Positions 1 to 64,000 of a DNA stretch of 64,000 nt are shown piece by piece; within the stretch, counting starts at the first letter, position 1, and each line of letters opens with the position of its first letter. Under the pieces are notes generated by a model. It ran no database searches and was not told where the DNA came from. It saw only the letters and a program-made list of their open reading frames with translations. The position numbers and the translations under genes are program-made. Location: NCBI GenBank assembly GCA_018241025.1, contig JAFEEQ010000017.1, forward strand, positions 62,001 to 126,000, written 5' to 3'. The DNA is from Pseudomonadota bacterium. Its GTDB lineage: Bacteria; Pseudomonadota; Alphaproteobacteria; Micropepsales; Micropepsaceae.

Positions 1-2253
1 TTCGAACGTCGCACCATAGTCGCCGGCTAGGTAGCGCCCGATGTGAACGTTGAAATTGAGGCCGTAGTACGGTGACGTGTAGTAAAGCGAAACGTGCCCG
101 GTCAGCACATGGTAGTTCTGGAGTCCGAATATCCTGTCGAAATTGCGCTGCCAGACCTCGTAAGCATCTACGCCGATAGCCAGGCGTTCGCCATCCGGTC
201 GCCACAGAATCTGACCGCCAAGGCCGGCGAACATGCTCTCCAAATAGCCTGCGCGTACTGCATAAAACACATCCGGCGCAAGCTTATCGAAATAAGTCGC
301 TCTCAGGCTCGTGATGCCGTTTGCACCGTGCTGAAAGTACTCCAACGCGTCGCTACGAACGTGGGGGAGTACGCTGTCGGACAGGCGCGCGAAGTTGAAG
401 TTGTTGTAGATATTTGCCTCGATACGTCCGTCGATCGAAAAATTCGGCGTCAAAGAAACAGAGGCATCGGCGGAAGCAAACAATTGGATTTCCAAAGGTC
501 GATCAGGGTCAAAGAGACCTTGCCGTACGCCTGGCGAAAAGGACCAACTAACGCGCGGGTAGCTTTCGGTCTGCGCTGCGTCAAGGATCGGATTGAAGAG
601 GGGCACCGAATACAGTGCGATGCCGCCTTCAAGTTCTCGCGCGGTGCCCGTGACGGTAGCGGCACGCTCCATGGCGGAGCGCGATATCCGAAACTCGCGG
701 GCTGGCAGGCCGTTTTTCAACGCCACCAAGTGGAACACTTCGACGGTTGGCGGCGCATCTGCCATCAATACACGCACGATGCGCCCGGCAGCCTCAGCGT
801 CAGACCAATATGCGTCATTGGAAAAGTAGAGCCACGTGAAAGCACCATCGATCGACAGTGCTTCGGTTTGAATGCGCTGCTTGTCCAAGTCGGTCATGAT
901 TCGCGACCGGATATCCTCCGCGCCTGCCAACGTCGAATTGTCAGGTGACGCGAGGCTCCCTGAAACCGTCTCGTCTCTGGTTCGGCAGAAATAGACCATC
1001 CCAGATTGGTCGAGAGGGTCTGAAAGGGCGATGGTACGTAGGTCTCGATCTATTCCTGCCGCGAGTTTTGCGTAAGAACCACACTGGCCTTCGCCCGAAT
1101 TCGACACATGTGCTTCGACCAGGAGTGTATGGCCGACCGTTTCGACGCTTCGTACGCCAATGCCTTCTGAAAGCAGAGCGCTTCGCAATTCTCCCTCAAT
1201 AGTTGCCTGACCGGGCGCCAAACGAACCCACGGCTTTATTAAACCTGCATCGCGCGTGGCCGCCCCCTCGAGCAGCTCGTTCAGCGACTGCATTTGCGCA
1301 AGCGCAGGGCGAATATTCGGAGCAGGAAGCTCGGGCCCAACGTGTTCTGGCACGGCATCGCGCGAGGGATCTGCCGTCAGAGACAATGTCAGACCAAAGC
1401 TGGTTCCATAGTACCAGCCTGCGGTCATCGTCAAAACATTGGGCAGACTATATGTGAGACCGATATCGATGGGGCTGCGAACTGTAAAGCTGCCCCTTAG
1501 GTGCTCAAGCTCGTATCTGTCGGAGCTGTATTCCGTGATGAGGGCAAGGTTTTCGATCGGGGTGCGCCAAATGACTCCGCCAAACAGACCGATATTTGGT
1601 CCGTGAAAGTACTGCCCAAAATTTGCCGACCCAACTCGTTCGTTCAATAGGCTCCGATTATTGAACGACGGAAAGATCGAGACCAAAGGGTTGGGCAGGG
1701 CATGGCTCTGTGCAAATCGGCCCCATCCGAACCCCGTAGTGAGATCGAAGTCGTAGATATGCTTCGAGGCTACAAGATATTCGCCGGCATAGACGCCAGT
1801 TCCCAGTACGTCGCGAAGGCCGAGCGATATATCAGGTATGTGCTCCGTTTCCTTCGACAGCCTTATCTTCAATCCGAAGCTTCGGTCGAAATAATTTTTG
1901 ACGTAAAAATGAGAAATCTGCGCATAGCGAAAAGAAGTTTCTAGCCACGGCAGGGCTTGAAAACTCCCGCTAAATCGACGTGCATTTGGTAGCAGCGCGA
2001 CGGTGAAACCGAGTGTTCCGTCGGGGGCCATGTGGGCGCTCGGCATGTCTAAGAGGCCTACCTCGCCATAGGTCGTTCGGTTCCTATAGAGAGTGTCGTC
2101 TCCGATAGCAGGCGATGGAAAGCAGAGCAGGTAGGTAAAACAGCAAACAACGCAGAACCCGACATCTCGTGAGACCGGCCTGGTTCGAAGCAAAGCCTTC
2201 GTACGCTGGCACGCCGAACCTTTCGGCTGTTTGCTAGTCCGAACCCGTCGCAT
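1..2253 (-). CDS. YjbH-family outer-membrane exopolysaccharide protein (partial, 3' end outside window)
   Basis: The frame is open from the ATG at 2253 to the left edge, 751 codons without a stop, so the C-terminus is missing. A basic N-terminus is followed by a hydrophobic signal segment (about residues 31-50). Residues 63-81 read GEVGLLDMPSAHMAPDGTL, followed by LPWLETSFRY (101-110) and later DISLGLRDVLGTG; this block is typical of YjbH-domain lipoproteins/barrels that assist exopolysaccharide export in Proteobacteria. It is divergent from the SLBB export gene, the usual partner in group-4-capsule-like loci, so a role in polysaccharide passage through the outer membrane is inferred. The DNA looks lower in GC than most of the window. 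The start could be a little downstream, at a TTG near residue 21. Confidence 0.85.
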   Translation of the reverse strand, partial: MRRVRTSKQPKGSACQRTKALLRTRPVSRDVGFCVVCCFTYLLCFPSPAIGDDTLYRNRTTYGEVGLLDMPSAHMAPDGTLGFTVALLPNARRFSGSFQALPWLETSFRYAQISHFYVKNYFDRSFGLKIRLSKETEHIPDISLGLRDVLGTGVYAGEYLVASKHIYDFDLTTGFGWGRFAQSHALPNPLVSIFPSFNNRSLLNERVGSANFGQYFHGPNIGLFGGVIWRTPIENLALITEYSSDRYELEHLRGSFTVRSPIDIGLTYSLPNVLTMTAGWYYGTSFGLTLSLTADPSRDAVPEHVGPELPAPNIRPALAQMQSLNELLEGAATRDAGLIKPWVRLAPGQATIEGELRSALLSEGIGVRSVETVGHTLLVEAHVSNSGEGQCGSYAKLAAGIDRDLRTIALSDPLDQSGMVYFCRTRDETVSGSLASPDNSTLAGAEDIRSRIMTDLDKQRIQTEALSIDGAFTWLYFSNDAYWSDAEAAGRIVRVLMADAPPTVEVFHLVALKNGLPAREFRISRSAMERAATVTGTARELEGGIALYSVPLFNPILDAAQTESYPRVSWSFSPGVRQGLFDPDRPLEIQLFASADASVSLTPNFSIDGRIEANIYNNFNFARLSDSVLPHVRSDALEYFQHGANGITSLRATYFDKLAPDVFYAVRAGYLESMFAGLGGQILWRPDGERLAIGVDAYEVWQRNFDRIFGLQNYHVLTGHVSLYYTSPYYGLNFNVHIGRYLAGDYGATFE

Positions 2254-2597
2254 TTCGGTCCTTGGCGATTAAAGCTCAGACGATTTGAACGGGCAGGGAC
2301 ATGGCTTAGGATACATTTTGATACTCCACTAGTCGAAAAGTGATGGCAAGGGGGAGCCGATAGGCAACTCTGCCGCGGCTATTGCCGTGTACGGACCTCG
2401 ACTTCGTGTGCAACCATTAAACCAGTGCAAGGTCAATAGTTCCTGTTTGGCCGTGGCCAGCCTGCCATCGCCCCCGGGCGAGCGAGCGGCTATTGTCATT
2501 GGTGATTCCGCTTGCGGGTGCTCGGCACGGAAGCTAACAATCCGGTCACGGCGGCATTGGCGATTGGGCATTACAAAGAGGGGGTGTCGTCTTTTCG
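2254..2597. other. Divergent intergenic region between yjbH-like and SLBB export genes
   Basis: These 344 bases separate two divergently transcribed polysaccharide genes, so both promoters must lie here. I see no convincing -35/-10 pair, palindrome or small gene. Only the GAGGGGG run at 2578-2584, about 13 bases before the plus-strand start codon, looks functional, as a Shine-Dalgarno. Confidence 0.6.
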
Positions 2598-5375
2598 ATG
2601 ATGGCAAGATTCTACAAAAATCGACGTCTTTGGACATTGGGCGCAGTTCTATTCGTCCTTGCTGCGGTGTTCTTGAGTTCGCTCATCGCCATGTCGCGTG
2701 CCGATGCGCAGACATCGCCCGCGGATGTCCTGAAATCGTTGCCGCCCGGGACGTTGCAAAATCTGCCACCGGACTTGCTTCAGAAACTGCCGCCAGACGT
2801 CCTGGACAAGCTCAAAAAAGGCAATAACCCTGGAACTGGTGATAATTCAGGTGCCTCAACTCAGGGCGTCGAGACGCTTCAACCTGCGCCGTCTCCGACA
2901 GTTCCCAAGGGGGACAAGAATGCTTCAAGGCTCGAGGACATCTACTCGACGAGAGCCGGTGAGCCGCTTGAACAGTTCGGATACTCGGTACTAGGGGTGC
3001 CCGCGGCTGTTACGATTCTTCAGAGCGGCGGCGTTCAAGACGACTATGTGCTCGGTATCGGAGATCAGTTGCAGTTCGATCTTCGCGGGCAGGAAAACTC
3101 ATCCTATACGCAGACGGTCGACACAAGTGGCCGTATAGTGCTGCCGAAGATCGCGCCAATACTCGCTGCGGGACGGACATTTGCGGAATTTCGCCGCGAT
3201 CTCGAGCAGCGTGTAGCGGAAGCGTACGTTTCTACGAAGGTTTTTATCTCGCTCACCACAATCCGACAGGCGTCGGTTTTGGTAAGCGGCGCGGTGCGCA
3301 CGCCTGGTGTGCGCATCGTAAGCGGGTTGTCGACGGCGTTGGACGCCATTCTTCTTTCTGGGGGCATTTCTAAGACCGGCAGCTTGCGCAACGTGAAGTT
3401 GATCCGTGGCGGTACCGTGCAGACCATCGATCTCTATTCGGTGATTGCACAGGGCACAGAATCGAACCTTGGCCGTCTGCGTGATGGCGACCGGATTTTC
3501 GTCTCGCAGCTCGGCGCGACTGTGGCCATTTCGGGCAGCGTTCGCCGGCCTGCCATCTACGAGCTTGCTGCAGGCACGAGAGCGATACCGGTGCGTTCGC
3601 TTCTGGCGCTGGCTGGCGGCGTGGAGATCAAGGGTTCCTACCGTATTCTGTTGTTGAGAACCCGGCCCGACGGTAGGCAGCAATTCGACGACGTGACGTC
3701 TTCCCCTGGAGCCGTGGTCGGGGATGGCGAGCTCTTGATCGTCAATAGTTCGGCCAATGATACGCTTGGCGGTGTGACACTTCTGGGCGACGTCAAGGTC
3801 CCCGGACTATATGCGCTCGGTCACGTCAAGACTCTCCATGATCTTTTGCCGTCCGCGCAAGCGCTCGGGCAGGACGCTTACCTTCTCCTTGGGATTATCG
3901 TCAGGGAAGATCCGGCGACGCTGCACCGTATCGTCGTTCCGTTCTCACCGCTTCATGTCATTCAGGGAACTGAAAATCTCGACCTGATTTCAAAGGACGA
4001 AGTTCACATTCTGACAGTCACGGACATGCGATATGTTGCAAGCTCCATTTTGTCGCCCGCCGAAGCGGCCAGCGCAGCGGCAGCGCAGTCGACCGCGACG
4101 AATCCACTGTCGAGCGGAAGCGCGGCTTCTTTTCCCTCCGCCGCCAATGGGCAAAGCGGGCCCAGCCTGCCGAGTACACTGACACCGGGTGCGTCCTCTT
4201 CTGGTGCGCCAGCCACGTCCACGCTCCCGTCTTCGGACGGCGCGATCTCACTGGCCTCGCCTGGAACAATGGCTACTGGGGCGTCTGCGGCCGGTGGTAT
4301 GTCGCAATTTTCTGTGACAGACCAAAATTTCATCGGGCAAGTTATCGGTGAGTATTCGGTAATCCTTAGTGGAGCAGTTCGCGACCCTGGGATCTACCTT
4401 GTTATGCCGGGTACCACTCTTGATGAACTGGTATTGGCTGCAAATGGACTGGATCGAGACGTCGATCTTAGCTCGGTGGAGATTACCTCACGCGAAGTCG
4501 ACAATGTCACCGGCAGGTCCGTGACGTCTCGCCGAACAATTTCTGCAACGCCCGAAGGCCTTCGAGATACCAAGCTCGGCAAATACGACCAGATTGTCTT
4601 CAGACATGTCTACTCGGACCTTCAAGGCGGTCAGGTCACGCTTCGTGGTGAATTCCGATACCCTGGCACGTATGGAATCATTAAGGGAGAACGTCTTTCG
4701 TCGATAATTGCCCGCGCCGGCGGACTGACGGAGGTTGCCTATCCTCTCGGTGCTGTCTACTCGAGACCCTCGGTAGCTGATCTAGAGCGCAAAGGTTACG
4801 CCCGAGCCGCGCGCGAAGTGCAGGAACAGCTTGCGACGTTGGTCGCTACACCGACGCAGGGTAAGGCTATTGATCCGCAAAGCCTAGAGTTTCTCGCTGG
4901 GCTAGCTGTGCAACTGCAAAATCCCCCCACCATCGGTCGCATGGCTGTTGTGGCGGATCCAGTCGTGCTCGCAGTCAACCCGTCGGTCGATCCGATCCTC
5001 GAAAGTGGGGATTCGCTCTACATGCCCAGGCGACCATCGAGTGTCACAGTTTCGGGAGAGGTCCTGAATCCGGGTTCATTCCTTTTTCGCAGCGAATTGG
5101 GATACCGTGACTATATACGCATGGCCGGTGGCGAATCCGAGTTCGCCAACGATGGCTCCACTTTCGTTGTATACCCCGATGGAACGGCCGTTCCGGTAGA
5201 CGCAGACTGGCTATCATTCGGCAATGGCGGTGCGATTCCGCCAGGCTCCACAATTGTCGTGCCGCGCGATCTGAGGCCGTTTAGCTTTGACGTCTTTCTC
5301 AGGGACGCTGTCCAAACATTCAGCATTCTTGCGATTGCGGCAGCTACCGTGGCGAACGTCGCCAGGTCCAACTGA
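2598..5375 (+). CDS. Multi-SLBB polysaccharide export protein (Wza-like)
   Basis: This is a 925-residue periplasmic/outer-membrane polysaccharide export protein. A signal/anchor segment covers residues 9-33. Residues 48-71 hold three tandem 8-mers of the LPPxxLxx type. A Poly_export domain follows (about 147-220, DYVLGIGDQLQFDLRG), then SLBB-type units beginning near 226, 307, 390, 580, 675 and 815, recognisable by the repeated 'V..SG.V..PG.Y' pattern. A Ser/Ala/Pro-rich linker (about 483-560) splits the set, and a hydrophobic C-terminal segment ends the protein. It is far longer than Wza (about 380 residues). Divergence from the YjbH gene supports a role in polysaccharide secretion. Two ATGs (2598, 2601) are possible; the Shine-Dalgarno GAGGGGG favours the first. 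Confidence 0.9.
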   Translation: MMARFYKNRRLWTLGAVLFVLAAVFLSSLIAMSRADAQTSPADVLKSLPPGTLQNLPPDLLQKLPPDVLDKLKKGNNPGTGDNSGASTQGVETLQPAPSPTVPKGDKNASRLEDIYSTRAGEPLEQFGYSVLGVPAAVTILQSGGVQDDYVLGIGDQLQFDLRGQENSSYTQTVDTSGRIVLPKIAPILAAGRTFAEFRRDLEQRVAEAYVSTKVFISLTTIRQASVLVSGAVRTPGVRIVSGLSTALDAILLSGGISKTGSLRNVKLIRGGTVQTIDLYSVIAQGTESNLGRLRDGDRIFVSQLGATVAISGSVRRPAIYELAAGTRAIPVRSLLALAGGVEIKGSYRILLLRTRPDGRQQFDDVTSSPGAVVGDGELLIVNSSANDTLGGVTLLGDVKVPGLYALGHVKTLHDLLPSAQALGQDAYLLLGIIVREDPATLHRIVVPFSPLHVIQGTENLDLISKDEVHILTVTDMRYVASSILSPAEAASAAAAQSTATNPLSSGSAASFPSAANGQSGPSLPSTLTPGASSSGAPATSTLPSSDGAISLASPGTMATGASAAGGMSQFSVTDQNFIGQVIGEYSVILSGAVRDPGIYLVMPGTTLDELVLAANGLDRDVDLSSVEITSREVDNVTGRSVTSRRTISATPEGLRDTKLGKYDQIVFRHVYSDLQGGQVTLRGEFRYPGTYGIIKGERLSSIIARAGGLTEVAYPLGAVYSRPSVADLERKGYARAAREVQEQLATLVATPTQGKAIDPQSLEFLAGLAVQLQNPPTIGRMAVVADPVVLAVNPSVDPILESGDSLYMPRRPSSVTVSGEVLNPGSFLFRSELGYRDYIRMAGGESEFANDGSTFVVYPDGTAVPVDADWLSFGNGGAIPPGSTIVVPRDLRPFSFDVFLRDAVQTFSILAIAAATVANVARSN

Positions 5376-5427
5376 CTGTAGACGTGAGCTCAGTGCTCTC
5401 AGGCCTTTTGCAATAGTTGCAAAGTTC

Positions 5428-6309
5428 CTAGCCTGAAGTCTTGCGCAAGGCTTCCCTAAGCCCTGGTGCGATGTCAGCTCGACTTAGGCCTACTGCCAGA
5501 TTGGCATGCAGGAAGCCGACCTTGTCGCCGCAGTCGAAGCGCACGCAATCGGTCATTGCGGCGTGGAACGGCATCTTCCCAATCAGTCTTGCGAGCGAAT
5601 CGGTGAGTTGGATCTCGCCGCCGGCGCCTTTATCCTTGCGATCGAGTTCGGCAAAGATTTCCGGCTGTATGATATAGCGGCCGATTGCCGTCAGGCACGA
5701 GGGGGCTTGAGCCGGTTTGGGTTTCTCGACCATGCCGGTGACTTCGATCGCCTTGCCATTGGTCCGGCCGGTCGCAAAGACGCCGTAACGGTGTAGTTCC
5801 GATTTTGGCTTCTCTTCGGCAGCCACCACAACGCCGCCGCCGATCTCGTTGTAAACATCCATCATCTGCGCCAGGGCACCGCGCTTGCCGACCATCAAAT
5901 CGTCGGGCAGCAGAACAGCGAACGGCTGGTCACCGACGAGGTGGCGAGCGCACCAGACCGCATGGCCGAGGCCGAGGGGTTTTTGCTGGCGGGTGAAGAA
6001 CACCGAGCCGCTTTTGGGCAAGCTCTCCAGCAAACTGGCTAGCTCGGCCTTCTTGCCGCGACCTTCGAGCTGCGATTCGAGTTCATAGGCGTGGTCGAAA
6101 TGGTCTTCGATAATGTGCTTGCCGCGACCGGTCACGAAGACGAATTGCTCGATTCCTGCTTCCCTGGCTTCCTCGACCGCGTATTGGACGACCGGCTTGT
6201 CGACGACGGTCAGCATCTCCTTCGGAACGGCTTTGGTTGCAGGTAGGAAACGGGTGCCGAGGCCCGCGACAGGGAAAACGGCGATGCGAACGGGTTTGGG
6301 CTTTACCAT
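5428..6309 (-). CDS. galU: UTP--glucose-1-phosphate uridylyltransferase
   Basis: The enzyme makes UDP-glucose from UTP and glucose-1-phosphate, the entry point for UDP-Gal, UDP-GlcA and UDP-GalA, all of which have their enzymes nearby. The protein begins MVKPKPVRIAVFPVAGLGTR with the nucleotidyltransferase loop GLGTRFLPATKAVPKEML and later VEKPKP and GGEIQLTD, as in GalU. The 293-residue length is standard. The frame extends upstream to 6438, but those residues are low-complexity and would overlap the divergent epimerase start (6404). The start at 6309 (Met before VKPKP) fits the family; 6348 is an alternative. It converges with the SLBB gene, 52 bases apart. Confidence 0.95.
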   Translation of the reverse strand: MVKPKPVRIAVFPVAGLGTRFLPATKAVPKEMLTVVDKPVVQYAVEEAREAGIEQFVFVTGRGKHIIEDHFDHAYELESQLEGRGKKAELASLLESLPKSGSVFFTRQQKPLGLGHAVWCARHLVGDQPFAVLLPDDLMVGKRGALAQMMDVYNEIGGGVVVAAEEKPKSELHRYGVFATGRTNGKAIEVTGMVEKPKPAQAPSCLTAIGRYIIQPEIFAELDRKDKGAGGEIQLTDSLARLIGKMPFHAAMTDCVRFDCGDKVGFLHANLAVGLSRADIAPGLREALRKTSG

Positions 6310-6403
6310 GGATGACCGGACTTTTTTTTGCAGGGGCCTTCTTGGCATGGACACGGCTTGAGGTCCACATTCGGTTGCAGGCAGCCTGTCAGGACAATTA
6401 GAG

Positions 6404-7375
6404 ATGCGCGTTCTTCTCACCGGCGGTGCCGGGTTCATCGGCTTCCACGCGACGCAAGCACTGCTCGCACGCGATCATGCTGTGACCGCGGTGGATGAGG
6501 TAAATGCCTACTACGATCCGGCACTGAAGCGGGCGCGACTGGCCGAGACCGGAACATCGCCGGCCTATCGCTTCGTCGAGGCCGATATCGCGGCACCGGG
6601 CGCATTGAACGCAGCGGCCGGCGGCGAGCGCTACGACGTGATCCTGCATCTCGCAGCGCAGGCCGGCGTCCGCTATGCGGTGACCAATCCTGCGGCCTAC
6701 ACCCATGCCAATCTCGTTGGTCATGCCGCGATCCTGGAGTTTGCACGCCATCACGACAGGCTGAAGCATCTCGTGTATGCATCGTCGAGTTCGGTCTACG
6801 GCAACGACACTGCGCCGCCCTTCCGCGAAGATGCGCGCGCCGACCGGCCGGTATCGTACTATGGCGCGACCAAGCGATCCTGCGAACTGCTCTCGCATTC
6901 CTATGCCGAGCTTTATGGCTTGCCGCAGACCGGATTGCGCTTCTTCACTGTCTATGGGCCCTGGGGCCGGCCCGACATGGCCTATTGGTCCTTCACCGAA
7001 GCGATACTCGGCGGACGTGCCATTCCGGTGTTCGGCGAAGGCAAACTGCTGCGCGACTTCACCTATGTCGACGACATCGTCGCGGCGCTGGTTCGCATCG
7101 TCGAAACGCCGTTCGCGGGGAAGGGCGCGCCGGCGCGGATATACAATCTCGGCAACAGCCATCCGGAGAGCGTGCTCGACCTTATAGGCCATATCGAGCG
7201 CAACACGAATACCAAAGCCGTGCTCGAATTCCGCGACGGTCCGCCGGGCGACGTCCGCGAGACCTACGCGGACACTTCCCGGGCGGCGCGCGATTTCGGT
7301 TTTGCACCGAAGATTTCACTCGACGAAGGCATTTCCCGTTTCGTCGACTGGTTCCGGCGCTATCATCGCGTGTGA
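6404..7375 (+). CDS. NAD-dependent epimerase, UDP-glucuronate 4-epimerase type
   Basis: A 323-residue extended SDR. It shows the NAD-binding loop GGAGFIGFH (7-15), the SSSSVYG segment (127-133) and the catalytic Y153-x3-K157. The region 'VNAYYDPALKRARLA' (about 33-47) resembles UDP-glucuronate 4-epimerases, which interconvert UDP-GlcA and UDP-GalA. Ugd, 15 kb downstream, would make the substrate. GalU lies divergently 94 bases away, consistent with one nucleotide-sugar module. The exact sugar cannot be fixed from sequence; a UDP-glucose-type epimerase or dehydratase is less likely. Confidence 0.85.
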   Translation: MRVLLTGGAGFIGFHATQALLARDHAVTAVDEVNAYYDPALKRARLAETGTSPAYRFVEADIAAPGALNAAAGGERYDVILHLAAQAGVRYAVTNPAAYTHANLVGHAAILEFARHHDRLKHLVYASSSSVYGNDTAPPFREDARADRPVSYYGATKRSCELLSHSYAELYGLPQTGLRFFTVYGPWGRPDMAYWSFTEAILGGRAIPVFGEGKLLRDFTYVDDIVAALVRIVETPFAGKGAPARIYNLGNSHPESVLDLIGHIERNTNTKAVLEFRDGPPGDVRETYADTSRAARDFGFAPKISLDEGISRFVDWFRRYHRV

Positions 7376-7398
7376 CAGGCGCAAGACAGGCCAGGGTT

Positions 7399-8448
7399 GT
7401 GCACAGGTTCATATTGAGCGCCGTGATGGCAGCCCTGGCATGCGGCCTTGCCTTCGCAAATCCCGCACCCCTCGACGCAGTGAGCGCCGCGCTTCGCTCC
7501 GGCAATGCATCGGGCGCCGCCACACTTGCGACGCAGGCACTCGCCGACAGCAGTCTCAATCCGCGCGACCGCGCGCGCCTGCTGGTGGGGCGTGGCCTGG
7601 CGCAAGACATGCTGGGCGCGCGCGATGCGGCGCTGGCCGATTTCACCGAGGCGATCGAAGCCCATATTCTGCCCGGCGCGGAAGAGGCGAAGGCGCTCTA
7701 CGATCGCGGCGTGGTGCTCGACGAACTTGGCCGCACCGCCGATGCCGCCGTGGACTATTCGGGGGCGTTGAAGCTCTCGCCGAAATTCGCGGCCGCCTAC
7801 AACAACCGCGGCAATGCCTATCGCCGGCTGGGCAGGTTGAGTGAAGCGCGGGCCGACTATCTCGCCTCGATCGCCGCCGGAAACGCGCATCTCGAATATC
7901 CGAACTATGGTCTCGGCCAGATCGCCGAGGCGGATCGCCAGATCGACGATGCCCGCGGCTACTATCGTGCCGCGCTGGCCGCCAATCCGAATTTCTCGCT
8001 GGCCGACGACCGCCTGCATGCACTCGGCAATGCGGTTCAGCCGGTTGTACTGAAGCCGCCGTCCGGCGGCATCCATCTGAAGCCGCCCGCAGGCATGGTG
8101 ACGCTGAAAGCGCCGGGTGCCGTGCACCTGAAGCCGCCCGGCAGCGCGCCGTCACCGGCCCGCACCGCCAAGCCGGATCTCAAACCAGCCCTGAGCGATA
8201 CCGGCGGCACCTTGATACAGCTTGGCGCGTGGCGCGAAGAGAAGGATGCCGTCGCGGCGTGGAACCGGTTGACCGTTTCGGGCGGCAATCTGCTGGCGGG
8301 TCTCACGCCGCAGGTCGTGAGCGCAGACGTGCCGGGTCAGGGCCGCTTCTATCGTTTGCGAGCCGGGCCGGTGGCGCAAGATCGCGCATCGGGACTTTGC
8401 GCTGCGCTGACTCGGCAGGGCCTCGCCTGCATCGTCGTCCGGGACTAG
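7399..8448 (+). CDS. Secreted TPR protein with C-terminal SPOR domain
   Basis: A 349-residue exported protein of unknown specific role. GTG at 7399 gives a clean signal peptide (HRFILSAVMAALACGLAFA) and lies just after AGGCCAGG; a GTG at 7372, overlapping the preceding stop, is the alternative. Residues about 25-190 form TPR-like helical repeats (DRGVVLDELGRTADAAVDYS, NNRGNAYRRLGRLSEARADY). A linker follows with LKPP/LKAP repeats. The last 80 residues (GGTLIQLGAWREEKDAVAAW to the end) match a SPOR peptidoglycan-binding fold (IQLGAW..E..A). It probably binds septal or denuded glycan strands in the periplasm. It is co-directional with the epimerase gene upstream. Confidence 0.8.
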   Translation: MHRFILSAVMAALACGLAFANPAPLDAVSAALRSGNASGAATLATQALADSSLNPRDRARLLVGRGLAQDMLGARDAALADFTEAIEAHILPGAEEAKALYDRGVVLDELGRTADAAVDYSGALKLSPKFAAAYNNRGNAYRRLGRLSEARADYLASIAAGNAHLEYPNYGLGQIAEADRQIDDARGYYRAALAANPNFSLADDRLHALGNAVQPVVLKPPSGGIHLKPPAGMVTLKAPGAVHLKPPGSAPSPARTAKPDLKPALSDTGGTLIQLGAWREEKDAVAAWNRLTVSGGNLLAGLTPQVVSADVPGQGRFYRLRAGPVAQDRASGLCAALTRQGLACIVVRD

Positions 8449-8500
8449 CCGCACAGCCGCGAAACTGATTTGCTTGCGCAAAATACGATGGATGGGAGAA

Positions 8501-9958
8501 ATGGTCGGGATCACCGCGTACGGCGCTTACATTCCGCGCCGCCGGTTGCAGCGCAAGGCTGTCGCTGAGGCGAACGCCTGGTTCGCACCCAATCTCGCCG
8601 GTGGCGCCAAAGGCGAGCGCGCCATGGCGAACTGGGACGAAGATGCCGTGACGATGGCGTTCGAAGCGGCGCGCGATTGCCTGCCCGCGTCCGATCCGGC
8701 GAAGGATCGCGCCCATGTCGACGCGATCACGTTCGCGTCGACCACATTGCCTTTCGCCGATCGTCTCAATGCCGGAATCGTTGCCGCGGCGCTCGGACTG
8801 CCGAAGGCGATCACGTCGCTCGATGTGTCGTCATCGTTGCGCTGCGGAACCTCGGCCATGATCGCGGTTCTGGATTCGGTAACGTCCGGGCGTGCGGCAT
8901 CGCCATTGCTCGTCGCGTCGGACAAGCGCAAGGCGCGCGTCGCCTCTGCGCAGGAGCTGGCCTATGGCGACGCCGCGGCGGCCTTCGCCTTCGGCGGTGA
9001 CAAGGTCATCGCCGAATTCCTCGGCGCCCATACCGTCACGCTCGACTTTGTCGATCACTTCCGCGGTGAGGGCGAGGATTTCGACTACGGTTGGGAGGAG
9101 CGCTGGATCCGCGACGAGGGCTACAGCAAGATCGTGCCCGCTGCGGTGAAGACGCTTCTGGAAAAGACCGGGACCGCGCCGGGCGACATCGCGCATCTCA
9201 TTCTTCCCTGTCCCTTTGCGAAGCTCGACCAGACCTTGGCGAAGCAATGCGGCATCGATCCGGCGCGCGTGCGCGACAATCTGGCCGGTACGGTCGGCGA
9301 TTCCGGCGCCGCGCACGCGCTGTTGATGCTCTCGCAGGTGCTGGAGACCGCGAAGCCGGGTGACAAGATCCTCGTCGTGCAGTTTGCGCAAGGCGCGGAT
9401 GTGATCCTGTTCGAGGTCACCCCGTCCATAGCCAGTCTTCCGAAGCGTAGTGGCGTGAGCGGCTCGCTCGCGCGGCGCAAGGAAGAAACGAACTACTTGA
9501 AGTATCTCGGCTTCAACGGGCTGATCGAACTCGAGAAAGGGATGCGCGCGGAGGTCGACAAGCGGACGGCGTTGACCGTGCTTTACCGCAAGGGCGACAT
9601 GCTCACGAGCCTGGAAGGCGGCAAGTGCCGGGTCTGCGGTACGGCTCAGTATCCGCTGAGCCGGATCTGCGTGAATCCGAACTGCAAGGCGGTCGACAGC
9701 CAGGATCCCTACGGCTTTTCCGAAAGCAAGGGCACGGTGTTGAGCTGGTCGGCGGATTTCCTCACCTATGCGCTCGATCCGCCCAACCATTACGGCATGA
9801 TCACCTTCGCCGAAGGCGGCCGGCTGATGGCCGACATCACCGATGTCGAGCAGGGCCAGATCGACACGGGGGCGAAGGTCCGCATGGCGTTCCGGATCAA
9901 GGATTTCGATCCGAAGCGCGGATTCATCCGCTATTTCTGGAAGGCTGTGCCGGTCTGA
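8501..9958 (+). CDS. HMG-CoA-synthase/ketosynthase-like protein fused to DUF35 OB-fold
   Basis: A thiolase-superfamily enzyme of about 485 residues. The N-terminal part (1-340) resembles bacterial HMG-CoA-synthase-like/KAS III proteins, with the probable nucleophile C115 in SSLRCGTSAM. The C-terminal 120 residues carry a zinc ribbon (CRVCG...RICVNPNC) and an OB-fold, the DUF35 arrangement of ChsH2-like subunits that bind CoA thioesters. Start candidates are TTG 8474, ATG 8492 and ATG 8501; MVGITAYGAYIP matches the usual N-terminus. The next genes encode an amidohydrolase and, beyond a Wzi gene, an SCP2-type thiolase, suggesting one pathway of acyl-CoA condensation or retro-aldol cleavage. The substrate is unknown. 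Confidence 0.8.
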   Translation: MVGITAYGAYIPRRRLQRKAVAEANAWFAPNLAGGAKGERAMANWDEDAVTMAFEAARDCLPASDPAKDRAHVDAITFASTTLPFADRLNAGIVAAALGLPKAITSLDVSSSLRCGTSAMIAVLDSVTSGRAASPLLVASDKRKARVASAQELAYGDAAAAFAFGGDKVIAEFLGAHTVTLDFVDHFRGEGEDFDYGWEERWIRDEGYSKIVPAAVKTLLEKTGTAPGDIAHLILPCPFAKLDQTLAKQCGIDPARVRDNLAGTVGDSGAAHALLMLSQVLETAKPGDKILVVQFAQGADVILFEVTPSIASLPKRSGVSGSLARRKEETNYLKYLGFNGLIELEKGMRAEVDKRTALTVLYRKGDMLTSLEGGKCRVCGTAQYPLSRICVNPNCKAVDSQDPYGFSESKGTVLSWSADFLTYALDPPNHYGMITFAEGGRLMADITDVEQGQIDTGAKVRMAFRIKDFDPKRGFIRYFWKAVPV

Positions 9959-10025
9959 AACGCCCCTTTTCGAACCGGCGGTATGGGCGCAAACTGCGGC
10001 CAGAACAGAATATTGGGAGAGCGCC

Positions 10026-11213
10026 ATGGCCTATGTCGAGAACCGCATCATCCACGATGCCGATTCCCATCTGATGGAGCTGACGGACTGCCTTGATGCG
10101 TTTCTCGATCCGAAATTCCGCGCCGTCTATGACGACCTGCCGAAGCTGAAGGCGTGGCCGCGCGACGGCAAACTGGTCAGGCACGCCAATGCCCAGCACG
10201 ACGATCCGGAATTCCGGGCCGGGGCCGAGGCGAACATCCTGCTGCGCAAGAACTACGAGGCGCTGGGCGCATTCCGCAAACAGGATCGCCCGGCGGCGCT
10301 GAACCATCTCGGCTTCGCCAGCCAGCTTATCTTCACCACCTGGTGCCTCGGCAATTTCGGCCTCGAGGAAAAAGGCGAGATCGATCTCGCCTATGCGACG
10401 GCCCAGGCGCACAACCGCATGATGGTCGATTTCTGCGCGGTCGATCGGAGGTTTCTCGGCACGGGCTATGTCCCGCTTGCTGATTTCGACAAGGCGGTCG
10501 CCTGCGCGCGCGAGGCGATCGATCTCGGCTGCAAGGCGCTGATGATCCCGTCGAAGACCCAGGGCCACTCGGCCAGCCACATCGCGCACGATCCGATCTG
10601 GGCGATGGCGCAGGAGGCCGGTCTGCCGGTCGTGTTCCATGTCGGCGGCGAGGAGAAACTGAAGCCGGATTATTTCGAGAACGGCCTGCCGCGGGTGAAG
10701 GATTTCCACGGTGGTGAAGAGAATTTCACCTCGATCTCCTATATGCCGATCCCTCACTCCGTCGAGTTGACGCTGGCGGCGATGATCTTCGATGGCGTGC
10801 TCGATCGCTTCCCGAAGTTGAAATTCGGCGCGATCGAACTTGGCGCCTCCTGGGTGCCGGGCTGGATGCGCAACATGGACTCCGCCGCCCTGGCCTTCAT
10901 CAAGAACGAGGACCGGCTGAAGAAGCTCTCCCTGAAGCCGAGTGAATTCGTCCGCCGCCAGGTGCGTGTGACGCCCTATCCGCACGAGGATACCGGCTGG
11001 ATCATCCGGAACTCTGGCGACGAGGTGTGCCTGTTCTCCTCCGACTTCCCGCATGTCGAAGGCGGCCGCAATCCGCTCAAGCGCTTCGGTGATGCGCTTG
11101 CGGGATGCACCCAGCAGCAGATAGACCGCTTCTACTGCGACAATTTCATCGATCTGATGGGCGAGGGTCTCGCATCAGACCTGCGGCGGCCGAAACATCT
11201 CGCGGCGGCGTGA
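10026..11213 (+). CDS. Amidohydrolase-2 family metal-dependent hydrolase
   Basis: A 395-residue TIM-barrel hydrolase of the amidohydrolase-2/ACMSD-like family. GGGAGA at 10014-10019 sits 6 bases before the ATG at 10026. Visible metal-site elements are DADSHLME near residue 11, FHVGGEE mid-protein and SSDFPHVEGG near the C-terminus, where the Asp is the usual metal/catalytic residue. Members hydrolyse or decarboxylate cyclic or branched carboxylates. Position 67 bases after the HMGCS-like/DUF35 gene suggests a shared catabolic pathway, but the substrate cannot be inferred. Confidence 0.85.
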   Translation: MAYVENRIIHDADSHLMELTDCLDAFLDPKFRAVYDDLPKLKAWPRDGKLVRHANAQHDDPEFRAGAEANILLRKNYEALGAFRKQDRPAALNHLGFASQLIFTTWCLGNFGLEEKGEIDLAYATAQAHNRMMVDFCAVDRRFLGTGYVPLADFDKAVACAREAIDLGCKALMIPSKTQGHSASHIAHDPIWAMAQEAGLPVVFHVGGEEKLKPDYFENGLPRVKDFHGGEENFTSISYMPIPHSVELTLAAMIFDGVLDRFPKLKFGAIELGASWVPGWMRNMDSAALAFIKNEDRLKKLSLKPSEFVRRQVRVTPYPHEDTGWIIRNSGDEVCLFSSDFPHVEGGRNPLKRFGDALAGCTQQQIDRFYCDNFIDLMGEGLASDLRRPKHLAAA

Positions 11214-11290
11214 GCACCTGTCGCACAACCGAGGTTTGAGCGCGCGCGGTCTTCGTCTACTGTGCCTTGTGCACTCTTGGAAGATCGCGC

Positions 11291-12748
11291 ATGCGCTCCG
11301 GCCGTTGTTTTGCGACCATCGCCCTCCTGTTCGCCTTGACCAGCGGCGCCCAGGCATCACCCTGGGCCGAAGTGGGCGATCCGTCGCTGCGCTCCGATAT
11401 CGAGGTTCTGGCGGCCGCCCATGTCATCGATGGCATCACCACGCAGTGGCCGCTGCCCTGGGCCAGTCTGGTCACGCGGCTGAATGCGGATGGCGCGCTC
11501 GCCGGACAGCCGACCGTGGTGCGCGATGCCGCAGCCCATGTGCTGGCGGCGGCGCAGGATGCGCTCGGCTATGGCGAATTGAAGGCCACGGTCAGTCTCG
11601 ACGCGGCCAGCGCACCGAGCGTCGTGCGCGGCTTCGACGGGCTTGGCCGGGAAACGATACAGGGTCAGGTTTCGGCGGAATACATGACGCCGACCACGGC
11701 GATCCGGGTTTCGCTCGGCGGCGAGAGCGCCTATCACGGCGGCCGTACCAAGATTTTGCTCGACAACAGCTACATCGCCCAGCGGGTCGGAAGCGCGGTG
11801 GTTTATGCCGGGTACCTTCCGCATTGGTGGGGCCCGGGCTGGATATCGGCCTTGTCGCTCTCCAACAACGCACGGCCCATGCCGCAGATCGGTATCGCCC
11901 GTGGCGAGACCGAAGCATTCGAATCGCCCTGGCTGTCCTGGATCGGCCCTTGGCAGGGCGAATTCTTCGTCGGCGTGCTCGATGATCCGCGCATCGCCAA
12001 GAACACGATCTATAGCGGCCTTCGGTTCACCTTCAATCCGTTTCCGGGCTTAGAGATCGGGCTCGCCCGCACCGATGAAGTCTGCGGCACCGGACATCCC
12101 TGCAAGCCGCTGGCCTACTACTTCGAATTCTCGAACGATCCGTCGCATGTCAATCACACCAATGACGAGGGCGTGATCGACGTCAAATATACGACGCTAC
12201 TGGGGAACTATCCGTTCGAAGCCTATCTGCAGCTGATGAACGAGGATTCGAGCCCGATCAGCCATTCCGGTACGAGCCATCTGTTCGGCACAAGTATCTG
12301 GCTGCCCATGGACGAGGGACGGTTGCGGCTCACGCTCGAGTACTCCGATAGTGTTCCCACGGTGGACATCTTCAGCTTTGGTGACGTCCTTCATGGCTTC
12401 GCTTACAACAACGGTGGTTACCCCGACGGCATGCGCTACCGCGGCCGTTCGCTTGGCTTCAGCCTCGACAGCGACTCGACACTATTGACCCTGCAGGCTG
12501 GGCTCCAAGGCTCGAACGGCTGGTTCTACGAGCTATCCTTCCACCATGCCGCTTTGTCCAATCCGAACAACACTGTCGGAAATGTAGTCACGACGGCACC
12601 CGTCCATGTCAACATGGCCGAGGCTAGGGTTTCCTTTCCGTGGGAGCGCTGGCACGTCGACCTGGCGGGCCGGCTTGCCGATGATCAGCCGAGGCCGTGG
12701 CACGGCTTCCAAGCCGCCATCGAAGCCTCCCTGAACTATGCGCTTTAA
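11291..12748 (+). CDS. Capsule assembly Wzi-family outer-membrane protein
   Basis: A 485-residue exported beta-barrel. The start at 11291 (GGAAGA 9 bases upstream) gives a signal peptide, MRSGRCFATIALLFALTSGA, then SPWAEVGDPSLRSDIEVLAA, typical of Wzi-like proteins. The body is rich in aromatic, alternating beta strands (YAGYLPHWWGPGWISALSLS, WLSWIGPWQGEFFVGVLDD), and it ends in LNYAL with a terminal hydrophobic strand. Wzi holds or organises capsular polysaccharide at the cell surface. It lies between CoA-metabolism genes, although its natural partners are the export and nucleotide-sugar genes at both sides. A TTG at 11267 is a less likely start. Confidence 0.8.
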   Translation: MRSGRCFATIALLFALTSGAQASPWAEVGDPSLRSDIEVLAAAHVIDGITTQWPLPWASLVTRLNADGALAGQPTVVRDAAAHVLAAAQDALGYGELKATVSLDAASAPSVVRGFDGLGRETIQGQVSAEYMTPTTAIRVSLGGESAYHGGRTKILLDNSYIAQRVGSAVVYAGYLPHWWGPGWISALSLSNNARPMPQIGIARGETEAFESPWLSWIGPWQGEFFVGVLDDPRIAKNTIYSGLRFTFNPFPGLEIGLARTDEVCGTGHPCKPLAYYFEFSNDPSHVNHTNDEGVIDVKYTTLLGNYPFEAYLQLMNEDSSPISHSGTSHLFGTSIWLPMDEGRLRLTLEYSDSVPTVDIFSFGDVLHGFAYNNGGYPDGMRYRGRSLGFSLDSDSTLLTLQAGLQGSNGWFYELSFHHAALSNPNNTVGNVVTTAPVHVNMAEARVSFPWERWHVDLAGRLADDQPRPWHGFQAAIEASLNYAL

Positions 12749-12921
12749 GGCTGCCGATATCGCCTGTCCCATAGTTCGCGGAGCCAGGTTATAGTGCTGC
12801 CGAATGGTCTTGGACGGCGGCACAGGTTGCTCAACATAGACAACGCGAAAACAGTTCGATGTGGTCGCGCGGCGTAGGGATACAATCAGTAGTGGTATGG
12901 GGCGCTGAGGCGAGGTAGACC

Positions 12922-14124
12922 ATGGCAACAGGCATCAAGGACAAGGTCGCGATCCTCGGGATGGGCTGCTCGAAATTCGGCGAGCGCTGGGAGTCCGGGG
13001 CCGAGGAACTGATGGTCGAGGCCTATTTGGAGGCTCTGCAGGACGCCGGGGTCGAGACCAGCCAGATCCAGGCTGCCTGGCTCGGGACCGCCATCGAAGA
13101 GCAGCATGTCGGCAAGGGCGGAACCCCGCTATCGGTTGCGCTGCGCCTCCCCAACATCCCGGTCACCCGGGTGGAAAACTTCTGCGCCTCGGGCTCTGAG
13201 GCCTTCCGTGGCGCGGTCTATGCCGTGGCCGCCGGGGCCTGCGACATCGCTCTGGCGCTCGGCGTCGAGAAGCTCAAGGACACCGGCTACGGAGGCCTGC
13301 CGCAGCGCGAGCAGGGCACGCTCAGCCCGCTTTGGAGCGCCAACGGTTCGGCGCCCGGCAACTTCGCCCAGCTCGCCTCCGCCTACCGCGCCAAGCATGG
13401 GGTCTCGAAAGAGGATCTCAAGCGCGCCATCGCCCATGTCTCGGTCAAGAGCCACGCCAACGGCGCCAAGAACCCGAAGGCCCATTTGCAGAAGCCGATC
13501 ACCGAGGAGCAGTGCCTCAAGGCGCCGATGATCGCCGAGCCACTCGGCCTGTTCGACTGCTGTGGCGTATCGGATGGGGCGGCCTGTGCGATCGTAACGA
13601 CGCCGGAGATCGCGCGCGCAATGGGCAAGAAGAACGTCGTCACGGTGAAGTCGCTTCAGCTCTCGCTGTCGAACGGTCTGGAGAGCCAGCACAATTCCTG
13701 GGACGGTTCCTATTTCCACACCGCCCGCATCGCCTCGAAGCGCGCCTATCAGGAGGCTGGCATCCGCGATCCCCGCGAAGAGATCTCGATGATCGAGGTC
13801 CATGACTGCTTCTCGGTGACCGAGCTGGTGACGATGGAAGACCTGCATATCAGCCGCGAAGGCGAGGGCTGGAGGGACGTAATGAACGGCTTCTACGACG
13901 CCGACGGCCAAGTCCCGTGCCAGATCGACGGCGGGCTCAAATGCTTTGGCCATCCCATCGGCGCCAGCGGTTTGCGCATGCTTTACGAGATGTATCTCCA
14001 GCTCAACGGTCGCGCCGGTGCGCGCCAGCTCAAGGACCCGAATCTCGGTCTGACCCACAATCTCGGCGGCGCTCCGGCGATGAATGTCTGCTCGGTCGCA
14101 ATCATCGGGGCGGAAGGGATCTGA
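12922..14124 (+). CDS. Thiolase family protein (SCP2/acetyl-CoA acetyltransferase type)
   Basis: A 400-residue thiolase. C88 in VENFCASGSEAF is the acyl-accepting nucleophile. EVHDCF (about residue 293) and GHPIGASG (about 347) supply the other active-site residues. The HDCF motif places it with SCP2-like, often single-subunit thiolases rather than classical FadA. GAGG at 12911-12914 precedes the ATG by 7 bases. Such proteins often act with a DUF35 partner; the DUF35-fusion protein encoded at 8501-9958 is an obvious candidate. It is followed 4 bases later by manC, so the two may be co-transcribed despite unrelated roles. Confidence 0.88.
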   Translation: MATGIKDKVAILGMGCSKFGERWESGAEELMVEAYLEALQDAGVETSQIQAAWLGTAIEEQHVGKGGTPLSVALRLPNIPVTRVENFCASGSEAFRGAVYAVAAGACDIALALGVEKLKDTGYGGLPQREQGTLSPLWSANGSAPGNFAQLASAYRAKHGVSKEDLKRAIAHVSVKSHANGAKNPKAHLQKPITEEQCLKAPMIAEPLGLFDCCGVSDGAACAIVTTPEIARAMGKKNVVTVKSLQLSLSNGLESQHNSWDGSYFHTARIASKRAYQEAGIRDPREEISMIEVHDCFSVTELVTMEDLHISREGEGWRDVMNGFYDADGQVPCQIDGGLKCFGHPIGASGLRMLYEMYLQLNGRAGARQLKDPNLGLTHNLGGAPAMNVCSVAIIGAEGI

Positions 14125-14128
14125 GGTC

Positions 14129-15580
14129 ATGATGGCCCGCGGCCGCATTTTCCCCGTCATTCTCTCGGGCGGCAGCGGTACGCGGCTGTGGCCAATGTCG
14201 CGCGCGGCGTTGCCCAAGCAGCTCCTGCCGCTGAACGGCGCCCGGACGATGATCCAGGACACCGTGTTGCGCGCGCAATTGCCCGGTGCCGAGCCGCCGC
14301 TGCTCCTGTGCAGCGAGGGCCATCGCTTCCTCGTTGCCGAGCAGATGCAGCAGATCGGCGTTACGCCGAAGGCCATCGTGCTCGAGCCCTTCGGCCGCAA
14401 TACAGCCCCGGCTGCCGCCATTGCCGCGTTGACCGTTGCTGCCGACAACCCGGATGGCGTGATCCTGCTGCTGTCTTCGGATCACGTCATCGCGGACGAG
14501 GCGGCGTTCCACGCGGCGGTCGCCTCAGCCCTGGCGGCGGCGGAGAAGGGTCGCATCGTGACCTTTGGCATGACGCCGGATGCGCCCGAAACCGGCTATG
14601 GCTACATCCAGCGCGGTGAAGCGATCGCCGGTGCGCCGGGCGTCGATGCCGTCAAGCGCTTTGCCGAGAAGCCGGACCGCACAACCGCGGAGGGGTATCT
14701 CGCTTCGGGCGACTACTTCTGGAACGGCGGCATGTTCATGTTCCGCGCCGAAGTTTTGCTCGACGAGCTGCGCTGTCATGAGCCCGGCCTCGTCGAAGCC
14801 TGCGAAGCTGCCCTGACTGCTGCGGCGCGCGATCACGATTTCATCCGCCTCGCGGCAGACGAATTCGAGAAGGCGAACAACATCTCCATCGACTACGCCG
14901 TCATGGAGAAGACGGACAAGGCGGCCGTTGTGCCGTGCGCGATCGGCTGGAGCGATGTCGGGGCGTGGTCGGCCCTGTGGTCGCTGCAGAGCCGCGACGG
15001 CGACGGTAACGTGATCCAGGGTGATGTGCTGTTGTACGAGGCAAAAGACTCTTTCGTGCGCAGCGAGAAGGGCCTGACCGCGCTGGTTGGCGTGAAGGAT
15101 ATCGTGGTCGTGGTCACCGACGATGCTGTGCTCGTTGCCGACAAGCATCGCGCGCAGGACGTGAAGGCCATTGTCGATCAGCTCAAGCTGGCGGGGCGGC
15201 CCGAGCTTCTCGAACACAAGGTCGTGTTCCGGCCCTGGGGAAGTTATCAGGCCATCGATGCCGGCGAAGGTTATCAGGTCAAGCAGATCATGGTGAAACC
15301 GGGCGGCAGGCTTTCGTTGCAGAGCCACGCGCATCGGGCCGAGCACTGGATCGTCGTTCAGGGCACGGCGCAGGTCACCTGTGACGACAAGGTCTTCCTG
15401 CTCCGCGAGAACGAGTCGACCTTCATTCCGCTCGGTGCGAAGCATCGCCTGGAAAATCCTGGAAAGGTTCCACTGCGCCTAATCGAGGTGCAATCAGGTG
15501 GCTATCTCGGCGAGGATGACATCGTGCGCTACGACGACGCCTACGGCCGGGCAGAACACAAATCGGCGGCGGGCTCGTGA
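14129..15580 (+). CDS. manC: Mannose-1-phosphate guanylyltransferase / mannose-6-phosphate isomerase
   Basis: A 483-residue bifunctional enzyme making GDP-mannose. The N-terminal nucleotidyltransferase starts with FPVILSGGSGTRLWPMSR (about 8-25) and includes FAEKPD. The C-terminal cupin half (about 365-475; GSYQAIDAGEGYQVKQI, HRAEHWIVVQGTA) carries the type II phosphomannose isomerase activity. Two adjacent ATGs (14129, 14132) are possible, with GGAAGGGA and GAGG upstream. Its stop overlaps the GTG start of galE by four bases (GTGA), indicating translational coupling. GDP-Man feeds mannose-, fucose- or rhamnose-containing polysaccharide. Confidence 0.95.
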   Translation: MMARGRIFPVILSGGSGTRLWPMSRAALPKQLLPLNGARTMIQDTVLRAQLPGAEPPLLLCSEGHRFLVAEQMQQIGVTPKAIVLEPFGRNTAPAAAIAALTVAADNPDGVILLLSSDHVIADEAAFHAAVASALAAAEKGRIVTFGMTPDAPETGYGYIQRGEAIAGAPGVDAVKRFAEKPDRTTAEGYLASGDYFWNGGMFMFRAEVLLDELRCHEPGLVEACEAALTAAARDHDFIRLAADEFEKANNISIDYAVMEKTDKAAVVPCAIGWSDVGAWSALWSLQSRDGDGNVIQGDVLLYEAKDSFVRSEKGLTALVGVKDIVVVVTDDAVLVADKHRAQDVKAIVDQLKLAGRPELLEHKVVFRPWGSYQAIDAGEGYQVKQIMVKPGGRLSLQSHAHRAEHWIVVQGTAQVTCDDKVFLLRENESTFIPLGAKHRLENPGKVPLRLIEVQSGGYLGEDDIVRYDDAYGRAEHKSAAGS

Positions 15581-16554
15581 GCATCCTGGTTACCGGCGGC
15601 GCCGGCTACATCGGCAGTCACACCGTTCACGCACTGGCCGATCGCGGCGACAAGGTGGTCGTCCTCGACAACCTCTCGACCGGACAGCGCTCGCTCGTCG
15701 GCGACCGTGCAGATTTCGTCGAGGGCGAGGTTGCCGACCAGGGTCTCGTCGGCCGCGTGATAGGAGAGCATGGCGTCGACTCGGTCATCCATTTTGCCGG
15801 CTCGATCGTCGTGCCGGAATCGGTAACCGAACCGCTGCGCTACTACGACAACAACGTCGTCGCCAGTCGTGCACTGCTCGCAGCGTGTGTTGCAGCCGGC
15901 GTATCCCGCTTCATTTTCTCGTCGACCGCGACGGTGTTCGCCGAGGACGCGCCGCAGCCGCTGGCCGAAACCTCGCCCAAGGCCCCGATCAGCCCCTACG
16001 CACGTTCGAAGCTGATGATGGAATGGATGCTGGAAGATGTGGCGCGGGCGCATCCGATGCGCTACGCCATCCTGCGTTATTTCAATGTCTGCGGCGCCGA
16101 CCCGGAGGGCCGTGCCGGGCAGGTGTCGCCGATACCGACGCACTTGATCAAGCGCGCAGTGCTTGTGGCTCTGGGCCGCATTCCGTATCTCGATATCTTC
16201 GGCACAGACTTTCCGACACCCGACGGCACGGGTGTGCGCGACTATATCCACGTTGCCGATCTCGCCAATGCGCATCTTCTTGCGCTCGATGCATTGCGCG
16301 GCGGCGCGGAGTCGACGTCCTACAATTGCGGCTACGGCCGCGGCCTCAGCGTGCGAGAAGTCGTCGCGGCGGTCGAGAGGGTGATCGGGCGGGCCTTGCC
16401 AGTGCGCGAAGGTCCGCGCCGGGCGGGCGATCCGCCGACCCTGATTGCCGATCCCTCCCGCATCAAAGCCGAACTGGGCTGGAAGCCGCAGCATGCGGAC
16501 ATCGATGCGATCGTCGCTTCTGCGCTGAGCTGGGAACGCCGCTTCAATCGGTGA
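15577..16554 (+). CDS. galE: UDP-glucose 4-epimerase
   Basis: A 325-residue extended SDR interconverting UDP-glucose and UDP-galactose. It has the NAD loop GGAGYIGSH (7-15), YYDNNV (89-94), SSTATVF (115-121) and catalytic Y141-x3-K145 (YARSK), all as in GalE. The GTG start overlaps the manC stop (GTGA). With GalU upstream it extends the nucleotide-sugar supply to UDP-Gal for surface glycans. Confidence 0.93.
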   Translation: MSILVTGGAGYIGSHTVHALADRGDKVVVLDNLSTGQRSLVGDRADFVEGEVADQGLVGRVIGEHGVDSVIHFAGSIVVPESVTEPLRYYDNNVVASRALLAACVAAGVSRFIFSSTATVFAEDAPQPLAETSPKAPISPYARSKLMMEWMLEDVARAHPMRYAILRYFNVCGADPEGRAGQVSPIPTHLIKRAVLVALGRIPYLDIFGTDFPTPDGTGVRDYIHVADLANAHLLALDALRGGAESTSYNCGYGRGLSVREVVAAVERVIGRALPVREGPRRAGDPPTLIADPSRIKAELGWKPQHADIDAIVASALSWERRFNR

Positions 16555-16561
16555 GCGCCAG

Positions 16562-18040
16562 GTGACGGAAGACATAGCCTTCGTCGAGCACACTGGCCCT
16601 GGCCGTACGCCGGACGAGTGGCGCGTTGCTTTGGCTGCAGAGCCGCCGCCGAAGGTGTCTGGCGAACGCCTCGCCGCGATAGAGATGCGGCTCTACCGTG
16701 CGGTCGATGCCGTCGTCGACGGGCGGTTGGCCGAGGTCAATCCCGAGTCGCGCGGAAAGAAAATCGTCGTCTCGCTGGAGTGGCGCGGCAGGCCACCGGC
16801 CGACGTCGTGCATTTGGTCTCGGATTTCGGCCGAGCCTTGCGCCGCATTCCGCGTTATCGCGAAGCCCTGGCCTCGGGGCGTTTCGCGAGTGACATCGTG
16901 TTCGAGATCCAAACCGACCGCTCCCGCTTCGCCAGGATGGCGGCAATGCCGATCGAGCGCATCCGCTCCGTCGTGTCGCTGGCCCAGACCTATGAACGCC
17001 ATCTCTCGGTTGCCTCGATGGTCGGCGGGTTTGCCTTCGACAGCTATACTTTCGGGCGCATCGATCACGCTTCGACCCATATCGTCTTTCTGAGTTATCT
17101 CGCGGTCGGCGGCGGTGCGATCGCGACCTCCCATCGCCTGGAATCGCGCGGAGCGGACAGACAGCCGTCGCAGCGCACGCGCACCATCCTGACCGCGGTT
17201 ACGCAGTTTGCGCTCGGTTGTCTCCTGAGCGGCTTCTGCGTGTTCTATCTGCGCAGCGCGTCGCTCTGGGCCTCCTGGCCTTATCTGCTGCTGCTGGCGG
17301 CGATCTTCGTCGGCAACGAGTTCTTCAAGAAGTACACCACCCGCTTCACCTTGAGCGTGCTGCTCTACTTCTTCTCGCTGCTTTCCTACGCGATCCTGGT
17401 GATACCGGTCCTGCTCGCGGTCATCGGGACAGGGCCTTTCATCCTGGCGAGCCTGGCAGCCCTCGGCGTCTTTCTAATCTACGCTTATGTGCTCGACCGG
17501 CTGGGACATGAGCGGTTTCGGGGGGTGCGTCTGCCGATCATGGCAGGCGTTCTTGCCATCGCCGCCATGGTCAATGCCTTCTACTTCTTGAAAATCCTGC
17601 CGCCGCTGCCGCTCGCGCTTGCCGATGCCGGGGTCTATCACACGGTCAAGAAGGATGGCGCGGTCTACGACGCGGTCTACGAGCCGCAATCCTGGACGAC
17701 CTATCTCGGCACCCCGCCGCTCGAGCACATCGCGCCGGGCGACAAGCTTTATCTCTATGCCGCGGTTTTCGCCCCGGCGCGGATCACCACGACCATTGTC
17801 CATCGCTGGGAATGGTTCGATCCGCTGAAGCGCAAATGGCTCCTCAAATCGCGGGTGGCCTTTACCATTCATGGCGGACGGGATGCCGGCTATCGCGGCT
17901 ATTCGATAAAATCCGAGCCCAAGCCGGGGGATTGGCGGGTGAACATCACCACCGGCGACGGACGGCCGCTCGGCCGGGTGCGCTTCGCCGTGGCGGTGGG
18001 CACGGCCGCCGACACGCTGCAGCCGGTCGTTTTGAATTAG
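16562..18040 (+). CDS. DUF2914 multi-pass membrane protein
   Basis: A 492-residue protein of unknown function. A soluble N-terminal part (1-about 185) precedes about six to seven hydrophobic segments (residues about 215-365). The C-terminal domain, from about 380, includes TTTIVHRWEWFDP and ends with RDAGYRGYSIKSEPKPGDWR and GRPLGRVRFAV, which matches the DUF2914 pattern. GTG 16562 is used; the first in-frame ATG would remove 40 residues. It sits 7 bases after galE and 63 bases before cysD, so it is probably part of the polysaccharide-precursor operon, perhaps acting in envelope or glycan modification (inference). Confidence 0.75.
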   Translation: MTEDIAFVEHTGPGRTPDEWRVALAAEPPPKVSGERLAAIEMRLYRAVDAVVDGRLAEVNPESRGKKIVVSLEWRGRPPADVVHLVSDFGRALRRIPRYREALASGRFASDIVFEIQTDRSRFARMAAMPIERIRSVVSLAQTYERHLSVASMVGGFAFDSYTFGRIDHASTHIVFLSYLAVGGGAIATSHRLESRGADRQPSQRTRTILTAVTQFALGCLLSGFCVFYLRSASLWASWPYLLLLAAIFVGNEFFKKYTTRFTLSVLLYFFSLLSYAILVIPVLLAVIGTGPFILASLAALGVFLIYAYVLDRLGHERFRGVRLPIMAGVLAIAAMVNAFYFLKILPPLPLALADAGVYHTVKKDGAVYDAVYEPQSWTTYLGTPPLEHIAPGDKLYLYAAVFAPARITTTIVHRWEWFDPLKRKWLLKSRVAFTIHGGRDAGYRGYSIKSEPKPGDWRVNITTGDGRPLGRVRFAVAVGTAADTLQPVVLN

Positions 18041-18103
18041 GCTATCTCTTGCATAGGCCGCCCGTCCGGCTTATTTCACAGTTGCTTTTCGGGGTCCGGA
18101 ATT

Positions 18104-19018
18104 TTGTCCAGTAATCCTCCTGTTATATCGCATCTGAAGCGGCTAGAGGCTGAGAGCATCCACATCATCCGCGAGGTGGCGGCCGAGTTTGCCAATCCGG
18201 TGATGCTCTATTCGATCGGCAAGGACAGCAGCGTGATGCTGCACCTGGCGCTCAAGGCGTTTTACCCGGCGAAGCCGCCCTTTCCGCTGCTCCATGTCGA
18301 TACGACGTGGAAATTCCGCGAGATGGTCCAGTTCCGGGACGAGACGGCGAAACGGCTCGGCCTCAACCTGCTGGTCCATATCAACGAAGACGGCGTGAAG
18401 CGTGGGATCAATCCCTTCGATTCCGGTTCGTCTCTGCACACCCAGGTGATGAAGACCGAGAGCCTGAAGCAGGCGCTCGACAAATACGGCTTCGACGCAG
18501 CCTTCGGCGGCGCGCGCCGCGACGAGGAGAAAAGCCGCGCGAAGGAGCGCGTCTTCTCCTTCCGCAGCGCCGATCACGCCTGGGATCCGAAGAACCAGCG
18601 GCCGGAGCTCTGGCGCGTCTACAACACGCGGATCAACAAGGGCGAGAGCATTCGCGTTTTTCCCCTGTCGAACTGGACCGAGCTCGACATCTGGCAATAC
18701 ATCATGGCGGAGAACATCCCGATCGTGCCGCTCTACTTTGCCAAAAAGCGCCCCATTGTGGAGCGCGACGGCACACTGATCATGGTCGACGACGACCGGA
18801 TGAAGCTGCAGAAGGGTGAAGAAGTGCAGGATCGCCTGGTGCGCTTCCGTACGCTCGGTTGCTATCCGCTGACCGGCGCCATCGACAGTGATGCGGACAC
18901 GCTGGAAGGCATCGTGACCGAGATGTTCACGGCGCGGACCTCCGAGCGCCAGGGCCGTCTGATCGACAGTGACGAGAAGTCGTCGATGGAGAAGAAGAAA
19001 AAAGAGGGGTATTTCTGA
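18104..19018 (+). CDS. cysD: Sulfate adenylyltransferase subunit 2
   Basis: The small, ATP-pyrophosphatase subunit of ATP sulfurylase (NodP-like), 304 residues. The PP-loop SIGKDS is at 37-42 within [21 protein letters not shown], preceded by [19 protein letters not shown] as in CysD. A TTG start at 18104 is required because no ATG or GTG lies before the conserved N-terminus. The stop overlaps the cysNC start (TGATG). With CysNC it forms APS from ATP and sulfate. No sulfite reductase or APS reductase gene is nearby, so sulfation rather than cysteine synthesis may be the main use (inference). Confidence 0.93.
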
Positions 19019-20904
19019 TGAACGCCCCGACCGATCTCGCTGCGTTCCTTGCGGAGCAGGAAAAGAAATCGCTGCTGCGCTTCCTGACTTGCGGCAGCGT
19101 CGACGACGGCAAATCGACCCTCATCGGCCGGTTGCTCTACGACACAAAACTGCTGTTCGAAGACCATCTTGCGGCGCTGGAGCGCGATTCCAAGAAGTTC
19201 GGCACCACCGGCGACGACATCGATTTCGCGCTTCTGGTCGACGGGCTGGAAGCCGAACGCGAGCAGGGCATCACCATCGACGTTGCCTACCGGTTCTTCG
19301 CCACCGACAAGCGCAAATTTATCGTCGCCGATACGCCTGGCCATGAGCAGTATACCCGCAACATGGCGACTGGCGCATCGAACTCCGAGCTGGCCGTCAT
19401 CCTGATCGATGCGCGCAAGGGCGTGCTGGTGCAGACGCGGCGCCATGCCTATATTGCGTCGCTGCTCGGCATCCGCCACCTCGTGCTGGCGGTGAACAAG
19501 ATCGATCTCGTCGGCTATTCCAAGGATGTGTTCGACGGCATCGTGCGCGAATTCTCGGTCTTTGCCGAGAAGCTCGGCTTCGCGAGCATCGTGCCGATCC
19601 CGATCTCGGCGCGCTTCGGCGACAACGTGATCGCGTCCAGCCCGAATATGCCCTGGTATACGGGTCCGGCGCTGCTCAGCCATCTCGAGACCGTCGATGT
19701 CGAGACGGCGTTGGCGGACAAGCCGTTCCGGTTTCCGGTGCAGTGGGTCAACCGCCCCAATCTCGACTTCCGCGGCTTCTCAGGCACCATCGCCGGCGGC
19801 CGCATCCGGCCGGGCGATGCGATCGCTGTGGCCAAGTCGGGCCGCACCAGCAGCGTCAAACGCATCGTCACGATGGACGGCGACCGCGATGAAGCCGTGG
19901 CTGGCGAGGCGGTGACGCTCGTCCTTGCCGACGAGGTCGATATCTCGCGTGGCGACGTTCTTTGTGCGCCCCAGGCCCGGCCGGACGTGTCGGGACAATT
20001 TGCTGCCCACCTGCTCTGGATGGCGGAAGACGAACTTTTGCCGGGCCGGCAATATCTGCTCAAGCTTGCCACGACCACGGCGCCGGTACAGGTCACGGCG
20101 CTGAAGCACAAGATAGACGTCAACACACTCGACCAGCATGCGGCGAAGACGCTGCAGCTCAACGAGGTGGGCTACGCCAATTTCTCAACCATCCAGCCGC
20201 TCGCATTCGATCCCTATCGCGAGAGCCGCGATATGGGTGGGTTCATCCTGATCGATCGGTTCACCAATGCGACGGTCGGTGCCGGCATGGTCGATTTCGG
20301 CCTGCGCCGGGCAACTAACGTCCACTGGCAGGCGCTCGACGTCGACAAGCAGGCGCGCGCCCAGCAGAAGGGACAGAAGCCGGTCGTGTTGTGGTTCACC
20401 GGACTATCCGGCTCTGGCAAGTCGACCATTGCCAATCTGGTGGAGAAGGCGCTTCTGGCCGAAGGCCGGCACACCTATCTGCTCGATGGCGACAATATCC
20501 GCCACGGCCTCAACCGCGATCTCGGCTTCACCGATGCGGACCGGGTCGAGAACATCCGCCGCGTCGGCGAGACGGCAAAGCTGTTCGTCGATGCCGGTCT
20601 GATCGTGCTGACCTCGTTCATCTCGCCCTTCCGCTCCGAGCGGCGCATGGCGCGAGATCTCGTCGGCGAAGGCGAATTCGTCGAGGTCTTCGTCGATACG
20701 CCGATCGAAATCTGTATGCAGCGCGATCCGAAAGGTCTCTACGAAAAAGCCAAGGCAGGGCAGATCAAGAACTTCACCGGCATCGACAGCCCCTATGAGG
20801 CGCCGGATCTGGCCGACCTGCACATCAAGACCGAGGACGCCGATGCGGCGACCCACGCCGCTGCGATCGTCGAGTTCCTGCGTGAGCGCGGCTATATCGG
20901 CTGA
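19018..20904 (+). CDS. cysNC: Bifunctional sulfate adenylyltransferase subunit 1 / APS kinase
   Basis: A 628-residue NodQ-like fusion. Residues 1-about 440 are the GTPase subunit of ATP sulfurylase: GSVDDGKST (26-34), [12 protein letters not shown] and NKIDLV are the G1, G3 and G4 motifs. Residues about 455-628 are APS kinase, with P-loop GLSGSGKST (462-470) and the [11 protein letters not shown] loop. The product is PAPS, the sulfate donor for sulfotransferases. It overlaps cysD by one base. In rhizobia such NodPQ enzymes support sulfation of LPS or Nod factors; here the surrounding nucleotide-sugar genes point to a sulfated surface polysaccharide, although no sulfotransferase is seen in the window. 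Confidence 0.95.
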
Positions 20905-20910
20905 GAACGG

Positions 20911-21573
20911 TCAGTACAGCCCTGGCAGAAGCCGCGCGGTATGTGCCGCGTAGCCGGCGTAGTCCGGAAAAGCTGCGCGCATCACGGCTTCTTCGTGGCG
21001 CATGCGCTCGAATTGCAGTGCCACACAGGCCAGTGCGATGAGCGCCGCCCAGGGCTGGGCATAGTGCATGGCAATTCCGATGGTGGCGACGATCTCCGTC
21101 AGATAGAGCGGGTGCCGGATGTGGCGATATGGTCCACTGGACGTGAATTGCCGCGCCTCCGGCAGGATGCTGAATCCGCGGCCGAGTGATACAAGAACCG
21201 CGATGGCGCCCAGGGTTCCGACGATCGTGAGGGCGGTTGCCAGCACGGACCAGATCGGCGGGAGGGCGACGCGCGGAAGCAGCAGCAATCCGAAATTGGC
21301 ATTTGCGGCGAGGATGGCCGTAGCGCGCGGCAGCACCCCATCGGATTTTGCCAACGGCAGGCGGCGTACCAGGCATAGGCCTGCCTGCATCCCGAAGTAT
21401 ATGAACGTCGAAACCTGACTGGCCACCGCAAGCAGACTGGCTGTCATGCCAAACTTTTCCGCGTGGCGGACAAGCAGGATGGCTGTACCGCCCATCGCGA
21501 AGCCATAAGTGAGGATGAGCGGGCTGGCACAAAGAAGATCGTAGACCCGGCTATGCGCGAAACTCAGCTTCAC
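20911..21573 (-). CDS. Isoprenylcysteine carboxyl methyltransferase-family membrane protein
   Basis: A 220-residue integral membrane methyltransferase of the ICMT/PEMT fold. The C-terminal region contains SSGPYRHIRHPLYLTEIVATIG and the basic-acidic ERMRHEE, the SAM-binding pattern of the family; about five hydrophobic segments precede it. The GTG start at 21573 overlaps the ugd stop (GTGA), so it is probably co-translated with ugd. The methyl acceptor is unknown; lipid, isoprenoid or glycan modification is possible. It converges with cysNC, 6 bases apart. Confidence 0.8.
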   Translation of the reverse strand: MKLSFAHSRVYDLLCASPLILTYGFAMGGTAILLVRHAEKFGMTASLLAVASQVSTFIYFGMQAGLCLVRRLPLAKSDGVLPRATAILAANANFGLLLLPRVALPPIWSVLATALTIVGTLGAIAVLVSLGRGFSILPEARQFTSSGPYRHIRHPLYLTEIVATIGIAMHYAQPWAALIALACVALQFERMRHEEAVMRAAFPDYAGYAAHTARLLPGLY

Positions 21574-22880
21574 GGCGAGACTGTCTTGCGCCCTACGCTC
21601 ACATAGGTGAAGCCAGCACCCGCCATCTGTGCCGGCTTGTAGATGTTGCGAAGGTCGACCATCAGTGGACGCTTCAGCAGGCCTTTCACCCGCGTGATGT
21701 CGAGGGCGCGGAATTCGTTCCATTCGGTGAGGATCACGACGCCGTCTGCGCCATCGATGGCGTCATAGGCATCCTTGCACAATTCGATGTTGAGCAGTTT
21801 GCGTGCTTCGCGCTCGCCTTCCGGATCGAACGCCTTGATCGTTGCGCCCTTATCCTGAAGGTCCGGCACGATAACGAGACTTGGCGCATCGCGCATGTCG
21901 TCGGTATTCGGCTTGAAGGTGAGACCGAGGATGGCGACCGTCTTGCCCTTGACCCCGCCGAAAGCCGCATCGATTTTCTGCGCCATCTCGTGTTTGCGCG
22001 CCTCGTTCACCTCGATGACGGCCTCGACGATCCTCGTTGGCGCGCCGTGGTTTTGCGCGGTGCGGCGCAGCGCCAGCGTGTCCTTCGGGAAGCACGAACC
22101 GCCGAAGCCCGGACCGGCGTGGAGGAATTTGGAGCCGATGCGGCCGTCGAGGCCGATGCCGCGGGCGACGTCCTGCACGTCACCGCCGACCTTTTCGCAT
22201 AAGCTCGCCATCTCGTTGATGAAGGTGATCTTCGTCGCCAGGAAGGCGTTGGCGGCATATTTGATTAGCTCGGAGCTTTCGCGGCTTGTGAACAGGATCG
22301 GCGTCTCGTTGAGATAAAGCGGACGGTAGATCTCCCGCATGACCTCGCGTGCCTTATCTGTGTCGCAGCCCACCACGACGCGGTCCGGACGGCGGAAGTC
22401 CTCGATCGCAGAACCCTCGCGCAGGAATTCCGGGTTGGAGGCCACGTCGAACTGCGCGTCGGGCCGTACCCGACGGACGATCTTCTCGACCTCCCGGCCG
22501 GTGCCGACCGGCACCGTCGATTTCGTCACGATCACGGTGTAGCCGTCGAGTGCGACGGCGATCTCTTCTGCGGCGGCGAAGACATACTGCAGGTCGGCAT
22601 CGTCCTCGCCGCGGCGGCTGGGCGTGCCGACGGCGATGAAGACCGCATCCGCGCCCTTGGCGGCGGCGGCGATATCGGTGGAGAATGTCAGACGTCCGGC
22701 CTTGACGTTGGTTGCCACCACCTCGTCCAGTCCCGGCTCGAAAATCGGGATTTCGCCGGCTTTGAGCCGCGCGATCTTCTCGGCGACCTTGTCCACGCAG
22801 ACAACGTGGTGACCGAATTCGGAAAGGCAGGCACCGGAAACCAGGCCGACATAGCCCGTGCCAATCATCGCAATGCGCAT
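21570..22880 (-). CDS. ugd: UDP-glucose 6-dehydrogenase
   Basis: A 436-residue NAD-dependent enzyme oxidising UDP-glucose to UDP-glucuronate. It starts MRIAMIGTGYVGLVSGACL (Rossmann loop), with KSTVPVGTG (120-128) and catalytic C263 in GFGGSCFPKDT. Length and motifs match bacterial UGD. UDP-GlcA would be the substrate of the epimerase encoded at 6404-7375. It is divergent from pseB across about 150 bases, where a TTGACA at 22957 could serve the pseB direction, although no clear -10 accompanies it. Confidence 0.95.
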   Translation of the reverse strand: MRIAMIGTGYVGLVSGACLSEFGHHVVCVDKVAEKIARLKAGEIPIFEPGLDEVVATNVKAGRLTFSTDIAAAAKGADAVFIAVGTPSRRGEDDADLQYVFAAAEEIAVALDGYTVIVTKSTVPVGTGREVEKIVRRVRPDAQFDVASNPEFLREGSAIEDFRRPDRVVVGCDTDKAREVMREIYRPLYLNETPILFTSRESSELIKYAANAFLATKITFINEMASLCEKVGGDVQDVARGIGLDGRIGSKFLHAGPGFGGSCFPKDTLALRRTAQNHGAPTRIVEAVIEVNEARKHEMAQKIDAAFGGVKGKTVAILGLTFKPNTDDMRDAPSLVIVPDLQDKGATIKAFDPEGEREARKLLNIELCKDAYDAIDGADGVVILTEWNEFRALDITRVKGLLKRPLMVDLRNIYKPAQMAGAGFTYVSVGRKTVSP

Positions 22881-23029
22881 CGTTTACCCTTTGCTAACGA
22901 AGAAAAAGCATGCCGCGTCGAGATTGCCGATCCGTGAATGCCCCGATGCATGCAATTTGACAGGTCCGATTTAGAGGACATTAACGCTAATTGCCGGAGA
23001 CTGCGAAGGTCGAAAAGGAACAACCGACC

Positions 23030-24130
23030 ATGAGCAAGCCTGCCGTCGCTTTGGCGCGCACGCAATTCGCCCCGGAGCCTCCGGCCCCGCTGCACCCCGT
23101 GCCGCAGTTCCGAGATTTCTCCCAGCCCTGGCTCGATCTGAACGACAAGAGCGTTCTGGTGACCGGCGGGACGGGTTCGTTCGGCAAGCATTTCCTGAAG
23201 ACCGTGATCGCGCGTTACAAGCCGCGCCGCGTCATCGTCTATTCCCGCGACGAACTCAAGCAGAGCGACATGCAGCTCGAGTTCCCGATGTCGCAGTATC
23301 CCTTCATCCGCTATTTCATCGGCGACGTGCGCGACCGCGACCGGCTCGATCTGGCGCTGCGCGATGTGGATTATGTGGTCCATGCTGCCGCGCTGAAGCA
23401 GGTGCCGGCCGCCGAGTACAATCCTTTCGAGTGCATCCGCACCAACGTCTTCGGCGCCGAGAACATCGTTTACGCTGCGCTCCGCCGCAACGTGAAGAAG
23501 GTGATCGCGCTGTCGACCGACAAGGCCGCGAACCCGGTCAACCTCTACGGTGCCTCCAAGCTGGCGTCCGACAAGATCTTCGTCGCCGCCAACAATCTCT
23601 CCGGCGCGGATGGCACGAAATTCGCCGTCGTGCGCTACGGCAATGTGTTCGGCTCGCGCGGCTCAGTGGTTCCCTTCTTCCGCAAGCTGGTCGAAGACGG
23701 CGCCGACAGTCTGCCGATCACCGATGAACGCATGACCCGGTTCTGGATCACGCTCAGCCAGGGCGTCAACTTCGTGCTCTCGAGCATGGAGATGATGCGC
23801 GGCGGTGAAATCTATGTGCCGAAGATCGCTTCGACCACGGTTACCGACCTTGCCAAGCTCATCAGCCCGAAGCTGCCGCACAAGATCGTCGGCATCCGTC
23901 CGGGCGAAAAGCTGCACGAGACCATGATCCCGGCCGATGACAGCCATTGGACCGTCGACATGCAGGACCGTTACGTCATCCTCGCGAGCTTCGCGACGGC
24001 GGCGCGCGAAGCCTATCTGGCGCGCGGCGCTGTGCCGGTTCCGGAAGGTTTCTCCTATTCGAGCGACAGCAATCCGGAGGCGCTCGACGTCCGTGGCCTC
24101 CAGACCCTGCTGCAGATGTCCTATGCCTGA
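23030..24130 (+). CDS. pseB: UDP-N-acetylglucosamine 4,6-dehydratase (inverting)
   Basis: First enzyme of pseudaminic-acid-type synthesis, 366 residues from the ATG at 23030 (AAGGAA about 10 bases upstream; a TTG at 22991 is an alternative). After a Pro/Ala-rich N-terminal extension of about 35 residues comes the NAD(P) loop VTGGTGSFGKHF (44-55). HAAALKQVPAAEYNP, LSTDKAANPVNLYGASK and RYGNVFGSRGSVVPFF follow, all diagnostic of PseB/FlaA1-type inverting dehydratases. It removes water from UDP-GlcNAc with C5 inversion. The stop overlaps the pseC start by 8 bases. Confidence 0.93.
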   Translation: MSKPAVALARTQFAPEPPAPLHPVPQFRDFSQPWLDLNDKSVLVTGGTGSFGKHFLKTVIARYKPRRVIVYSRDELKQSDMQLEFPMSQYPFIRYFIGDVRDRDRLDLALRDVDYVVHAAALKQVPAAEYNPFECIRTNVFGAENIVYAALRRNVKKVIALSTDKAANPVNLYGASKLASDKIFVAANNLSGADGTKFAVVRYGNVFGSRGSVVPFFRKLVEDGADSLPITDERMTRFWITLSQGVNFVLSSMEMMRGGEIYVPKIASTTVTDLAKLISPKLPHKIVGIRPGEKLHETMIPADDSHWTVDMQDRYVILASFATAAREAYLARGAVPVPEGFSYSSDSNPEALDVRGLQTLLQMSYA

Positions 24131-25292
24131 TCGCGATCCGGGCGGCTCGCATGCCCAGAACTTCCTGCCTTACGGCCGCCAGGAAATCGGCGACGCCGAC
24201 ATCAAGGCTGTTGTCGAAGCGCTCTGTTCGGACTGGCTGACCACCGGCCCGCGTGTCGGGCAGTTCGAAAAGGCTTTTGCCCGATTTTGCGGTGCCGCCG
24301 AAGGTGTAGCGGTCAACAGCGGCACGGCGGCCTTGCATGCCGCGATGCGTGCGGTCGGCGCCGGTCCGGGCGATGAGGTGATCGTTCCTGCCATCACCTT
24401 CGCGGCTTCCGCCAATGCAGCTGTCTATGAGGGTGCGACGCCGGTTTTTGCCGACGTCGAAGAGAGCACGCTGCTGATCGATCCGGCGAAAGTCGAAGCG
24501 CTGATCACGGCTAAGACCAAGGCCATTGTCGCCGTCGATTATGGCGGCCAGCCGGCGGACTATGCCACGCTGCGCATGCTGACGAAGGACAAGGGCATTC
24601 GCATCGTCGCCGATGCCTGCCATGCGCCGGGCGCGACCTATATGGGTTGCCCGGTCGGAACGCTGGGCGATATCAGCTGTTTCTCGTTCCACCCGGTGAA
24701 GCACCTGACGACCTGCGAAGGCGGCATGGCGCTGACCGACGATCCGGAACTCGCGGCGCACATGCGCCGCTTCCGCAATCACGGTATCGACAGCGATCAC
24801 CGCAAGCGCGAAGCCGAGGGCACCTTCGCCTATGACATGGTCGAGCTCGGCTACAACTACCGTCTGCCGGACGTGCAATGCGCGCTCGGGATGGCGCAAC
24901 TCGAGCGTTTGCCGCAATGGGTGATGCAGCGCCGCCGCGTCGCCGACTGGTACGAGCAGGCGCTGAATGGCATCGAGCATGTCCGACCGCTCCGGCTGCA
25001 CGAAGACCGCACACATGCCTATCATCTTTACGTCGTCCGGCTCGATCTCTCGAAGGCCAGGATGAGCCGGGCTCAGGCTTTCGCACATCTGCGGGCGCGC
25101 GGGATCGGGGCGAATGTGCATTACGCGCCGGTCTATCTGCACAGCTTCTATCGCGACCGCGGCTATGCGCCGGGCCTCTGTCCTGTGGCCGAACGGGTCT
25201 ATGAGGAAATCCTCACTCTGCCGATGTTCCCGGCGATGACAAAGGCCGATGTCGAGCGTGTCGCGGACGTTCTGCGCGAACTGGCCGATTGA
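24123..25292 (+). CDS. pseC: UDP-4-amino-4,6-dideoxy-N-acetyl-beta-L-altrosamine transaminase
   Basis: A 389-residue PLP-dependent DegT/DnrJ/EryC1 aminotransferase converting the PseB product to a 4-amino sugar. The PLP lysine is K193 in FSFHPVKHLTT; VNSGTAALHAA (64-74) binds phosphate and VADACHAPGA (162-171) the PLP ring. ATG 24123 lies inside the pseB stop region, an 8-base overlap, so the two are translated together. PseH, PseG, PseI and PseF are not in the window, so either they are elsewhere or the amino sugar is used directly. Confidence 0.93.
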   Translation: MPDRDPGGSHAQNFLPYGRQEIGDADIKAVVEALCSDWLTTGPRVGQFEKAFARFCGAAEGVAVNSGTAALHAAMRAVGAGPGDEVIVPAITFAASANAAVYEGATPVFADVEESTLLIDPAKVEALITAKTKAIVAVDYGGQPADYATLRMLTKDKGIRIVADACHAPGATYMGCPVGTLGDISCFSFHPVKHLTTCEGGMALTDDPELAAHMRRFRNHGIDSDHRKREAEGTFAYDMVELGYNYRLPDVQCALGMAQLERLPQWVMQRRRVADWYEQALNGIEHVRPLRLHEDRTHAYHLYVVRLDLSKARMSRAQAFAHLRARGIGANVHYAPVYLHSFYRDRGYAPGLCPVAERVYEEILTLPMFPAMTKADVERVADVLRELAD

Positions 25293-26162
25293 TCACCACA
25301 GCGAAGGCGTGAGCACGACCTCGTCGTCGAAGGCGCAGGCCGGCCAATCGAGCGCCGGCGCGGGATGGCGCGCGGCGGAAAGTATCTCTTCGAATTCCGG
25401 CGCCGTGGTGACGCCGACCACGGCGACATCGATCTCCGGCTGCGCGAAGGCGTAGGCAAGGGCAGCAGCCAGAGGTGTCGATCCGGCGGCGGCAATCCGC
25501 TCTTTCAGGGCGCGCAGATGCGGTGCGGCGCGGGTGAGTTTCGGCGGCAGCTTGTCCTCGGGCAAAAAGAGCAGGCCTTGCAGGAAAAGCGAGCGGGCGT
25601 GGATTTCGACGCCTTGTGCCTTCATGTCTGCCAGCGCGCCGCTGCGCACCAATCGTTGATCGAGCAGGCTCAGCGGCACTTGCATTGCCGCAGGGCGGTA
25701 CTTGCGGGCCAGTGCAGCCGGATCGTCTGCGACATAAGCCGAGATGCCGATGCCGCCGAACAATCCTTCGTCGCGCAGGGCGAGTAGGGCCTTCCACAGG
25801 GCCGGGCCGTCGGGCATCGCCAGATCGCCCGCGCCATGTACGAGCAGGAGATCGACGGGCTTGCGCCGCAAGGTCTCGGCAGACCGGCGCGCCCGCTCAA
25901 GCACTGCGTCCAGACCGTGTTTGAGCGAAATCGTCTTGGTCACGATGCGGAATGGCCGCGCGGCCTCGTTCAGCGCTCCAAGCACGGTTTCGGCTTCGCC
26001 ATAGGCGGCGGCGGTGTCGAGTGTGCGCAGGCCGGCTTCGGCCGCGCGGGAAAGGATGGCGCGGACATCGTCCTGCGGCACCTGACCGCGCGCATTGGAA
26101 ATGCCATAGGCCTGGCCGAACTGGACGGTTCCGATGCCGAGACGCGAAAGCAGGCGAGTCAT
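25293..26162 (-). CDS. Aldo/keto reductase
   Basis: A 289-residue NADPH-dependent TIM-barrel oxidoreductase. It shows LGIGTVQFGQAYGISN at the N-terminus, the catalytic Asp-Tyr region TLDTAAAYGEAE (about 47-58) and LLVHGAGD. Such reductases recur beside pseudaminic/legionaminic-type sugar genes, but this one is on the opposite strand; its stop codon abuts the pseC stop with no spacer. The substrate is unknown. Its start codon lies just before the divergent ABC transporter gene. Confidence 0.85.
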   Translation of the reverse strand: MTRLLSRLGIGTVQFGQAYGISNARGQVPQDDVRAILSRAAEAGLRTLDTAAAYGEAETVLGALNEAARPFRIVTKTISLKHGLDAVLERARRSAETLRRKPVDLLLVHGAGDLAMPDGPALWKALLALRDEGLFGGIGISAYVADDPAALARKYRPAAMQVPLSLLDQRLVRSGALADMKAQGVEIHARSLFLQGLLFLPEDKLPPKLTRAAPHLRALKERIAAAGSTPLAAALAYAFAQPEIDVAVVGVTTAPEFEEILSAARHPAPALDWPACAFDDEVVLTPSLW

Positions 26163-26238
26163 GACGCTATTCCGTCACATTCGCCCTGAATATGATAGGA
26201 AAACCGTGGCCGTCAGGACCGCAGATTCGCGAACATCG

Positions 26239-27147
26239 ATGATCGACGTCGAAGACCTGGTTTACGAGTATCCGGCGTCGCGGGCTTTGAGCGGCGTGTC
26301 GCTGCATGTCGCGGCCGGCACGATCACGGCGCTGGTGGGTCCCAATGGCGCCGGCAAGACGACGCTGCTGCGCTGCCTTGCGGCGCTGGATGATCCGTTT
26401 TCCGGCCGGGTCTCCATCGATGGTCTCGATACCGTCGCGTCGCCGCGCGAGATCCATGCCCGGCTGGGTTATTTGCCGGACTTCTACGGCCTGTATGACG
26501 AATTGAGCGTGCGCCGTTGCCTGACCTATGCGGCGCTTGCGCATGGCATCGCCTCGGGGCTGACCGCAGCCGCCGTCGAAAAAGCGGCGCAGCGTGTCGG
26601 GCTGCTTGACCGGCTGGAGACGCGCGCAGGCGAGCTGTCGCGGGGCTCGCGCCAGCGTCTCGCCATCGGCCAGTCCATCGTGCACGAGCCCAAGGTCCTT
26701 CTGCTGGACGAGCCGGCCGCCGGTCTCGATCCGCAGGCGCGGCGCGATCTCTCCACGCTGTTGCTGCAATTGCGCGATGCCGGCATGACACTGCTGGTGT
26801 CCTCTCACATCCTTGCCGAGCTCGAGGACTACTGCTCGGAGATGATCATCATCGAAGGCGGGCGGATCGCCGGCGGCAAGGCAATCAAGGTCCGCGACGA
26901 CGGGCGCCCGCGCTATCTGATCGAGCTGGCGACGGCGCGCAGCGATCTGCGCGATTTCCTTGCAGCGCGTGGCGCCGAAGTTGCCGATGCCGACCAGATT
27001 CATGCGGTGATCCTCTTCACCCGCAATCCGGGCGCACGCGCCAAGCTGCTGCGCGAATTGATCGCCGCCGGTTTCGAGGTCGCGAGTTTCGGCGAGTCAA
27101 CCAAGGCGCTCGAAGACGCTTATTTTGCGCAGGTGGGCCGGTCATGA
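26239..27147 (+). CDS. ABC transporter ATP-binding protein (ABC-2 exporter type)
   Basis: A 302-residue ATPase. Walker A is GPNGAGKTT (34-42), the signature region reads LSRGSRQR and Walker B is LLLDEPAAGLDPQ, followed by the H-loop SSHI. The C-terminal 80 residues form the extension common in drug/lipid exporter ATPases. ATG 26239 gives MIDVEDLVYEYP, the normal family start; GTG 26206, preceded by AGGA with 5-base spacing, would add 11 residues. The stop overlaps the permease start (ATGA). The cargo is unknown. Confidence 0.88.
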   Translation: MIDVEDLVYEYPASRALSGVSLHVAAGTITALVGPNGAGKTTLLRCLAALDDPFSGRVSIDGLDTVASPREIHARLGYLPDFYGLYDELSVRRCLTYAALAHGIASGLTAAAVEKAAQRVGLLDRLETRAGELSRGSRQRLAIGQSIVHEPKVLLLDEPAAGLDPQARRDLSTLLLQLRDAGMTLLVSSHILAELEDYCSEMIIIEGGRIAGGKAIKVRDDGRPRYLIELATARSDLRDFLAARGAEVADADQIHAVILFTRNPGARAKLLRELIAAGFEVASFGESTKALEDAYFAQVGRS

Positions 27148-28499
27148 ATCCGGAATTCGCGCGCAACCTCTGGCTGGAACTGACGCCGCGTCGCGTCGTG
27201 CTGATGCTGGCCATTCTCGGCCTCATCTTCGCGGCCAGCGCCATCGGCGGCGGCGGAGCGGAGCCGGCGGAAACGGCAACATGGATCTACTACCTTATCG
27301 TCGTGGTCTGGGGCGCGCGCAGCGCAGCGCTCAGCGTCGTCGGCGAGATTCGTGAGCGCACCTGGGACGGCCAGCGGCTCTCCGCGCTCGGCGCGGCAAC
27401 GATGGTCTGGGGCAAGCTGTTCGGTGCGACGATATACAATTGGCTTGGCGGGTTGATCTGTCTCGGGCCGATGCTCGTCAACCTGGTCGCCAAGGACGGT
27501 ATTGCGACTGCGGGGATCGAGATATGCTTCTATATTGGACTGGGCGTGATCGCGCAGTCCGCGGCGCTGCTCGCCAGCCTGATCGCGATCAACCGGCGTT
27601 CGCGCCACACCCAGCTCGGCATTGCGCTCTATCAGAGTTTTGGAATTGCCGCGGCCGTCGCGGCCTATCTGGTGTGGAACGTCGCCGATCCGCAGACACT
27701 GCTGCGCGGGCATCTCGTCGTCGTCGACGTCATTGCCTGGTGGGGAGTTTCGCTCGATGCCAAGCTCTTCCTCCTGCTGTCGCTCATCGTGTTCGCGGCC
27801 TGGCTCCTCGTCGGCTGCGTCCGGACCATGCGGGTCGAGCTGAAGCAGCCGAACGGGCCGTTCGTCTGGCTCGGGTTTCTGGCGTTCATGGGTATCTATG
27901 TCGCCGGTTTCGATGCCTGGCTGTCGCCCGATCTCAAGGGCTGGGACGCCGTGAGCCTCCGTCTGCTGCTGGCCGGAACGACCTTCGTGGCGCTGACCTA
28001 CGTCATGGTCCTGCTCGAACCGAAGGACCGGGTGCTCTATCGCTGGATGGGCGAGCAGGCGCTTGGCGGCCGCATCGGAAGGGCGCTGGGTGCGTTCCAA
28101 TGCTGGATGATGAGCTATGTCGCGGCGGCGCTCGTCACCGCGGCGCTGTGTTTCTCGCTCACCCATGATGCCCATGCCGCCGCGGGTCAGGCGCTGGCGC
28201 TCGCGACGCTCGGTTTCCTCACGCGCGACACCGCGATCTTCGTTCTGATGCAGACCCTGCCGGGGCGCCGGCGAGGCGACTGGCGGGCGATTGCCATCCT
28301 GTTCGCGCTCTATCTTCTGATCCCGGCGATCGTCAGCGGAATGAGCGGCCAGGGTGCGATGGTTCTGTTCTATCCGCAGGCCCAGACGCCAAGCTGGCTC
28401 GGCGCTGGTGCGGCGTGGGTCGAAGGGCTGCTTGTCGCCGTGCTGGCAACGACGCGATTGGCGCTGAGCGGATCGGCCGGGCGCCGCGTGGCCGTCTAA
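27144..28499 (+). CDS. ABC transporter permease
   Basis: A 451-residue integral membrane protein with about 11-12 hydrophobic segments, beginning with RRVVLMLAILGLIFAASAIGG. The ATGA overlap with the ATPase gene shows that it is the partner permease. RERTWDGQRLSALGA in the first cytoplasmic loop resembles the ABC-2 coupling region. Its substrate cannot be told. Its stop codon (TAA) overlaps the stop of the convergent DUF6285 gene. Confidence 0.8.
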   Translation: MNPEFARNLWLELTPRRVVLMLAILGLIFAASAIGGGGAEPAETATWIYYLIVVVWGARSAALSVVGEIRERTWDGQRLSALGAATMVWGKLFGATIYNWLGGLICLGPMLVNLVAKDGIATAGIEICFYIGLGVIAQSAALLASLIAINRRSRHTQLGIALYQSFGIAAAVAAYLVWNVADPQTLLRGHLVVVDVIAWWGVSLDAKLFLLLSLIVFAAWLLVGCVRTMRVELKQPNGPFVWLGFLAFMGIYVAGFDAWLSPDLKGWDAVSLRLLLAGTTFVALTYVMVLLEPKDRVLYRWMGEQALGGRIGRALGAFQCWMMSYVAAALVTAALCFSLTHDAHAAAGQALALATLGFLTRDTAIFVLMQTLPGRRRGDWRAIAILFALYLLIPAIVSGMSGQGAMVLFYPQAQTPSWLGAGAAWVEGLLVAVLATTRLALSGSAGRRVAV

Positions 28500-28867
28500 C
28501 CTGCGCGGAACCGCTTCAGCCCGCCGTAGTTGGGCTGGTCGATCTCGACCTTCTCGCGGGTCGTCGTCGTCAGGTGATCGACAAGGCCTGGGGTTTCGAG
28601 ACCCATCTTGCCGTCTCGGATCGCGGTGCAGAGTTCGCGATTCAGGTCGATCAGCGCACCGTCATGGCCGAGAAGCGCGGCGAGGCGCTGGCGTTCTCCA
28701 TCGGCCGAGGCGGCGCCGAATTCCAGCTCGCGCGCAACGATGCCGAGGGCGTTGGCGGCGACGCGGGCGTGGAAGGCAGTATGGCCCTTGAGCTCGGGCA
28801 TCGCACGCTGCTCGACGAAGTCGCGCACCGCTTTGACCAGTTCCAGCATGGACGGTTGATCCATCAT
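28496..28867 (-). CDS. DUF6285 domain-containing protein
   Basis: A 123-residue soluble helical protein. The start MMDQPSMLELVKAVRDFVEQ and the segments FHARVAANALGIVARELE and GLVDHLTTTTREKVEIDQP are typical of DUF6285, a small family usually encoded directly after a phosphotransferase-family gene in acyl-CoA metabolism clusters. Here the phosphotransferase gene ends only 3 bases upstream, so they form one operon. The function is unknown; a chaperone or accessory role to the kinase-like protein is plausible. Confidence 0.82.
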   Translation of the reverse strand: MMDQPSMLELVKAVRDFVEQRAMPELKGHTAFHARVAANALGIVARELEFGAASADGERQRLAALLGHDGALIDLNRELCTAIRDGKMGLETPGLVDHLTTTTREKVEIDQPNYGGLKRFRAG

Positions 28868-28870
28868 CGC

Positions 28871-29869
28871 TCAGATCTTTCCCCGGATGATGAGGTTGAT
28901 GAGGTCGATTTCGGTTTCCGACGAGCGGCGGCCGATCGCGGCGCGCTCGACCGAATTGTCGCGCAGGAAGCCCTGATACATGCTCATGCACATCACGCCC
29001 CATTTGAGCGAGCCGTAGACGATCCAGGTGCGGGCCTCGTCTTCGCTGACATGGCCGCCGCCGGCCGCTTCGTAGCCCGCGAGCAAATCCTTCAGGTCCC
29101 CGAAACCGCCGACCACCTTCTCCTGTACGCCGAAGCGCCAGGTGTTGGTGCAGATCCAGCCGATATCTTCCAGCGGATCGCCAATATGGGTCAGCTCCCA
29201 GTCGAGCGCCGCTTCGACGCCCTTGGGCGAGATCAGCAGATTGCCGTGCCGGAAATCGCCATGCACGAGTGTCTGGCGCTTCGCCTGCGCCATGCGCGGT
29301 TCCAGCCAGCGGAAGGCGATTTCGAACACCGGATGGGGATAGTTGAAGAGGTCGTACATATCGCGGTAGCGGCGCAGCTGAGTCGGTCCATCGACGACGG
29401 GCAGGGCCTTGCGCAATTCGGGCGTCAATTCGACGGCATGGATGCGGGCGAGAATCTCGCCGCATTGCCGCGCCAGATCGGGCCGCACGGTGTCGAACTC
29501 TGCATCGCGCAGAATCTTGCGGGCGATGGTTTCGCCGGTGAGGCGGTCCATGACATAGCCCTGACCGAGACCGTCATTCTCCGTGAGGACATGGCGCACG
29601 CGGGGCGCGGCGACGCCGGCCTTGCGCGAAGCTTCGATAGCGATGGCTTCGGTTTCGAGTGGAACGGAGGTCGAGGTCTCGCTCGCGACACGCGTGCCGC
29701 CGGGCGCGCGACGCAGGATGAGAGGAATCGTCTTGCCGTCGCAGAGCGCGTCGAACGACCAGGTCTCCTGGCTGGCGCCGCCGGAGAGGCGTGTCAGCCT
29801 CTCGATGCCGGTGATCCCTGGCAGGGCGTTCGTGAGGGCAGCTTGCAATGCCGGGGCAAAATCGCTCAT
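28871..29869 (-). CDS. Phosphotransferase family protein (APH / ACAD10-like kinase fold)
   Basis: A 332-residue protein of the aminoglycoside-phosphotransferase fold. HGDFRHGNLL (about residue 203) is the catalytic Brenner motif and ALDWELTHIGDP the metal-binding Asp. RLSGGASQETWSFD near residue 27 is the nucleotide loop. ACAD10/11-like kinases of this type act on hydroxyacyl-CoAs, and the pairing with DUF6285 supports a lipid rather than antibiotic substrate (inference). It is divergent from the outer-membrane protein gene at 29954. Confidence 0.87.
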   Translation of the reverse strand: MSDFAPALQAALTNALPGITGIERLTRLSGGASQETWSFDALCDGKTIPLILRRAPGGTRVASETSTSVPLETEAIAIEASRKAGVAAPRVRHVLTENDGLGQGYVMDRLTGETIARKILRDAEFDTVRPDLARQCGEILARIHAVELTPELRKALPVVDGPTQLRRYRDMYDLFNYPHPVFEIAFRWLEPRMAQAKRQTLVHGDFRHGNLLISPKGVEAALDWELTHIGDPLEDIGWICTNTWRFGVQEKVVGGFGDLKDLLAGYEAAGGGHVSEDEARTWIVYGSLKWGVMCMSMYQGFLRDNSVERAAIGRRSSETEIDLINLIIRGKI

Positions 29870-29953
29870 GACCGAATCCTACACGATGTCGTCACGGAAC
29901 CTGCAACTGTTCCGGCTTGGAGATGTGCTATAGGCCGGTGAGGGGGCTGGATC

Positions 29954-30553
29954 ATGAACCGGAATTCGACGCGCGTGTCTGTGTTCGCGCTTGCGGCACT
30001 GCTGGCGGCAATGACGCCGGCCCGCGCGGTTCCCTCCAACGGGCCTTGGTCCGTGACGGCCTATTTCGGCCCGGCGACGACCAAGTTTTTCGGCGCGGTT
30101 TTCACCTCGGGCCGGATGCAGCCGAATGCCGCGATGCTCGGCCTCGCGGCGGATGGACGGCTGCTCTATCTGGGCCAGGGCATTTCGCTCGCCGGAGAAG
30201 TCGAAGTCACGCAGTATGTCTTCGGTCATCGCAACACGACGTTCTCGGCCGGGCTGGGATTCCAGATCAACGCGCCGTTCGGCCTGAGCCACACGCGGTT
30301 CTCGGTCTATGACGGACCGTCCTACGCGCTCGATCCGCCTTACACATCGATCGGCTATCACAGCATCGTCTATCCGGCGCAGCGGAAGAAATTCGAGAAC
30401 TACGTCACGCTCGAAATCGCGGTCGCGTTGTCGGCGGATTCGAACTGGGACGTCGTGGGGCGGCTGTTTCACCGCTCCGGTGCCTGGGGTCTCTATACGG
30501 CGAGCGACGATGACGGGCTGGCGTTCGGTGCCGGGCTGAAATACCGCTTCTGA
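29954..30553 (+). CDS. Small outer-membrane beta-barrel protein, PagL/acyloxyacyl-hydrolase-like
   Basis: A 199-residue exported protein. The signal peptide RVSVFALAALLAAMTPARA is followed by alternating beta strands and a C-terminal GAGLKYRF, with terminal Phe as in outer-membrane barrels. The segment VVGRLFHRSGAWGLY resembles the lipid A 3-O-deacylase (PagL) active-site region: His-x-Ser is kept, but the usual Asn after Ser is Gly. It may be a diverged deacylase or a purely structural barrel. It is a single gene with no clear operon partner. Confidence 0.6.
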   Translation: MNRNSTRVSVFALAALLAAMTPARAVPSNGPWSVTAYFGPATTKFFGAVFTSGRMQPNAAMLGLAADGRLLYLGQGISLAGEVEVTQYVFGHRNTTFSAGLGFQINAPFGLSHTRFSVYDGPSYALDPPYTSIGYHSIVYPAQRKKFENYVTLEIAVALSADSNWDVVGRLFHRSGAWGLYTASDDDGLAFGAGLKYRF

Positions 30554-30940
30554 CATTGCGCAATGTGCAGCGCTTTTTTTGAAAACAACCTCGGCAGTTT
30601 TGCGCTCAAGCCGTTTTGCCTGTGGAAAAAAGCGCCTCCTTCGCGGCGGGTGCGAAGGCGCGTTTGATGGCTTGCGGAATTTCATCCGGTGCCTCGTTCG
30701 CAATTGTGGGGATGTAGCCGAAGTGGCGATTGCAGAGACTCGGTTCAAGTGCGCGCGGAAAATAATTCCCGGGTGGCGTTGTCCGACACTGTTTGCCGGC
30801 GGAAGCCGCGGCGTGCGCCGAATTTCTGCGTGGTGACTGTGGGACAAGGTCGATGGACCTGACTGCGCGACGATATTTTATGTCCCGACTTTTTTAGGAG
30901 GATGCGCCTGGAGTCGATTGCTCTCAAATCGATCCACAAT
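30554..30940. other. Long intergenic region with a degenerate minus-strand reading frame
   Basis: No complete gene is seen. On the minus strand a frame of about 100 codons runs from a stop near 30895 to a TGA near 30610 and ends in residues EIPQAIKRAFAPAAKEAL and FSTGKTA, which look protein-like, but the frame has no ATG, GTG or TTG. The plus strand has AGGAGG directly against an ATG at 30901, which only opens a frame through the palindromic repeat. A minus-strand terminator hairpin is listed separately. Confidence 0.4.
30626..30661 (-). terminator. Rho-independent terminator-like hairpin (minus strand)
   Basis: Read on the minus strand, GCGCCTTCGC pairs across a 7-base loop with GCGAAGGAGGCGC (a three-base bulge) and is followed by TTTTTT. 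That is a normal intrinsic terminator shape, but no annotated minus-strand gene lies upstream within 400 bases except recG, whose own stop is at 31065. Confidence 0.55.
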
Positions 30941-31027
30941 CGTCATGGCCGGCCCTGTGCCGGCCATCCAAGATCACCCATGCCACATGAGCGATCTTGG
31001 ATCCCCGGGACAAGCCCGGGGATGACG
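30941..31027. repeat. Composite palindromic intergenic element, copy A
   Basis: The ends are CGTCAT (30941-30946) and ATGACG (31022-31027). Inside are hairpin GGCCGGC/GCCGGCC, a second pairing ATCCAAGATC/GATCTTGGAT, and hairpin CCCCGGG-acaa-GCCCGGGG. The whole would fold as a cloverleaf-like cruciform. Copies B (42456-42589) and C (55763-55868) share the end sequences and the plan. Confidence 0.75.
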
Positions 31028-31064
31028 ATATTGGTTTGGTGATTCAAACTGACAACAAGCTGCC

Positions 31065-33149
31065 CTAGCCGGCGCGCAGATAGCGCACGGCCTCGTCGCG
31101 GCCGAACAGGTAGAGCAGCACGCGCAGGGTCTGGCCGCGCGGCGATTGCAGCTCCGGGTCGCGGGCGAGGATAAGCTGGGCGTCGTCGCGCGCGGCGGCG
31201 AGCAGATCGGCATGGACGGCCAGATCGGCGAGGCGGAATTCCGGCAGGCCGCTCTGGCGCGTGCCGAGCAGTTCGCCGGCGCCGCGCAGGCGCAGATCTT
31301 CCTCGGCGATGACGAAGCCGTCATCGGTTTCGCGCATGGTCTTGAGCCGGGCCTTGGCGGTCTCGCCGAGCTTGCCGTGATAGATCAGCAGGCAGCTCGA
31401 CTTGCCCGAGCCTCGACCGACGCGGCCGCGGAGCTGATGCAGTTGGGCGAGACCGAAACGCTCGGCATGTTCCACGACCATGATGGTCGCTTCCGGTACA
31501 TCGACGCCGACTTCGATCACCGTGGTGGCGACCAGCACGGCGGTTTCGCCCGCCTTGAAGCGTGCCATCTCGGCATCGCGCTCGGCACCCTTCATCCGTC
31601 CGTGGACGAGACCGACTATCGGACCCAGCATGCGCTTGAGAAGCGCGGCGCGTTCTTCGGCTGCGGCAAGGTCGATCTTCTCGGACTCCTCGACCAGGGG
31701 ACAGACCCAATAGGCACGGGCGCCGCCGGCGATGGCGCGGCGCAGATGATCGATGACCTCGTCCAGCCGGTCGGCGGACAGAACGCGTGTCGCCACCGGC
31801 TTGCGTCCCGGCGGGCGCCCGGTCAGGCGCGAGACATCCATGTCGCCATAGGCCGTGAGCGCCAAGGTGCGCGGGATCGGCGTCGCGGTCATCACCAGCA
31901 CATCGGCAGGGCGGCCGCCCTTGCCCTGCAACAGCATGCGCTGGTGCACGCCGAAGCGATGCTGTTCGTCGATCACGGCGAGGCCGAGATCGGCGAAGGT
32001 CACGTCTTCGGAGAAAAGCGCATGGGTGCCGACGAGAATGTCGATCTCGCCTTTTGCCAGCGCCGAGAGAGTCGCGTCGCGCCCGCTGCGTTCGCGGCCG
32101 GTGAGCAGCGCCATGCGCACGCCGGCGGCAGTCGCAAGCGTGGCCAGAGAGGCCATGTGCTGGCGGGCGAGAATTTCGGTCGGCGCCATGAATGCGCCCT
32201 GCGCGCCGGCTTCGACGGCATTGAGCAGGGCGAGGAAGGCGACGACCGTCTTGCCCGCGCCGACATCGCCCTGCAACAGGCGGAGCATGCGGTTCGGCGC
32301 GGCGATATCGGCCTCGATCTCGGCGATGGCCTGCAGCTGGGCTCCCGTCAGCGCGAAGGGCAGCGCGGCGATGGCCTTGGCTTTCAGCCGTCCGTCGCCG
32401 CGCAGCGACCGGCCTTTGGCCGCGGCGCGCATCTGGCGGCGGATGAGCAGGAGCGCGAGCTGGTTGGCGAGAAGCTCGTCGAAGGCGAGGCGCATGCGCA
32501 CGGGCGTTTCGCTGCGAAGATCGCCCTCGTTTTCCGGCATATGCGCGGCGCGCAGCGCGCTCGCGAATCCGTTCCAGCCGCGCGCGGCGAGAAAGGCTGG
32601 ATCGTCCCATTCGGGAAGCTCGGGCAGCTTGGCGAGCGCGCCGCGGATTGCCTTGGACAGCGGCTTCAGCGTCAGCCCTTCGGTCAAGGCATAGACCGGC
32701 TCGTGCAGCGGCAGGCCGCCTTCGTCTTCCGGCGCCACGATGTGATCCGGATGCGTCATCTGCAGCGCGTCGCGAAAGCGCTCGATCTTGCCGCTGACGA
32801 TGCGGCGGCTGCCGACCGGAAGCTGCTTGTTCAGGTAGTCGGCATGGGCGTGGAAGAAGACGAGTTCGAGCGTCGAGGTTTCGTCCGAACACAGCACGCG
32901 ATAGGGCTGGCGCCGGTCGCGCGATGGCGTGTGCTTGAGCACGTTCACGCTCACCGTTGCGATGCGGCCGATCTCGGCCTCGGCCAGTTTCGGGCGATAG
33001 GACCGGTCGATCACACCCACCGGAAGGTCGAAGGCGAGGTCGACGAGGCGCGGCCCTGCGATGCCGGAAATGAGCTTTTCCAGCTTCGGACCGACACCGT
33101 CCAGCGTGCGGATTTCGGCAAAGAGCGGGTTGAGAATCGTGGGCCGCAT
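31065..33149 (-). CDS. recG: ATP-dependent DNA helicase RecG
   Basis: A 694-residue branched-DNA helicase for fork regression and recombination. The N-terminal wedge domain includes the LDGVGPKL HhH-like segment. Helicase motifs are GDVGAGKT (about residue 290), VIDEQHRFGVHQR (DExH-type), TATPIPRTL, VGVDVPEAT and QLRGRVGRG. The start at 33149 (MRPTILNPLF) matches the family; an in-frame start at 33197 would add unlikely residues and crowd the divergent sdhE. It is divergent from sdhE/mfd. Confidence 0.96.
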   Translation of the reverse strand: MRPTILNPLFAEIRTLDGVGPKLEKLISGIAGPRLVDLAFDLPVGVIDRSYRPKLAEAEIGRIATVSVNVLKHTPSRDRRQPYRVLCSDETSTLELVFFHAHADYLNKQLPVGSRRIVSGKIERFRDALQMTHPDHIVAPEDEGGLPLHEPVYALTEGLTLKPLSKAIRGALAKLPELPEWDDPAFLAARGWNGFASALRAAHMPENEGDLRSETPVRMRLAFDELLANQLALLLIRRQMRAAAKGRSLRGDGRLKAKAIAALPFALTGAQLQAIAEIEADIAAPNRMLRLLQGDVGAGKTVVAFLALLNAVEAGAQGAFMAPTEILARQHMASLATLATAAGVRMALLTGRERSGRDATLSALAKGEIDILVGTHALFSEDVTFADLGLAVIDEQHRFGVHQRMLLQGKGGRPADVLVMTATPIPRTLALTAYGDMDVSRLTGRPPGRKPVATRVLSADRLDEVIDHLRRAIAGGARAYWVCPLVEESEKIDLAAAEERAALLKRMLGPIVGLVHGRMKGAERDAEMARFKAGETAVLVATTVIEVGVDVPEATIMVVEHAERFGLAQLHQLRGRVGRGSGKSSCLLIYHGKLGETAKARLKTMRETDDGFVIAEEDLRLRGAGELLGTRQSGLPEFRLADLAVHADLLAAARDDAQLILARDPELQSPRGQTLRVLLYLFGRDEAVRYLRAG

Positions 33150-33211
33150 GGCCCTGGAAGAATACGAAGCGGCAATGTTGTTCTCAACGCACCGCATGAT
33201 ATATGGGCGCC

Positions 33212-33508
33212 ATGACGAGCGATGAAAACGGTGGGTCTTTCGGGGCCCGCCGCAAACGGCTTTTGTTCCGGGCCCAGAGACGGGGCTTCAAGGAGGTCGA
33301 TCTGATCTTCGGCGCCTTTGCCGCCGAGGAGCTGGCGACCATGCCGGAATCCGAACTCGATCAGTTCGAGGCGCTGCTGATCGCGCCCGATCAGGAGGTC
33401 TATGCCTGGCTGCGCGGCCATGTGCCGCCGCCGGCGGAGTTCGACACGCCGGTCTTCGCGCGCCTCAAAGCGGTGTGCAACCGCAAGGATCCGAAGTGGA
33501 ACGTGTAG
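33212..33508 (+). CDS. sdhE: FAD assembly factor SdhE
   Basis: A 98-residue protein of the Sdh5/SdhE family that promotes covalent FAD attachment to succinate dehydrogenase. The essential RGxxE motif is R24-G25-F-K-E28, in RAQRRGFKEVD. ESELDQFEALLIAPDQEVYAWL is the usual second half. ATG 33212 is chosen; ATG 33203 would add three residues. The mfd start overlaps its 3' end by 13 bases. Confidence 0.9.
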   Translation: MTSDENGGSFGARRKRLLFRAQRRGFKEVDLIFGAFAAEELATMPESELDQFEALLIAPDQEVYAWLRGHVPPPAEFDTPVFARLKAVCNRKDPKWNV

Positions 33509-36500
33509 ATTACATTGCCAAACATCCGGGACGGCTGACGGTCACGGGCGCCCCGGCCGGATATGACGCCTGGCTCGCGGCCGAAGCGGCGCGGCGCACG
33601 GGCGGACTTGTGGTCTTCGTGGCCGCCGACGACGTGCATGCCGCCGCCGTGATTGAGGCGGCGAAGTTCTTTGCCGCCGGGCTGACGGTCCTGTCCTTCC
33701 CGGCCTGGGATTGCCTGCCTTACGACCGCGTATCGCCGAAGCCGGATATCGCGAGCGCGCGGCTCGCCACGCTTGCGGCACTGGCACGGCCCGACGGGCC
33801 GGAATCGGCGCTGGTGGTGACGACGGTGAACGCGATCACGCAACGCGTGCCGCCGCGCGACTGGATCGCGCAGGCGAGCTTCTTTGCCCGTGCCGGCGAG
33901 GATGTCGACCGGGAGCGCATGGTCGCGTTCCTGTCGGGCAACGGCTATGTCCGCGCCTCGACCGTGCGCGAGCCGGGCGATTTCGCGCTCCGCGGCGGCA
34001 TCGTCGATCTGTGGCCGCCGGGACGGGAGCAGCCGCTGCGTCTCGATTTCTTCGGCGAGACTTTGGAAGCGATCCGCCGCTTCGACGCCGAAACGCAATT
34101 GTCGTCGGACACGGTCGCGCAGATCGAGCTTCTGCCCGCGAGCGAAGTGCCGCTGGGCAAGAAGGAGATCAGTCGGTTCCGCACCGGCTATGTCGCCGCC
34201 TTCGGTCCGGCGAATGACGACGACGTGCTCTATGAGAGCATCAGCGCCGGGCGCAAGCATCCGGGCATGGAGCACTGGCTGCCGCTGTTCCATGGCTCGC
34301 TCGACACGCTGTTCGAATTCATCCCGCGCGCGCTCATCCTGCTCGGCCACGAGACGGACGAGACCCGCAAGGCGCGCGACGAGCTGGTGCGCGACTATTT
34401 CGAGACCCGCGAGCAATTCCGCCGTCAGTCGCGCAGCGAAGAGAAGGGCGCGATCAAGGCGCCGCCCTACAAGCCGCTGCCGCCCGAGACGCTCTATATG
34501 ACGGAGAAGGAGTTGGGCGCGGCGCTCGCCATGCACATTGTGCGCGATCTCTCGCCGTTCCAGGCGCCGGAATCGATGTCGTCGGTCGATGCCGGCGGGC
34601 GGCAGGGGCGCGACTTCCAGCCCGAGCGCGCGGTGGCGAAGACCAATGTGTTCGAGGCCGCGGCCGATCACATCGCGGCATTGCAGAAATCCGGCAAGCG
34701 GGTGGTGGTGGCGTCGTGGAGCGCCGGATCGTCGGAACGCATGGGCGGCGTTCTGTCGGATCATGGCATCGCGGCGATCCGGACGATCGGCGACTGGTCC
34801 GAAGTGGGCAAGCTGCACGATGCGGCGGTCGGCATCGCCGTGCTCGGCATCGAGCGCGGCTTCGAGGCGCCGGACTTCGCCATCCTGTGCGAGCAGGACA
34901 TTCTGGGCGACCGCATGGTGCGGGCGCAGACCCGGGCGCGGCGGGCACAGAACTTCCTGGCGGAAGCATCGAGCCTGGCGCCCGGCGATCTCGTCACGCA
35001 TATCGAGCACGGCGTCGGGCGCTATATCGGCCTGAAGACGATCGACGCGCTCGGTGCGCCGCACGATTGCCTCGAACTGCAATATGACGGCGGCAAGCTG
35101 TTCCTGCCGGTCGAGAATATCGAGCTGCTCACGCGCTATGGCGCCGACGATTCCAATGCCCAGCTCGACCGTCTGGGCGGCGCCGGCTGGCAGCAGCGCA
35201 AGGCGCGCGCCAAGGAGCGGGTGCGCGAGATCGCGGCCGAGCTCATCCGCATCGCCGCGGCGCGCGAACTGAAATCCCTGCCGGCGATCGATCCGCCCGC
35301 GGGCCTTTACGACGAGTTCTGCGCCCGGTTTCCGTTCCAGGAGACCGACGATCAGGAAAAGGCCATCGCCGACTCGATGGAGGATTTCGCCAAGGGGCGG
35401 CCGATGGACCGGCTGGTCTGCGGCGATGTCGGTTTCGGCAAAACCGAGGTCGCGCTCCGTGCCGCTTTCGTGATGGCGATGAGCGGCCAGCAGGTCGCGG
35501 TGGTGGTGCCGACCACGCTTCTGGCGCGCCAGCACTATCGAAACTTCGCCGAGCGCTTCAAGGGCTTTCCGGTGGTGGTGCGGCAGCTCTCACGCTTCGT
35601 CGATGCCAAGGAAGCGAAGCAGACCAAGGCCGAGCTGGCGGAGGGCAAGGTCGATATCGTCGTCGGCACCCATGCGCTGCTCGCCAAGGCGATCCAGTTC
35701 AAGTCGCTCGGCCTCGTGATCGTCGACGAGGAGCAGCATTTCGGCGTCTCGCACAAGGAGCAGCTCAAATCGCTCAAGGCGGACGTGCATGTGCTGACGC
35801 TGACCGCGACGCCGATCCCGCGCACCCTGCAGCTCGCACTGTCGGGCGTGCGCGACCTGTCGCTGATCACCACGCCGCCGATCGACCGCCTCGCGGTGCG
35901 CACCTTCGTGACGCCTTTCGATCCGCTGGTGATCCGCGAGGCGCTGTTGCGCGAACATTATCGCGGCGGGCAGAGCTTCTATGTCTGTCCGCGCATCGCC
36001 GATCTGCGCGAGGCGGAGGAATTCCTGAAGACCACGGTGCCGGAGGTGAAGGCGGCAGTCGGGCATGGCCAGATGTCGTCTTCGGTGCTCGAAGAGGTGA
36101 TGACCGCGTTCTACGAACGCAAGATCGATGTCCTGATCGCGACCAACATCGTCGAAAGCGGACTCGATATCCCGACCGCAAATACGATGGTCGTGCACCG
36201 CGCCGACATGTTCGGCCTGGCGCAGCTCTATCAGATCCGCGGCCGCATCGGCCGGGCCAAGCAGCGCGCCTATGCCTATCTGACGACGCCGCCGGACCGG
36301 AAGCTGACCGATACCGCGGCGCGGCGGCTCGAAGTGCTGCAATCGCTCGACCAGCTTGGCGCCGGCTTCTCGGTCGCAAGCCACGACATGGATATCCGCG
36401 GCGCGGGCAATCTGTTGGGCGAGGAACAGTCGGGCCATGTCCGCGAGGTCGGCATCGAGCTCTATCAGGAGATGCTCGAAGACGCGGTGGCGCAGCTGCG

Positions 36501-36984
36501 CACCGGCGAAGGCGCGACGGAGCTGGCCGATCAGTGGTCGCCGAACATCAATATCGGCGCGGCGGTGCTGATTCCGGAGGAGTATGTCGCCGATCTCAAC
36601 GTCCGCATGGCGCTTTACCGCCGGCTCGCCGGGCTCGACACACGCGAGGATATCGACCGCTTCGCCGCCGAGCTGATCGACCGCTTCGGGCCCTTGCCGC
36701 TGGAGGTGAAGCATCTGCTCGACATCGTCGCGATCAAGCAGCTCTGCCGGATCGCGCTGGTCGAGAAGATCGATGCCGGGCCGAAGGGCGGCACGGTGTC
36801 GTTCCGCGGCAACCAGTTCCCCAATCCGCTGGCGCTGGTGAAGTTGATCAACGCGAATCCCAGCTCGATGAAGGTGCGGCCGGACCAGAAGGTGGTCGTC
36901 ACCCGCGACTGGCCGACGCCGGAGACGCGCCTCAGCGGCGTGAAGAGCCTGATGGGCCAACTCGCCAAGCTGGCGGCGGCGTAG
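33496..36984 (+). CDS. mfd: Transcription-repair coupling factor
   Basis: A 1162-residue translocase that removes stalled RNA polymerase and recruits UvrA. Ordered features: UvrB-like N-terminal domains, a CarD-like RNA-polymerase-interaction domain (GDLVTHIEHGVGRYIGL, near residue 500), RecG-like helicase motifs GDVGFGKTE (about 643), VIVDEEQHFGV and TATPIPRTL, QIRGRIGRA, and a C-terminal TRCF domain (EEYVADLNVRMALYRRLAG). GTG 33496 is preferred because AAGGA sits 6 bases upstream; GTG 33475 is possible. It overlaps sdhE. Confidence 0.97.
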   Translation: MERVDYIAKHPGRLTVTGAPAGYDAWLAAEAARRTGGLVVFVAADDVHAAAVIEAAKFFAAGLTVLSFPAWDCLPYDRVSPKPDIASARLATLAALARPDGPESALVVTTVNAITQRVPPRDWIAQASFFARAGEDVDRERMVAFLSGNGYVRASTVREPGDFALRGGIVDLWPPGREQPLRLDFFGETLEAIRRFDAETQLSSDTVAQIELLPASEVPLGKKEISRFRTGYVAAFGPANDDDVLYESISAGRKHPGMEHWLPLFHGSLDTLFEFIPRALILLGHETDETRKARDELVRDYFETREQFRRQSRSEEKGAIKAPPYKPLPPETLYMTEKELGAALAMHIVRDLSPFQAPESMSSVDAGGRQGRDFQPERAVAKTNVFEAAADHIAALQKSGKRVVVASWSAGSSERMGGVLSDHGIAAIRTIGDWSEVGKLHDAAVGIAVLGIERGFEAPDFAILCEQDILGDRMVRAQTRARRAQNFLAEASSLAPGDLVTHIEHGVGRYIGLKTIDALGAPHDCLELQYDGGKLFLPVENIELLTRYGADDSNAQLDRLGGAGWQQRKARAKERVREIAAELIRIAAARELKSLPAIDPPAGLYDEFCARFPFQETDDQEKAIADSMEDFAKGRPMDRLVCGDVGFGKTEVALRAAFVMAMSGQQVAVVVPTTLLARQHYRNFAERFKGFPVVVRQLSRFVDAKEAKQTKAELAEGKVDIVVGTHALLAKAIQFKSLGLVIVDEEQHFGVSHKEQLKSLKADVHVLTLTATPIPRTLQLALSGVRDLSLITTPPIDRLAVRTFVTPFDPLVIREALLREHYRGGQSFYVCPRIADLREAEEFLKTTVPEVKAAVGHGQMSSSVLEEVMTAFYERKIDVLIATNIVESGLDIPTANTMVVHRADMFGLAQLYQIRGRIGRAKQRAYAYLTTPPDRKLTDTAARRLEVLQSLDQLGAGFSVASHDMDIRGAGNLLGEEQSGHVREVGIELYQEMLEDAVAQLRTGEGATELADQWSPNINIGAAVLIPEEYVADLNVRMALYRRLAGLDTREDIDRFAAELIDRFGPLPLEVKHLLDIVAIKQLCRIALVEKIDAGPKGGTVSFRGNQFPNPLALVKLINANPSSMKVRPDQKVVVTRDWPTPETRLSGVKSLMGQLAKLAAA

Positions 36985-36990
36985 GGGCGC

Positions 36991-38817
36991 TCAGCCCATC
37001 GCCTCGTCGGCGGAATAGGGCTTGATGCTCTCGGCCACGGAATCGGCGACGTGCTCCTTGGTGATGAGGCCGAGCACATTGGCGGCGCGCGGCACACCGC
37101 CGGACTTGATCACGAGCGTCATCACCGCCTTGCGGCGCCACATCCGCTGGATGACGCTGAACATGATGTCCTCGGTGCGGGCGATGGTGAAGTCCGTGCT
37201 CGCGACATCGCCGAGCGAGACGCCGGTATAGCTGCCTTCCAGGCCGCGGCGCAGCGCGGTGTTCACGCGCAACACGCCGACGATGCGATCCTCGCGCGTG
37301 ACGACGACATGGCGCAGGCGGCTGCCGAGATCGGGCAGGCGAAGGAAGCCGTCGAAGGACAGGTCGTGCGGCAGGACGAGAAGGTCCTTCTCCATCACAT
37401 CGCCGGCGCGGCGTACCAGGAACATGTTGGCGTGCAGCGCCTTGGGGATGAAGTGGCGCCGTGCCTGGAGCTTGATGGTGTAGATGTTCTCGCGCGACAG
37501 CATGCGGCGCACGCCGATGGCGACGGCGACCGAGATGATCATCGGTACGACGATGGCGTAGTCGAGCGTCATCTCGAAGATCATCGTCACGGCAGTCATC
37601 GCCGCGCCGGTGCCGCCGCCGACCATCGCCGCCATGCCGACCATGGCGAAAGCGGGGATGCTGATCCCGGCCTGGGGGAACAGCATCTGTGCCACCGCAC
37701 CGACCGCACCGCCAAGCGTCGCGCCCATGAACAGCGAGGGCGAGAAGATGCCGCCGGAAGACCCCGAGCCCAGGCTGGTGGAGGTGGCGGCGAGTTTGGC
37801 GACGAAGAGCACCGCCAGGAACGGTGCGAGCGTGAGGCCGTTCAGGAGGACATCCTGGATGGTCGCGTAGCCGACGCCCTCGACATAATAGTGCCCAGTG
37901 AAAATGAAGAAGGCATACATCAGCGCGCCGACCAGCGTCATGCCGATGGCGTGACGCAGATAAAGGTTCGGGATGCGCTCGAACTGTTCCTCCGCATAGT
38001 GCAGTCCGCGGATGAAGCCGGTCGCGCCGATGCCGGCCAGCACGCCGAGACCGGCATAGAGCAGGAGCAGCAACACGCCGAAGGGATGCTCCGGCAGCAG
38101 GCCGACGGGCGGGACATTGAACGCGGCGTGCGGCCCGAAGAACCAGCGGCCGATGAAGGTGGCTGTGCCGGTGGCCAACGCGACGGGCAGGAAGGTGCGC
38201 GTGCTGACTTCGGGCATCATCAACTCGATGGCGAAGATTACGCCGCCGATGGGCGTGTTGAAGGTGGCGGCGATGCCGGCGCCGGCACCGGCGGCAACGA
38301 GGGTGATGCGCTGCCAGGATTCGAGGCGCAGCAGGGTGCCGAGGCTCGAGCCGAGCGACGCGCCGATCTGGATGATCGGGCCCTCACGGCCGACGGCCGA
38401 GCCGCTGCCGATGGCGAGCGCCGAGGCGAGCGACTTGATGATCGCGACCACGGGGCGGATGCGGCCTTCCTTGTAGAAGATCGCGTCCATCACTTCGGGC
38501 ACGCCATGGCCGCGCGCTTCCGGCGCGAAGGTCTTGACCAGGAAGACCACGCCCATTCCGCCGATCACCGGCACGAGGATGACGAACGGGCCCCACGCCG
38601 AGGCGGGCGAATGCACATTGGCATCATAGACCGTGGAGAAGACGCCGTAGAACATGCCGTTGTGAATGGCGGATATCAGCGCGCGAAACACGACGGCCCC
38701 GAGGCCGGTGACGACACCGACCACGATGGCGATGAGCGAGAACAGGAACAGGTTCACGGGCCGCGCTGCGGCTTGCGGTTCGGCGGGGACGGCAGTCTGG
38801 ATCGCTGTTTCGGTCAC
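36991..38817 (-). CDS. ClC-family chloride channel/antiporter with CBS domains
   Basis: A 608-residue membrane protein with about ten or more helices. The selectivity and gating motifs are GSGSA (137-141), GREGP (143-147, with the gating Glu145) and GSSGGIFSP. The retained gating Glu is compatible with H+/Cl- exchange or gated conduction. Residues about 470-600 form a CBS-pair regulatory module likely to bind nucleotides. It converges with mfd, 6 bases apart. Confidence 0.92.
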   Translation of the reverse strand: MTETAIQTAVPAEPQAAARPVNLFLFSLIAIVVGVVTGLGAVVFRALISAIHNGMFYGVFSTVYDANVHSPASAWGPFVILVPVIGGMGVVFLVKTFAPEARGHGVPEVMDAIFYKEGRIRPVVAIIKSLASALAIGSGSAVGREGPIIQIGASLGSSLGTLLRLESWQRITLVAAGAGAGIAATFNTPIGGVIFAIELMMPEVSTRTFLPVALATGTATFIGRWFFGPHAAFNVPPVGLLPEHPFGVLLLLLYAGLGVLAGIGATGFIRGLHYAEEQFERIPNLYLRHAIGMTLVGALMYAFFIFTGHYYVEGVGYATIQDVLLNGLTLAPFLAVLFVAKLAATSTSLGSGSSGGIFSPSLFMGATLGGAVGAVAQMLFPQAGISIPAFAMVGMAAMVGGGTGAAMTAVTMIFEMTLDYAIVVPMIISVAVAIGVRRMLSRENIYTIKLQARRHFIPKALHANMFLVRRAGDVMEKDLLVLPHDLSFDGFLRLPDLGSRLRHVVVTREDRIVGVLRVNTALRRGLEGSYTGVSLGDVASTDFTIARTEDIMFSVIQRMWRRKAVMTLVIKSGGVPRAANVLGLITKEHVADSVAESIKPYSADEAMG

Positions 38818-38911
38818 GTTTCGACGATGATTGCTGATGGCGGTGACTACATGAGCGAAGCGCTCATCATCCTTGGCGCCTCGCTTGCACGCTTGTCAAA
38901 TGCCGCCCCGG

Positions 38912-39643
38912 CTACCAGCGCAAATAGAGTTTGCCGCCAGCGAAGGAGAAAGATTTCAGCCGGCGCAGAAATGTCATGCCGAGCAGCGAGGTATCCATCG
39001 GTGCCTGGTTGACCGAGACCGGGACGTTCGCGAAGCGGATCGGGCCTACCGTAAGGCTGTTCACCGTTTCATCGGCGCTGCGCCCGATGCCGTTGGCGGT
39101 CGCCGTTTGATTGTTGAAGTTCAGACCGTCCGGCGCGATTCCGATGCGCCGCGCATCGTCCGGGCTGAGAACGATGGAACTGGCGCCGGTATCGATCTGG
39201 AAACGCACGCGCGTGCCGTTCACTTCGCCGGTCACATAGTAGGCGCCTCCGTCGCTCTCGCCGACGACGACCGTGTGATCGCCGGCGTCGACCGGTTCGC
39301 CGGGAAGAAGCGCGCTGGAGAAACGGGTACCGATGTCGCTGAAGACATCGCTGTAGACATAACCGACCGCCAGCAGCGCCGCAACGCCGATCCAGATGCC
39401 GATATTGCGCAGCGACTCGCGCATGGTGAAGCGCCGCGACATCACGATGCCCGAAGAGACAAGGGCGAGGATTGCGACCATCTGGATCACGCGCGCCTCG
39501 TCCCAGTCGGACAGCGTGCGCTCCGGGAAGGCGCGGGCGAGCAGCCAGAGGCCAGCGGTGATGGCGACGAGAAGCGCAAGCCAGGCATAGACCCGGTAGG
39601 GCGGCCGGCGCGGCGCGCCCCAGGGATTCTGTCTATCGGTCAT
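38912..39643 (-). CDS. TIGR02281-type membrane-anchored aspartic protease
   Basis: A 243-residue retropepsin-like protein with three N-terminal membrane segments (about 20-38, 55-70, 83-100) and a periplasmic protease domain. The catalytic motif is FQIDTGASS with D151. The C-terminal SLLGMTFLRRLKSF is characteristic of the TIGR02281 clan AA family common in Alphaproteobacteria. One catalytic motif implies action as a homodimer. The substrate is unknown. Confidence 0.87.
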   Translation of the reverse strand: MTDRQNPWGAPRRPPYRVYAWLALLVAITAGLWLLARAFPERTLSDWDEARVIQMVAILALVSSGIVMSRRFTMRESLRNIGIWIGVAALLAVGYVYSDVFSDIGTRFSSALLPGEPVDAGDHTVVVGESDGGAYYVTGEVNGTRVRFQIDTGASSIVLSPDDARRIGIAPDGLNFNNQTATANGIGRSADETVNSLTVGPIRFANVPVSVNQAPMDTSLLGMTFLRRLKSFSFAGGKLYLRW

Positions 39644-39682
39644 GGACTTATCCTACGCCAGGCCGGGCGCGGGCGGGATGGC

Positions 39683-39711
39683 TTGACATTTCGGCGGTCC
39701 GGACTGATATT
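39683..39711 (+). promoter_or_regulatory. Sigma-70-like promoter of the GbsR-family gene
   Basis: A perfect TTGACA (39683-39688) is followed by a 17-base spacer and GATATT (39706-39711). The predicted transcription start falls on or next to the ATG at 39718, so the message could be leaderless, unless translation begins at the internal ATG 39736. Confidence 0.6.
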
Positions 39712-39727
39712 TCTGTTATGACAGAAA
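39710..39727. promoter_or_regulatory. Palindromic operator across the GbsR-family start codon
   Basis: TTTCTGT-TATG-ACAGAAA is a perfect 7+7 inverted repeat spanning the end of the -10 element, the predicted +1 and the ATG at 39718. It is placed as an autorepressor site for the encoded MarR-fold dimer. Confidence 0.55.
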
Positions 39728-40275
39728 CAACGGTCATGAACGATCTTGCCCCCGCCGCCCGGCGCTTCGTCCTGCATTGGGGCGACATGGGTGGGCAGTG
39801 GGGCGTCAACCGCTCGGTCAGCCAGATCCATGCGCTGCTCTATCTGGCGGCGCGGCCGCTGACGGCGGAGGAGATCGCCGAGACGCTGGGGCTGGCGCGC
39901 TCGAATGTCTCGAACTCGATCCGCGAGCTGCAGAGCTGGGGTCTCGTCCGGCGCGTGCCGGTGGCGGGCGACCGCCGCGACTTCTTCGAAGCCGACGCCG
40001 ATGTCTGGTCGATCGCCGCCAAGATCGTCGCGGGACGCAAGGAACGCGAGCTCGATCCGGCACTGGCCGCGCTCGACGCCTGCGTCGCAGAGGCGGAGGG
40101 CGATGCGAAGCTCGACGCCACGGCGCTCGCACGGCTGAAGGCGATGCAGGAATTCACGCGCACGATGAGCGGCTGGTACGGGCAGATGACCGCTGTGCCG
40201 CGTCCCACGTTGATGGCGCTGATCAAGCTCGGTGCGCGGATCGCCGGCTTCCTGCCCGGCAAACGGGCCAAATGA
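39718..40275 (+). CDS. GbsR/MarR-family transcriptional regulator
   Basis: A 185-residue winged-helix regulator. The HTH reads PLTAEEIAETLGLARSNVSNSIRELQSWGLVRR, followed by a wing VPVAGDRRDFFEAD, as in GbsR-like MarR proteins. The C-terminal helices would form the dimer interface. It sits 12 bases before the DUF4166 gene and SDR gene, its probable targets. An 18-base palindrome covers its start codon, suggesting autoregulation. The start is ATG 39718, or ATG 39736 if the leaderless form is not used. Confidence 0.87.
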   Translation: MTETTVMNDLAPAARRFVLHWGDMGGQWGVNRSVSQIHALLYLAARPLTAEEIAETLGLARSNVSNSIRELQSWGLVRRVPVAGDRRDFFEADADVWSIAAKIVAGRKERELDPALAALDACVAEAEGDAKLDATALARLKAMQEFTRTMSGWYGQMTAVPRPTLMALIKLGARIAGFLPGKRAK

Positions 40276-40287
40276 GGGAGATGCGTC

Positions 40288-40947
40288 ATGTTGCGGCCCT
40301 TGCTTCACGACGCACACGACATTCCCGAGCCGCTGCGCCTCGGCGATCTGCGCTTCCGCAAACTGCTGAGCAATGACGACTGGCTCGCGTTGCCGCAAGC
40401 CGTGCGCAAACGGTTCAGCAAGCGGCTGAGCAACGGCGCCAGCGTCGTCTATGCCGGGCAGGTGGCGGAGATGCGGGCGAGCTTCGCCGGGCGCGTGCTG
40501 AGCCAGCTGGCGCGGCTGATCGGTTCGCCGCTGCCCTTGTTCCGCGACATCCATGTGCCGGCCGTGGTCACCGTGACCGAGGACGAGCGCAGCGGCGGGC
40601 AGGTCTGGACACGGATCTATGCGCGCCATGGCGGGTTGCCGCAGGTCATTCATTCGGCGAAGCGCTTTGCCGGCCCGACGGGTCTCGAAGAGTGCGTCGG
40701 CGGCGGGGTCGGCATGGCGCTGACGGTCGCGGTGGAAGAGGGCGCGCTTCTGTTCCGCAGCGCGGGCTATTTCATCCAGCTCTTCGGGCGCCGGATTGCG
40801 CTGCCGCGCTGGCTGACGCCGGGCAATCTCACCGTTTCGCATGTCGAGCTGGGCGAGGGGCGCTTCCAGTTCGGCCTCGACATCGTTCATCCCTGGCTGG
40901 GGCAGCTGATGCACCAGACCGCCGTGTTCCGGGAGGTACGGCCATGA
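40288..40947 (+). CDS. DUF4166 domain-containing protein
   Basis: A 219-residue soluble protein. Residues about 25-215 match the DUF4166 pattern: WLALPQAVRKRFSKRLSNG, VTVTEDERSGGQVWTRIY, and a C-terminal VELGEGRFQFGLDIVHPWLGQL with predicted beta strands. The function is unknown. DUF4166 is often fused or adjacent to SDR proteins; here the next gene overlaps by four bases (ATGA), indicating coupled translation and probably a complex. Confidence 0.8.
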   Translation: MLRPLLHDAHDIPEPLRLGDLRFRKLLSNDDWLALPQAVRKRFSKRLSNGASVVYAGQVAEMRASFAGRVLSQLARLIGSPLPLFRDIHVPAVVTVTEDERSGGQVWTRIYARHGGLPQVIHSAKRFAGPTGLEECVGGGVGMALTVAVEEGALLFRSAGYFIQLFGRRIALPRWLTPGNLTVSHVELGEGRFQFGLDIVHPWLGQLMHQTAVFREVRP

Positions 40948-42437
40948 CCTCGACTCTGCTTTGGACATTGATCGCGTTGCAGATCGCGATGGGGGCGTTC
41001 GATACGCTGTTTCACCATGAGCTGACCGAACGCCTGGCGTGGCGGCCGAGCCAGCGGCGGGAGCTTCTGCTGCATGGGCCGCGCAATCTTCTCTATGCCG
41101 CGTTGTTCGTGACGTTGGGATGGTTCGAGCCGCACGGTGTCTTCGCGATGGCCGTGATGGCGGTGCTGGCGGTCGAGCTGGTCATCACGCTGACCGATTT
41201 CGTTGAGGAGGACCGCACCCGCAAGCTGCCGGCGAGCGAGCGGATCACGCACACGCTGCTGGCGCTGAACTATGGCGCGATCCTGGTGCTGCTGGTGCCG
41301 GTGCTGCGCGGATGGGCGGAGCAGGGGACCGACATCGTCGCGGCATGGCATGGCTGGTGGAGCGTGCTGGCGGGCGCGTCGGCCTTCGGCGTGACGCTTT
41401 TCGGATTGCGCGACATCGCGGCGGCGGGGCGGAGCGAGCGGTTGGTGCCGAAACCGGCCGGTGCGCTGGTCGCGGCGCTGCCGCGGCATCAGACGATCCT
41501 CGTCACCGGCACCGGATTTGTCGGGAGCCGGCTGGTCGAGGCGCTGGCGGCGGAGCGGCATGAGGTGATCGTGCTGACGCGCGATGCGAAGAAGGCCATC
41601 GGGCTTGCGGCGCCGCTGACGATCGTCACCGATCTCGATCAGATCGCATCGGACAAGCGGATCGGCGCCATCGTGCATCTTGCCGGCGAGCCGATCAGCG
41701 GCGGGCTTTGGACGGCGCGCCGCCGCGCCGCGATCGTCGAGTCGCGTGCGGGGCTGACAGAGCAGCTTGCCGCGCTTGTGGCGCGGCTCGATGTCCGGCC
41801 GAAGGTCGTGATGGCGGCGTCGGCGGTCGGCTGGTACGGGATGCGCGGCTGCGAGCCGTTGACGGAAGAAGATGCGGCCGAGGCGGGCAGCTTCAGCCAC
41901 GCGTCGTGCGAGGCCTGCGAGCGGGCGCTGGCGCGGGTGGCGGCGTATGGCGTGCGGACGGTGGCGCTGCGCATTGGGCTGGTGCTCGGGACCGAGGGCG
42001 GGCTGCTCGCGCGGCTGCTGCTGCCCTTCGAGTTCGGAATGGGCGGGCCGGTGGGTTCGGGGGCGCAGTGGATGAGCTGGATCCATCGCGACGATCTCGT
42101 CCGGCTGATCGCCCATGCCATCTTGACGCCTTCGCTGAGCGGGCCGCTCAATGCGACGGCGCCGGAGCCGGTGCGCAATCGCGAATTCGGCAAGGCGCTG
42201 GGACGGGCGCTGCATCGCCCGGCGATCATGCCGCTGCCGGCAGCGGCGGTGCGGCTGCTGGGCGATTTCGGCAGGGAGCTTCTGCTCGGCGGGCAGCGGG
42301 TGCTGCCGCACCGGGCGATGGCGAGCGGGTTCACCTTCCGCTATCCGACGATCGAGCGGGCGTTTGCCGCGATGCTTGGCGGGAAGGCGGTGCGTGAGGC
42401 GCGGGCGGAAGCGGCGCATCGGCTCAGGTGGAATTGA
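40944..42437 (+). CDS. TIGR01777-type SDR epimerase with N-terminal membrane domain
   Basis: A 497-residue two-part protein. Residues 1-about 170 contain four hydrophobic segments (LLWTLIALQIAMGAFDTLF, NLLYAALFVTLG and others). From about 185 comes a Rossmann NAD(P) loop ILVTGTGFVGSRLVEAL, then VHLAGEPISGGLWT, AASAVGWYG and WIHRDDLVRLI, which define the TIGR01777 (YfcH-like) family. The start codon overlaps the DUF4166 stop. The substrate is unknown. Confidence 0.85.
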   Translation: MTSTLLWTLIALQIAMGAFDTLFHHELTERLAWRPSQRRELLLHGPRNLLYAALFVTLGWFEPHGVFAMAVMAVLAVELVITLTDFVEEDRTRKLPASERITHTLLALNYGAILVLLVPVLRGWAEQGTDIVAAWHGWWSVLAGASAFGVTLFGLRDIAAAGRSERLVPKPAGALVAALPRHQTILVTGTGFVGSRLVEALAAERHEVIVLTRDAKKAIGLAAPLTIVTDLDQIASDKRIGAIVHLAGEPISGGLWTARRRAAIVESRAGLTEQLAALVARLDVRPKVVMAASAVGWYGMRGCEPLTEEDAAEAGSFSHASCEACERALARVAAYGVRTVALRIGLVLGTEGGLLARLLLPFEFGMGGPVGSGAQWMSWIHRDDLVRLIAHAILTPSLSGPLNATAPEPVRNREFGKALGRALHRPAIMPLPAAAVRLLGDFGRELLLGGQRVLPHRAMASGFTFRYPTIERAFAAMLGGKAVREARAEAAHRLRWN

Positions 42438-42455
42438 GGACCAAACTTTATCAGC

Positions 42456-42589
42456 CGTCATTGCCGGGCTTGTCCCGGCAATCCATGAACACCTGGATGC
42501 AGAATTGAGCGGCCATCGCGTCGCCGAGCAAGCTCGGCGATTGCAGGCTTGGGTGATCCTGGATCGCCGGGACAAGCCCGGCGATGACG
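42456..42589. repeat. Composite palindromic intergenic element, copy B
   Basis: CGTCAT (42456) and ATGACG (42584) bound three hairpins: GCCGGG-cttgt-CCCGGC, TCGCCGAG-caag-CTCGGCGA and CGCCGGG-acaag-CCCGGCG. It is longer than copies A and C because of the middle hairpin. It fills most of the 193-base gap between convergent genes. Confidence 0.75.
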
Positions 42590-42630
42590 GTGGAGAAGAT
42601 CGCGCTCCGCTAGTCCAATAGACGCGCGAT

Positions 42631-43371
42631 TCATTGCGGCCGGCAAACCGTGATGATTTCAGGACTGGTCGGTGTCACCGGTGAACGGTCCCAGTCGCCG
42701 TATTGCGCCTCGATCGCGAGGCCGGCCGTGTCGAGCGCAGCGGCGAGGTCTTCGTAGGAGAGGAAGCGCAGGGTCGAGTGGCTGACGCGCGGCACGGGCC
42801 AGGCGTCGCTGGTGAAAGTATGGTGGAAGGCGACGCGGCCATCGGCGACACGGTCGACGGTGCGAGCCATGCGGACGGTCGTGCCATCCGGTGCCGTCAC
42901 CGTACCGATATGGTCGGGCGTCCACTGCTCCCAGGCGCGCGCCAACGGATTGCGCGTCTCGAACACGAAACGGCCCGACAGCGCGGCGCGGATCGCGGCA
43001 AGCGCGGCGGCGATCTGCGCATCCTCGATGAAGACCTGGAAGGCGTGCCCGGTCATCACGACGAGATCGAAGGGCTCGGCGATGTGCGCGGTCGAGAGAT
43101 CGCCGAGCGTCCATTCGACATCGCCGCGGCGGCGCGCGACCGCGAGCATGCCGGGCGCGGGATCGAGCCCGGCGAGGCGGCCGCGATGCCCGGCCTCTCG
43201 CGCCCGGATCAGAAGCTCGCCCGTGCCGCAGCCGATGTCGAGCACCGACGGCGCCGCCATCGCCAGCGGCAGATAGAAATCGAAATCGGCGCGGCCCGCG
43301 CACATCGGATCGTAGAGCGCGGCGAGTTCGGGATCGGCGAAAAGATGGTCGGGCATGCGTCCCAATTCCAT
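42631..43371 (-). CDS. Class I SAM-dependent methyltransferase
   Basis: A 246-residue methyltransferase. Motif I is VLDIGCGTGELLIRA (about 43-57), motif II AGLDPAPGMLAVAR and motif IV FDLVVMTGHAFQVF. The C-terminal beta region VRVSH-type strand and YGDWDRSPVTPTSPEIITV resembles small-molecule methyltransferases. The start is Met1 (43371) or Met6 (43356). The substrate is unknown; the upstream gene encodes a small secreted protein. Confidence 0.88.
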   Translation of the reverse strand: MELGRMPDHLFADPELAALYDPMCAGRADFDFYLPLAMAAPSVLDIGCGTGELLIRAREAGHRGRLAGLDPAPGMLAVARRRGDVEWTLGDLSTAHIAEPFDLVVMTGHAFQVFIEDAQIAAALAAIRAALSGRFVFETRNPLARAWEQWTPDHIGTVTAPDGTTVRMARTVDRVADGRVAFHHTFTSDAWPVPRVSHSTLRFLSYEDLAAALDTAGLAIEAQYGDWDRSPVTPTSPEIITVCRPQ

Positions 43372-43383
43372 GCCCGCCGTGCG

Positions 43384-43827
43384 CTACTTCCCGCTCGGCG
43401 GAGCGCTGTCTTCCGGGTCGTCATCGCTCGGATCGTCATGCTCCGCGGGCGCCACGGCCAGCATCTGGTCGCATTGCTCCCTGGTATCGAAGACCATCAC
43501 CAGAACATTGTCCTTGGAGCGCCGGCCGGTGGTGATGCACCACCAGGCGCGGCCGCGCCCGATCGACATGTTGTTGTTTTCCAGATCGGCGGTCAGCGTG
43601 ACCTTCTCGCCATTGGCGTCGGTCAGGACGAAGGTGTGTTCTCCGGTACTGAAGTAATAGAAGTTGACCGAATTTTCGTCGATGGTGAACGGCTTGTCGC
43701 CGTCGATCTCCAGCGTAGCGCGGGTGTTGAGGATCGAATAGAGCCTGAGATTGTTCGGCGGGCCCGCGAGTGCCGGACCGGCCAGAAGCGATGCCGCGGC
43801 GAGCGCAGCCAGAAATACGCGATGCAT
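43384..43827 (-). CDS. Secreted protein of unknown function
   Basis: A 147-residue protein with a clear signal peptide (MHRVFLAALAAASLLAGPALA). The mature part has beta-rich segments ATLEIDGDKPFTIDENSVNF and GEHTFVLTDANGEKV, two cysteines (WWCITTG, REQCDQM), and an acidic tail ending in Pro-Pro-Ser-Gly-Lys. I do not recognise a family. It lies 12 bases upstream of the methyltransferase gene, probably in one operon. Confidence 0.7.
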   Translation of the reverse strand: MHRVFLAALAAASLLAGPALAGPPNNLRLYSILNTRATLEIDGDKPFTIDENSVNFYYFSTGEHTFVLTDANGEKVTLTADLENNNMSIGRGRAWWCITTGRRSKDNVLVMVFDTREQCDQMLAVAPAEHDDPSDDDPEDSAPPSGK

Positions 43828-43897
43828 GTCTTATCCCCCCGGACATAAGTTCCGGGAGAATAGCACGGGCCGGGAACCTGTCTGCAAGACGCCGGCG

Positions 43898-44554
43898 TCA
43901 GTGTTTTCCGCCGCCGAAGGCGCTGCGCTTGAGCGGGCCGGGCATGGCCTTTTCGGCTTTCACCTCCAGCCGCTTTTCGTGCCGGTAGAGGAAGATCGTG
44001 AGCGCGACGAAGACCAGCGTCGTGCCGATGCCGATGCCGATCTGGACATTGCGCATGGCGTTTGCGGCGCCGCTGCCCAGGAGATAGGAGCCGGTGCCGT
44101 AGAAGATCGCCCAGAAGCTGGCGCCGCAGGCATTGGCGATCAGGAACGGGAGCCAGTGCATGCGATTGGCGCCGGCGAGGAACGACACGCATTCGCGCAG
44201 CACCGGGATGAAGCGGCCGGCGAACACCGCGCGGCTGCCATGGCGCCTGAAGAGATACTGGCCGACCTTGATGCGCGCATCGGTCATGCCGATGCGCTTG
44301 CCATGACGCAGCAGCAGACGCGCACCGAAGCGGCGCCCGAGCAGGAAGCCGGCATTGTCGCCGGCGATGCCGGCGGCCGCGGCGGTCGCGATCACCAGAT
44401 AGATGCTCATGTCGTCGGAAGTCGCCGCATATATGGCGGCGGCGATGAGCGCGGTTTCGCCGGGAACCGGAATGCCGAAGCTTTCCACCGCCACGAGGCC
44501 GGCCAGCATCCAGTAGCCATAGTGTTCGATGAGCTGGGCTGGATCGTGAATCAT
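43898..44554 (-). CDS. DedA-family membrane protein
   Basis: A 218-residue SNARE-associated/DedA protein. ESFGIPVPGETALIAAAIYA (about 24-43) and GRFIPVLRECVSFLAGANRM (about 113-132) are the two re-entrant-loop motifs, the second with essential arginines; other hydrophobic segments complete the fold. DedA proteins support undecaprenyl-phosphate or phospholipid recycling and membrane-potential homeostasis. It is divergent from the antiporter gene at 44631. Confidence 0.9.
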   Translation of the reverse strand: MIHDPAQLIEHYGYWMLAGLVAVESFGIPVPGETALIAAAIYAATSDDMSIYLVIATAAAAGIAGDNAGFLLGRRFGARLLLRHGKRIGMTDARIKVGQYLFRRHGSRAVFAGRFIPVLRECVSFLAGANRMHWLPFLIANACGASFWAIFYGTGSYLLGSGAANAMRNVQIGIGIGTTLVFVALTIFLYRHEKRLEVKAEKAMPGPLKRSAFGGGKH

Positions 44555-44630
44555 CGCTGCTCCCTTTCCGGAACGTTCCCCGCAAGGCCGCGTTGCCCAA
44601 GGACCGATCCGTCAAACCGAAATCGCGGCC

Positions 44631-45674
44631 GTGTCCTTCAAAGAACTCCCCATCTGGGCAAACGGCTCGCTGTTTCTTGCCGCCGCCGTCGCGATCTGGT
44701 TCGCAGGCGGCTGGCTCGCGCGGTTGATGGACCGGATTTCCGCGCGCACGGGGCTCGGACAGGCTTTCGTCGGAACCTTGTTTCTGGGAGCAACGACATC
44801 GCTGCCGGAGATGACGGCGGTCTCGACGAGTGCTTCGCTGGGCGATGCGGGGCTTGCGCTCAGCACATTGCTCGGCAGCCTGGCGTTCAACGTGTTGACG
44901 CTGGTGATCGCCGATGCGGCGATCGGCTCCCGTTCGCTGATGGGCCGGATCGCCGGACGCCCGACGGTGGTGCAGGGCTTGCTGAACATCGTCGCGCTGG
45001 CCCTCGCGGTGTGCGCGATCGTTGCGGGCGACCTGCTCGTGTTCGGTGTCGGCGTCTGGACGATCGCGCTGGCGCTGTTCGCGGCGCTGGTGTTCTGGAT
45101 CGTCAAGTCGCTGTCGGGGCGCGAGCCTTCCGGCGAGACGGCGCCGGCGAAGGACGGCGACGCGTCGCTGGGTGCGATAGCGATCCGCGCGGTGTCCGCG
45201 GCGGCGATCATCCTTGCCGGCGGCGTGGTTCTGGCGCGGGCGGGCGGCGGCCTCGCGGACCAGACCGGACTGGGCGGCGGCTTCGGCGGCTTTCTTCTCG
45301 TCGGCGTGGCGAGCTCGATGCCCGAACTGGCGACGGTGCTGGCGGCGGCGCGGCTCGGCAATGTGGTGATGGCGGCCGGCGACGTGTTCGGCACGAACAT
45401 CTTCAACCTCGCGCTGCTTCTGGTGGCGGACGCGTTCTATGCCGGCGGACCGATCCTCGACCGCGCCGGACGGTTCGAGGCGGTGGCGGCGCTGATCGCG
45501 CTCGCGATGACGGCGATCCTCCTGATCGGCATCGTCGGCGGGCAGCGGCGGACCTGGCTGCGCCTCGGTGCCAGCGCCTGGGCGACGGCTGCGGTGTATG
45601 TGGCGGGGATGGCGATCCTCTATGCGGTGCAGGGGAGATCGGGAGCGATATCTCCGGCGCGAACGTCCCGATAA
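44631..45674 (+). CDS. Sodium/calcium exchanger-family (CaCA, YrbG-like) antiporter
   Basis: A 347-residue protein with about ten transmembrane helices arranged as two inverted alpha repeats. Repeat 1 holds FLGATTSLPEMTAV (about residue 51) and repeat 2 VGVASSMPELATV (about 225); the Glu residues bind cation. The start is GTG 44631. The stop touches a strong hairpin (45675-45708) whose T-run lies on the other strand, so that hairpin serves the minus-strand transcript rather than this gene. Confidence 0.88.
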   Translation: MSFKELPIWANGSLFLAAAVAIWFAGGWLARLMDRISARTGLGQAFVGTLFLGATTSLPEMTAVSTSASLGDAGLALSTLLGSLAFNVLTLVIADAAIGSRSLMGRIAGRPTVVQGLLNIVALALAVCAIVAGDLLVFGVGVWTIALALFAALVFWIVKSLSGREPSGETAPAKDGDASLGAIAIRAVSAAAIILAGGVVLARAGGGLADQTGLGGGFGGFLLVGVASSMPELATVLAAARLGNVVMAAGDVFGTNIFNLALLLVADAFYAGGPILDRAGRFEAVAALIALAMTAILLIGIVGGQRRTWLRLGASAWATAAVYVAGMAILYAVQGRSGAISPARTSR

Positions 45675-45708
45675 AAACATCCCTCCACGGCGGCCGCCGC
45701 GGAGGGAT
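45671..45708 (-). terminator. Strong Rho-independent terminator (minus strand)
   Basis: ACATCCCTCC (45675-45684) pairs perfectly with GGAGGGATGT (45699-45708), and the 14-base interior contains a further palindrome CGGCGGCCGCCG. Read on the minus strand the stem ends in a run of T. The stem directly follows the stop codon of the convergent antiporter gene. Confidence 0.85.
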
Positions 45709-45904
45709 GTTCCTGATCCGCTCCCGGCAGGCCTGCCGCGCGCGCACGTGAAGCGCGGCGTCAGGCACCGAAACGAAACCACCGATCCGAGTTCTGGGCG
45801 GAGTAGGGCCTAAAGCCGCCGGGCGTCCCGGGGCGGCGTCCGCCTTCTTCCGCACGGCGACACGAGCTGGCGCCGGACCTGTTCTCTCGCGTGACGGCTC
45901 TCGG

Positions 45905-45934
45905 GGCTAAAGCCCGCGCAGCCTGCGGAAAATC
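45905..45934 (-). CDS. Putative 9-residue leader peptide (MIFRRLRGL)
   Basis: An ATG at 45934 is followed by eight codons and TAG. AAGGGAG (45942-45948) leaves an ideal 7-base spacing, and the predicted transcription start is about 24 bases upstream of the ATG. Three of nine codons are Arg. The stop codon falls in the loop of hairpin GGGCT-tt-AGCCC, as in attenuators where ribosome position controls folding. Confidence 0.4.
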
Positions 45935-45961
45935 ATCGGAATGCTCCCTTGAAATCGTCAG

Positions 45962-45976
45962 GAACATATAGCGAAC
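45962..45976. promoter_or_regulatory. LexA-type SOS box (GTTC-N7-GTTC)
   Basis: On the minus strand GTTC-GCTATAT-GTTC is an exact match to the direct-repeat LexA site described for Alphaproteobacteria. It covers the -10 element of the minus-strand promoter, a position suited to repression. One exact match by chance in 64 kb is possible, but its coincidence with this promoter is notable. Confidence 0.6.
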
Positions 45977-45993
45977 ATTGATTGACTTGTCAA
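45965..45993 (-). promoter_or_regulatory. Near-consensus sigma-70 promoter (minus strand)
   Basis: TTGACA (45993-45988), a 17-base spacer, then TATATG (45970-45965). The predicted start is about 45957-45959. The -35 hexamer contains the TGA stop codon of the upstream minus-strand gene. Confidence 0.75.
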
Positions 45994-46361
45994 CTCCCGG
46001 TTGCAGATTGTCTGCGCCAGAAGGCCGTGGACTCGGTGCGGGGCGGACCGTCGAATTTCGGGCCGGTCTGCGCGGCATAGCCGGCCTTGATGCAATCCGC
46101 GACTTCGGGCGTGACCTCGGGCCATTCGATGCCGGTGACGGCGATACGGCCCGCCGCGCCGTCATATTCGAGATCGAGAAACACCGGCTTGCCGTGCAGC
46201 GAGACGCCTCTTAGGCACTGGAACGCGGCCCGCTGGCCGCCCTCGAGCGCAAGCGTCTGTGCGCGGCGTTGTTCGAGCGTGAAGTCGCTATTGACGTTGG
46301 CCGCCGACGCGGCGGCGGGCGCCAGGAGCAGGGCGATGGTGAGCAATGAGCGCGATAGGGC
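45990..46361 (-). CDS. Small secreted protein of unknown function
   Basis: 123 residues from the ATG at 46361, with signal peptide MALSRSLLTIALLLAPAAASA. The mature part contains AAFQCLRGVSLHGKPVFLDLEY and TPEVADCIKAGYAAQ, with two cysteines that could form a disulfide. An in-frame start at 46412 would add 17 residues before the signal and is unlikely. No family is recognised. Its stop codon is inside the -35 box of the downstream LexA-overlapped promoter. Confidence 0.65.
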   Translation of the reverse strand, partial: ALSRSLLTIALLLAPAAASAANVNSDFTLEQRRAQTLALEGGQRAAFQCLRGVSLHGKPVFLDLEYDGAAGRIAVTGIEWPEVTPEVADCIKAGYAAQTGPKFDGPPRTESTAFWRRQSATGS

Positions 46362-46489
46362 CATAGTGGTATTCTGGACCTCATCAGGAATGCTTAGGTC
46401 CGAAACGCACAATCTTGACAGAGATTGCTTGTTCGTCGACCGAGTAAATCAATTGTGCTAGGAAAATTCTTCATTCGTTGGGCTTGTGT

Positions 46490-47269
46490 ATGACAGAAAT
46501 ATTTGTGGACGAAAGCATTCATTCGGATGCGGGTATCATTGTCACCGCTCTAGTTTTTGCAAAGCGTCCAATAGATGAATTGGTTTCTGACGCGCTCGTT
46601 CACTGCGGCCTTATACCTGGCGTAGATGAATACAAAAGTAGCAGCCCAAAAGCGAATAACGAAAAATCGCGTAAGCTTAGGGGGCTCTTGAAAAATATCA
46701 TGTGGAGTGAGGGATGCAGATTGGCCATTTGTATAGATCCTATAGAACACAGAGCGACCCTTGCAGATAGCGTGTTCAATTTGCTTGATTCAATTTATTG
46801 CGCAGGACGAATTTCAACTGGCGAGGTGCCGCAGCTTTATTTCGATGACGGACTGATTTCCTCAAAAGCGAGGCAGAGGTTTGCCTCAGGGCAACAATCC
46901 GGGCCGGTGGAGTTGTCGATCAAGTCAGACTCCAAGGCAGTTTTTGGGCTGCAATTGGCTGACATGTGCGCGCACTCGGTCGCAACGATGCTGCGTTCTC
47001 AGATGGGCCTCATTCATAAGGCAACATTGGTTGGCGAAGAAATGGGTTATGATCCCAATTCTATGATTGAGATTGGGTTCGAACTCTGGGCGGGTTTGCG
47101 TCACAATTTGAGTTCGGACGAGCGTTTGGTTGATGACGAGCGCCAAGATCAAGAGGCTATTGCAACGATGAAGCCCTTTGGACTTCGTGTTTCTGACGCA
47201 TGTTCAGATGATGTTCGAGCGGCTGCTCAAATGGCCTTGGGCAGCATTTACGTGGGATGCATACACTAG
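46490..47269 (+). CDS. DUF3800-like protein
   Basis: 259 residues from the ATG at 46490 (TTG 46478 is possible). The start TEIFVDESIHSDAGIIVTALVF matches the DUF3800 N-terminal motif (acidic 'DES' near residue 8), YFDDG mid-protein supplies a further acidic pair, and VFGLQLADMCAHSVATML matches the conserved LQ-LAD motif. The fold is thought to be RNase H-like; cellular roles are undefined, and members are frequent in mobile and defence-type islands. The DNA is clearly AT-richer than its neighbours and uses rarer codons (AAA, ATA, TTG), suggesting recent transfer. Confidence 0.75.
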   Translation: MTEIFVDESIHSDAGIIVTALVFAKRPIDELVSDALVHCGLIPGVDEYKSSSPKANNEKSRKLRGLLKNIMWSEGCRLAICIDPIEHRATLADSVFNLLDSIYCAGRISTGEVPQLYFDDGLISSKARQRFASGQQSGPVELSIKSDSKAVFGLQLADMCAHSVATMLRSQMGLIHKATLVGEEMGYDPNSMIEIGFELWAGLRHNLSSDERLVDDERQDQEAIATMKPFGLRVSDACSDDVRAAAQMALGSIYVGCIH

Positions 47270-47274
47270 CCCCC

Positions 47275-47412
47275 TCACTCAAACTCCATCACGGTCTCAC
47301 TCCCCGCTTGGATCCTCTCCAGCAGCATCGGGCACTCCGGCACCATGCGTTCCATCCAGTATGTCGCGGCAGTGAGTTTGGATTTGTAGAACGGTGCGTT
47401 CGGCAGGTTTGA
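47275..47412 (-). pseudogene. Remnant of an acyl-CoA dehydrogenase 3' end
   Basis: About 46 codons read PNAPFYKSKLTAATYWMERM then VPECPMLLERIQAGSETVME and the final FE plus TGA stop. This is near-identical to the C-terminus of the intact gene that ends at 48252, but the DNA differs at many third positions, so it is a diverged second copy and not a recent duplication. No upstream part of the gene remains. Confidence 0.85.
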
Positions 47413-47434
47413 ATCTTGTGCCCAAAGGGGGGAG

Positions 47435-47495
47435 CTATTCAAACTCCATCGCCGTTCGGCGCCGGCCTGTCTTCTCGAACAGCATCCGGTAATCG
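47435..47495 (-). pseudogene. Second, more degraded acyl-CoA dehydrogenase tail
   Basis: Reads DYRMLFEKTGRRRTAMEFE then TAG; the PMLLER/MEFE-stop register of the dehydrogenase tail is still recognisable. It lies between the first remnant and the DUF2442-HTH gene, suggesting repeated recombination at this 3' end. Confidence 0.45.
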
Positions 47496-47537
47496 GGAAT
47501 TAGGCTTGTATCCAAATACCTACCGGTTTTTGACTGT

Positions 47538-47978
47538 CTATGCTGCCGGGCTGACCTCCCATCCCTTGCAGGCGAGCAGGATCGCGCGCGGAACCGGTTT
47601 GTCGCCGTTGGAATAATAGGCGACCATTCTGCGGGACAGGCCGAGGGCTTCGGCTGCTTTGGTCAGCGAGAGGCCGTGCCTTAGCCGCCACTCGAGAAAC
47701 GCGCTCGTATCGCGATGGCCGGTCGCCGATAGCGTTTCCAGCCACAGGGTCTCGGCGCTCAGTTCGGGGCCGGACGGCCATTCGACGGAATGGCCCCACT
47801 CGCCAAGACGCGCGCGGGCAAACTCCTGCCGGTCGCGCAGTTTGCGGAACTGCTTGTCGCGCAGAATTTCGGTGAGGTCGATCTCGGCCTGCGTCCCGTT
47901 GGACCACTTCAAGACCAGATGCGATGGCGCCTTCGCTTTGACGCTCGCGATCGTGCGCAGCCTGTCTTCGGTACTCAT
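47538..47978 (-). CDS. DUF2442 domain protein with C-terminal helix-turn-helix
   Basis: 146 residues from the ATG at 47978, which overlaps the DUF4160 stop (ATGA). The N-terminal half (LVLKWSNGTQAEIDLTEILRD, about 23-43) is DUF2442; the C-terminal LSLTKAAEALGLSRRMVAYY is a Cro/XRE-type HTH. DUF4160-DUF2442 pairs behave like toxin-antitoxin modules, in which this protein would be the DNA-binding antitoxin and repressor. A 19-base palindrome just before the operon is the likely operator. Confidence 0.82.
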   Translation of the reverse strand: MSTEDRLRTIASVKAKAPSHLVLKWSNGTQAEIDLTEILRDKQFRKLRDRQEFARARLGEWGHSVEWPSGPELSAETLWLETLSATGHRDTSAFLEWRLRHGLSLTKAAEALGLSRRMVAYYSNGDKPVPRAILLACKGWEVSPAA

Positions 47979-48202
47979 CCGTTCAATTCCCGCCATTTCA
48001 CCTGCAGCTCACGACGGTTGTTCCGCGCCCAGGCCAACGCCGTCCGCAGGACTGCTGCGGGTACGGCGCCCACAACGACTTCCAATGTCTCGATGCTGAC
48101 CGAACACCGGAAATCCGGTCCCTCAACATGAAAGTGCGGTACGCCATGCTCGCGACCATAGACGGCGATCTTCCAGCCATCTTCGCGATGCACTGTTACC
48201 AC
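47975..48202 (-). CDS. DUF4160 domain protein (putative toxin-like partner)
   Basis: 75 residues; the start is GTG 48202. VHREDGWKIAVYGREHGVPH then FHVEG is the DUF4160 signature (a His-rich 'EHG.PHFHVE'). VLRTALAWARNNRRELQVKW closes the domain. It overlaps the DUF2442-HTH gene by four bases and is the first gene of the operon. A toxic activity is not established for the family. Confidence 0.82.
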   Translation of the reverse strand: MVTVHREDGWKIAVYGREHGVPHFHVEGPDFRCSVSIETLEVVVGAVPAAVLRTALAWARNNRRELQVKWRELNG

Positions 48203-48213
48203 GGGCGCCCCTA

Positions 48214-48232
48214 TAGTGCAATAGTTGCACTA
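48214..48232. promoter_or_regulatory. Palindromic operator of the DUF4160/DUF2442 operon
   Basis: TAGTGCAA-TAG-TTGCACTA is a perfect 8+8 inverted repeat 12 bases before the GTG start, a position typical of autoregulated toxin-antitoxin operons. Confidence 0.65.
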
Positions 48233-48251
48233 GTCGCTGACGAGGAGGCCC

Positions 48252-50072
48252 TCACTCAAACTCCATCACCGTCTCCGCCCCCGCCTGGATGCGCTCCAGC
48301 AGCATCGGGCATTCGGGGACCATGCGTTCCATCCAGTATTTCGCGGCGGTGAGCTTGTTCTTGTAGAACGCGGCGTTCGGCGGGTTGGTCGCTAGCTTCG
48401 CCTGCGCGACTTTCGCCATGCGGGCCCACATCCAGGCGAGCATCGTGATGCCCATCATGCGGAGGTAGTCACTCGCGCCGGCGCCGGCGTTGTTCGGGTT
48501 GGCGAGGCCGTTCTGGGCGAGCCACAGGGTGGCGGTCTGGAGGGTGTCGAGGCTGCGCTTTGTCGCCTTGGTGAAGGGTTCGAGTGCGGCGTCCTTGCCG
48601 TTCTCTTCCAGCCAGCCGTTGATCTGTCCGAAGAGGGCGAAGGGCGCGGCGCCGCCTTTGCGGCCGAGCTTGCGGCCGACGAGGTCCATTGCCTGGACGC
48701 CGTTGGCGCCTTCGTAGACCTGGTTGATGCGGCCGTCGCGGACGAACTGCTCCACGCCGTTGTCGCGGATATAGCCGTGGCCGCCATAGACCTGCATCGC
48801 GTTGTTCGCCGCTTCGAAGCCCTGATCGGTGCAGAAGGCTTTCAGGACGGGCGTCATCAGGTCGGCGAGAAGGCCGGCCTGTTCGGCCTCGGGGCGCTTC
48901 GAGCGCGCGACGGCCATGTTGATCGTCGTCCACATCGCCAGCGCGCGGGCGCCTTCGACGAAGGACTTGGCGTGCAGCAGCAGGCGCTTCACGTCGGGAT
49001 GGACGATCTCGAGGTCGGCCGGCTTGTCGGGCTCCTTCGGGCCGGTGAGGGCGTGGCCGACGCGGCGCTCATGCACATACTGATAGCCGTTCTGGTAGGC
49101 GATCTCGCCGATGGCGATGCCCTGGATGCCGACGCCGAGGCGCGCGCCGTTCATCATGCCGAACATGCCGGCCATGCCGGCGGAGGCGCTGCGCTTCTCG
49201 CCGGGCTTCGCGGGCGTGGGTTTCGGGCCGAGGCGCCAGGCTTTCGCTTCGTCGAAGTTGAGCACGCAGGTCGCCTGCGCCTTGATGCCCATCTTCTTCT
49301 CGATCCCGCCGGTGGTGACGCCGTTGCGCGCGCCCATCTTGCCGTCTTCGCCGACAAGGAATTTCGGCACCATGAAGAAGTTCACGGTCGAGAGATCGTC
49401 GTGGATGTGGCCGTCCGCGTCGGGAATCTTGGCGATGACCATGTGGATGATGTTGTCCGTCAGGTCGTGATCGCCGCCGGAGATGAAGATCTTGGTGCCG
49501 CTGAGCTTGTAAGTGCCGTCGGGCTGTTCGACCGCCTTGGTCTTCATCAGGCGCAGGTCGGTGCCGCAGCCGGGCTCGGTCAGGCACATGGTGCCGCACC
49601 ATTCGCCGGAGATCATGCGCTTGGCGATCTGCTCCTTCATCCAGGGCTCGCCCGTGGCGAGCAGCGCGCCATAGGCGGCGCCGGTGAGGCCGGGATACAT
49701 CGCGAAGGACTGGTTGGCCGCCATCGCCATCTCGGCGACCGCCATGGTGATCGTGGTCGGCATGCCCGAGCCGCCATATTCGGCCGGCGCCATCAGCGCG
49801 CCCCAGCCGGCTTCGCTATAGGCCTTGTAGGCTTCCTTGAAACCCTTCGGCGTGCGCACGACGCCGTTCTCGAAATGCGCGCCTTCCTCGTCGCCGGACT
49901 GGTTGATGGGGTGGAGGACTTCCTCGCAGAACTTGCCGGCATTGGTGAGGATGTCTTCCACCAGATCGGGCGTCAGATCTTCGAAGCCGGGGAGGTCGCG
50001 CTGCTTGTCGAGCTCGAGCAGTTCGTTGAGGACGAAGCGGTAATCGTCGAGCGGGGCGCGGTAGACGGGCAT
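48252..50072 (-). CDS. Acyl-CoA dehydrogenase (600-residue DmdC-like class)
   Basis: A 606-residue flavoenzyme oxidising acyl-CoA to enoyl-CoA. The N-terminal Y.APLDDYRFVLNELLEL matches the special N-terminal domain of this class; CLTEPGCGTDL (about 163) and FISGGDHDL are FAD/substrate segments. MQVYGGHGYIRDNGVEQFVR and QVYEGANGVQAMDL hold the C-terminal catalytic region. A C-terminal extension domain (about 475-606) ends in VMEFE. Candidate substrates are branched, aryl- or methylthio-propionyl-CoAs; which one is unknown. Its 3' end is the site of the accessory insert. Confidence 0.93.
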   Translation of the reverse strand: MPVYRAPLDDYRFVLNELLELDKQRDLPGFEDLTPDLVEDILTNAGKFCEEVLHPINQSGDEEGAHFENGVVRTPKGFKEAYKAYSEAGWGALMAPAEYGGSGMPTTITMAVAEMAMAANQSFAMYPGLTGAAYGALLATGEPWMKEQIAKRMISGEWCGTMCLTEPGCGTDLRLMKTKAVEQPDGTYKLSGTKIFISGGDHDLTDNIIHMVIAKIPDADGHIHDDLSTVNFFMVPKFLVGEDGKMGARNGVTTGGIEKKMGIKAQATCVLNFDEAKAWRLGPKPTPAKPGEKRSASAGMAGMFGMMNGARLGVGIQGIAIGEIAYQNGYQYVHERRVGHALTGPKEPDKPADLEIVHPDVKRLLLHAKSFVEGARALAMWTTINMAVARSKRPEAEQAGLLADLMTPVLKAFCTDQGFEAANNAMQVYGGHGYIRDNGVEQFVRDGRINQVYEGANGVQAMDLVGRKLGRKGGAAPFALFGQINGWLEENGKDAALEPFTKATKRSLDTLQTATLWLAQNGLANPNNAGAGASDYLRMMGITMLAWMWARMAKVAQAKLATNPPNAAFYKNKLTAAKYWMERMVPECPMLLERIQAGAETVMEFE

Positions 50073-50167
50073 GGGGCAACCTCTGCGATGTTCGCAGAGG
50101 TTTTACGCCGGGGCGCGCGCGAGGGCAAAGGCATGGAACCGGCACCGTCGCGGCGCGTTTCGTCCCT

Positions 50168-51013
50168 GTGCGGCGCGCGGGATGGCAGGGGACGGAGTTG
50201 CGGAGTGCGCTGGCGCGGCTCTGGCGGTTCATGCTGCGCGTGTTCGACGAGTTCTCGCAGGACCACATCCCCACCATCGCCGCCGGGATCACATTCTTCG
50301 CGCTGCTTGCGATATTTCCGGCGATCGGCGCGATCGTCTCGCTCTACGGAATGTTTTCCGACCGGGCTTCGATCGCGCACGATCTGGCGCTCATGTCCGG
50401 CTTCCTGCCGGGCGGGGCGATCACGATCCTGAATGATGAGCTGGTGCGTCTGGCGGCGCAGCCGCCGCAGACGCTGAGCCTGACCTTCCTCGGCAGTTCG
50501 CTGGTTGCGCTGTGGAGCGCGAGCGGCGGGTTCAAGGCGCTGGTCGACGGGCTGAACGTCGCCTATGAGGTGCCGGAGCCGCGCAGCTTCTTGCAGCTGA
50601 GCATCGAGGCGCTGATCTTCACGCTGACGGCGATCGTGCTGGCGGCGTGCGCGGTGTTTCTGGGTGTCCTCCTGCCCGAGGGCATCCCGGCGGTCATCGC
50701 ATGGCCGGTGTCGTTCGTCGTGGGGACGGTCGTCCTGGAAATCGTCTATCGCGTCGGACCCAACCGCCCGAACGCGCCGCGTCGCTGGATCAGCTGGGGC
50801 AGCGCGACGGCGTCGCTGCTCTGGCTCGCGGGGACGCAGACCTTCTCGTGGTATGTCGCGAATTACGGCAGCTACAACCGGGTCTATGGCGATCTCGGCG
50901 CCGCGGTGGGATTCCTGACCTGGTTGTGGCTGTCGGTCGTGATCCTGCTCCTGGGCGCCGAGATCAATTGCGAACGCGAACGCCTCAGATCTGATCCTTC
51001 AGCGTCACCTTGA
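50168..51013 (+). CDS. YihY/BrkB-family inner-membrane protein
   Basis: A 281-residue protein with about six transmembrane helices. FSQDHIPTIAAGITFFALLAIFPAIGAI (residues about 30-57), LWSASGGFKALVDGLNVAYEV and GDLGAAVGFLTWLWLSVVILLLGAE are typical YihY/UPF0761 segments. The start is uncertain: GTG 50168 is used, with ATG 50231 as the next clear option. The function is unknown despite the old 'RNase BN' label. Its 3' end overlaps the convergent protease gene by 29 bases. Confidence 0.87.
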   Translation: MRRAGWQGTELRSALARLWRFMLRVFDEFSQDHIPTIAAGITFFALLAIFPAIGAIVSLYGMFSDRASIAHDLALMSGFLPGGAITILNDELVRLAAQPPQTLSLTFLGSSLVALWSASGGFKALVDGLNVAYEVPEPRSFLQLSIEALIFTLTAIVLAACAVFLGVLLPEGIPAVIAWPVSFVVGTVVLEIVYRVGPNRPNAPRRWISWGSATASLLWLAGTQTFSWYVANYGSYNRVYGDLGAAVGFLTWLWLSVVILLLGAEINCERERLRSDPSASP

Positions 51014-52820
51014 GCGTGCGGCCGTCCTTGAGCGCGACCGACACGACCGTGCCGGGGGCTTCGTCGCGGAAGCGCTCGCGCAGGTCGGGCAGGACGATGT
51101 CGGACGCAGCCTTACCGTCGATCGCGGTGATCACGTCGCCCTGCTTGAGGCCGGCCGCGGCGGCGGGACCGTTGGCGGTGACGGCGACGACGTCGAGGCC
51201 GTCCTTGCCGATGTTGATCCAGGCGCCGAAGCGGTCGAAGGTGTCGAGATCGGTGACCGTCTGCGTCACCGGCTTCAGGTACATCGTGTTGTTGGCATAG
51301 TCGAAGGTCACGACGAAGCGCTTCAGTACGCCGCCGCCGATATTGCCCGAGAGCGAGGGATCGGCGAAGGCGCCGGCCTTGTCGGTGCCGAATCCGACGA
51401 CGGTGCTCTGGACCGTAACGTCCTTGCCGATGACGAGCGGACCGCCGCGCACGACATGGGCGCGCGAGGGGCCGCCGACGCCCCAGCCATCGACCGCATC
51501 GACGCCCTTGCCGGCCTTGGCGAGGAGATCGTTGGCGGCGACGTAAGGGCCGTTCAGGGTAAGCGCGCTGCGCGCCCCGGTGTCGATCTGGAACTTGCCG
51601 GGGACGCCTTCATAGCTGCCCGAGACGATCACCGCATTGCCGGCGAAGGCAATGTGGATCGGCGTGCCGGCGTCCTTCGGATCGAAGAATTTGGGATCGG
51701 TGAGCGTGACGGTCTTCGCGCCGTAGTCGATGCGGGTGACGAAGCGGCGGAAGGTCTCGTAGCCGACCATGCCGCGCATGTGCACGCCGTCGGCGGGATA
51801 GAGCGCGTCGAGGGCGAGGGCGATGAAGACCTGGTTGTCGATGCGCGCGCCGCCGACGTCGATCCGGTCGACGCGGGCGAGGCTCGCTTCCATCGAAGCG
51901 TCGCCGGCGCCGCGCGCTTCGGAGGTGCCTTCGAGCTTGATGCCGAGCTCCTTGGCGAGCTCCGGATTGATCAGGTTCACGCCGCCGGTGTCGAAGATGA
52001 AATTGTAGGGGCCTTTGCCGTTGATCGTGACGTCGGCGTAGATGTGGTTGGCGATCAGCTGGAACGGGAAGGTGACCGAATGGGCGCCGCCGGCGATCGA
52101 GAAATCGGCCGGTGCGGATTTTGGCGGGGCGTAGGTCGCAGGATCCGACTTGGCGAGGAACTTCGCCGACGTCAGGACGAGGTGCTGGTCGTATTTCGCA
52201 TCGCCGGTGTTGATGACGGTGTCGACCGGTTGCTCGGTGCCGCTGAAATCCTGGTAGTTGGTGAGCGTGGTGGTGACGGTGACGCCGCCCTGGACCTCGG
52301 TGATGCGGTAGATCAGGTGGGTCCTGGTGTCGAACCAGACATTGAAGGGCTTGCCGCCCTTGGGCGTGATCGTCAGCACGTCATAGCTGTTGCCGCCATC
52401 GGTCTTCTGACCGGCATCGGTCACGGTGGCGCCGCCATGATCCTTGCGCCACCACAGGTTCGCGTTGCGATAGGCATTGTTGATCGCGACCGGGACCGAG
52501 TCGGCGGCTTCCTGGAGCGTGACGATGCCGGCATTGTCCTTGTTCCAGACATGCGTGCCGTCATAGCCGTTGGCGCCGGTCTGCGGGCCGACCTGATAAT
52601 GCTGCTCGAAGGCGCCGGTGGTGAGGTCGACGGTGCCTTCGGCCTTGCCGGTGAGGCCTCCGCCGGCGTAATCGAACGCGGTATAGAGTGCGGCCTTGCC
52701 GTTCCAGGCATCGCCGCCGCTGGCCGCGCGGTTGGCGGCGAGGATGTCGTCGGGCGAACCGGCAAGGGCCGGGACGGCGGCGACGGTTGCGAGTGCGAAG
52801 GCGGCAATGGCAAGGCGCAT
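50985..52820 (-). CDS. Secreted double retropepsin-like aspartic protease with PDZ domain
   Basis: A 611-residue exported protein; GGAGGGA is 6 bases before the ATG at 52820. Signal peptide 1-20 is followed by a lipoprotein-carrier-like beta domain (about 25-220). Two aspartic protease units follow, FIFDTGG (274-280) and FQIDTGA (410-416). The C-terminal PDZ-like domain (about 520-611) contains DVVAVTANGPAAAAGLKQGD. Two DTG motifs in one chain could form a pseudo-dimeric active site. The substrate is unknown. Confidence 0.85.
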   Translation of the reverse strand: MRLAIAAFALATVAAVPALAGSPDDILAANRAASGGDAWNGKAALYTAFDYAGGGLTGKAEGTVDLTTGAFEQHYQVGPQTGANGYDGTHVWNKDNAGIVTLQEAADSVPVAINNAYRNANLWWRKDHGGATVTDAGQKTDGGNSYDVLTITPKGGKPFNVWFDTRTHLIYRITEVQGGVTVTTTLTNYQDFSGTEQPVDTVINTGDAKYDQHLVLTSAKFLAKSDPATYAPPKSAPADFSIAGGAHSVTFPFQLIANHIYADVTINGKGPYNFIFDTGGVNLINPELAKELGIKLEGTSEARGAGDASMEASLARVDRIDVGGARIDNQVFIALALDALYPADGVHMRGMVGYETFRRFVTRIDYGAKTVTLTDPKFFDPKDAGTPIHIAFAGNAVIVSGSYEGVPGKFQIDTGARSALTLNGPYVAANDLLAKAGKGVDAVDGWGVGGPSRAHVVRGGPLVIGKDVTVQSTVVGFGTDKAGAFADPSLSGNIGGGVLKRFVVTFDYANNTMYLKPVTQTVTDLDTFDRFGAWINIGKDGLDVVAVTANGPAAAAGLKQGDVITAIDGKAASDIVLPDLRERFRDEAPGTVVSVALKDGRTLKVTLKDQI

Positions 52821-52881
52821 GAAAAATCCCTCCGGTGTCTGGCGGCAGATAGGCGCGCGCGCCGCCCTGCGCAAGGCCGCG

Positions 52882-53721
52882 ATGGGGCTTCTCACGCTAT
52901 TGTTTTTTCCCACTAGCGCGATTGCCGCGCCGCACCGCATCGTTTCGACGTTTTTGTGCACCGATGAATATGTCTTCCGCCTTGCCGGGCGCGAACGGAT
53001 TGCGGCGCTGTCATTCGAGGCCGGCGACCGCAACCCGGTGGTTTCGACCATCGCCGACAAGGTTAAGGGCATTCCGCAGATCCGGCCTTCGACGGAGACA
53101 GTGCTCACATACAAGCCCGATCTGGTCGTGATGTATGCCGGGACGATGACCCGGTTGAAGGCCAATCTCGACGCGCTGCATGTGAAGGTGCTGGAGGTGC
53201 CGTGGGACAATTCGCTGGCCGATATCCGCCGCACCACGCGGATGCTGGGTGGCGTCTTTGGGGCGCCGGACAAGGCCGAGGCGATGCTGCGCGACATGGA
53301 CGCGAAGCTGGCCGCGGCGGCGCGGCTGGCGCCGCAGCCATCCATCCGTACACTGATCTATGAGCCGAACGGCTATGCCCAGGCGGGTGCGGTGACGCGG
53401 GAGTTGATGGCCGCGGCGGGTCTGCGCAATGTCGCCGAGGGCCTGCCGCTGACGCGCACCGGCCGCATTCCGGTCGAGGCGGTGGTCGCGGCGGCGCCGG
53501 AGCTGCTCATTCTCAGCGGCCAGCGCTACGTGCCGACGGCGCGGGCCGACCTGCTGCTGCATCATCCGGCGTTGGCGGCCCTCAAGGGAAAGACCACAGC
53601 GCTGTGGGATCCGCTGGTGCCGCTGCTATGCCCCGGGCCGTGGTCGGCGGAGGCGGCTGTGACCTTTGCGCGAATGGGGCAAAAGGCGCGGCTGCTTGGC
53701 AAACGCCAGGCCCGCAACTAA
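52882..53721 (+). CDS. btuF: Periplasmic cobalamin-type ABC substrate-binding protein
   Basis: A 279-residue BtuF/FhuD-fold binding protein. ATG 52882 gives a signal peptide MGLLTLLFFPTSAIA and has AAGG 6 bases upstream; ATG 52819 is possible but would overlap the divergent gene. HRIVSTFLCTDEYVFRLAG and RPSTETVLTYKPDLVVMY are helical-backbone-fold signatures. The cobalamin riboswitch and permease/ATPase genes directly downstream support vitamin B12 or a cobinamide as ligand. The riboswitch lies after this gene, so it may escape that control. Confidence 0.8.
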   Translation: MGLLTLLFFPTSAIAAPHRIVSTFLCTDEYVFRLAGRERIAALSFEAGDRNPVVSTIADKVKGIPQIRPSTETVLTYKPDLVVMYAGTMTRLKANLDALHVKVLEVPWDNSLADIRRTTRMLGGVFGAPDKAEAMLRDMDAKLAAAARLAPQPSIRTLIYEPNGYAQAGAVTRELMAAAGLRNVAEGLPLTRTGRIPVEAVVAAAPELLILSGQRYVPTARADLLLHHPALAALKGKTTALWDPLVPLLCPGPWSAEAAVTFARMGQKARLLGKRQARN

Positions 53722-53725
53722 AACC

Positions 53726-53863
53726 GGACCTGACGCGAGGAACGAGGGAACGCGGTAGATACCGCGGCTGCCCCCGCAACTGTGAGCGGTGCAATCGGCG
53801 CATCCAGGTGCCACTGGGGAAGACCCGGGAAGGCGGATGCGGCGGCCGCGAGCCAGGAAACCT
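53726..53863 (+). promoter_or_regulatory. Cobalamin riboswitch
   Basis: Conserved blocks appear in order: GAGGGAACGCGGT, CCGCGGCTGCCCCCGCAACTG, GTGCCACTGGGGAAG, GGGAAGGCGG and GAGCCAGGAAACC. These are the L2/B12-box hallmarks of the adenosylcobalamin class. It sits between the binding-protein gene and the permease gene, 84 bases before the permease start, and would repress permease/ATPase expression when cobalamin is plentiful. Confidence 0.93.
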
Positions 53864-53947
53864 CACTTCGCGTGTCGTCCGTCCGGGCGCCGGGGTTGGC
53901 GCGTGGAGTGCGGTGAACCGCAAGCGGCGACGCATCGGGAGCGCCGC

Positions 53948-54970
53948 GTGGTTGAAGTCCGTTCCGTCGTTTCAGAGAGCCGCCGCGATTTCGCGGTGAC
54001 GACGACGCTCATTCTCTTTGCCATTCTCGTTGTCGCGTTTGCGGTGTCGTTCTTGCTTGGCGCATCGGATCAGAGCGCGGGCGCGCTGTTTGCCGGATTG
54101 TTCGGCGGGCAGGGCATAGCGGGATTGATCGCGCGCGAAATCCGGCTGCCGCGCGCACTGCTCGGATTGATTGTCGGCGCGGGCCTCGGCGCAAGCGGCG
54201 CGGCGTTGCAGGGCCTGTTCCGCAATCCGCTGGCGGAGCCGGGCGTGACCGGCGTGACGTCGTCGGCAGGGTTGGGCGCGGTGATCGCGCTCTATTTCGG
54301 ATTGGCGGCGAGCAATCCCTTCGCGCTGCCGGTGTTCGCCATCGTGGGCGCGCTCGCGTCCGCCGCGGTGCTCTATCTTCTGTCACGCGCGGGCGCAGGC
54401 GCCGTCGCGCTGGTGCTGGCCGGCGTCGCGGTGGCGAGCCTGGCGACGGCGCTGACCGCCCTCGCTCTGTCCTTCGCCAAGAACCCCTACGCGATGAGCG
54501 AGATGGTCTTGTGGATGATGGGTTCGCTCAAGGACCGCACGATGACCGATGTGGTCTTCGCGCTGCCGTTGACGCTGCTCGGCATCGCCTTGCTGTTGAG
54601 CGCAGCGCGCGGACTCGATGCGCTGACACTGGGCGAGGATGCAGCGGAGAGCCTCGGCGTCGCCGTCGGTTCGGTTCGGATGCGCGTCGTCGTCGGCGTG
54701 GCGCTGGCGACCGGCGCGGCGACGGCGGCGGCGGGGGCAGTGAGCTTCGTCGGTCTCGTGGTGCCGCATGTGCTGCGGCGGTTCTACGGCTATGCCCCGT
54801 CGCGGCTGATCCTGCCTTCGGCGCTGGGCGGCGCGGTGCTGGTGACGGCGGCGGATGTGCTCATCCGCATCGTCGCGCCCGACGGACAGCTTCTGCTCGG
54901 TGTGCTGACGGCGATGCTGGGCGCGCCGTTCTTCCTGCTGCTGATCTTCCGTCTACGGAGCGAAGCGTGA
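53948..54970 (+). CDS. btuC: Cobalamin-type ABC transporter permease (FecCD family)
   Basis: A 340-residue permease with about nine to ten helices. IRLPRALLGLIVGAGLGASGAALQ, FRNPLAEPG and FVGLVVPHVLRRFYG are the FecCD signatures, the last being the ATPase-coupling region. GTG 53948 follows GGGAG with 6-base spacing; GTG 53996 is an alternative. It follows the cobalamin riboswitch and overlaps the ATPase start (GTGA). Confidence 0.9.
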   Translation: MVEVRSVVSESRRDFAVTTTLILFAILVVAFAVSFLLGASDQSAGALFAGLFGGQGIAGLIAREIRLPRALLGLIVGAGLGASGAALQGLFRNPLAEPGVTGVTSSAGLGAVIALYFGLAASNPFALPVFAIVGALASAAVLYLLSRAGAGAVALVLAGVAVASLATALTALALSFAKNPYAMSEMVLWMMGSLKDRTMTDVVFALPLTLLGIALLLSAARGLDALTLGEDAAESLGVAVGSVRMRVVVGVALATGAATAAAGAVSFVGLVVPHVLRRFYGYAPSRLILPSALGGAVLVTAADVLIRIVAPDGQLLLGVLTAMLGAPFFLLLIFRLRSEA

Positions 54971-55734
54971 GCGCCGCGATCGTCTTTGCCGGCGTGCAGG
55001 CCGGATATGGGGCGCGGCAGGTTCTCGACGGTGTCGATGCCAGCTTCGCCTCCGGCAAGGTGACCGGCATCGTCGGGCCGAACGGCGCGGGCAAGACGAC
55101 GCTGATGCGCGCGGCGCTCGGGCTGATGCCGATCGATAGCGGCGCGGTGACGGTGCTGGACCGGCCGCTCGGTGCGTGGTCGCGTGAGGGGCTGGCGCAG
55201 ACCATCGCCTACCTGCCGCAAGGCGGCGACGCGCATTGGCCCGTGGAGGCGCGCGAGCTGGTGGCGCTCGGCCGCCTGCCGCATCGCGCGCGCTTCGCGC
55301 CGTCGCGCGCGGTCGATCTCGCCGCGGTGGATGAGGCGCTGGCGCGCTGCGATGCGGTGAAGTTCGCGGCGCGGCGGATGAACGAGCTTTCGGCGGGCGA
55401 GCGGGCGCGGGTGCTGTTCGCGCGGGCGCTGGCGACGGGCGCGAAGGTTCTGCTGGCCGACGAGCCGGCGGCCTATCTCGATCCGGCGCATCAATTGCGG
55501 CTGATGGATCTGTTGCGCGAAGAGGCGGCGCGCGGGACGGCAGTGGCGGTGACGCTGCACGATCTGGCGCTTGCCTCGCGGCATTGCGACGAGATCGTCG
55601 TGCTCGACGGCGGGCGGGTGGTGGCGCAGGGCGCGCCCGATGTCGCGCTGCGCGATGCGGTTCTCGCCGAGGTGTTCGCCATCGCCGCAGAGCGCGCGCC
55701 GAGCGGCGCGGTGGTGGCGCTCCGGCGGTTGTAG
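54967..55734 (+). CDS. btuD: Cobalamin-type ABC transporter ATP-binding protein
   Basis: A 255-residue ATPase with Walker A GPNGAGKTT (37-45), Q-loop YLPQGG, signature LSAGERAR and Walker B VLLADEPAAYLDPAH, then H-loop TLHDLALA. GTG 54967 overlaps the permease stop. With the preceding permease and binding protein it completes an importer under riboswitch control; no TonB-dependent receptor gene is in the window. Confidence 0.9.
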   Translation: MSAAIVFAGVQAGYGARQVLDGVDASFASGKVTGIVGPNGAGKTTLMRAALGLMPIDSGAVTVLDRPLGAWSREGLAQTIAYLPQGGDAHWPVEARELVALGRLPHRARFAPSRAVDLAAVDEALARCDAVKFAARRMNELSAGERARVLFARALATGAKVLLADEPAAYLDPAHQLRLMDLLREEAARGTAVAVTLHDLALASRHCDEIVVLDGGRVVAQGAPDVALRDAVLAEVFAIAAERAPSGAVVALRRL

Positions 55735-55762
55735 AGTTGGATTTGAACCCCGCAGCCCTTAC

Positions 55763-55868
55763 CGTCATGGGCAGGCTCGATCTGCCCATTCATCGCGCCC
55801 GTGGGTGCTGTTTGTCTTTGGCGCGCCGACGCGCCTGATGGATGACCGGCTCAGGGCCGGCCATGACG
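55763..55868. repeat. Composite palindromic intergenic element, copy C
   Basis: Ends CGTCAT (55763) and ATGACG (55863); inner hairpins GGGCAG-gctcgat-CTGCCC, GGCGCG-ccga-CGCGCC and CCGGC-tcagg-GCCGG. It ends 13 bases before the ppk2 start, so it lies in that gene's leader or promoter. Confidence 0.65.
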
Positions 55869-55881
55869 ACCGGGAGGAACC

Positions 55882-56643
55882 ATGCCCAATCACGACGAAG
55901 ACCACTACGAGCGCGAATTGCGCAAATTGCAGATGCAGCTCGTCTGCCTGCAGCGCCATCTGCTCGAGACCGACCGGCGCGTCCTTGTGATCATCGAAGG
56001 CCGCGATGGCGCGGGCAAGGACGGCACGATCAAGCGGCTGACCGAGCATATGAGCCCGCGCGAGACGCGGGTGCATGCACCGGGCAAGCCGTCGGACCGC
56101 GAGGAGACGCAGTGGTATTTCCAGCGCTTCGTGCGCTTCCTGCCAAGCGCCGATGAGTTCGTGATCTTCAACCGCTCCTGGTACAACCGCGCCGGCGTCG
56201 AGCGCGTGATGGGCTTCGCAAATGGCGATCAGGTCGAAGCCTTCCTCGAAGCGGTGGTGCCGTTCGAGCAGATGCTGGTGCGCGACGGCATTGCCTTGCG
56301 CAAATACTATCTCGACATCACGAAGAAGGAACAGAAGAAGCGCCTTGCCGAGCGGGCGAAGGATCCGCTGAAGCAGTGGAAGATCTCACCCATCGACCAG
56401 CAGGCGACGAAAAAATGGCACGCTTATTCCAAGGCGCGCGACATCATGCTGGCACGCACCAGCCACCCGGCGGCGCCATGGCATGTGGTGAAGAGCGACG
56501 TGAAAAAGATCGCGCGGCTGGAGCTGATCCGCGACCTGCTCGCGAGCTTCGACTATCCGGGCAAGAAGCCCAGGCTGACGCGCGCCGACACCGCAGTGGT
56601 TTTCCCCTGCGGAGCCGGCGCGCATCCGGCATTGGCGAAGTGA
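55882..56643 (+). CDS. ppk2: Polyphosphate kinase 2
   Basis: A 253-residue PPK2 that transfers phosphate between polyphosphate and nucleoside diphosphates. Walker A is GRDGAGKDG (40-48), and FNRSWYNRAGVE (96-107) is the family signature, followed by the lid segment. A single PPK2 domain of this size fits class I, which makes ATP/GTP from polyphosphate. GGGAGGAA lies 3-10 bases before the ATG. Confidence 0.93.
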   Translation: MPNHDEDHYERELRKLQMQLVCLQRHLLETDRRVLVIIEGRDGAGKDGTIKRLTEHMSPRETRVHAPGKPSDREETQWYFQRFVRFLPSADEFVIFNRSWYNRAGVERVMGFANGDQVEAFLEAVVPFEQMLVRDGIALRKYYLDITKKEQKKRLAERAKDPLKQWKISPIDQQATKKWHAYSKARDIMLARTSHPAAPWHVVKSDVKKIARLELIRDLLASFDYPGKKPRLTRADTAVVFPCGAGAHPALAK

Positions 56644-56647
56644 CGCC

Positions 56648-57142
56648 TTAGCGCGTCCGCGGATCGTCGTCCGTCGTCGTCGCCTTGCTCCCCGGACCTT
56701 TCTTGCTGTCATCGTCGGCTGTGGCGCTGACGGAGCCGGAAGCCGAGCCGCTGACCGACGGCGTCATCCTGCCGGCGGTGCTCGCAGCCGACGACGCGGC
56801 GCCGCTGGCCTTGTTCTTGACGTCATTGGCGGTGCCGACCGCCTTGCCCGTGGTGTCGCGCGCCGCGCCGACCGCATCGTCGGCCGCATCCGTGCTGGCA
56901 CCTGCGCCCACTGTCGCGCTGGTGCCGGGGGCGCTGACACCGGTCTGAGCGGTGGCGCCATGCAGGTCGCCGCCGGCCTGTCCGCCGGCCTGGACCGGCA
57001 GGTTGACGCCGCCGCCGGCCAAGCCACCGCCGGCCGTCAAGCCGCCGCCGATATTGCCGCCGAGACCCGCGGCAAAGGCCGAGCCGCCAAACGCGATCGC
57101 GCCGGTGAGCAGGGTGGCGGCCAGTGTCATACGAATATGCAT
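56648..57142 (-). CDS. Gly/Ala-rich secreted protein
   Basis: 164 residues with signal peptide MHIRMTLAATLLTGAIAFGGSAFA and AGGAG 10 bases upstream. The mature protein is low-complexity (GGNIGGGLTAGGGLAGGGVN, then Ala/Ser/Thr/Asp stretches) and ends in basic/acidic residues; it is probably disordered. The function is unknown. It converges with ppk2. Confidence 0.65.
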   Translation of the reverse strand: MHIRMTLAATLLTGAIAFGGSAFAAGLGGNIGGGLTAGGGLAGGGVNLPVQAGGQAGGDLHGATAQTGVSAPGTSATVGAGASTDAADDAVGAARDTTGKAVGTANDVKNKASGAASSAASTAGRMTPSVSGSASGSVSATADDDSKKGPGSKATTTDDDPRTR

Positions 57143-57286
57143 GGATCTTTCTCCTGTTGGGCTTTCCCCACGACACAACGCGCGTCACGACTGGCGGTGG
57201 CACATTAATTTGACTGCTGCGGCCGGAACCAATTCCGGGTTCCCGCAGCGGCGGATGTGCTATGGAGAGGCGAGGGGACCGGAACC

Positions 57287-57523
57287 ATGCGCAGGACGAC
57301 GCTTGCCCGCTTCGAGATCTATGCCGGTATCGCCGTGCTGCTCGCGGCATTCGGCCTTGCGGGCTATGGCCTGATCGCGGCGTTCTCCGACCGGCTCGAT
57401 CCGAAGGTGCGGGCCTGCATCGACCGGACGCTCGACGACGCGACCAGGGCCGGCGCGCCGGTCAGCCGCGACTACGCGGCGGCGCTGTGCAAGCACCTGC
57501 AGGCGATCGGGGCGTTGCGGTAG
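57287..57523 (+). CDS. Small single-pass membrane protein
   Basis: 78 residues from the ATG at 57287. One hydrophobic helix (FEIYAGIAVLLAAFGLAGYG) is followed by a soluble tail with two cysteines (RACIDRT, ALCKHL). No family is recognised. Codon use matches the neighbourhood, so it is probably genuine. Confidence 0.55.
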   Translation: MRRTTLARFEIYAGIAVLLAAFGLAGYGLIAAFSDRLDPKVRACIDRTLDDATRAGAPVSRDYAAALCKHLQAIGALR

Positions 57524-57545
57524 GTTGGCTTGAACACTTTCTAAC

Positions 57546-58082
57546 ATGGGAATTTGGGGAAAGATCGTATTCGAAATCGAAGTTCGGGCTGCGGCGCGCA
57601 GTTCGCGATCTATCGAAGAAATTGGCAGAGCTTATGTGCAGCGGCTCTCTACCCCGGACTTGATTATCCCGGTCAAGATCGAGCTGAGTGATACTTTGCT
57701 TGTTTCGGCCGATCCGCAGCCGGGTCGAAGGCGTTCGCCTTCATATTTCTACGGCGCGATCCGCAGGGACAGGGATGGTGAAGTCGAACTCTATGGCGTG
57801 ATCTCGCTGAACTTATTGTATCGATACTATTTCATGTTTTGGATTTCGGGAGCAGCGGCAATATCAACGATTTCGGCGTTGGGAGGCGCTTGGAAGTTCG
57901 CGAGCAGCCTCTTCGGCGCCGGACCAGACTACGACATGCTGACACTATCTCTTGGCGCAATCGCGGTTTTTGGTGCGATGTTCCTGACGCTCAGGGGATT
58001 GGCATACCTGAACTACCTAGCTGTACGCGGGCAGCGCGCATATTTCATCGATGCCTTTGAGCAACATCCCAAACGGCCTTGA
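57546..58082 (+). CDS. Membrane protein of unknown function
   Basis: 178 residues. A soluble N-terminal part (IGRAYVQRLSTPDLIIPVKI) precedes two transmembrane segments (about 94-118 and 130-152). AT-richer codons than the neighbours hint at separate acquisition; the gene ends 47 bases from the 3' end of tRNA-Arg, a common integration site, but no duplicated tRNA end is seen. Confidence 0.55.
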   Translation: MGIWGKIVFEIEVRAAARSSRSIEEIGRAYVQRLSTPDLIIPVKIELSDTLLVSADPQPGRRRSPSYFYGAIRRDRDGEVELYGVISLNLLYRYYFMFWISGAAAISTISALGGAWKFASSLFGAGPDYDMLTLSLGAIAVFGAMFLTLRGLAYLNYLAVRGQRAYFIDAFEQHPKRP

Positions 58083-58128
58083 GCTGTTTCGATGGCGTAC
58101 TCGGTATCCTGAGCCCGTGAAGGGGAAC

Positions 58129-58205
<77 letters not shown>

Positions 58206-58252
58206 GTGGCGGCGCTGTATGCCATAGATGCGGCCCTCGAGGCCAGCTTCCG

Positions 58253-58888
58253 TCACGCCTTGCGGCGCATCAGCGGGTTGGGCGTCGGTTCGGCGATTTT
58301 GGTCAGCGTGTTCTTGTCGGTGTGGTGGAAGGGCTCGCGGCCGTGGAGCATCAGGAGCGTGTCCTCGAAATAGCTCCACGTCCCGTCGGCGTTGACGGTC
58401 ACCTTCATCACGAAGGAATCGGTGCGGAAATGGCGCTCGAGGAATTCGCCCGAGCAGATGCCGAAATCGGTGGCGCCGCGCTGGGCGCGGACTTCGAACT
58501 GGCGGGCATCGGGCGCGGCCTTGCCGACGGCGAGCGCGACCTGGGCGCGCGGGATGGCGAGGGCGTGCATGATCGTCTGGGTCGCGGGCTCCCAGTGCCA
58601 GTAGCCGACCTGTTCGTGATAGGTCTCGGGCGCATCCGGCTTGAAGATGATGGTGTGGTAGCGCAGGCCATAGAGAAGCTGCGGGCCGTTGGTCTGCGGA
58701 TCGATCGGCTGGAGCTCGATGCGCTCGATATAGACCTGGTTGTTGGCGCCGCCGGCCTTCGGACTGATGTCCATGCTCTTGCGGCCTTCCCAGATGCCGG
58801 CGAGCGGGCCGAGCGGTCCGAGATTGGCGAGGGTGTCGACGTCGAAGCCTTCCGGCTCGGTGAAGATGTCGAATTCCTGAGGTGACAT
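58253..58888 (-). CDS. Nitrobindin/FABP-like heme-binding beta-barrel protein
   Basis: A 211-residue soluble protein. LGPLAGIWEGRK (about 26-37) matches the N-terminal strand of THAP4/nitrobindin-type ten-strand barrels (G-x-W-x-G), and the chain alternates beta strands (YHEQVGYWHWEPATQTIMHA, GTWSYFEDTLLMLHG). Such proteins bind heme or fatty-acid-like ligands; which one cannot be told. It is transcribed toward tRNA-Arg, from just past the first binding-protein gene's end. Confidence 0.72.
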   Translation of the reverse strand: MSPQEFDIFTEPEGFDVDTLANLGPLGPLAGIWEGRKSMDISPKAGGANNQVYIERIELQPIDPQTNGPQLLYGLRYHTIIFKPDAPETYHEQVGYWHWEPATQTIMHALAIPRAQVALAVGKAAPDARQFEVRAQRGATDFGICSGEFLERHFRTDSFVMKVTVNADGTWSYFEDTLLMLHGREPFHHTDKNTLTKIAEPTPNPLMRRKA

Positions 58889-58966
58889 GGGGACCGGGAG
58901 GAGTGTTGCCGGCGCCGACTATCCTATGGCGGGGCATGGCCGCGCCAGAGGCCGGTCGTCGCGGGA

Positions 58967-60583
58967 TCAGTCGCCGCGTTCGGGCTTGGTCTTGGGATCG
59001 ATCCAGAGCCAGCGGCTGCGGTTGAAGTCGCGGACGTTGGGAATCCAGCCCTTCACATAGGGCTCAACGATGTCCTGGGTGAAGAGGAAGCGGGTCGGGG
59101 TGACGGGGAAATCGTCGAGCATGAGCTGCTCGGCCCGGGCCAGAATCTCGCCGCGCTTCTTGAGGTCGGCGGTCTGGTCGGCCTGGTTCAACAGCGCATC
59201 GTAGCGCGGGTTGCTGTAGCGGCCGTAATTGTTGCCCGAACCCGTGCGCAGCAGGTCGAGGAAGGTGCCGGCATCGTTGAAGTCGCCGACCCAGGAGGCG
59301 CCGGCAAGGTCGAACTGGTTCGACTGGAGCTTCGGGTAATAGACCTGTCCGTCGGACACGACGATGTCGACATCGATATAGATGCGGCGGAGCATCGCCT
59401 GGAGCGTGGCGGCGGTGCGGCGGGTGTCCGGCGTCGTCGTCGAGTCGTAGGTCGTGCTGAAATGATGGTCCGGGCCGTAGCCCATCTCCGCCATCAGGCG
59501 GCGGGCTTCGGCGAGGCGCTTTGCGTAGGGCCAGTTCTCGAAGAAGACATGCGCGCCGCCGGGATAGTTGGCGACGCCGGGCGGGACGAAGTGATAGGCG
59601 GCGGGCTCGCCGAGGCGGAGGATCTTGCTGGCGATGGTCTCGCGGTCGATCACCAGCGCGATCGCCTTGCGCATGCGGATGTCCTGGAACGGCTTGCGCT
59701 GCACGTTCATCACAAGATAGGCGACGGCGAGCGTTGGGTGGAGCTGGAGCGCGTGCGGGATGTTCTGGCGCATCCAGTTGATCTCCTGCGCCGGGATCAG
59801 GTACTCGGTATCGATCTCGCCGGCGCGAAGGGCCTTCAGTGCGGCCAGCGTATCGGTCGTCGGCTTGTAGATGACCGTCTTTATACGGACGTTCTTGGCG
59901 TCGTAGAACAGGGGGTTCTTGACGAGGGTGATGTGGTCGTTGGCGATCCACTCCTTCGGCACATAGGGACCGTTGGCGACGTAGTTCCCGGGCTTGGCCC
60001 AGGCATTGCCCTTGGCGAGCACGACATGGCGCGGCACCGGGAAGGTCGCCTGATGCAGCAGGTATTCGAGCATGTAGGGCGCCGGATGCTCGAGCGTGAC
60101 AACGAGGGTGCTGTCGTCGACCGCCTTGACGCCGAGTGCGGAGGGCGGCAGGTCGCCCTTGCTGACCGCCTGGCCGTTCTTGATCAGCCAGAGATAGTAG
60201 CCATAGGGCGCGGCGCGCTTGGGATCGAGGATGCGCTGCCAGGCGAAGACGAAGTCATGCGCGGTGACCGGCTGGCCGTCGGACCACAGATGCGGCCGCA
60301 TGTGGAAGGTCCAGGTCAGGCCGTCGGCCGAGGTCTCCCAACTGAGCGCGGCGCCGGGGATCGGCTCGCCATCCGGCCCATCGGTGGTGAGGCCGATCAG
60401 GGCATCGCCGACAACGAAGGCCTCCCACTGGCCCTGGATGTAATGCGGATCGAGGCTCTGGATCTCGAGGCCGTTGCCGCGAACCAGATAGTCCGGGGAG
60501 TGGACGCCGTGATGGTCGCCCGACTTCGAGCAGGCGGCGAGCGCGAGCAGGGCGGCGGCGGCGGCGAGGCGCTTGAAAAGCAT
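58967..60583 (-). CDS. Oligopeptide ABC transporter substrate-binding lipoprotein (copy 1)
   Basis: A 538-residue family-5 binding protein (OppA/DppA fold). The lipobox LAAC (about 15-18) anchors it to the membrane. RGNGLEIQSLDPHY, WSDGQPVTAHDFVFAWQRIL and VANGPYVPKEW are family motifs. It is the last of three tandem paralogues on this strand. No permease or ATPase is in the window. The peptide ligand is unknown. Confidence 0.92.
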   Translation of the reverse strand: MLFKRLAAAAALLALAACSKSGDHHGVHSPDYLVRGNGLEIQSLDPHYIQGQWEAFVVGDALIGLTTDGPDGEPIPGAALSWETSADGLTWTFHMRPHLWSDGQPVTAHDFVFAWQRILDPKRAAPYGYYLWLIKNGQAVSKGDLPPSALGVKAVDDSTLVVTLEHPAPYMLEYLLHQATFPVPRHVVLAKGNAWAKPGNYVANGPYVPKEWIANDHITLVKNPLFYDAKNVRIKTVIYKPTTDTLAALKALRAGEIDTEYLIPAQEINWMRQNIPHALQLHPTLAVAYLVMNVQRKPFQDIRMRKAIALVIDRETIASKILRLGEPAAYHFVPPGVANYPGGAHVFFENWPYAKRLAEARRLMAEMGYGPDHHFSTTYDSTTTPDTRRTAATLQAMLRRIYIDVDIVVSDGQVYYPKLQSNQFDLAGASWVGDFNDAGTFLDLLRTGSGNNYGRYSNPRYDALLNQADQTADLKKRGEILARAEQLMLDDFPVTPTRFLFTQDIVEPYVKGWIPNVRDFNRSRWLWIDPKTKPERGD

Positions 60584-60624
60584 GGCGGTGTCCCCGGTGT
60601 CGATCTCTGTCTAAGACGGGCGGT

Positions 60625-62190
60625 TCAGCGCTGCAACCAGAGCCAGCGCGAGCGATGCATGTCGCGCGGATTGTCGACCCAGCCTTTGACGTAGGGCTGA
60701 ACGAGGTTCTGGGTGATGCGGAAGCGCATGGGAATCCAGACATAGTCGTCCAGCGCCATGCGCTCGGCCTTGACGAGAAGCTGGGCGCGCTTCCTGGCGT
60801 CGGGTTCGCGCTGGGCGGAATCGAGCAGGCGGTCATAGGCCGGATTGTCGTAGCGGCCGTAATTGTTGCCGGCGTCGGAGCGCAGCAGATCGAGGAAGTT
60901 CGAGGCGTCGTTGAAGTCGGCGAACCAGGACGCGGCGCCGAGATCGTAATTGCCCGAGGTCATGTTGCGGCCGTGGACGCCGGCTTCGACCGCGATGATA
61001 TCGATGTCGACATAGATTGCCCGCATCATCGCCTGGAACACCGCGGCGATGCGCTTGTTGTTTGGTTCGTCATAGGTCTCGTAGACGAGATGGAGGTGGT
61101 TGTCGGGGCCGTAGCCCATCTGGTTCATCAGCCAGCGCGCCTTGGCGAGACGTTCGGCGAAGGGGAGCTTGCGGAAGGCGAGGCCGCCGCTGCCGGGATA
61201 GTTGGCGACGCCGGGCGGCACCATCGTGTAGGCCGGTGCTTCGCCAAGGCGCAGGACCTTGTCCGTCAGCGTCTCGCGGTCGAGGGCGAGGTTGAGCGCG
61301 CGGCGCAGGCGGATGTCGTCGAGCGGCGGGCGGCGCAGGTTGATCGAGATGTAGGAGAGGCCGAGGAACGGCGTCAGATGCAAGGCCTCCGGCATGGTCC
61401 GGCGCAGCCAGTCGATCTGGGTGAGCGGGATTGGAGTCTGCGTATCCAGCGCATGCACGCGAAAGCGGCGAAGGCCGGATTGCGAGTCGTCGGTCGGGAA
61501 ATAGTTCACGACATCGATGCGGACATGCGCGGCATCGTAGAAGCGCGGGTTCTTGACCAGGGTGATGTGGTCGTTGACGACCCATTCCTTCGGCACATAG
61601 GCGCCGTTGCCGACGAAATTGCCGGGACGCGACCAGGCATTGCCCTTCGCCGTCACGACATGGCGCGGCAGCGGATAGGCGGTGTCATGGGTCAGGAGCT
61701 CCGGCAGATAGGCCGCGGGATGTTCGAGCGTGACGATCAGCGTCGCATCGTCGACGGCCCGGACACCGAGCGCTTCCGGTTTCAGCTTGCCCTGGCTGAT
61801 CGCGTGGGCGTTTTTCACGACCCAGAGATTGTAGGCATAGGACGCACCGGTTTTCGGATCGAGCAGGCGGCGCCAGGCAAAGACGAAATCGTCCGCCGTC
61901 ACCGGCCGGCCGTCGGACCAGACATGCTTGCGCAGGTGGAAGGTCCAGGTCAGTCCGTCGGGTGAGGTGCTCCAGCTTGTCGCCGCGCCGGGTATGGGAC
62001 GGCCGCCGGCATCGACCGTGAGGAGACCGACCAGCATGTCGCCGTCGACGGAGGATTCGTTGATCCCGTCGATGAAATGCGGATCGAGGCTCTTCACCTC
62101 GGCGCCGTTGCCGCGGTTGAGCACGGTGAGCGCCAGGGCCGGCGACGCGAGGCAAACGAGAATGAGGCCGGCGAGCGCGAGACGGCGCAT
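60625..62190 (-). CDS. Oligopeptide ABC transporter substrate-binding protein (copy 2)
   Basis: A 521-residue OppA-family protein with a normal cleavable signal peptide (RRLALAGLILVCLASPALA), not a lipobox. RGNGAEVKSLDPHF and WSDGRPVTADDFVFAWRRLL align with copies 1 and 3. Its ATG overlaps the copy 3 stop (ATGA), showing co-translation. Free periplasmic localisation contrasts with the two lipoprotein neighbours. Confidence 0.92.
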   Translation of the reverse strand: MRRLALAGLILVCLASPALALTVLNRGNGAEVKSLDPHFIDGINESSVDGDMLVGLLTVDAGGRPIPGAATSWSTSPDGLTWTFHLRKHVWSDGRPVTADDFVFAWRRLLDPKTGASYAYNLWVVKNAHAISQGKLKPEALGVRAVDDATLIVTLEHPAAYLPELLTHDTAYPLPRHVVTAKGNAWSRPGNFVGNGAYVPKEWVVNDHITLVKNPRFYDAAHVRIDVVNYFPTDDSQSGLRRFRVHALDTQTPIPLTQIDWLRRTMPEALHLTPFLGLSYISINLRRPPLDDIRLRRALNLALDRETLTDKVLRLGEAPAYTMVPPGVANYPGSGGLAFRKLPFAERLAKARWLMNQMGYGPDNHLHLVYETYDEPNNKRIAAVFQAMMRAIYVDIDIIAVEAGVHGRNMTSGNYDLGAASWFADFNDASNFLDLLRSDAGNNYGRYDNPAYDRLLDSAQREPDARKRAQLLVKAERMALDDYVWIPMRFRITQNLVQPYVKGWVDNPRDMHRSRWLWLQR

Positions 62191-63818
62191 CAGACCGTCT
62201 TGTCGTTGCGGTCGAGCGCCAGGAAGCGGGTGCGGTGGATGTTCACGTTGTTGTCGGCGAAGCCGCGGATCTGGGGCGAGACGAGATTGCGGGCGACGCC
62301 GAAATAAACCGGCGCGATGGCGACGTCGTCCAGCGCGAGCTGTTCGGCGCGGCGCAGGAGCTCCTCACGCGCAGCCGGATCGTGCTCGTTGTCGGAGGCG
62401 GCAACCAGCGTGTCGTAGGCCGGGTTCGAATAGCCGCCATAGTTCAGATCGGTCGTCGTCGACTGCAGCAACATCAGATAGTTCTTGGCATCGCGGTAGT
62501 CGGCGATCCAGCCGGCGAGCGTCACGGTGAAATCGCGCTTGCGCAGCATGTTGTAGTGGATCTGCGAGTCATAGGGCATCAGGCGGGCCTGGATACCGGC
62601 GCCGCTCCACATGCCCTGGAGCGCGACGGAGACCAGACGGCCCTCCGTCGTGTTCGAGGTGTTGAGATCGAAGGTCACGGGATTGGATGGCGTAAAGCCG
62701 GCTTCGGCCAGGAGCTTCCGGGCGCGGGCGACCCGGGCCGCCATCGGCAAATGGCGGAAGCGGAGTTCGGCACTGGTGTAGCCGGGCAGGCCCGACGGAA
62801 CGAAGGCATAGCCCGGCTGCTCACCGGCGCGGGTGACCTTCTCCACCATGATCTCGCGGTCGATGACGAGCGAGATCGCTTCGCGCACCCGCGGATCGTC
62901 GAACGGCTTGCGATGGACGTTGAACTGCAGGTACTCGGTCAGGATGTAAGGCGTGACGTGCAGGTCGTGCGGCATGTATTTGCGCAGCCAGTTGATCTGC
63001 TGCGGCGGGACGGAATCGGTGACCAGATCGAATTCGCCGGCCCGGTAACGTTTCAGGGCCGCCGACGAGTCCTGTGTCGGGTAGAAATAGACATTGTCGA
63101 TCGCGACATTCGCGGCATCGAAGAAGCGCGGATTCTTCGTCAACTGGACATGGTCGTTCGATACCCAGTTCTTCAGCACATAGGGCCCGTTGGAGACCAT
63201 GTTGCCGGGACGGGTCCAGCCTTCGCCGTACTTCTCGACAACATGGCGCGGCACGCCGAAGGATGCGTAATGCGTCAACAGCTCGCGGATATAGGGGACC
63301 TGATAGGCGAAGGTGAGTTCGAGCGTGTGGTCGTCGATAGCCCGGGCGCCGACCTGATCCGGCGGGACTTTGCCCGCGGCTGCGGCCTCCATGTTCTTGA
63401 TCGGATAGAGAATGGAGACGTATTGCGCGGCGGTCTTCGGATCGGCCATCCGGCGATAGGAATAGACGAAGTCGTGCGCCGTCACCGGCACGCCGTCCGA
63501 CCAGACATGGTTTCGCAGCTTGAAGGTATAGACGAGGCCGTCGGGGCTGGCGGTGAAGCTCTCGGCGGCGCCTTCCATCGCGCTGCCGTCGGCGGCATCG
63601 GTCATCAGGCCGATGAACATGTCGCCGATGATGTTGTTCTCCCAGTTGCCGGAAGCCTTGTGGGGATCGAGGGTGTCGGGCTCGGCGCCGTTGCCGCGAT
63701 TGAGCGTCCTGGCATCGGCGGTGGAGAAGCTGCGTTCGCCGCCACGCGGGCTGCAGGCCGCGAGCGCCAGGGCGGCGCTTCCGCCCATCAATCCGCGTCG
63801 TGTCCACCGGTCCAACAT
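62190..63818 (-). CDS. Oligopeptide ABC transporter substrate-binding lipoprotein (copy 3)
   Basis: 542 residues from the ATG at 63818 (63827 is possible). The N-terminus RRGLMGGSAALALAAC carries a twin arginine and a lipobox LAAC, so Tat export followed by lipidation is likely. RGNGAEPDTLDPHK and WSDGVPVTAHDFVYSYRRM are the OppA-family motifs. It is the first gene of the three-paralogue operon. Confidence 0.92.
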   Translation of the reverse strand: MLDRWTRRGLMGGSAALALAACSPRGGERSFSTADARTLNRGNGAEPDTLDPHKASGNWENNIIGDMFIGLMTDAADGSAMEGAAESFTASPDGLVYTFKLRNHVWSDGVPVTAHDFVYSYRRMADPKTAAQYVSILYPIKNMEAAAAGKVPPDQVGARAIDDHTLELTFAYQVPYIRELLTHYASFGVPRHVVEKYGEGWTRPGNMVSNGPYVLKNWVSNDHVQLTKNPRFFDAANVAIDNVYFYPTQDSSAALKRYRAGEFDLVTDSVPPQQINWLRKYMPHDLHVTPYILTEYLQFNVHRKPFDDPRVREAISLVIDREIMVEKVTRAGEQPGYAFVPSGLPGYTSAELRFRHLPMAARVARARKLLAEAGFTPSNPVTFDLNTSNTTEGRLVSVALQGMWSGAGIQARLMPYDSQIHYNMLRKRDFTVTLAGWIADYRDAKNYLMLLQSTTTDLNYGGYSNPAYDTLVAASDNEHDPAAREELLRRAEQLALDDVAIAPVYFGVARNLVSPQIRGFADNNVNIHRTRFLALDRNDKTV

Positions 63819-63919
63819 TACAATCACGCCTCTCGCCGCCCGCCGGGCGATACCATATCATCCGGCACGTAACCCGCGCCTTAAGGCGCTGAGGCCACCA
63901 TCTGGCGGATGAACCATCG

Positions 63920-64000
63920 ATGAATTTTGCACGAGTCGCGGCGCTTTGCGCCATCGTCCTGACCCCCGTCCTCGCTTCGGCCGGGCCACGAGACGAGCTT
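63920..64000 (+). CDS. Exported protein, N-terminus only (partial)
   Basis: An ATG at 63920 opens a frame to the right edge: MNFARVAALCAIVLTPVLAS then AGPRDEL, a normal signal peptide. The rest is outside the window, so no function can be given. It is divergent from the binding-protein operon. Confidence 0.5.
   Translation, partial: MNFARVAALCAIVLTPVLASAGPRDEL

Follow-up and report, generated by a model that had tools for sequence, protein, structure and literature searches.

A family of pseudoknotted RNAs with minimal open reading frames, many of them behind LexA-box promoters, in one alphaproteobacterial genus

The known targets of LexA are mostly proteins of repair, mutagenesis and division, with few RNAs among them. 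Very short open reading frames, translation of which leads to peptidyl-tRNA drop-off, are known from the lambda bar minigenes. Two-codon minigenes have been reported as the most toxic of this kind (PMC8708949). Control of an RNA by LexA is as such already known: DinR of Klebsiella is a LexA-dependent small RNA that is cut from the 3' end of the dinI mRNA and pairs with ftsZ via Hfq (PMC10907235). The direct repeat GTTC-N7-GTTC, which the first-pass annotation had taken for the alphaproteobacterial LexA motif, matches the motif published for the alpha-Proteobacteria (PMC3323433).

In the current analysis we have characterised a locus in the window, the whole stretch of 64,000 nucleotides of a Micropepsaceae bacterium that was analysed. 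It comprises a promoter, a leader with a tiny ORF, a body and a terminator. The features are as follows, with R2 denoting a covariance model described below.

45965-45993, minus strand: sigma-70-type promoter, TTGACA (45993-45988), N17, TATATG (45970-45965); from the sequence, the promoter class being enriched over control
45962-45976, minus strand: LexA box GTTCGCTATATGTTC over the -10 element; from the sequence and motif counts
45907-45950, minus strand: leader with Shine-Dalgarno AAGGGAG (45950-45944), 7 nt, ATG at 45936 and a 9-codon ORF, MIFRRLRGL*, ending in TAG at 45907; from the sequence
45715-45892, minus strand: structured core, covariance-model positions 1-178; from R2 with the window left out of training
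45855-45892, minus strand: pseudoknot A/B; from family covariation, assigned by inspection in the window
45892-45886 with 45866-45860, minus strand: stem A, 7 bp, ACGCGAG/CUCGUGU; reproduced by the R2 alignment
45882-45878, minus strand: loop motif ACAGG
45875-45871 with 45859-45855, minus strand: stem B, 5 bp, CGGCG/CGCCG; by inspection
45798-45853, minus strand: stem E, 5 bp, GCGGA (45853-45849)/UCCGC (45802-45798), enclosing a variable region
45717-45777, minus strand: stem C, 8 bp, UUCGUUUC (45777-45770)/GGAGCGGA (45724-45717)
45769-45764 and 45733-45726, minus strand: GGUGCC and GGCCUGCC, both inside stem C
45673-45711, minus strand: intrinsic terminator, an 11-bp perfect lower stem with a T-run; from the sequence and folding

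The promoter TTGACA-N17-TATATG with GTTC-N7-GTTC over its -10 element, as read in the first-pass annotation, has been confirmed base for base on the minus strand. The same holds for AAGGGAG 7 nt before the 9-codon ORF, and the leader ORF has turned out to be a real feature of the family described below. A promoter scan program made no call at the locus because TATATG breaks its rule of T at position 6. The pattern GTTC-N7-GTTC occurs 110 times in the genome of the window as against 58 times for the reversed pattern, and GTTC-N5-ATGTTC 10 times as against 3. The composite pattern TTGA-N10-16-GTTC-N5-ATGTTC has about 100 matches in 96 genomes of the order and 4 in the own genome, the reversed control giving 4 and 0 respectively. 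In the own genome, boxes of the window type stand before lexA, uvrA, uvrD, nrdJ and a dnaE2-like gene (names assigned by eye from translations). The enrichment over the reversed control makes it very likely that the window site, at which GTTC-N7-GTTC covers a promoter of a class common to known SOS genes, is a LexA-controlled promoter.

In the terminator AACATCCCTCC is paired with GGAGGGATGTT (45711-45701 with 45686-45676) and is followed on the minus strand by TTTTTAT, which bears out the perfect stem and T-run noted earlier. A convergent gene for a Na/Ca-exchanger (44631-45674) has its stop TAA (45672-45674) abutting this terminator, the T-run of which reads for the minus strand and not for the exchanger. 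The leader TAG sits inside a hairpin, GGGCTTTAGCCC. Folded with its terminator the window RNA differs from shuffled sequences (z -3.47), and the body without the terminator folds like shuffled sequence (z -0.49). The body is GC-rich, as had been described, and its predicted hairpins do not stand out from those of shuffled sequence; single-sequence folding is therefore no evidence for its structure and comparative proof is needed. A protein reading of the region has been rejected, its ORFs being without Pfam match. Neither the ORF list nor codon-position GC, which is flat, gives a coding signal in the body.

A plain DNA similarity search of relatives matched only the LexA boxes of the uvrA/ssb and nrdJ promoters, and one against plasmids found none. 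Synteny showed that the exchanger and the upstream hypothetical gene of the locus are not shared with the genus. Since DNA similarity and gene neighbourhood failed, a promoter-based comparison of relatives has been used, in which the sequence downstream of LexA-type promoters was read in the 96 genomes of the order. Some of these promoters precede known SOS genes, and about 20 precede no gene and give similar transcripts with common parts, namely a Shine-Dalgarno with a tiny ORF, a pseudoknot, a linker, 3' motifs and a terminator. The pseudoknot consensus of the gene-less transcripts is CGCGAG-ACAGACAGG-GGGUGC-CUCGCG-GCACCC, an H-type arrangement of stems A and B, and the consensus 3' of the linker is GAAGCGAAGGUGCC ... 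GCCUGC..GUAGCUUC, followed by the terminator.

Two covariance models, both with the window excluded, have been built from 14 members (R1) and 56 members (R2); the E-values of searches with either rest on a shortened calibration. R1 recovers most of the held-out members (for example L125 at 7e-10, L114 at 7e-8 and L123 at 4e-6) and has matches in 36 of the 96 genomes of the order, many of them at different loci. Of the 69 genomes of the genus, 32 gave matches to R2 at E<=1e-3, 150 in all and with a maximum of 10 per genome. Among 385 genomes spread over the class, matches are confined to the genus and one weak outlier, with nothing convincing elsewhere. When the window and 20 members were searched against Rfam 15, the matches that reached the gathering threshold were tRNAs and a single cobalamin riboswitch. 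Eight members have also been searched at a relaxed threshold, and the sub-threshold matches lay outside the RNA or were due to chance. The first-pass annotation had recognised no structured RNA family, which agrees with the lack of any Rfam match within the RNA. The conservation in close relatives on which it had made its reading depend is seen in the structure and the leader, and is absent from plain DNA similarity.

Other elements in and around the loci have also been noted. The cobalamin riboswitch (RF00174, 81.5 bits) lies at 53745-53863 on the plus strand of the window. A gene for a DUF3800 protein (46478-47269, plus strand) lies upstream of the locus, and Rfam reported no DUF3800 RNA motif over the window. 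The commonest neighbour of family members is a citrate synthase gene, which adjoins five of them in different genomes (L150, L154, L163, L166 and L208).

The RNA is made up of helices A to F, including two pseudoknots. When 90 non-redundant members are aligned, the column pairs with the strongest covariation belong to stems A, E, F, C and D. Helix F is an unexpected long-range helix, formed by GGNN after ACA with NNCC in the linker. For the whole pseudoknotted structure in 56 sequences, 83.5% of the cells are paired and 221 are double-change cells, as against 84 in shuffled controls (0 of 500 as high) and 41-73 when the structure is slid. Helices B, D and F are not in R1, which made the alignment, so their covariation is not forced; A, E and C are contained in R1 and their covariation counts lean towards the model. 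RNAalifold run on the first MAFFT alignment was uninformative. Terminator-like hairpins are found 3' of 51 of 99 family members compared with 7 in the control stretch.

The association with LexA boxes has been assessed in a blind set of 80 matches that were found by structure and not by promoter. An exact GTTC-N7-GTTC lies within 170 nt upstream in 31 of them, as against none of 80 in a mirrored downstream control, and 11 of the 12 blind matches with at least 97 bits have a box. Since copies without a box exist, LexA control appears to be common and not universal. These comparisons establish, at the level of sequence, a family of RNAs with a covarying structure, many copies of which have LexA-box promoters.

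The mini-ORFs counted are those with a Shine-Dalgarno in front, no more than 20 sense codons beyond the start and a stop between -30 and +4 nt of the core start. Such ORFs are present in 47 of 87 distinct leaders (shuffled mean 7.6, maximum 13), and in 34 of the 87 the start is followed by 4 or fewer sense codons (shuffled mean 2.6, maximum 6). The stop position is sharp, with 20 stops at -5 and 10 at +1, which puts the start of stem A at 6 or 0 nt from the stop. Examples include ATGATTTAA, ATGAAGTAA, ATGTAA, TTGAAACAGTAG and MPKRR*. The ORFs of a second subgroup encode peptides of some 11 codons and have their stop 14-16 nt before stem A, within a hairpin (L075 MSKRKVRGLRP*, 16 nt; L201 MVDHHHRVLRP*, 16 nt; L119 MVENLPRRLWP*, 14 nt). 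Judged by its sequence, the window ORF MIFRRLRGL*, with its stop 14 nt from stem A as compared to 0-6 nt in the common form, belongs to this second subgroup. Neither the LexA box nor the mini-ORF is universal, about half of all copies having no box, or no mini-ORF, that could be recognised. Where it is recognised, the predicted mini-ORF has its stop at a constant position closely 5' of the first pseudoknot.

Reading downstream of LexA boxes has revealed additional elements. In relatives, the regions 3' of the boxes of several SOS promoters (L082, L100, L103, L104, L111 and L127) have a different common element, GGGGGAGGGGGTACC, with ACAAGATGTTGTG-like palindromes. At L096, L130, L131, L133, L134 and L138 (G125, G126) LexA promoters are followed by the motif GCTGCGACTTGAA, often with no evident gene; up to 18 such promoters occur in one genome and they are possibly a second family of SOS elements. 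At L051 and in relatives (L112, L117) there are LexA boxes before small ORFs with the motif GAPxGNxxALKxGxxT. A LexA box directly before a gene that resembles, by eye, 2'-5' RNA ligase has been identified in the own genome and in a relative (L016/L081, L079), which suggests an RNA-processing enzyme in the SOS regulon.

As R1 missed the window, covariance-model support for its membership of the family is moderate. The match of R2, with the window held out of its training, spans 45892-45715 and all 178 model positions, agrees with the hand-drawn register and scores 13.3 bits. The E-value is 0.00053 in a 451-nt region searched without filters, and 0.084 in 72 kb, where two non-family stretches scored slightly higher. 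In the R2 alignment the window stems are kept through wobble pairs and double changes, and the motifs ACAGG, GGUGCC and GGCCUGCCG are present. The window copy is without the ACAGACAGG/CATACAGG consensus except for ACAGG and has lost most of the CAUACAGG loop; of the ACAUACAGG/ACAGACAGG loop and helix F (GGNN/NNCC) ACAGG alone is kept, and the partner of F is ambiguous.

The own genome encodes further copies, at C19:12429 (47 bits), at C29:320655 (35 bits, with an exact LexA box 39 nt upstream), at C28:38310 and at C22:26751. The last two (L231/L232, G000:C28:38310-38498 and G000:C22:26751-26941) are without LexA boxes, have a common upstream TTGTTACAACCTTAGGTCTTGAAACG and look like a duplicated pair. 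Another locus of the own genome, L050 (C28:94822), has a LexA box, a leader ORF MVSRKIRALRP* (translated by eye) and the motif CATACAAG. A 19-nt sequence, GGCGCCAGCTCGTGTCGCC, is common to the window locus and L050 and lies equally far from the box in both (positions 88-106 and 89-107); random pieces share at most 11 bases. On these sequence comparisons the window locus is, with high probability, a member of the family.

The reading that we favour, and regard as likely, is that the locus is a stand-alone gene for a non-coding RNA of about 290 nt, a divergent member of the family, that would be repressed by LexA, gated by its mini-ORF and active in trans. LexA would repress the window copy and DNA damage would induce it. 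Ribosomes would bind at the Shine-Dalgarno and finish translation at the stop of the mini-ORF. The footprint of a ribosome whose A site holds a stop codon reaches about 9-12 nt beyond that codon. In the common form only 0-6 nt separate the stop from stem A, and a ribosome in the act of terminating would occupy one of the two strands of this stem and keep the A/B pseudoknot from closing. Such a footprint implies that a bound ribosome and the A/B pseudoknot should be mutually exclusive. In the window subgroup, where the stop is 14-16 nt from stem A and inside a small hairpin, the coupling may run through the hairpin. The RNA could signal how translation is faring under DNA damage, or react to it, and may act in trans by binding a protein, a ribosome or an RNA; as there is no gene downstream, the output would be in trans or would be the trapped ribosome itself. 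It is tentatively suggested that SOS-wired, multi-copy pseudoknotted RNAs, their fold set by a ribosome terminating on a minimal ORF, could form a translation-sensing, trans-acting arm of the damage response.

The strongest rival is an effect like that of lambda bar, in which damage-induced translation of a very short ORF would lead to peptidyl-tRNA drop-off and sequester ribosomes or tRNA in a toxic or growth-slowing manner, the body merely stabilising the transcript. Many copies do have two-codon ORFs (ATGATTTAA, ATGAAGTAA, even ATGTAA) behind strong Shine-Dalgarnos. However, drop-off needs no extensively covarying body, the ORF has 9 codons in the window, where two would be expected, and up to 16 elsewhere, and it is the distance from stop to pseudoknot that is fixed whereas ORF length is variable; this explanation is considered improbable, though worth keeping in view. 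In a further reading, the SOS response would induce the transcript as a messenger for a micropeptide (MIFRRLRGL and relatives), and its 3' region would be structured. The peptides of one subgroup are partly alike (MSKRKVRGLRP, MVDHHHRVLRP, MVENLPRRLWP, MIFRRLRGL and, by eye, MVSRKIRALRP of L050) and those of another end in ..IRR, but the 3' ends of the ORFs in the hairpin or beside stem A can account for the likeness. Many members, with 0-3 sense codons after the start, are too short for a peptide while body and stop position are unchanged, and a micropeptide is accordingly quite unlikely.

The tiny ORF, alternative structure and terminator look attenuator-like, as would befit a cis-acting leader of a neighbouring gene. 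The window locus has no co-directional downstream gene, the next gene being convergent, and at 56 of 89 family loci the gene that follows likewise lies on the other strand. The 174 flanking proteins fall into 152 clusters with few recurrent neighbours. Such diverse neighbours and opposite-strand downstream genes point to a stand-alone gene rather than a leader, and cis attenuation has very little probability. The reading proposed initially, a damage-inducible small RNA or attenuator-like RNA, is supported by the LexA promoter class, the covarying family without Rfam match and the enrichment of boxes in the blind set, the attenuator half being the less likely as a cis device. It may also be that, even with a real family elsewhere, the window copy is no more than a LexA-like promoter that arose by chance beside GC-rich sequence, or a family copy in decay; the weak R2 score and the body that folds like shuffled sequence would fit. 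Yet promoter, box, Shine-Dalgarno, ORF, A/B pseudoknot, E, C and terminator stand in family order, the 19-nt identity with L050 lies at an equal offset from the box, and stems are intact via wobble and double changes, so this too is improbable, slightly more so than the minigene effect.

No description of such RNAs has been found in open-access text, and it is the RNA family with its leader-pseudoknot design that appears to be previously undescribed. The favoured stand-alone, LexA-linked RNA bears on the SOS response in that, with up to 10 copies of a folded RNA per genome, many of them under putative LexA control, RNA appears prominent in the damage response of this lineage. The conserved placing of a stop codon beside a pseudoknot offers a concrete, testable proposal for translation gating of an RNA. 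Rfam 15 does not contain the family, and R1 and R2 allow it to be found elsewhere.

Among described systems, OLE, GOLLD and ROOL (PMC12286853) are similar in having a large conserved structure found by comparison, with function unknown; the new RNA is much smaller, has a LexA promoter and has no Rfam match to any of them. With phage lambda bar and two-codon minigenes such as that of the axe-txe leader (PMC8708949) it shares a strong Shine-Dalgarno and ORFs of one or few codons, but these are not known to be joined, with a set spacing, to a conserved RNA that forms a pseudoknot. The SOS type I toxin-antitoxin RNAs (tisB/istR, symE/symR, dinQ/agrB) resemble it in LexA control, short ORFs and structured transcripts, whereas the new family is without an ORF of membrane-toxin size, is multi-copy and belongs to one genus. 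To our knowledge, no known LexA-dependent sRNA or SOS type I toxin-antitoxin RNA resembles the new structure. As with DinR, the supply of a non-coding RNA is predicted to go up through LexA after DNA damage; unlike DinR, the window RNA has a LexA promoter of its own, a pseudoknotted covarying core and a mini-ORF.
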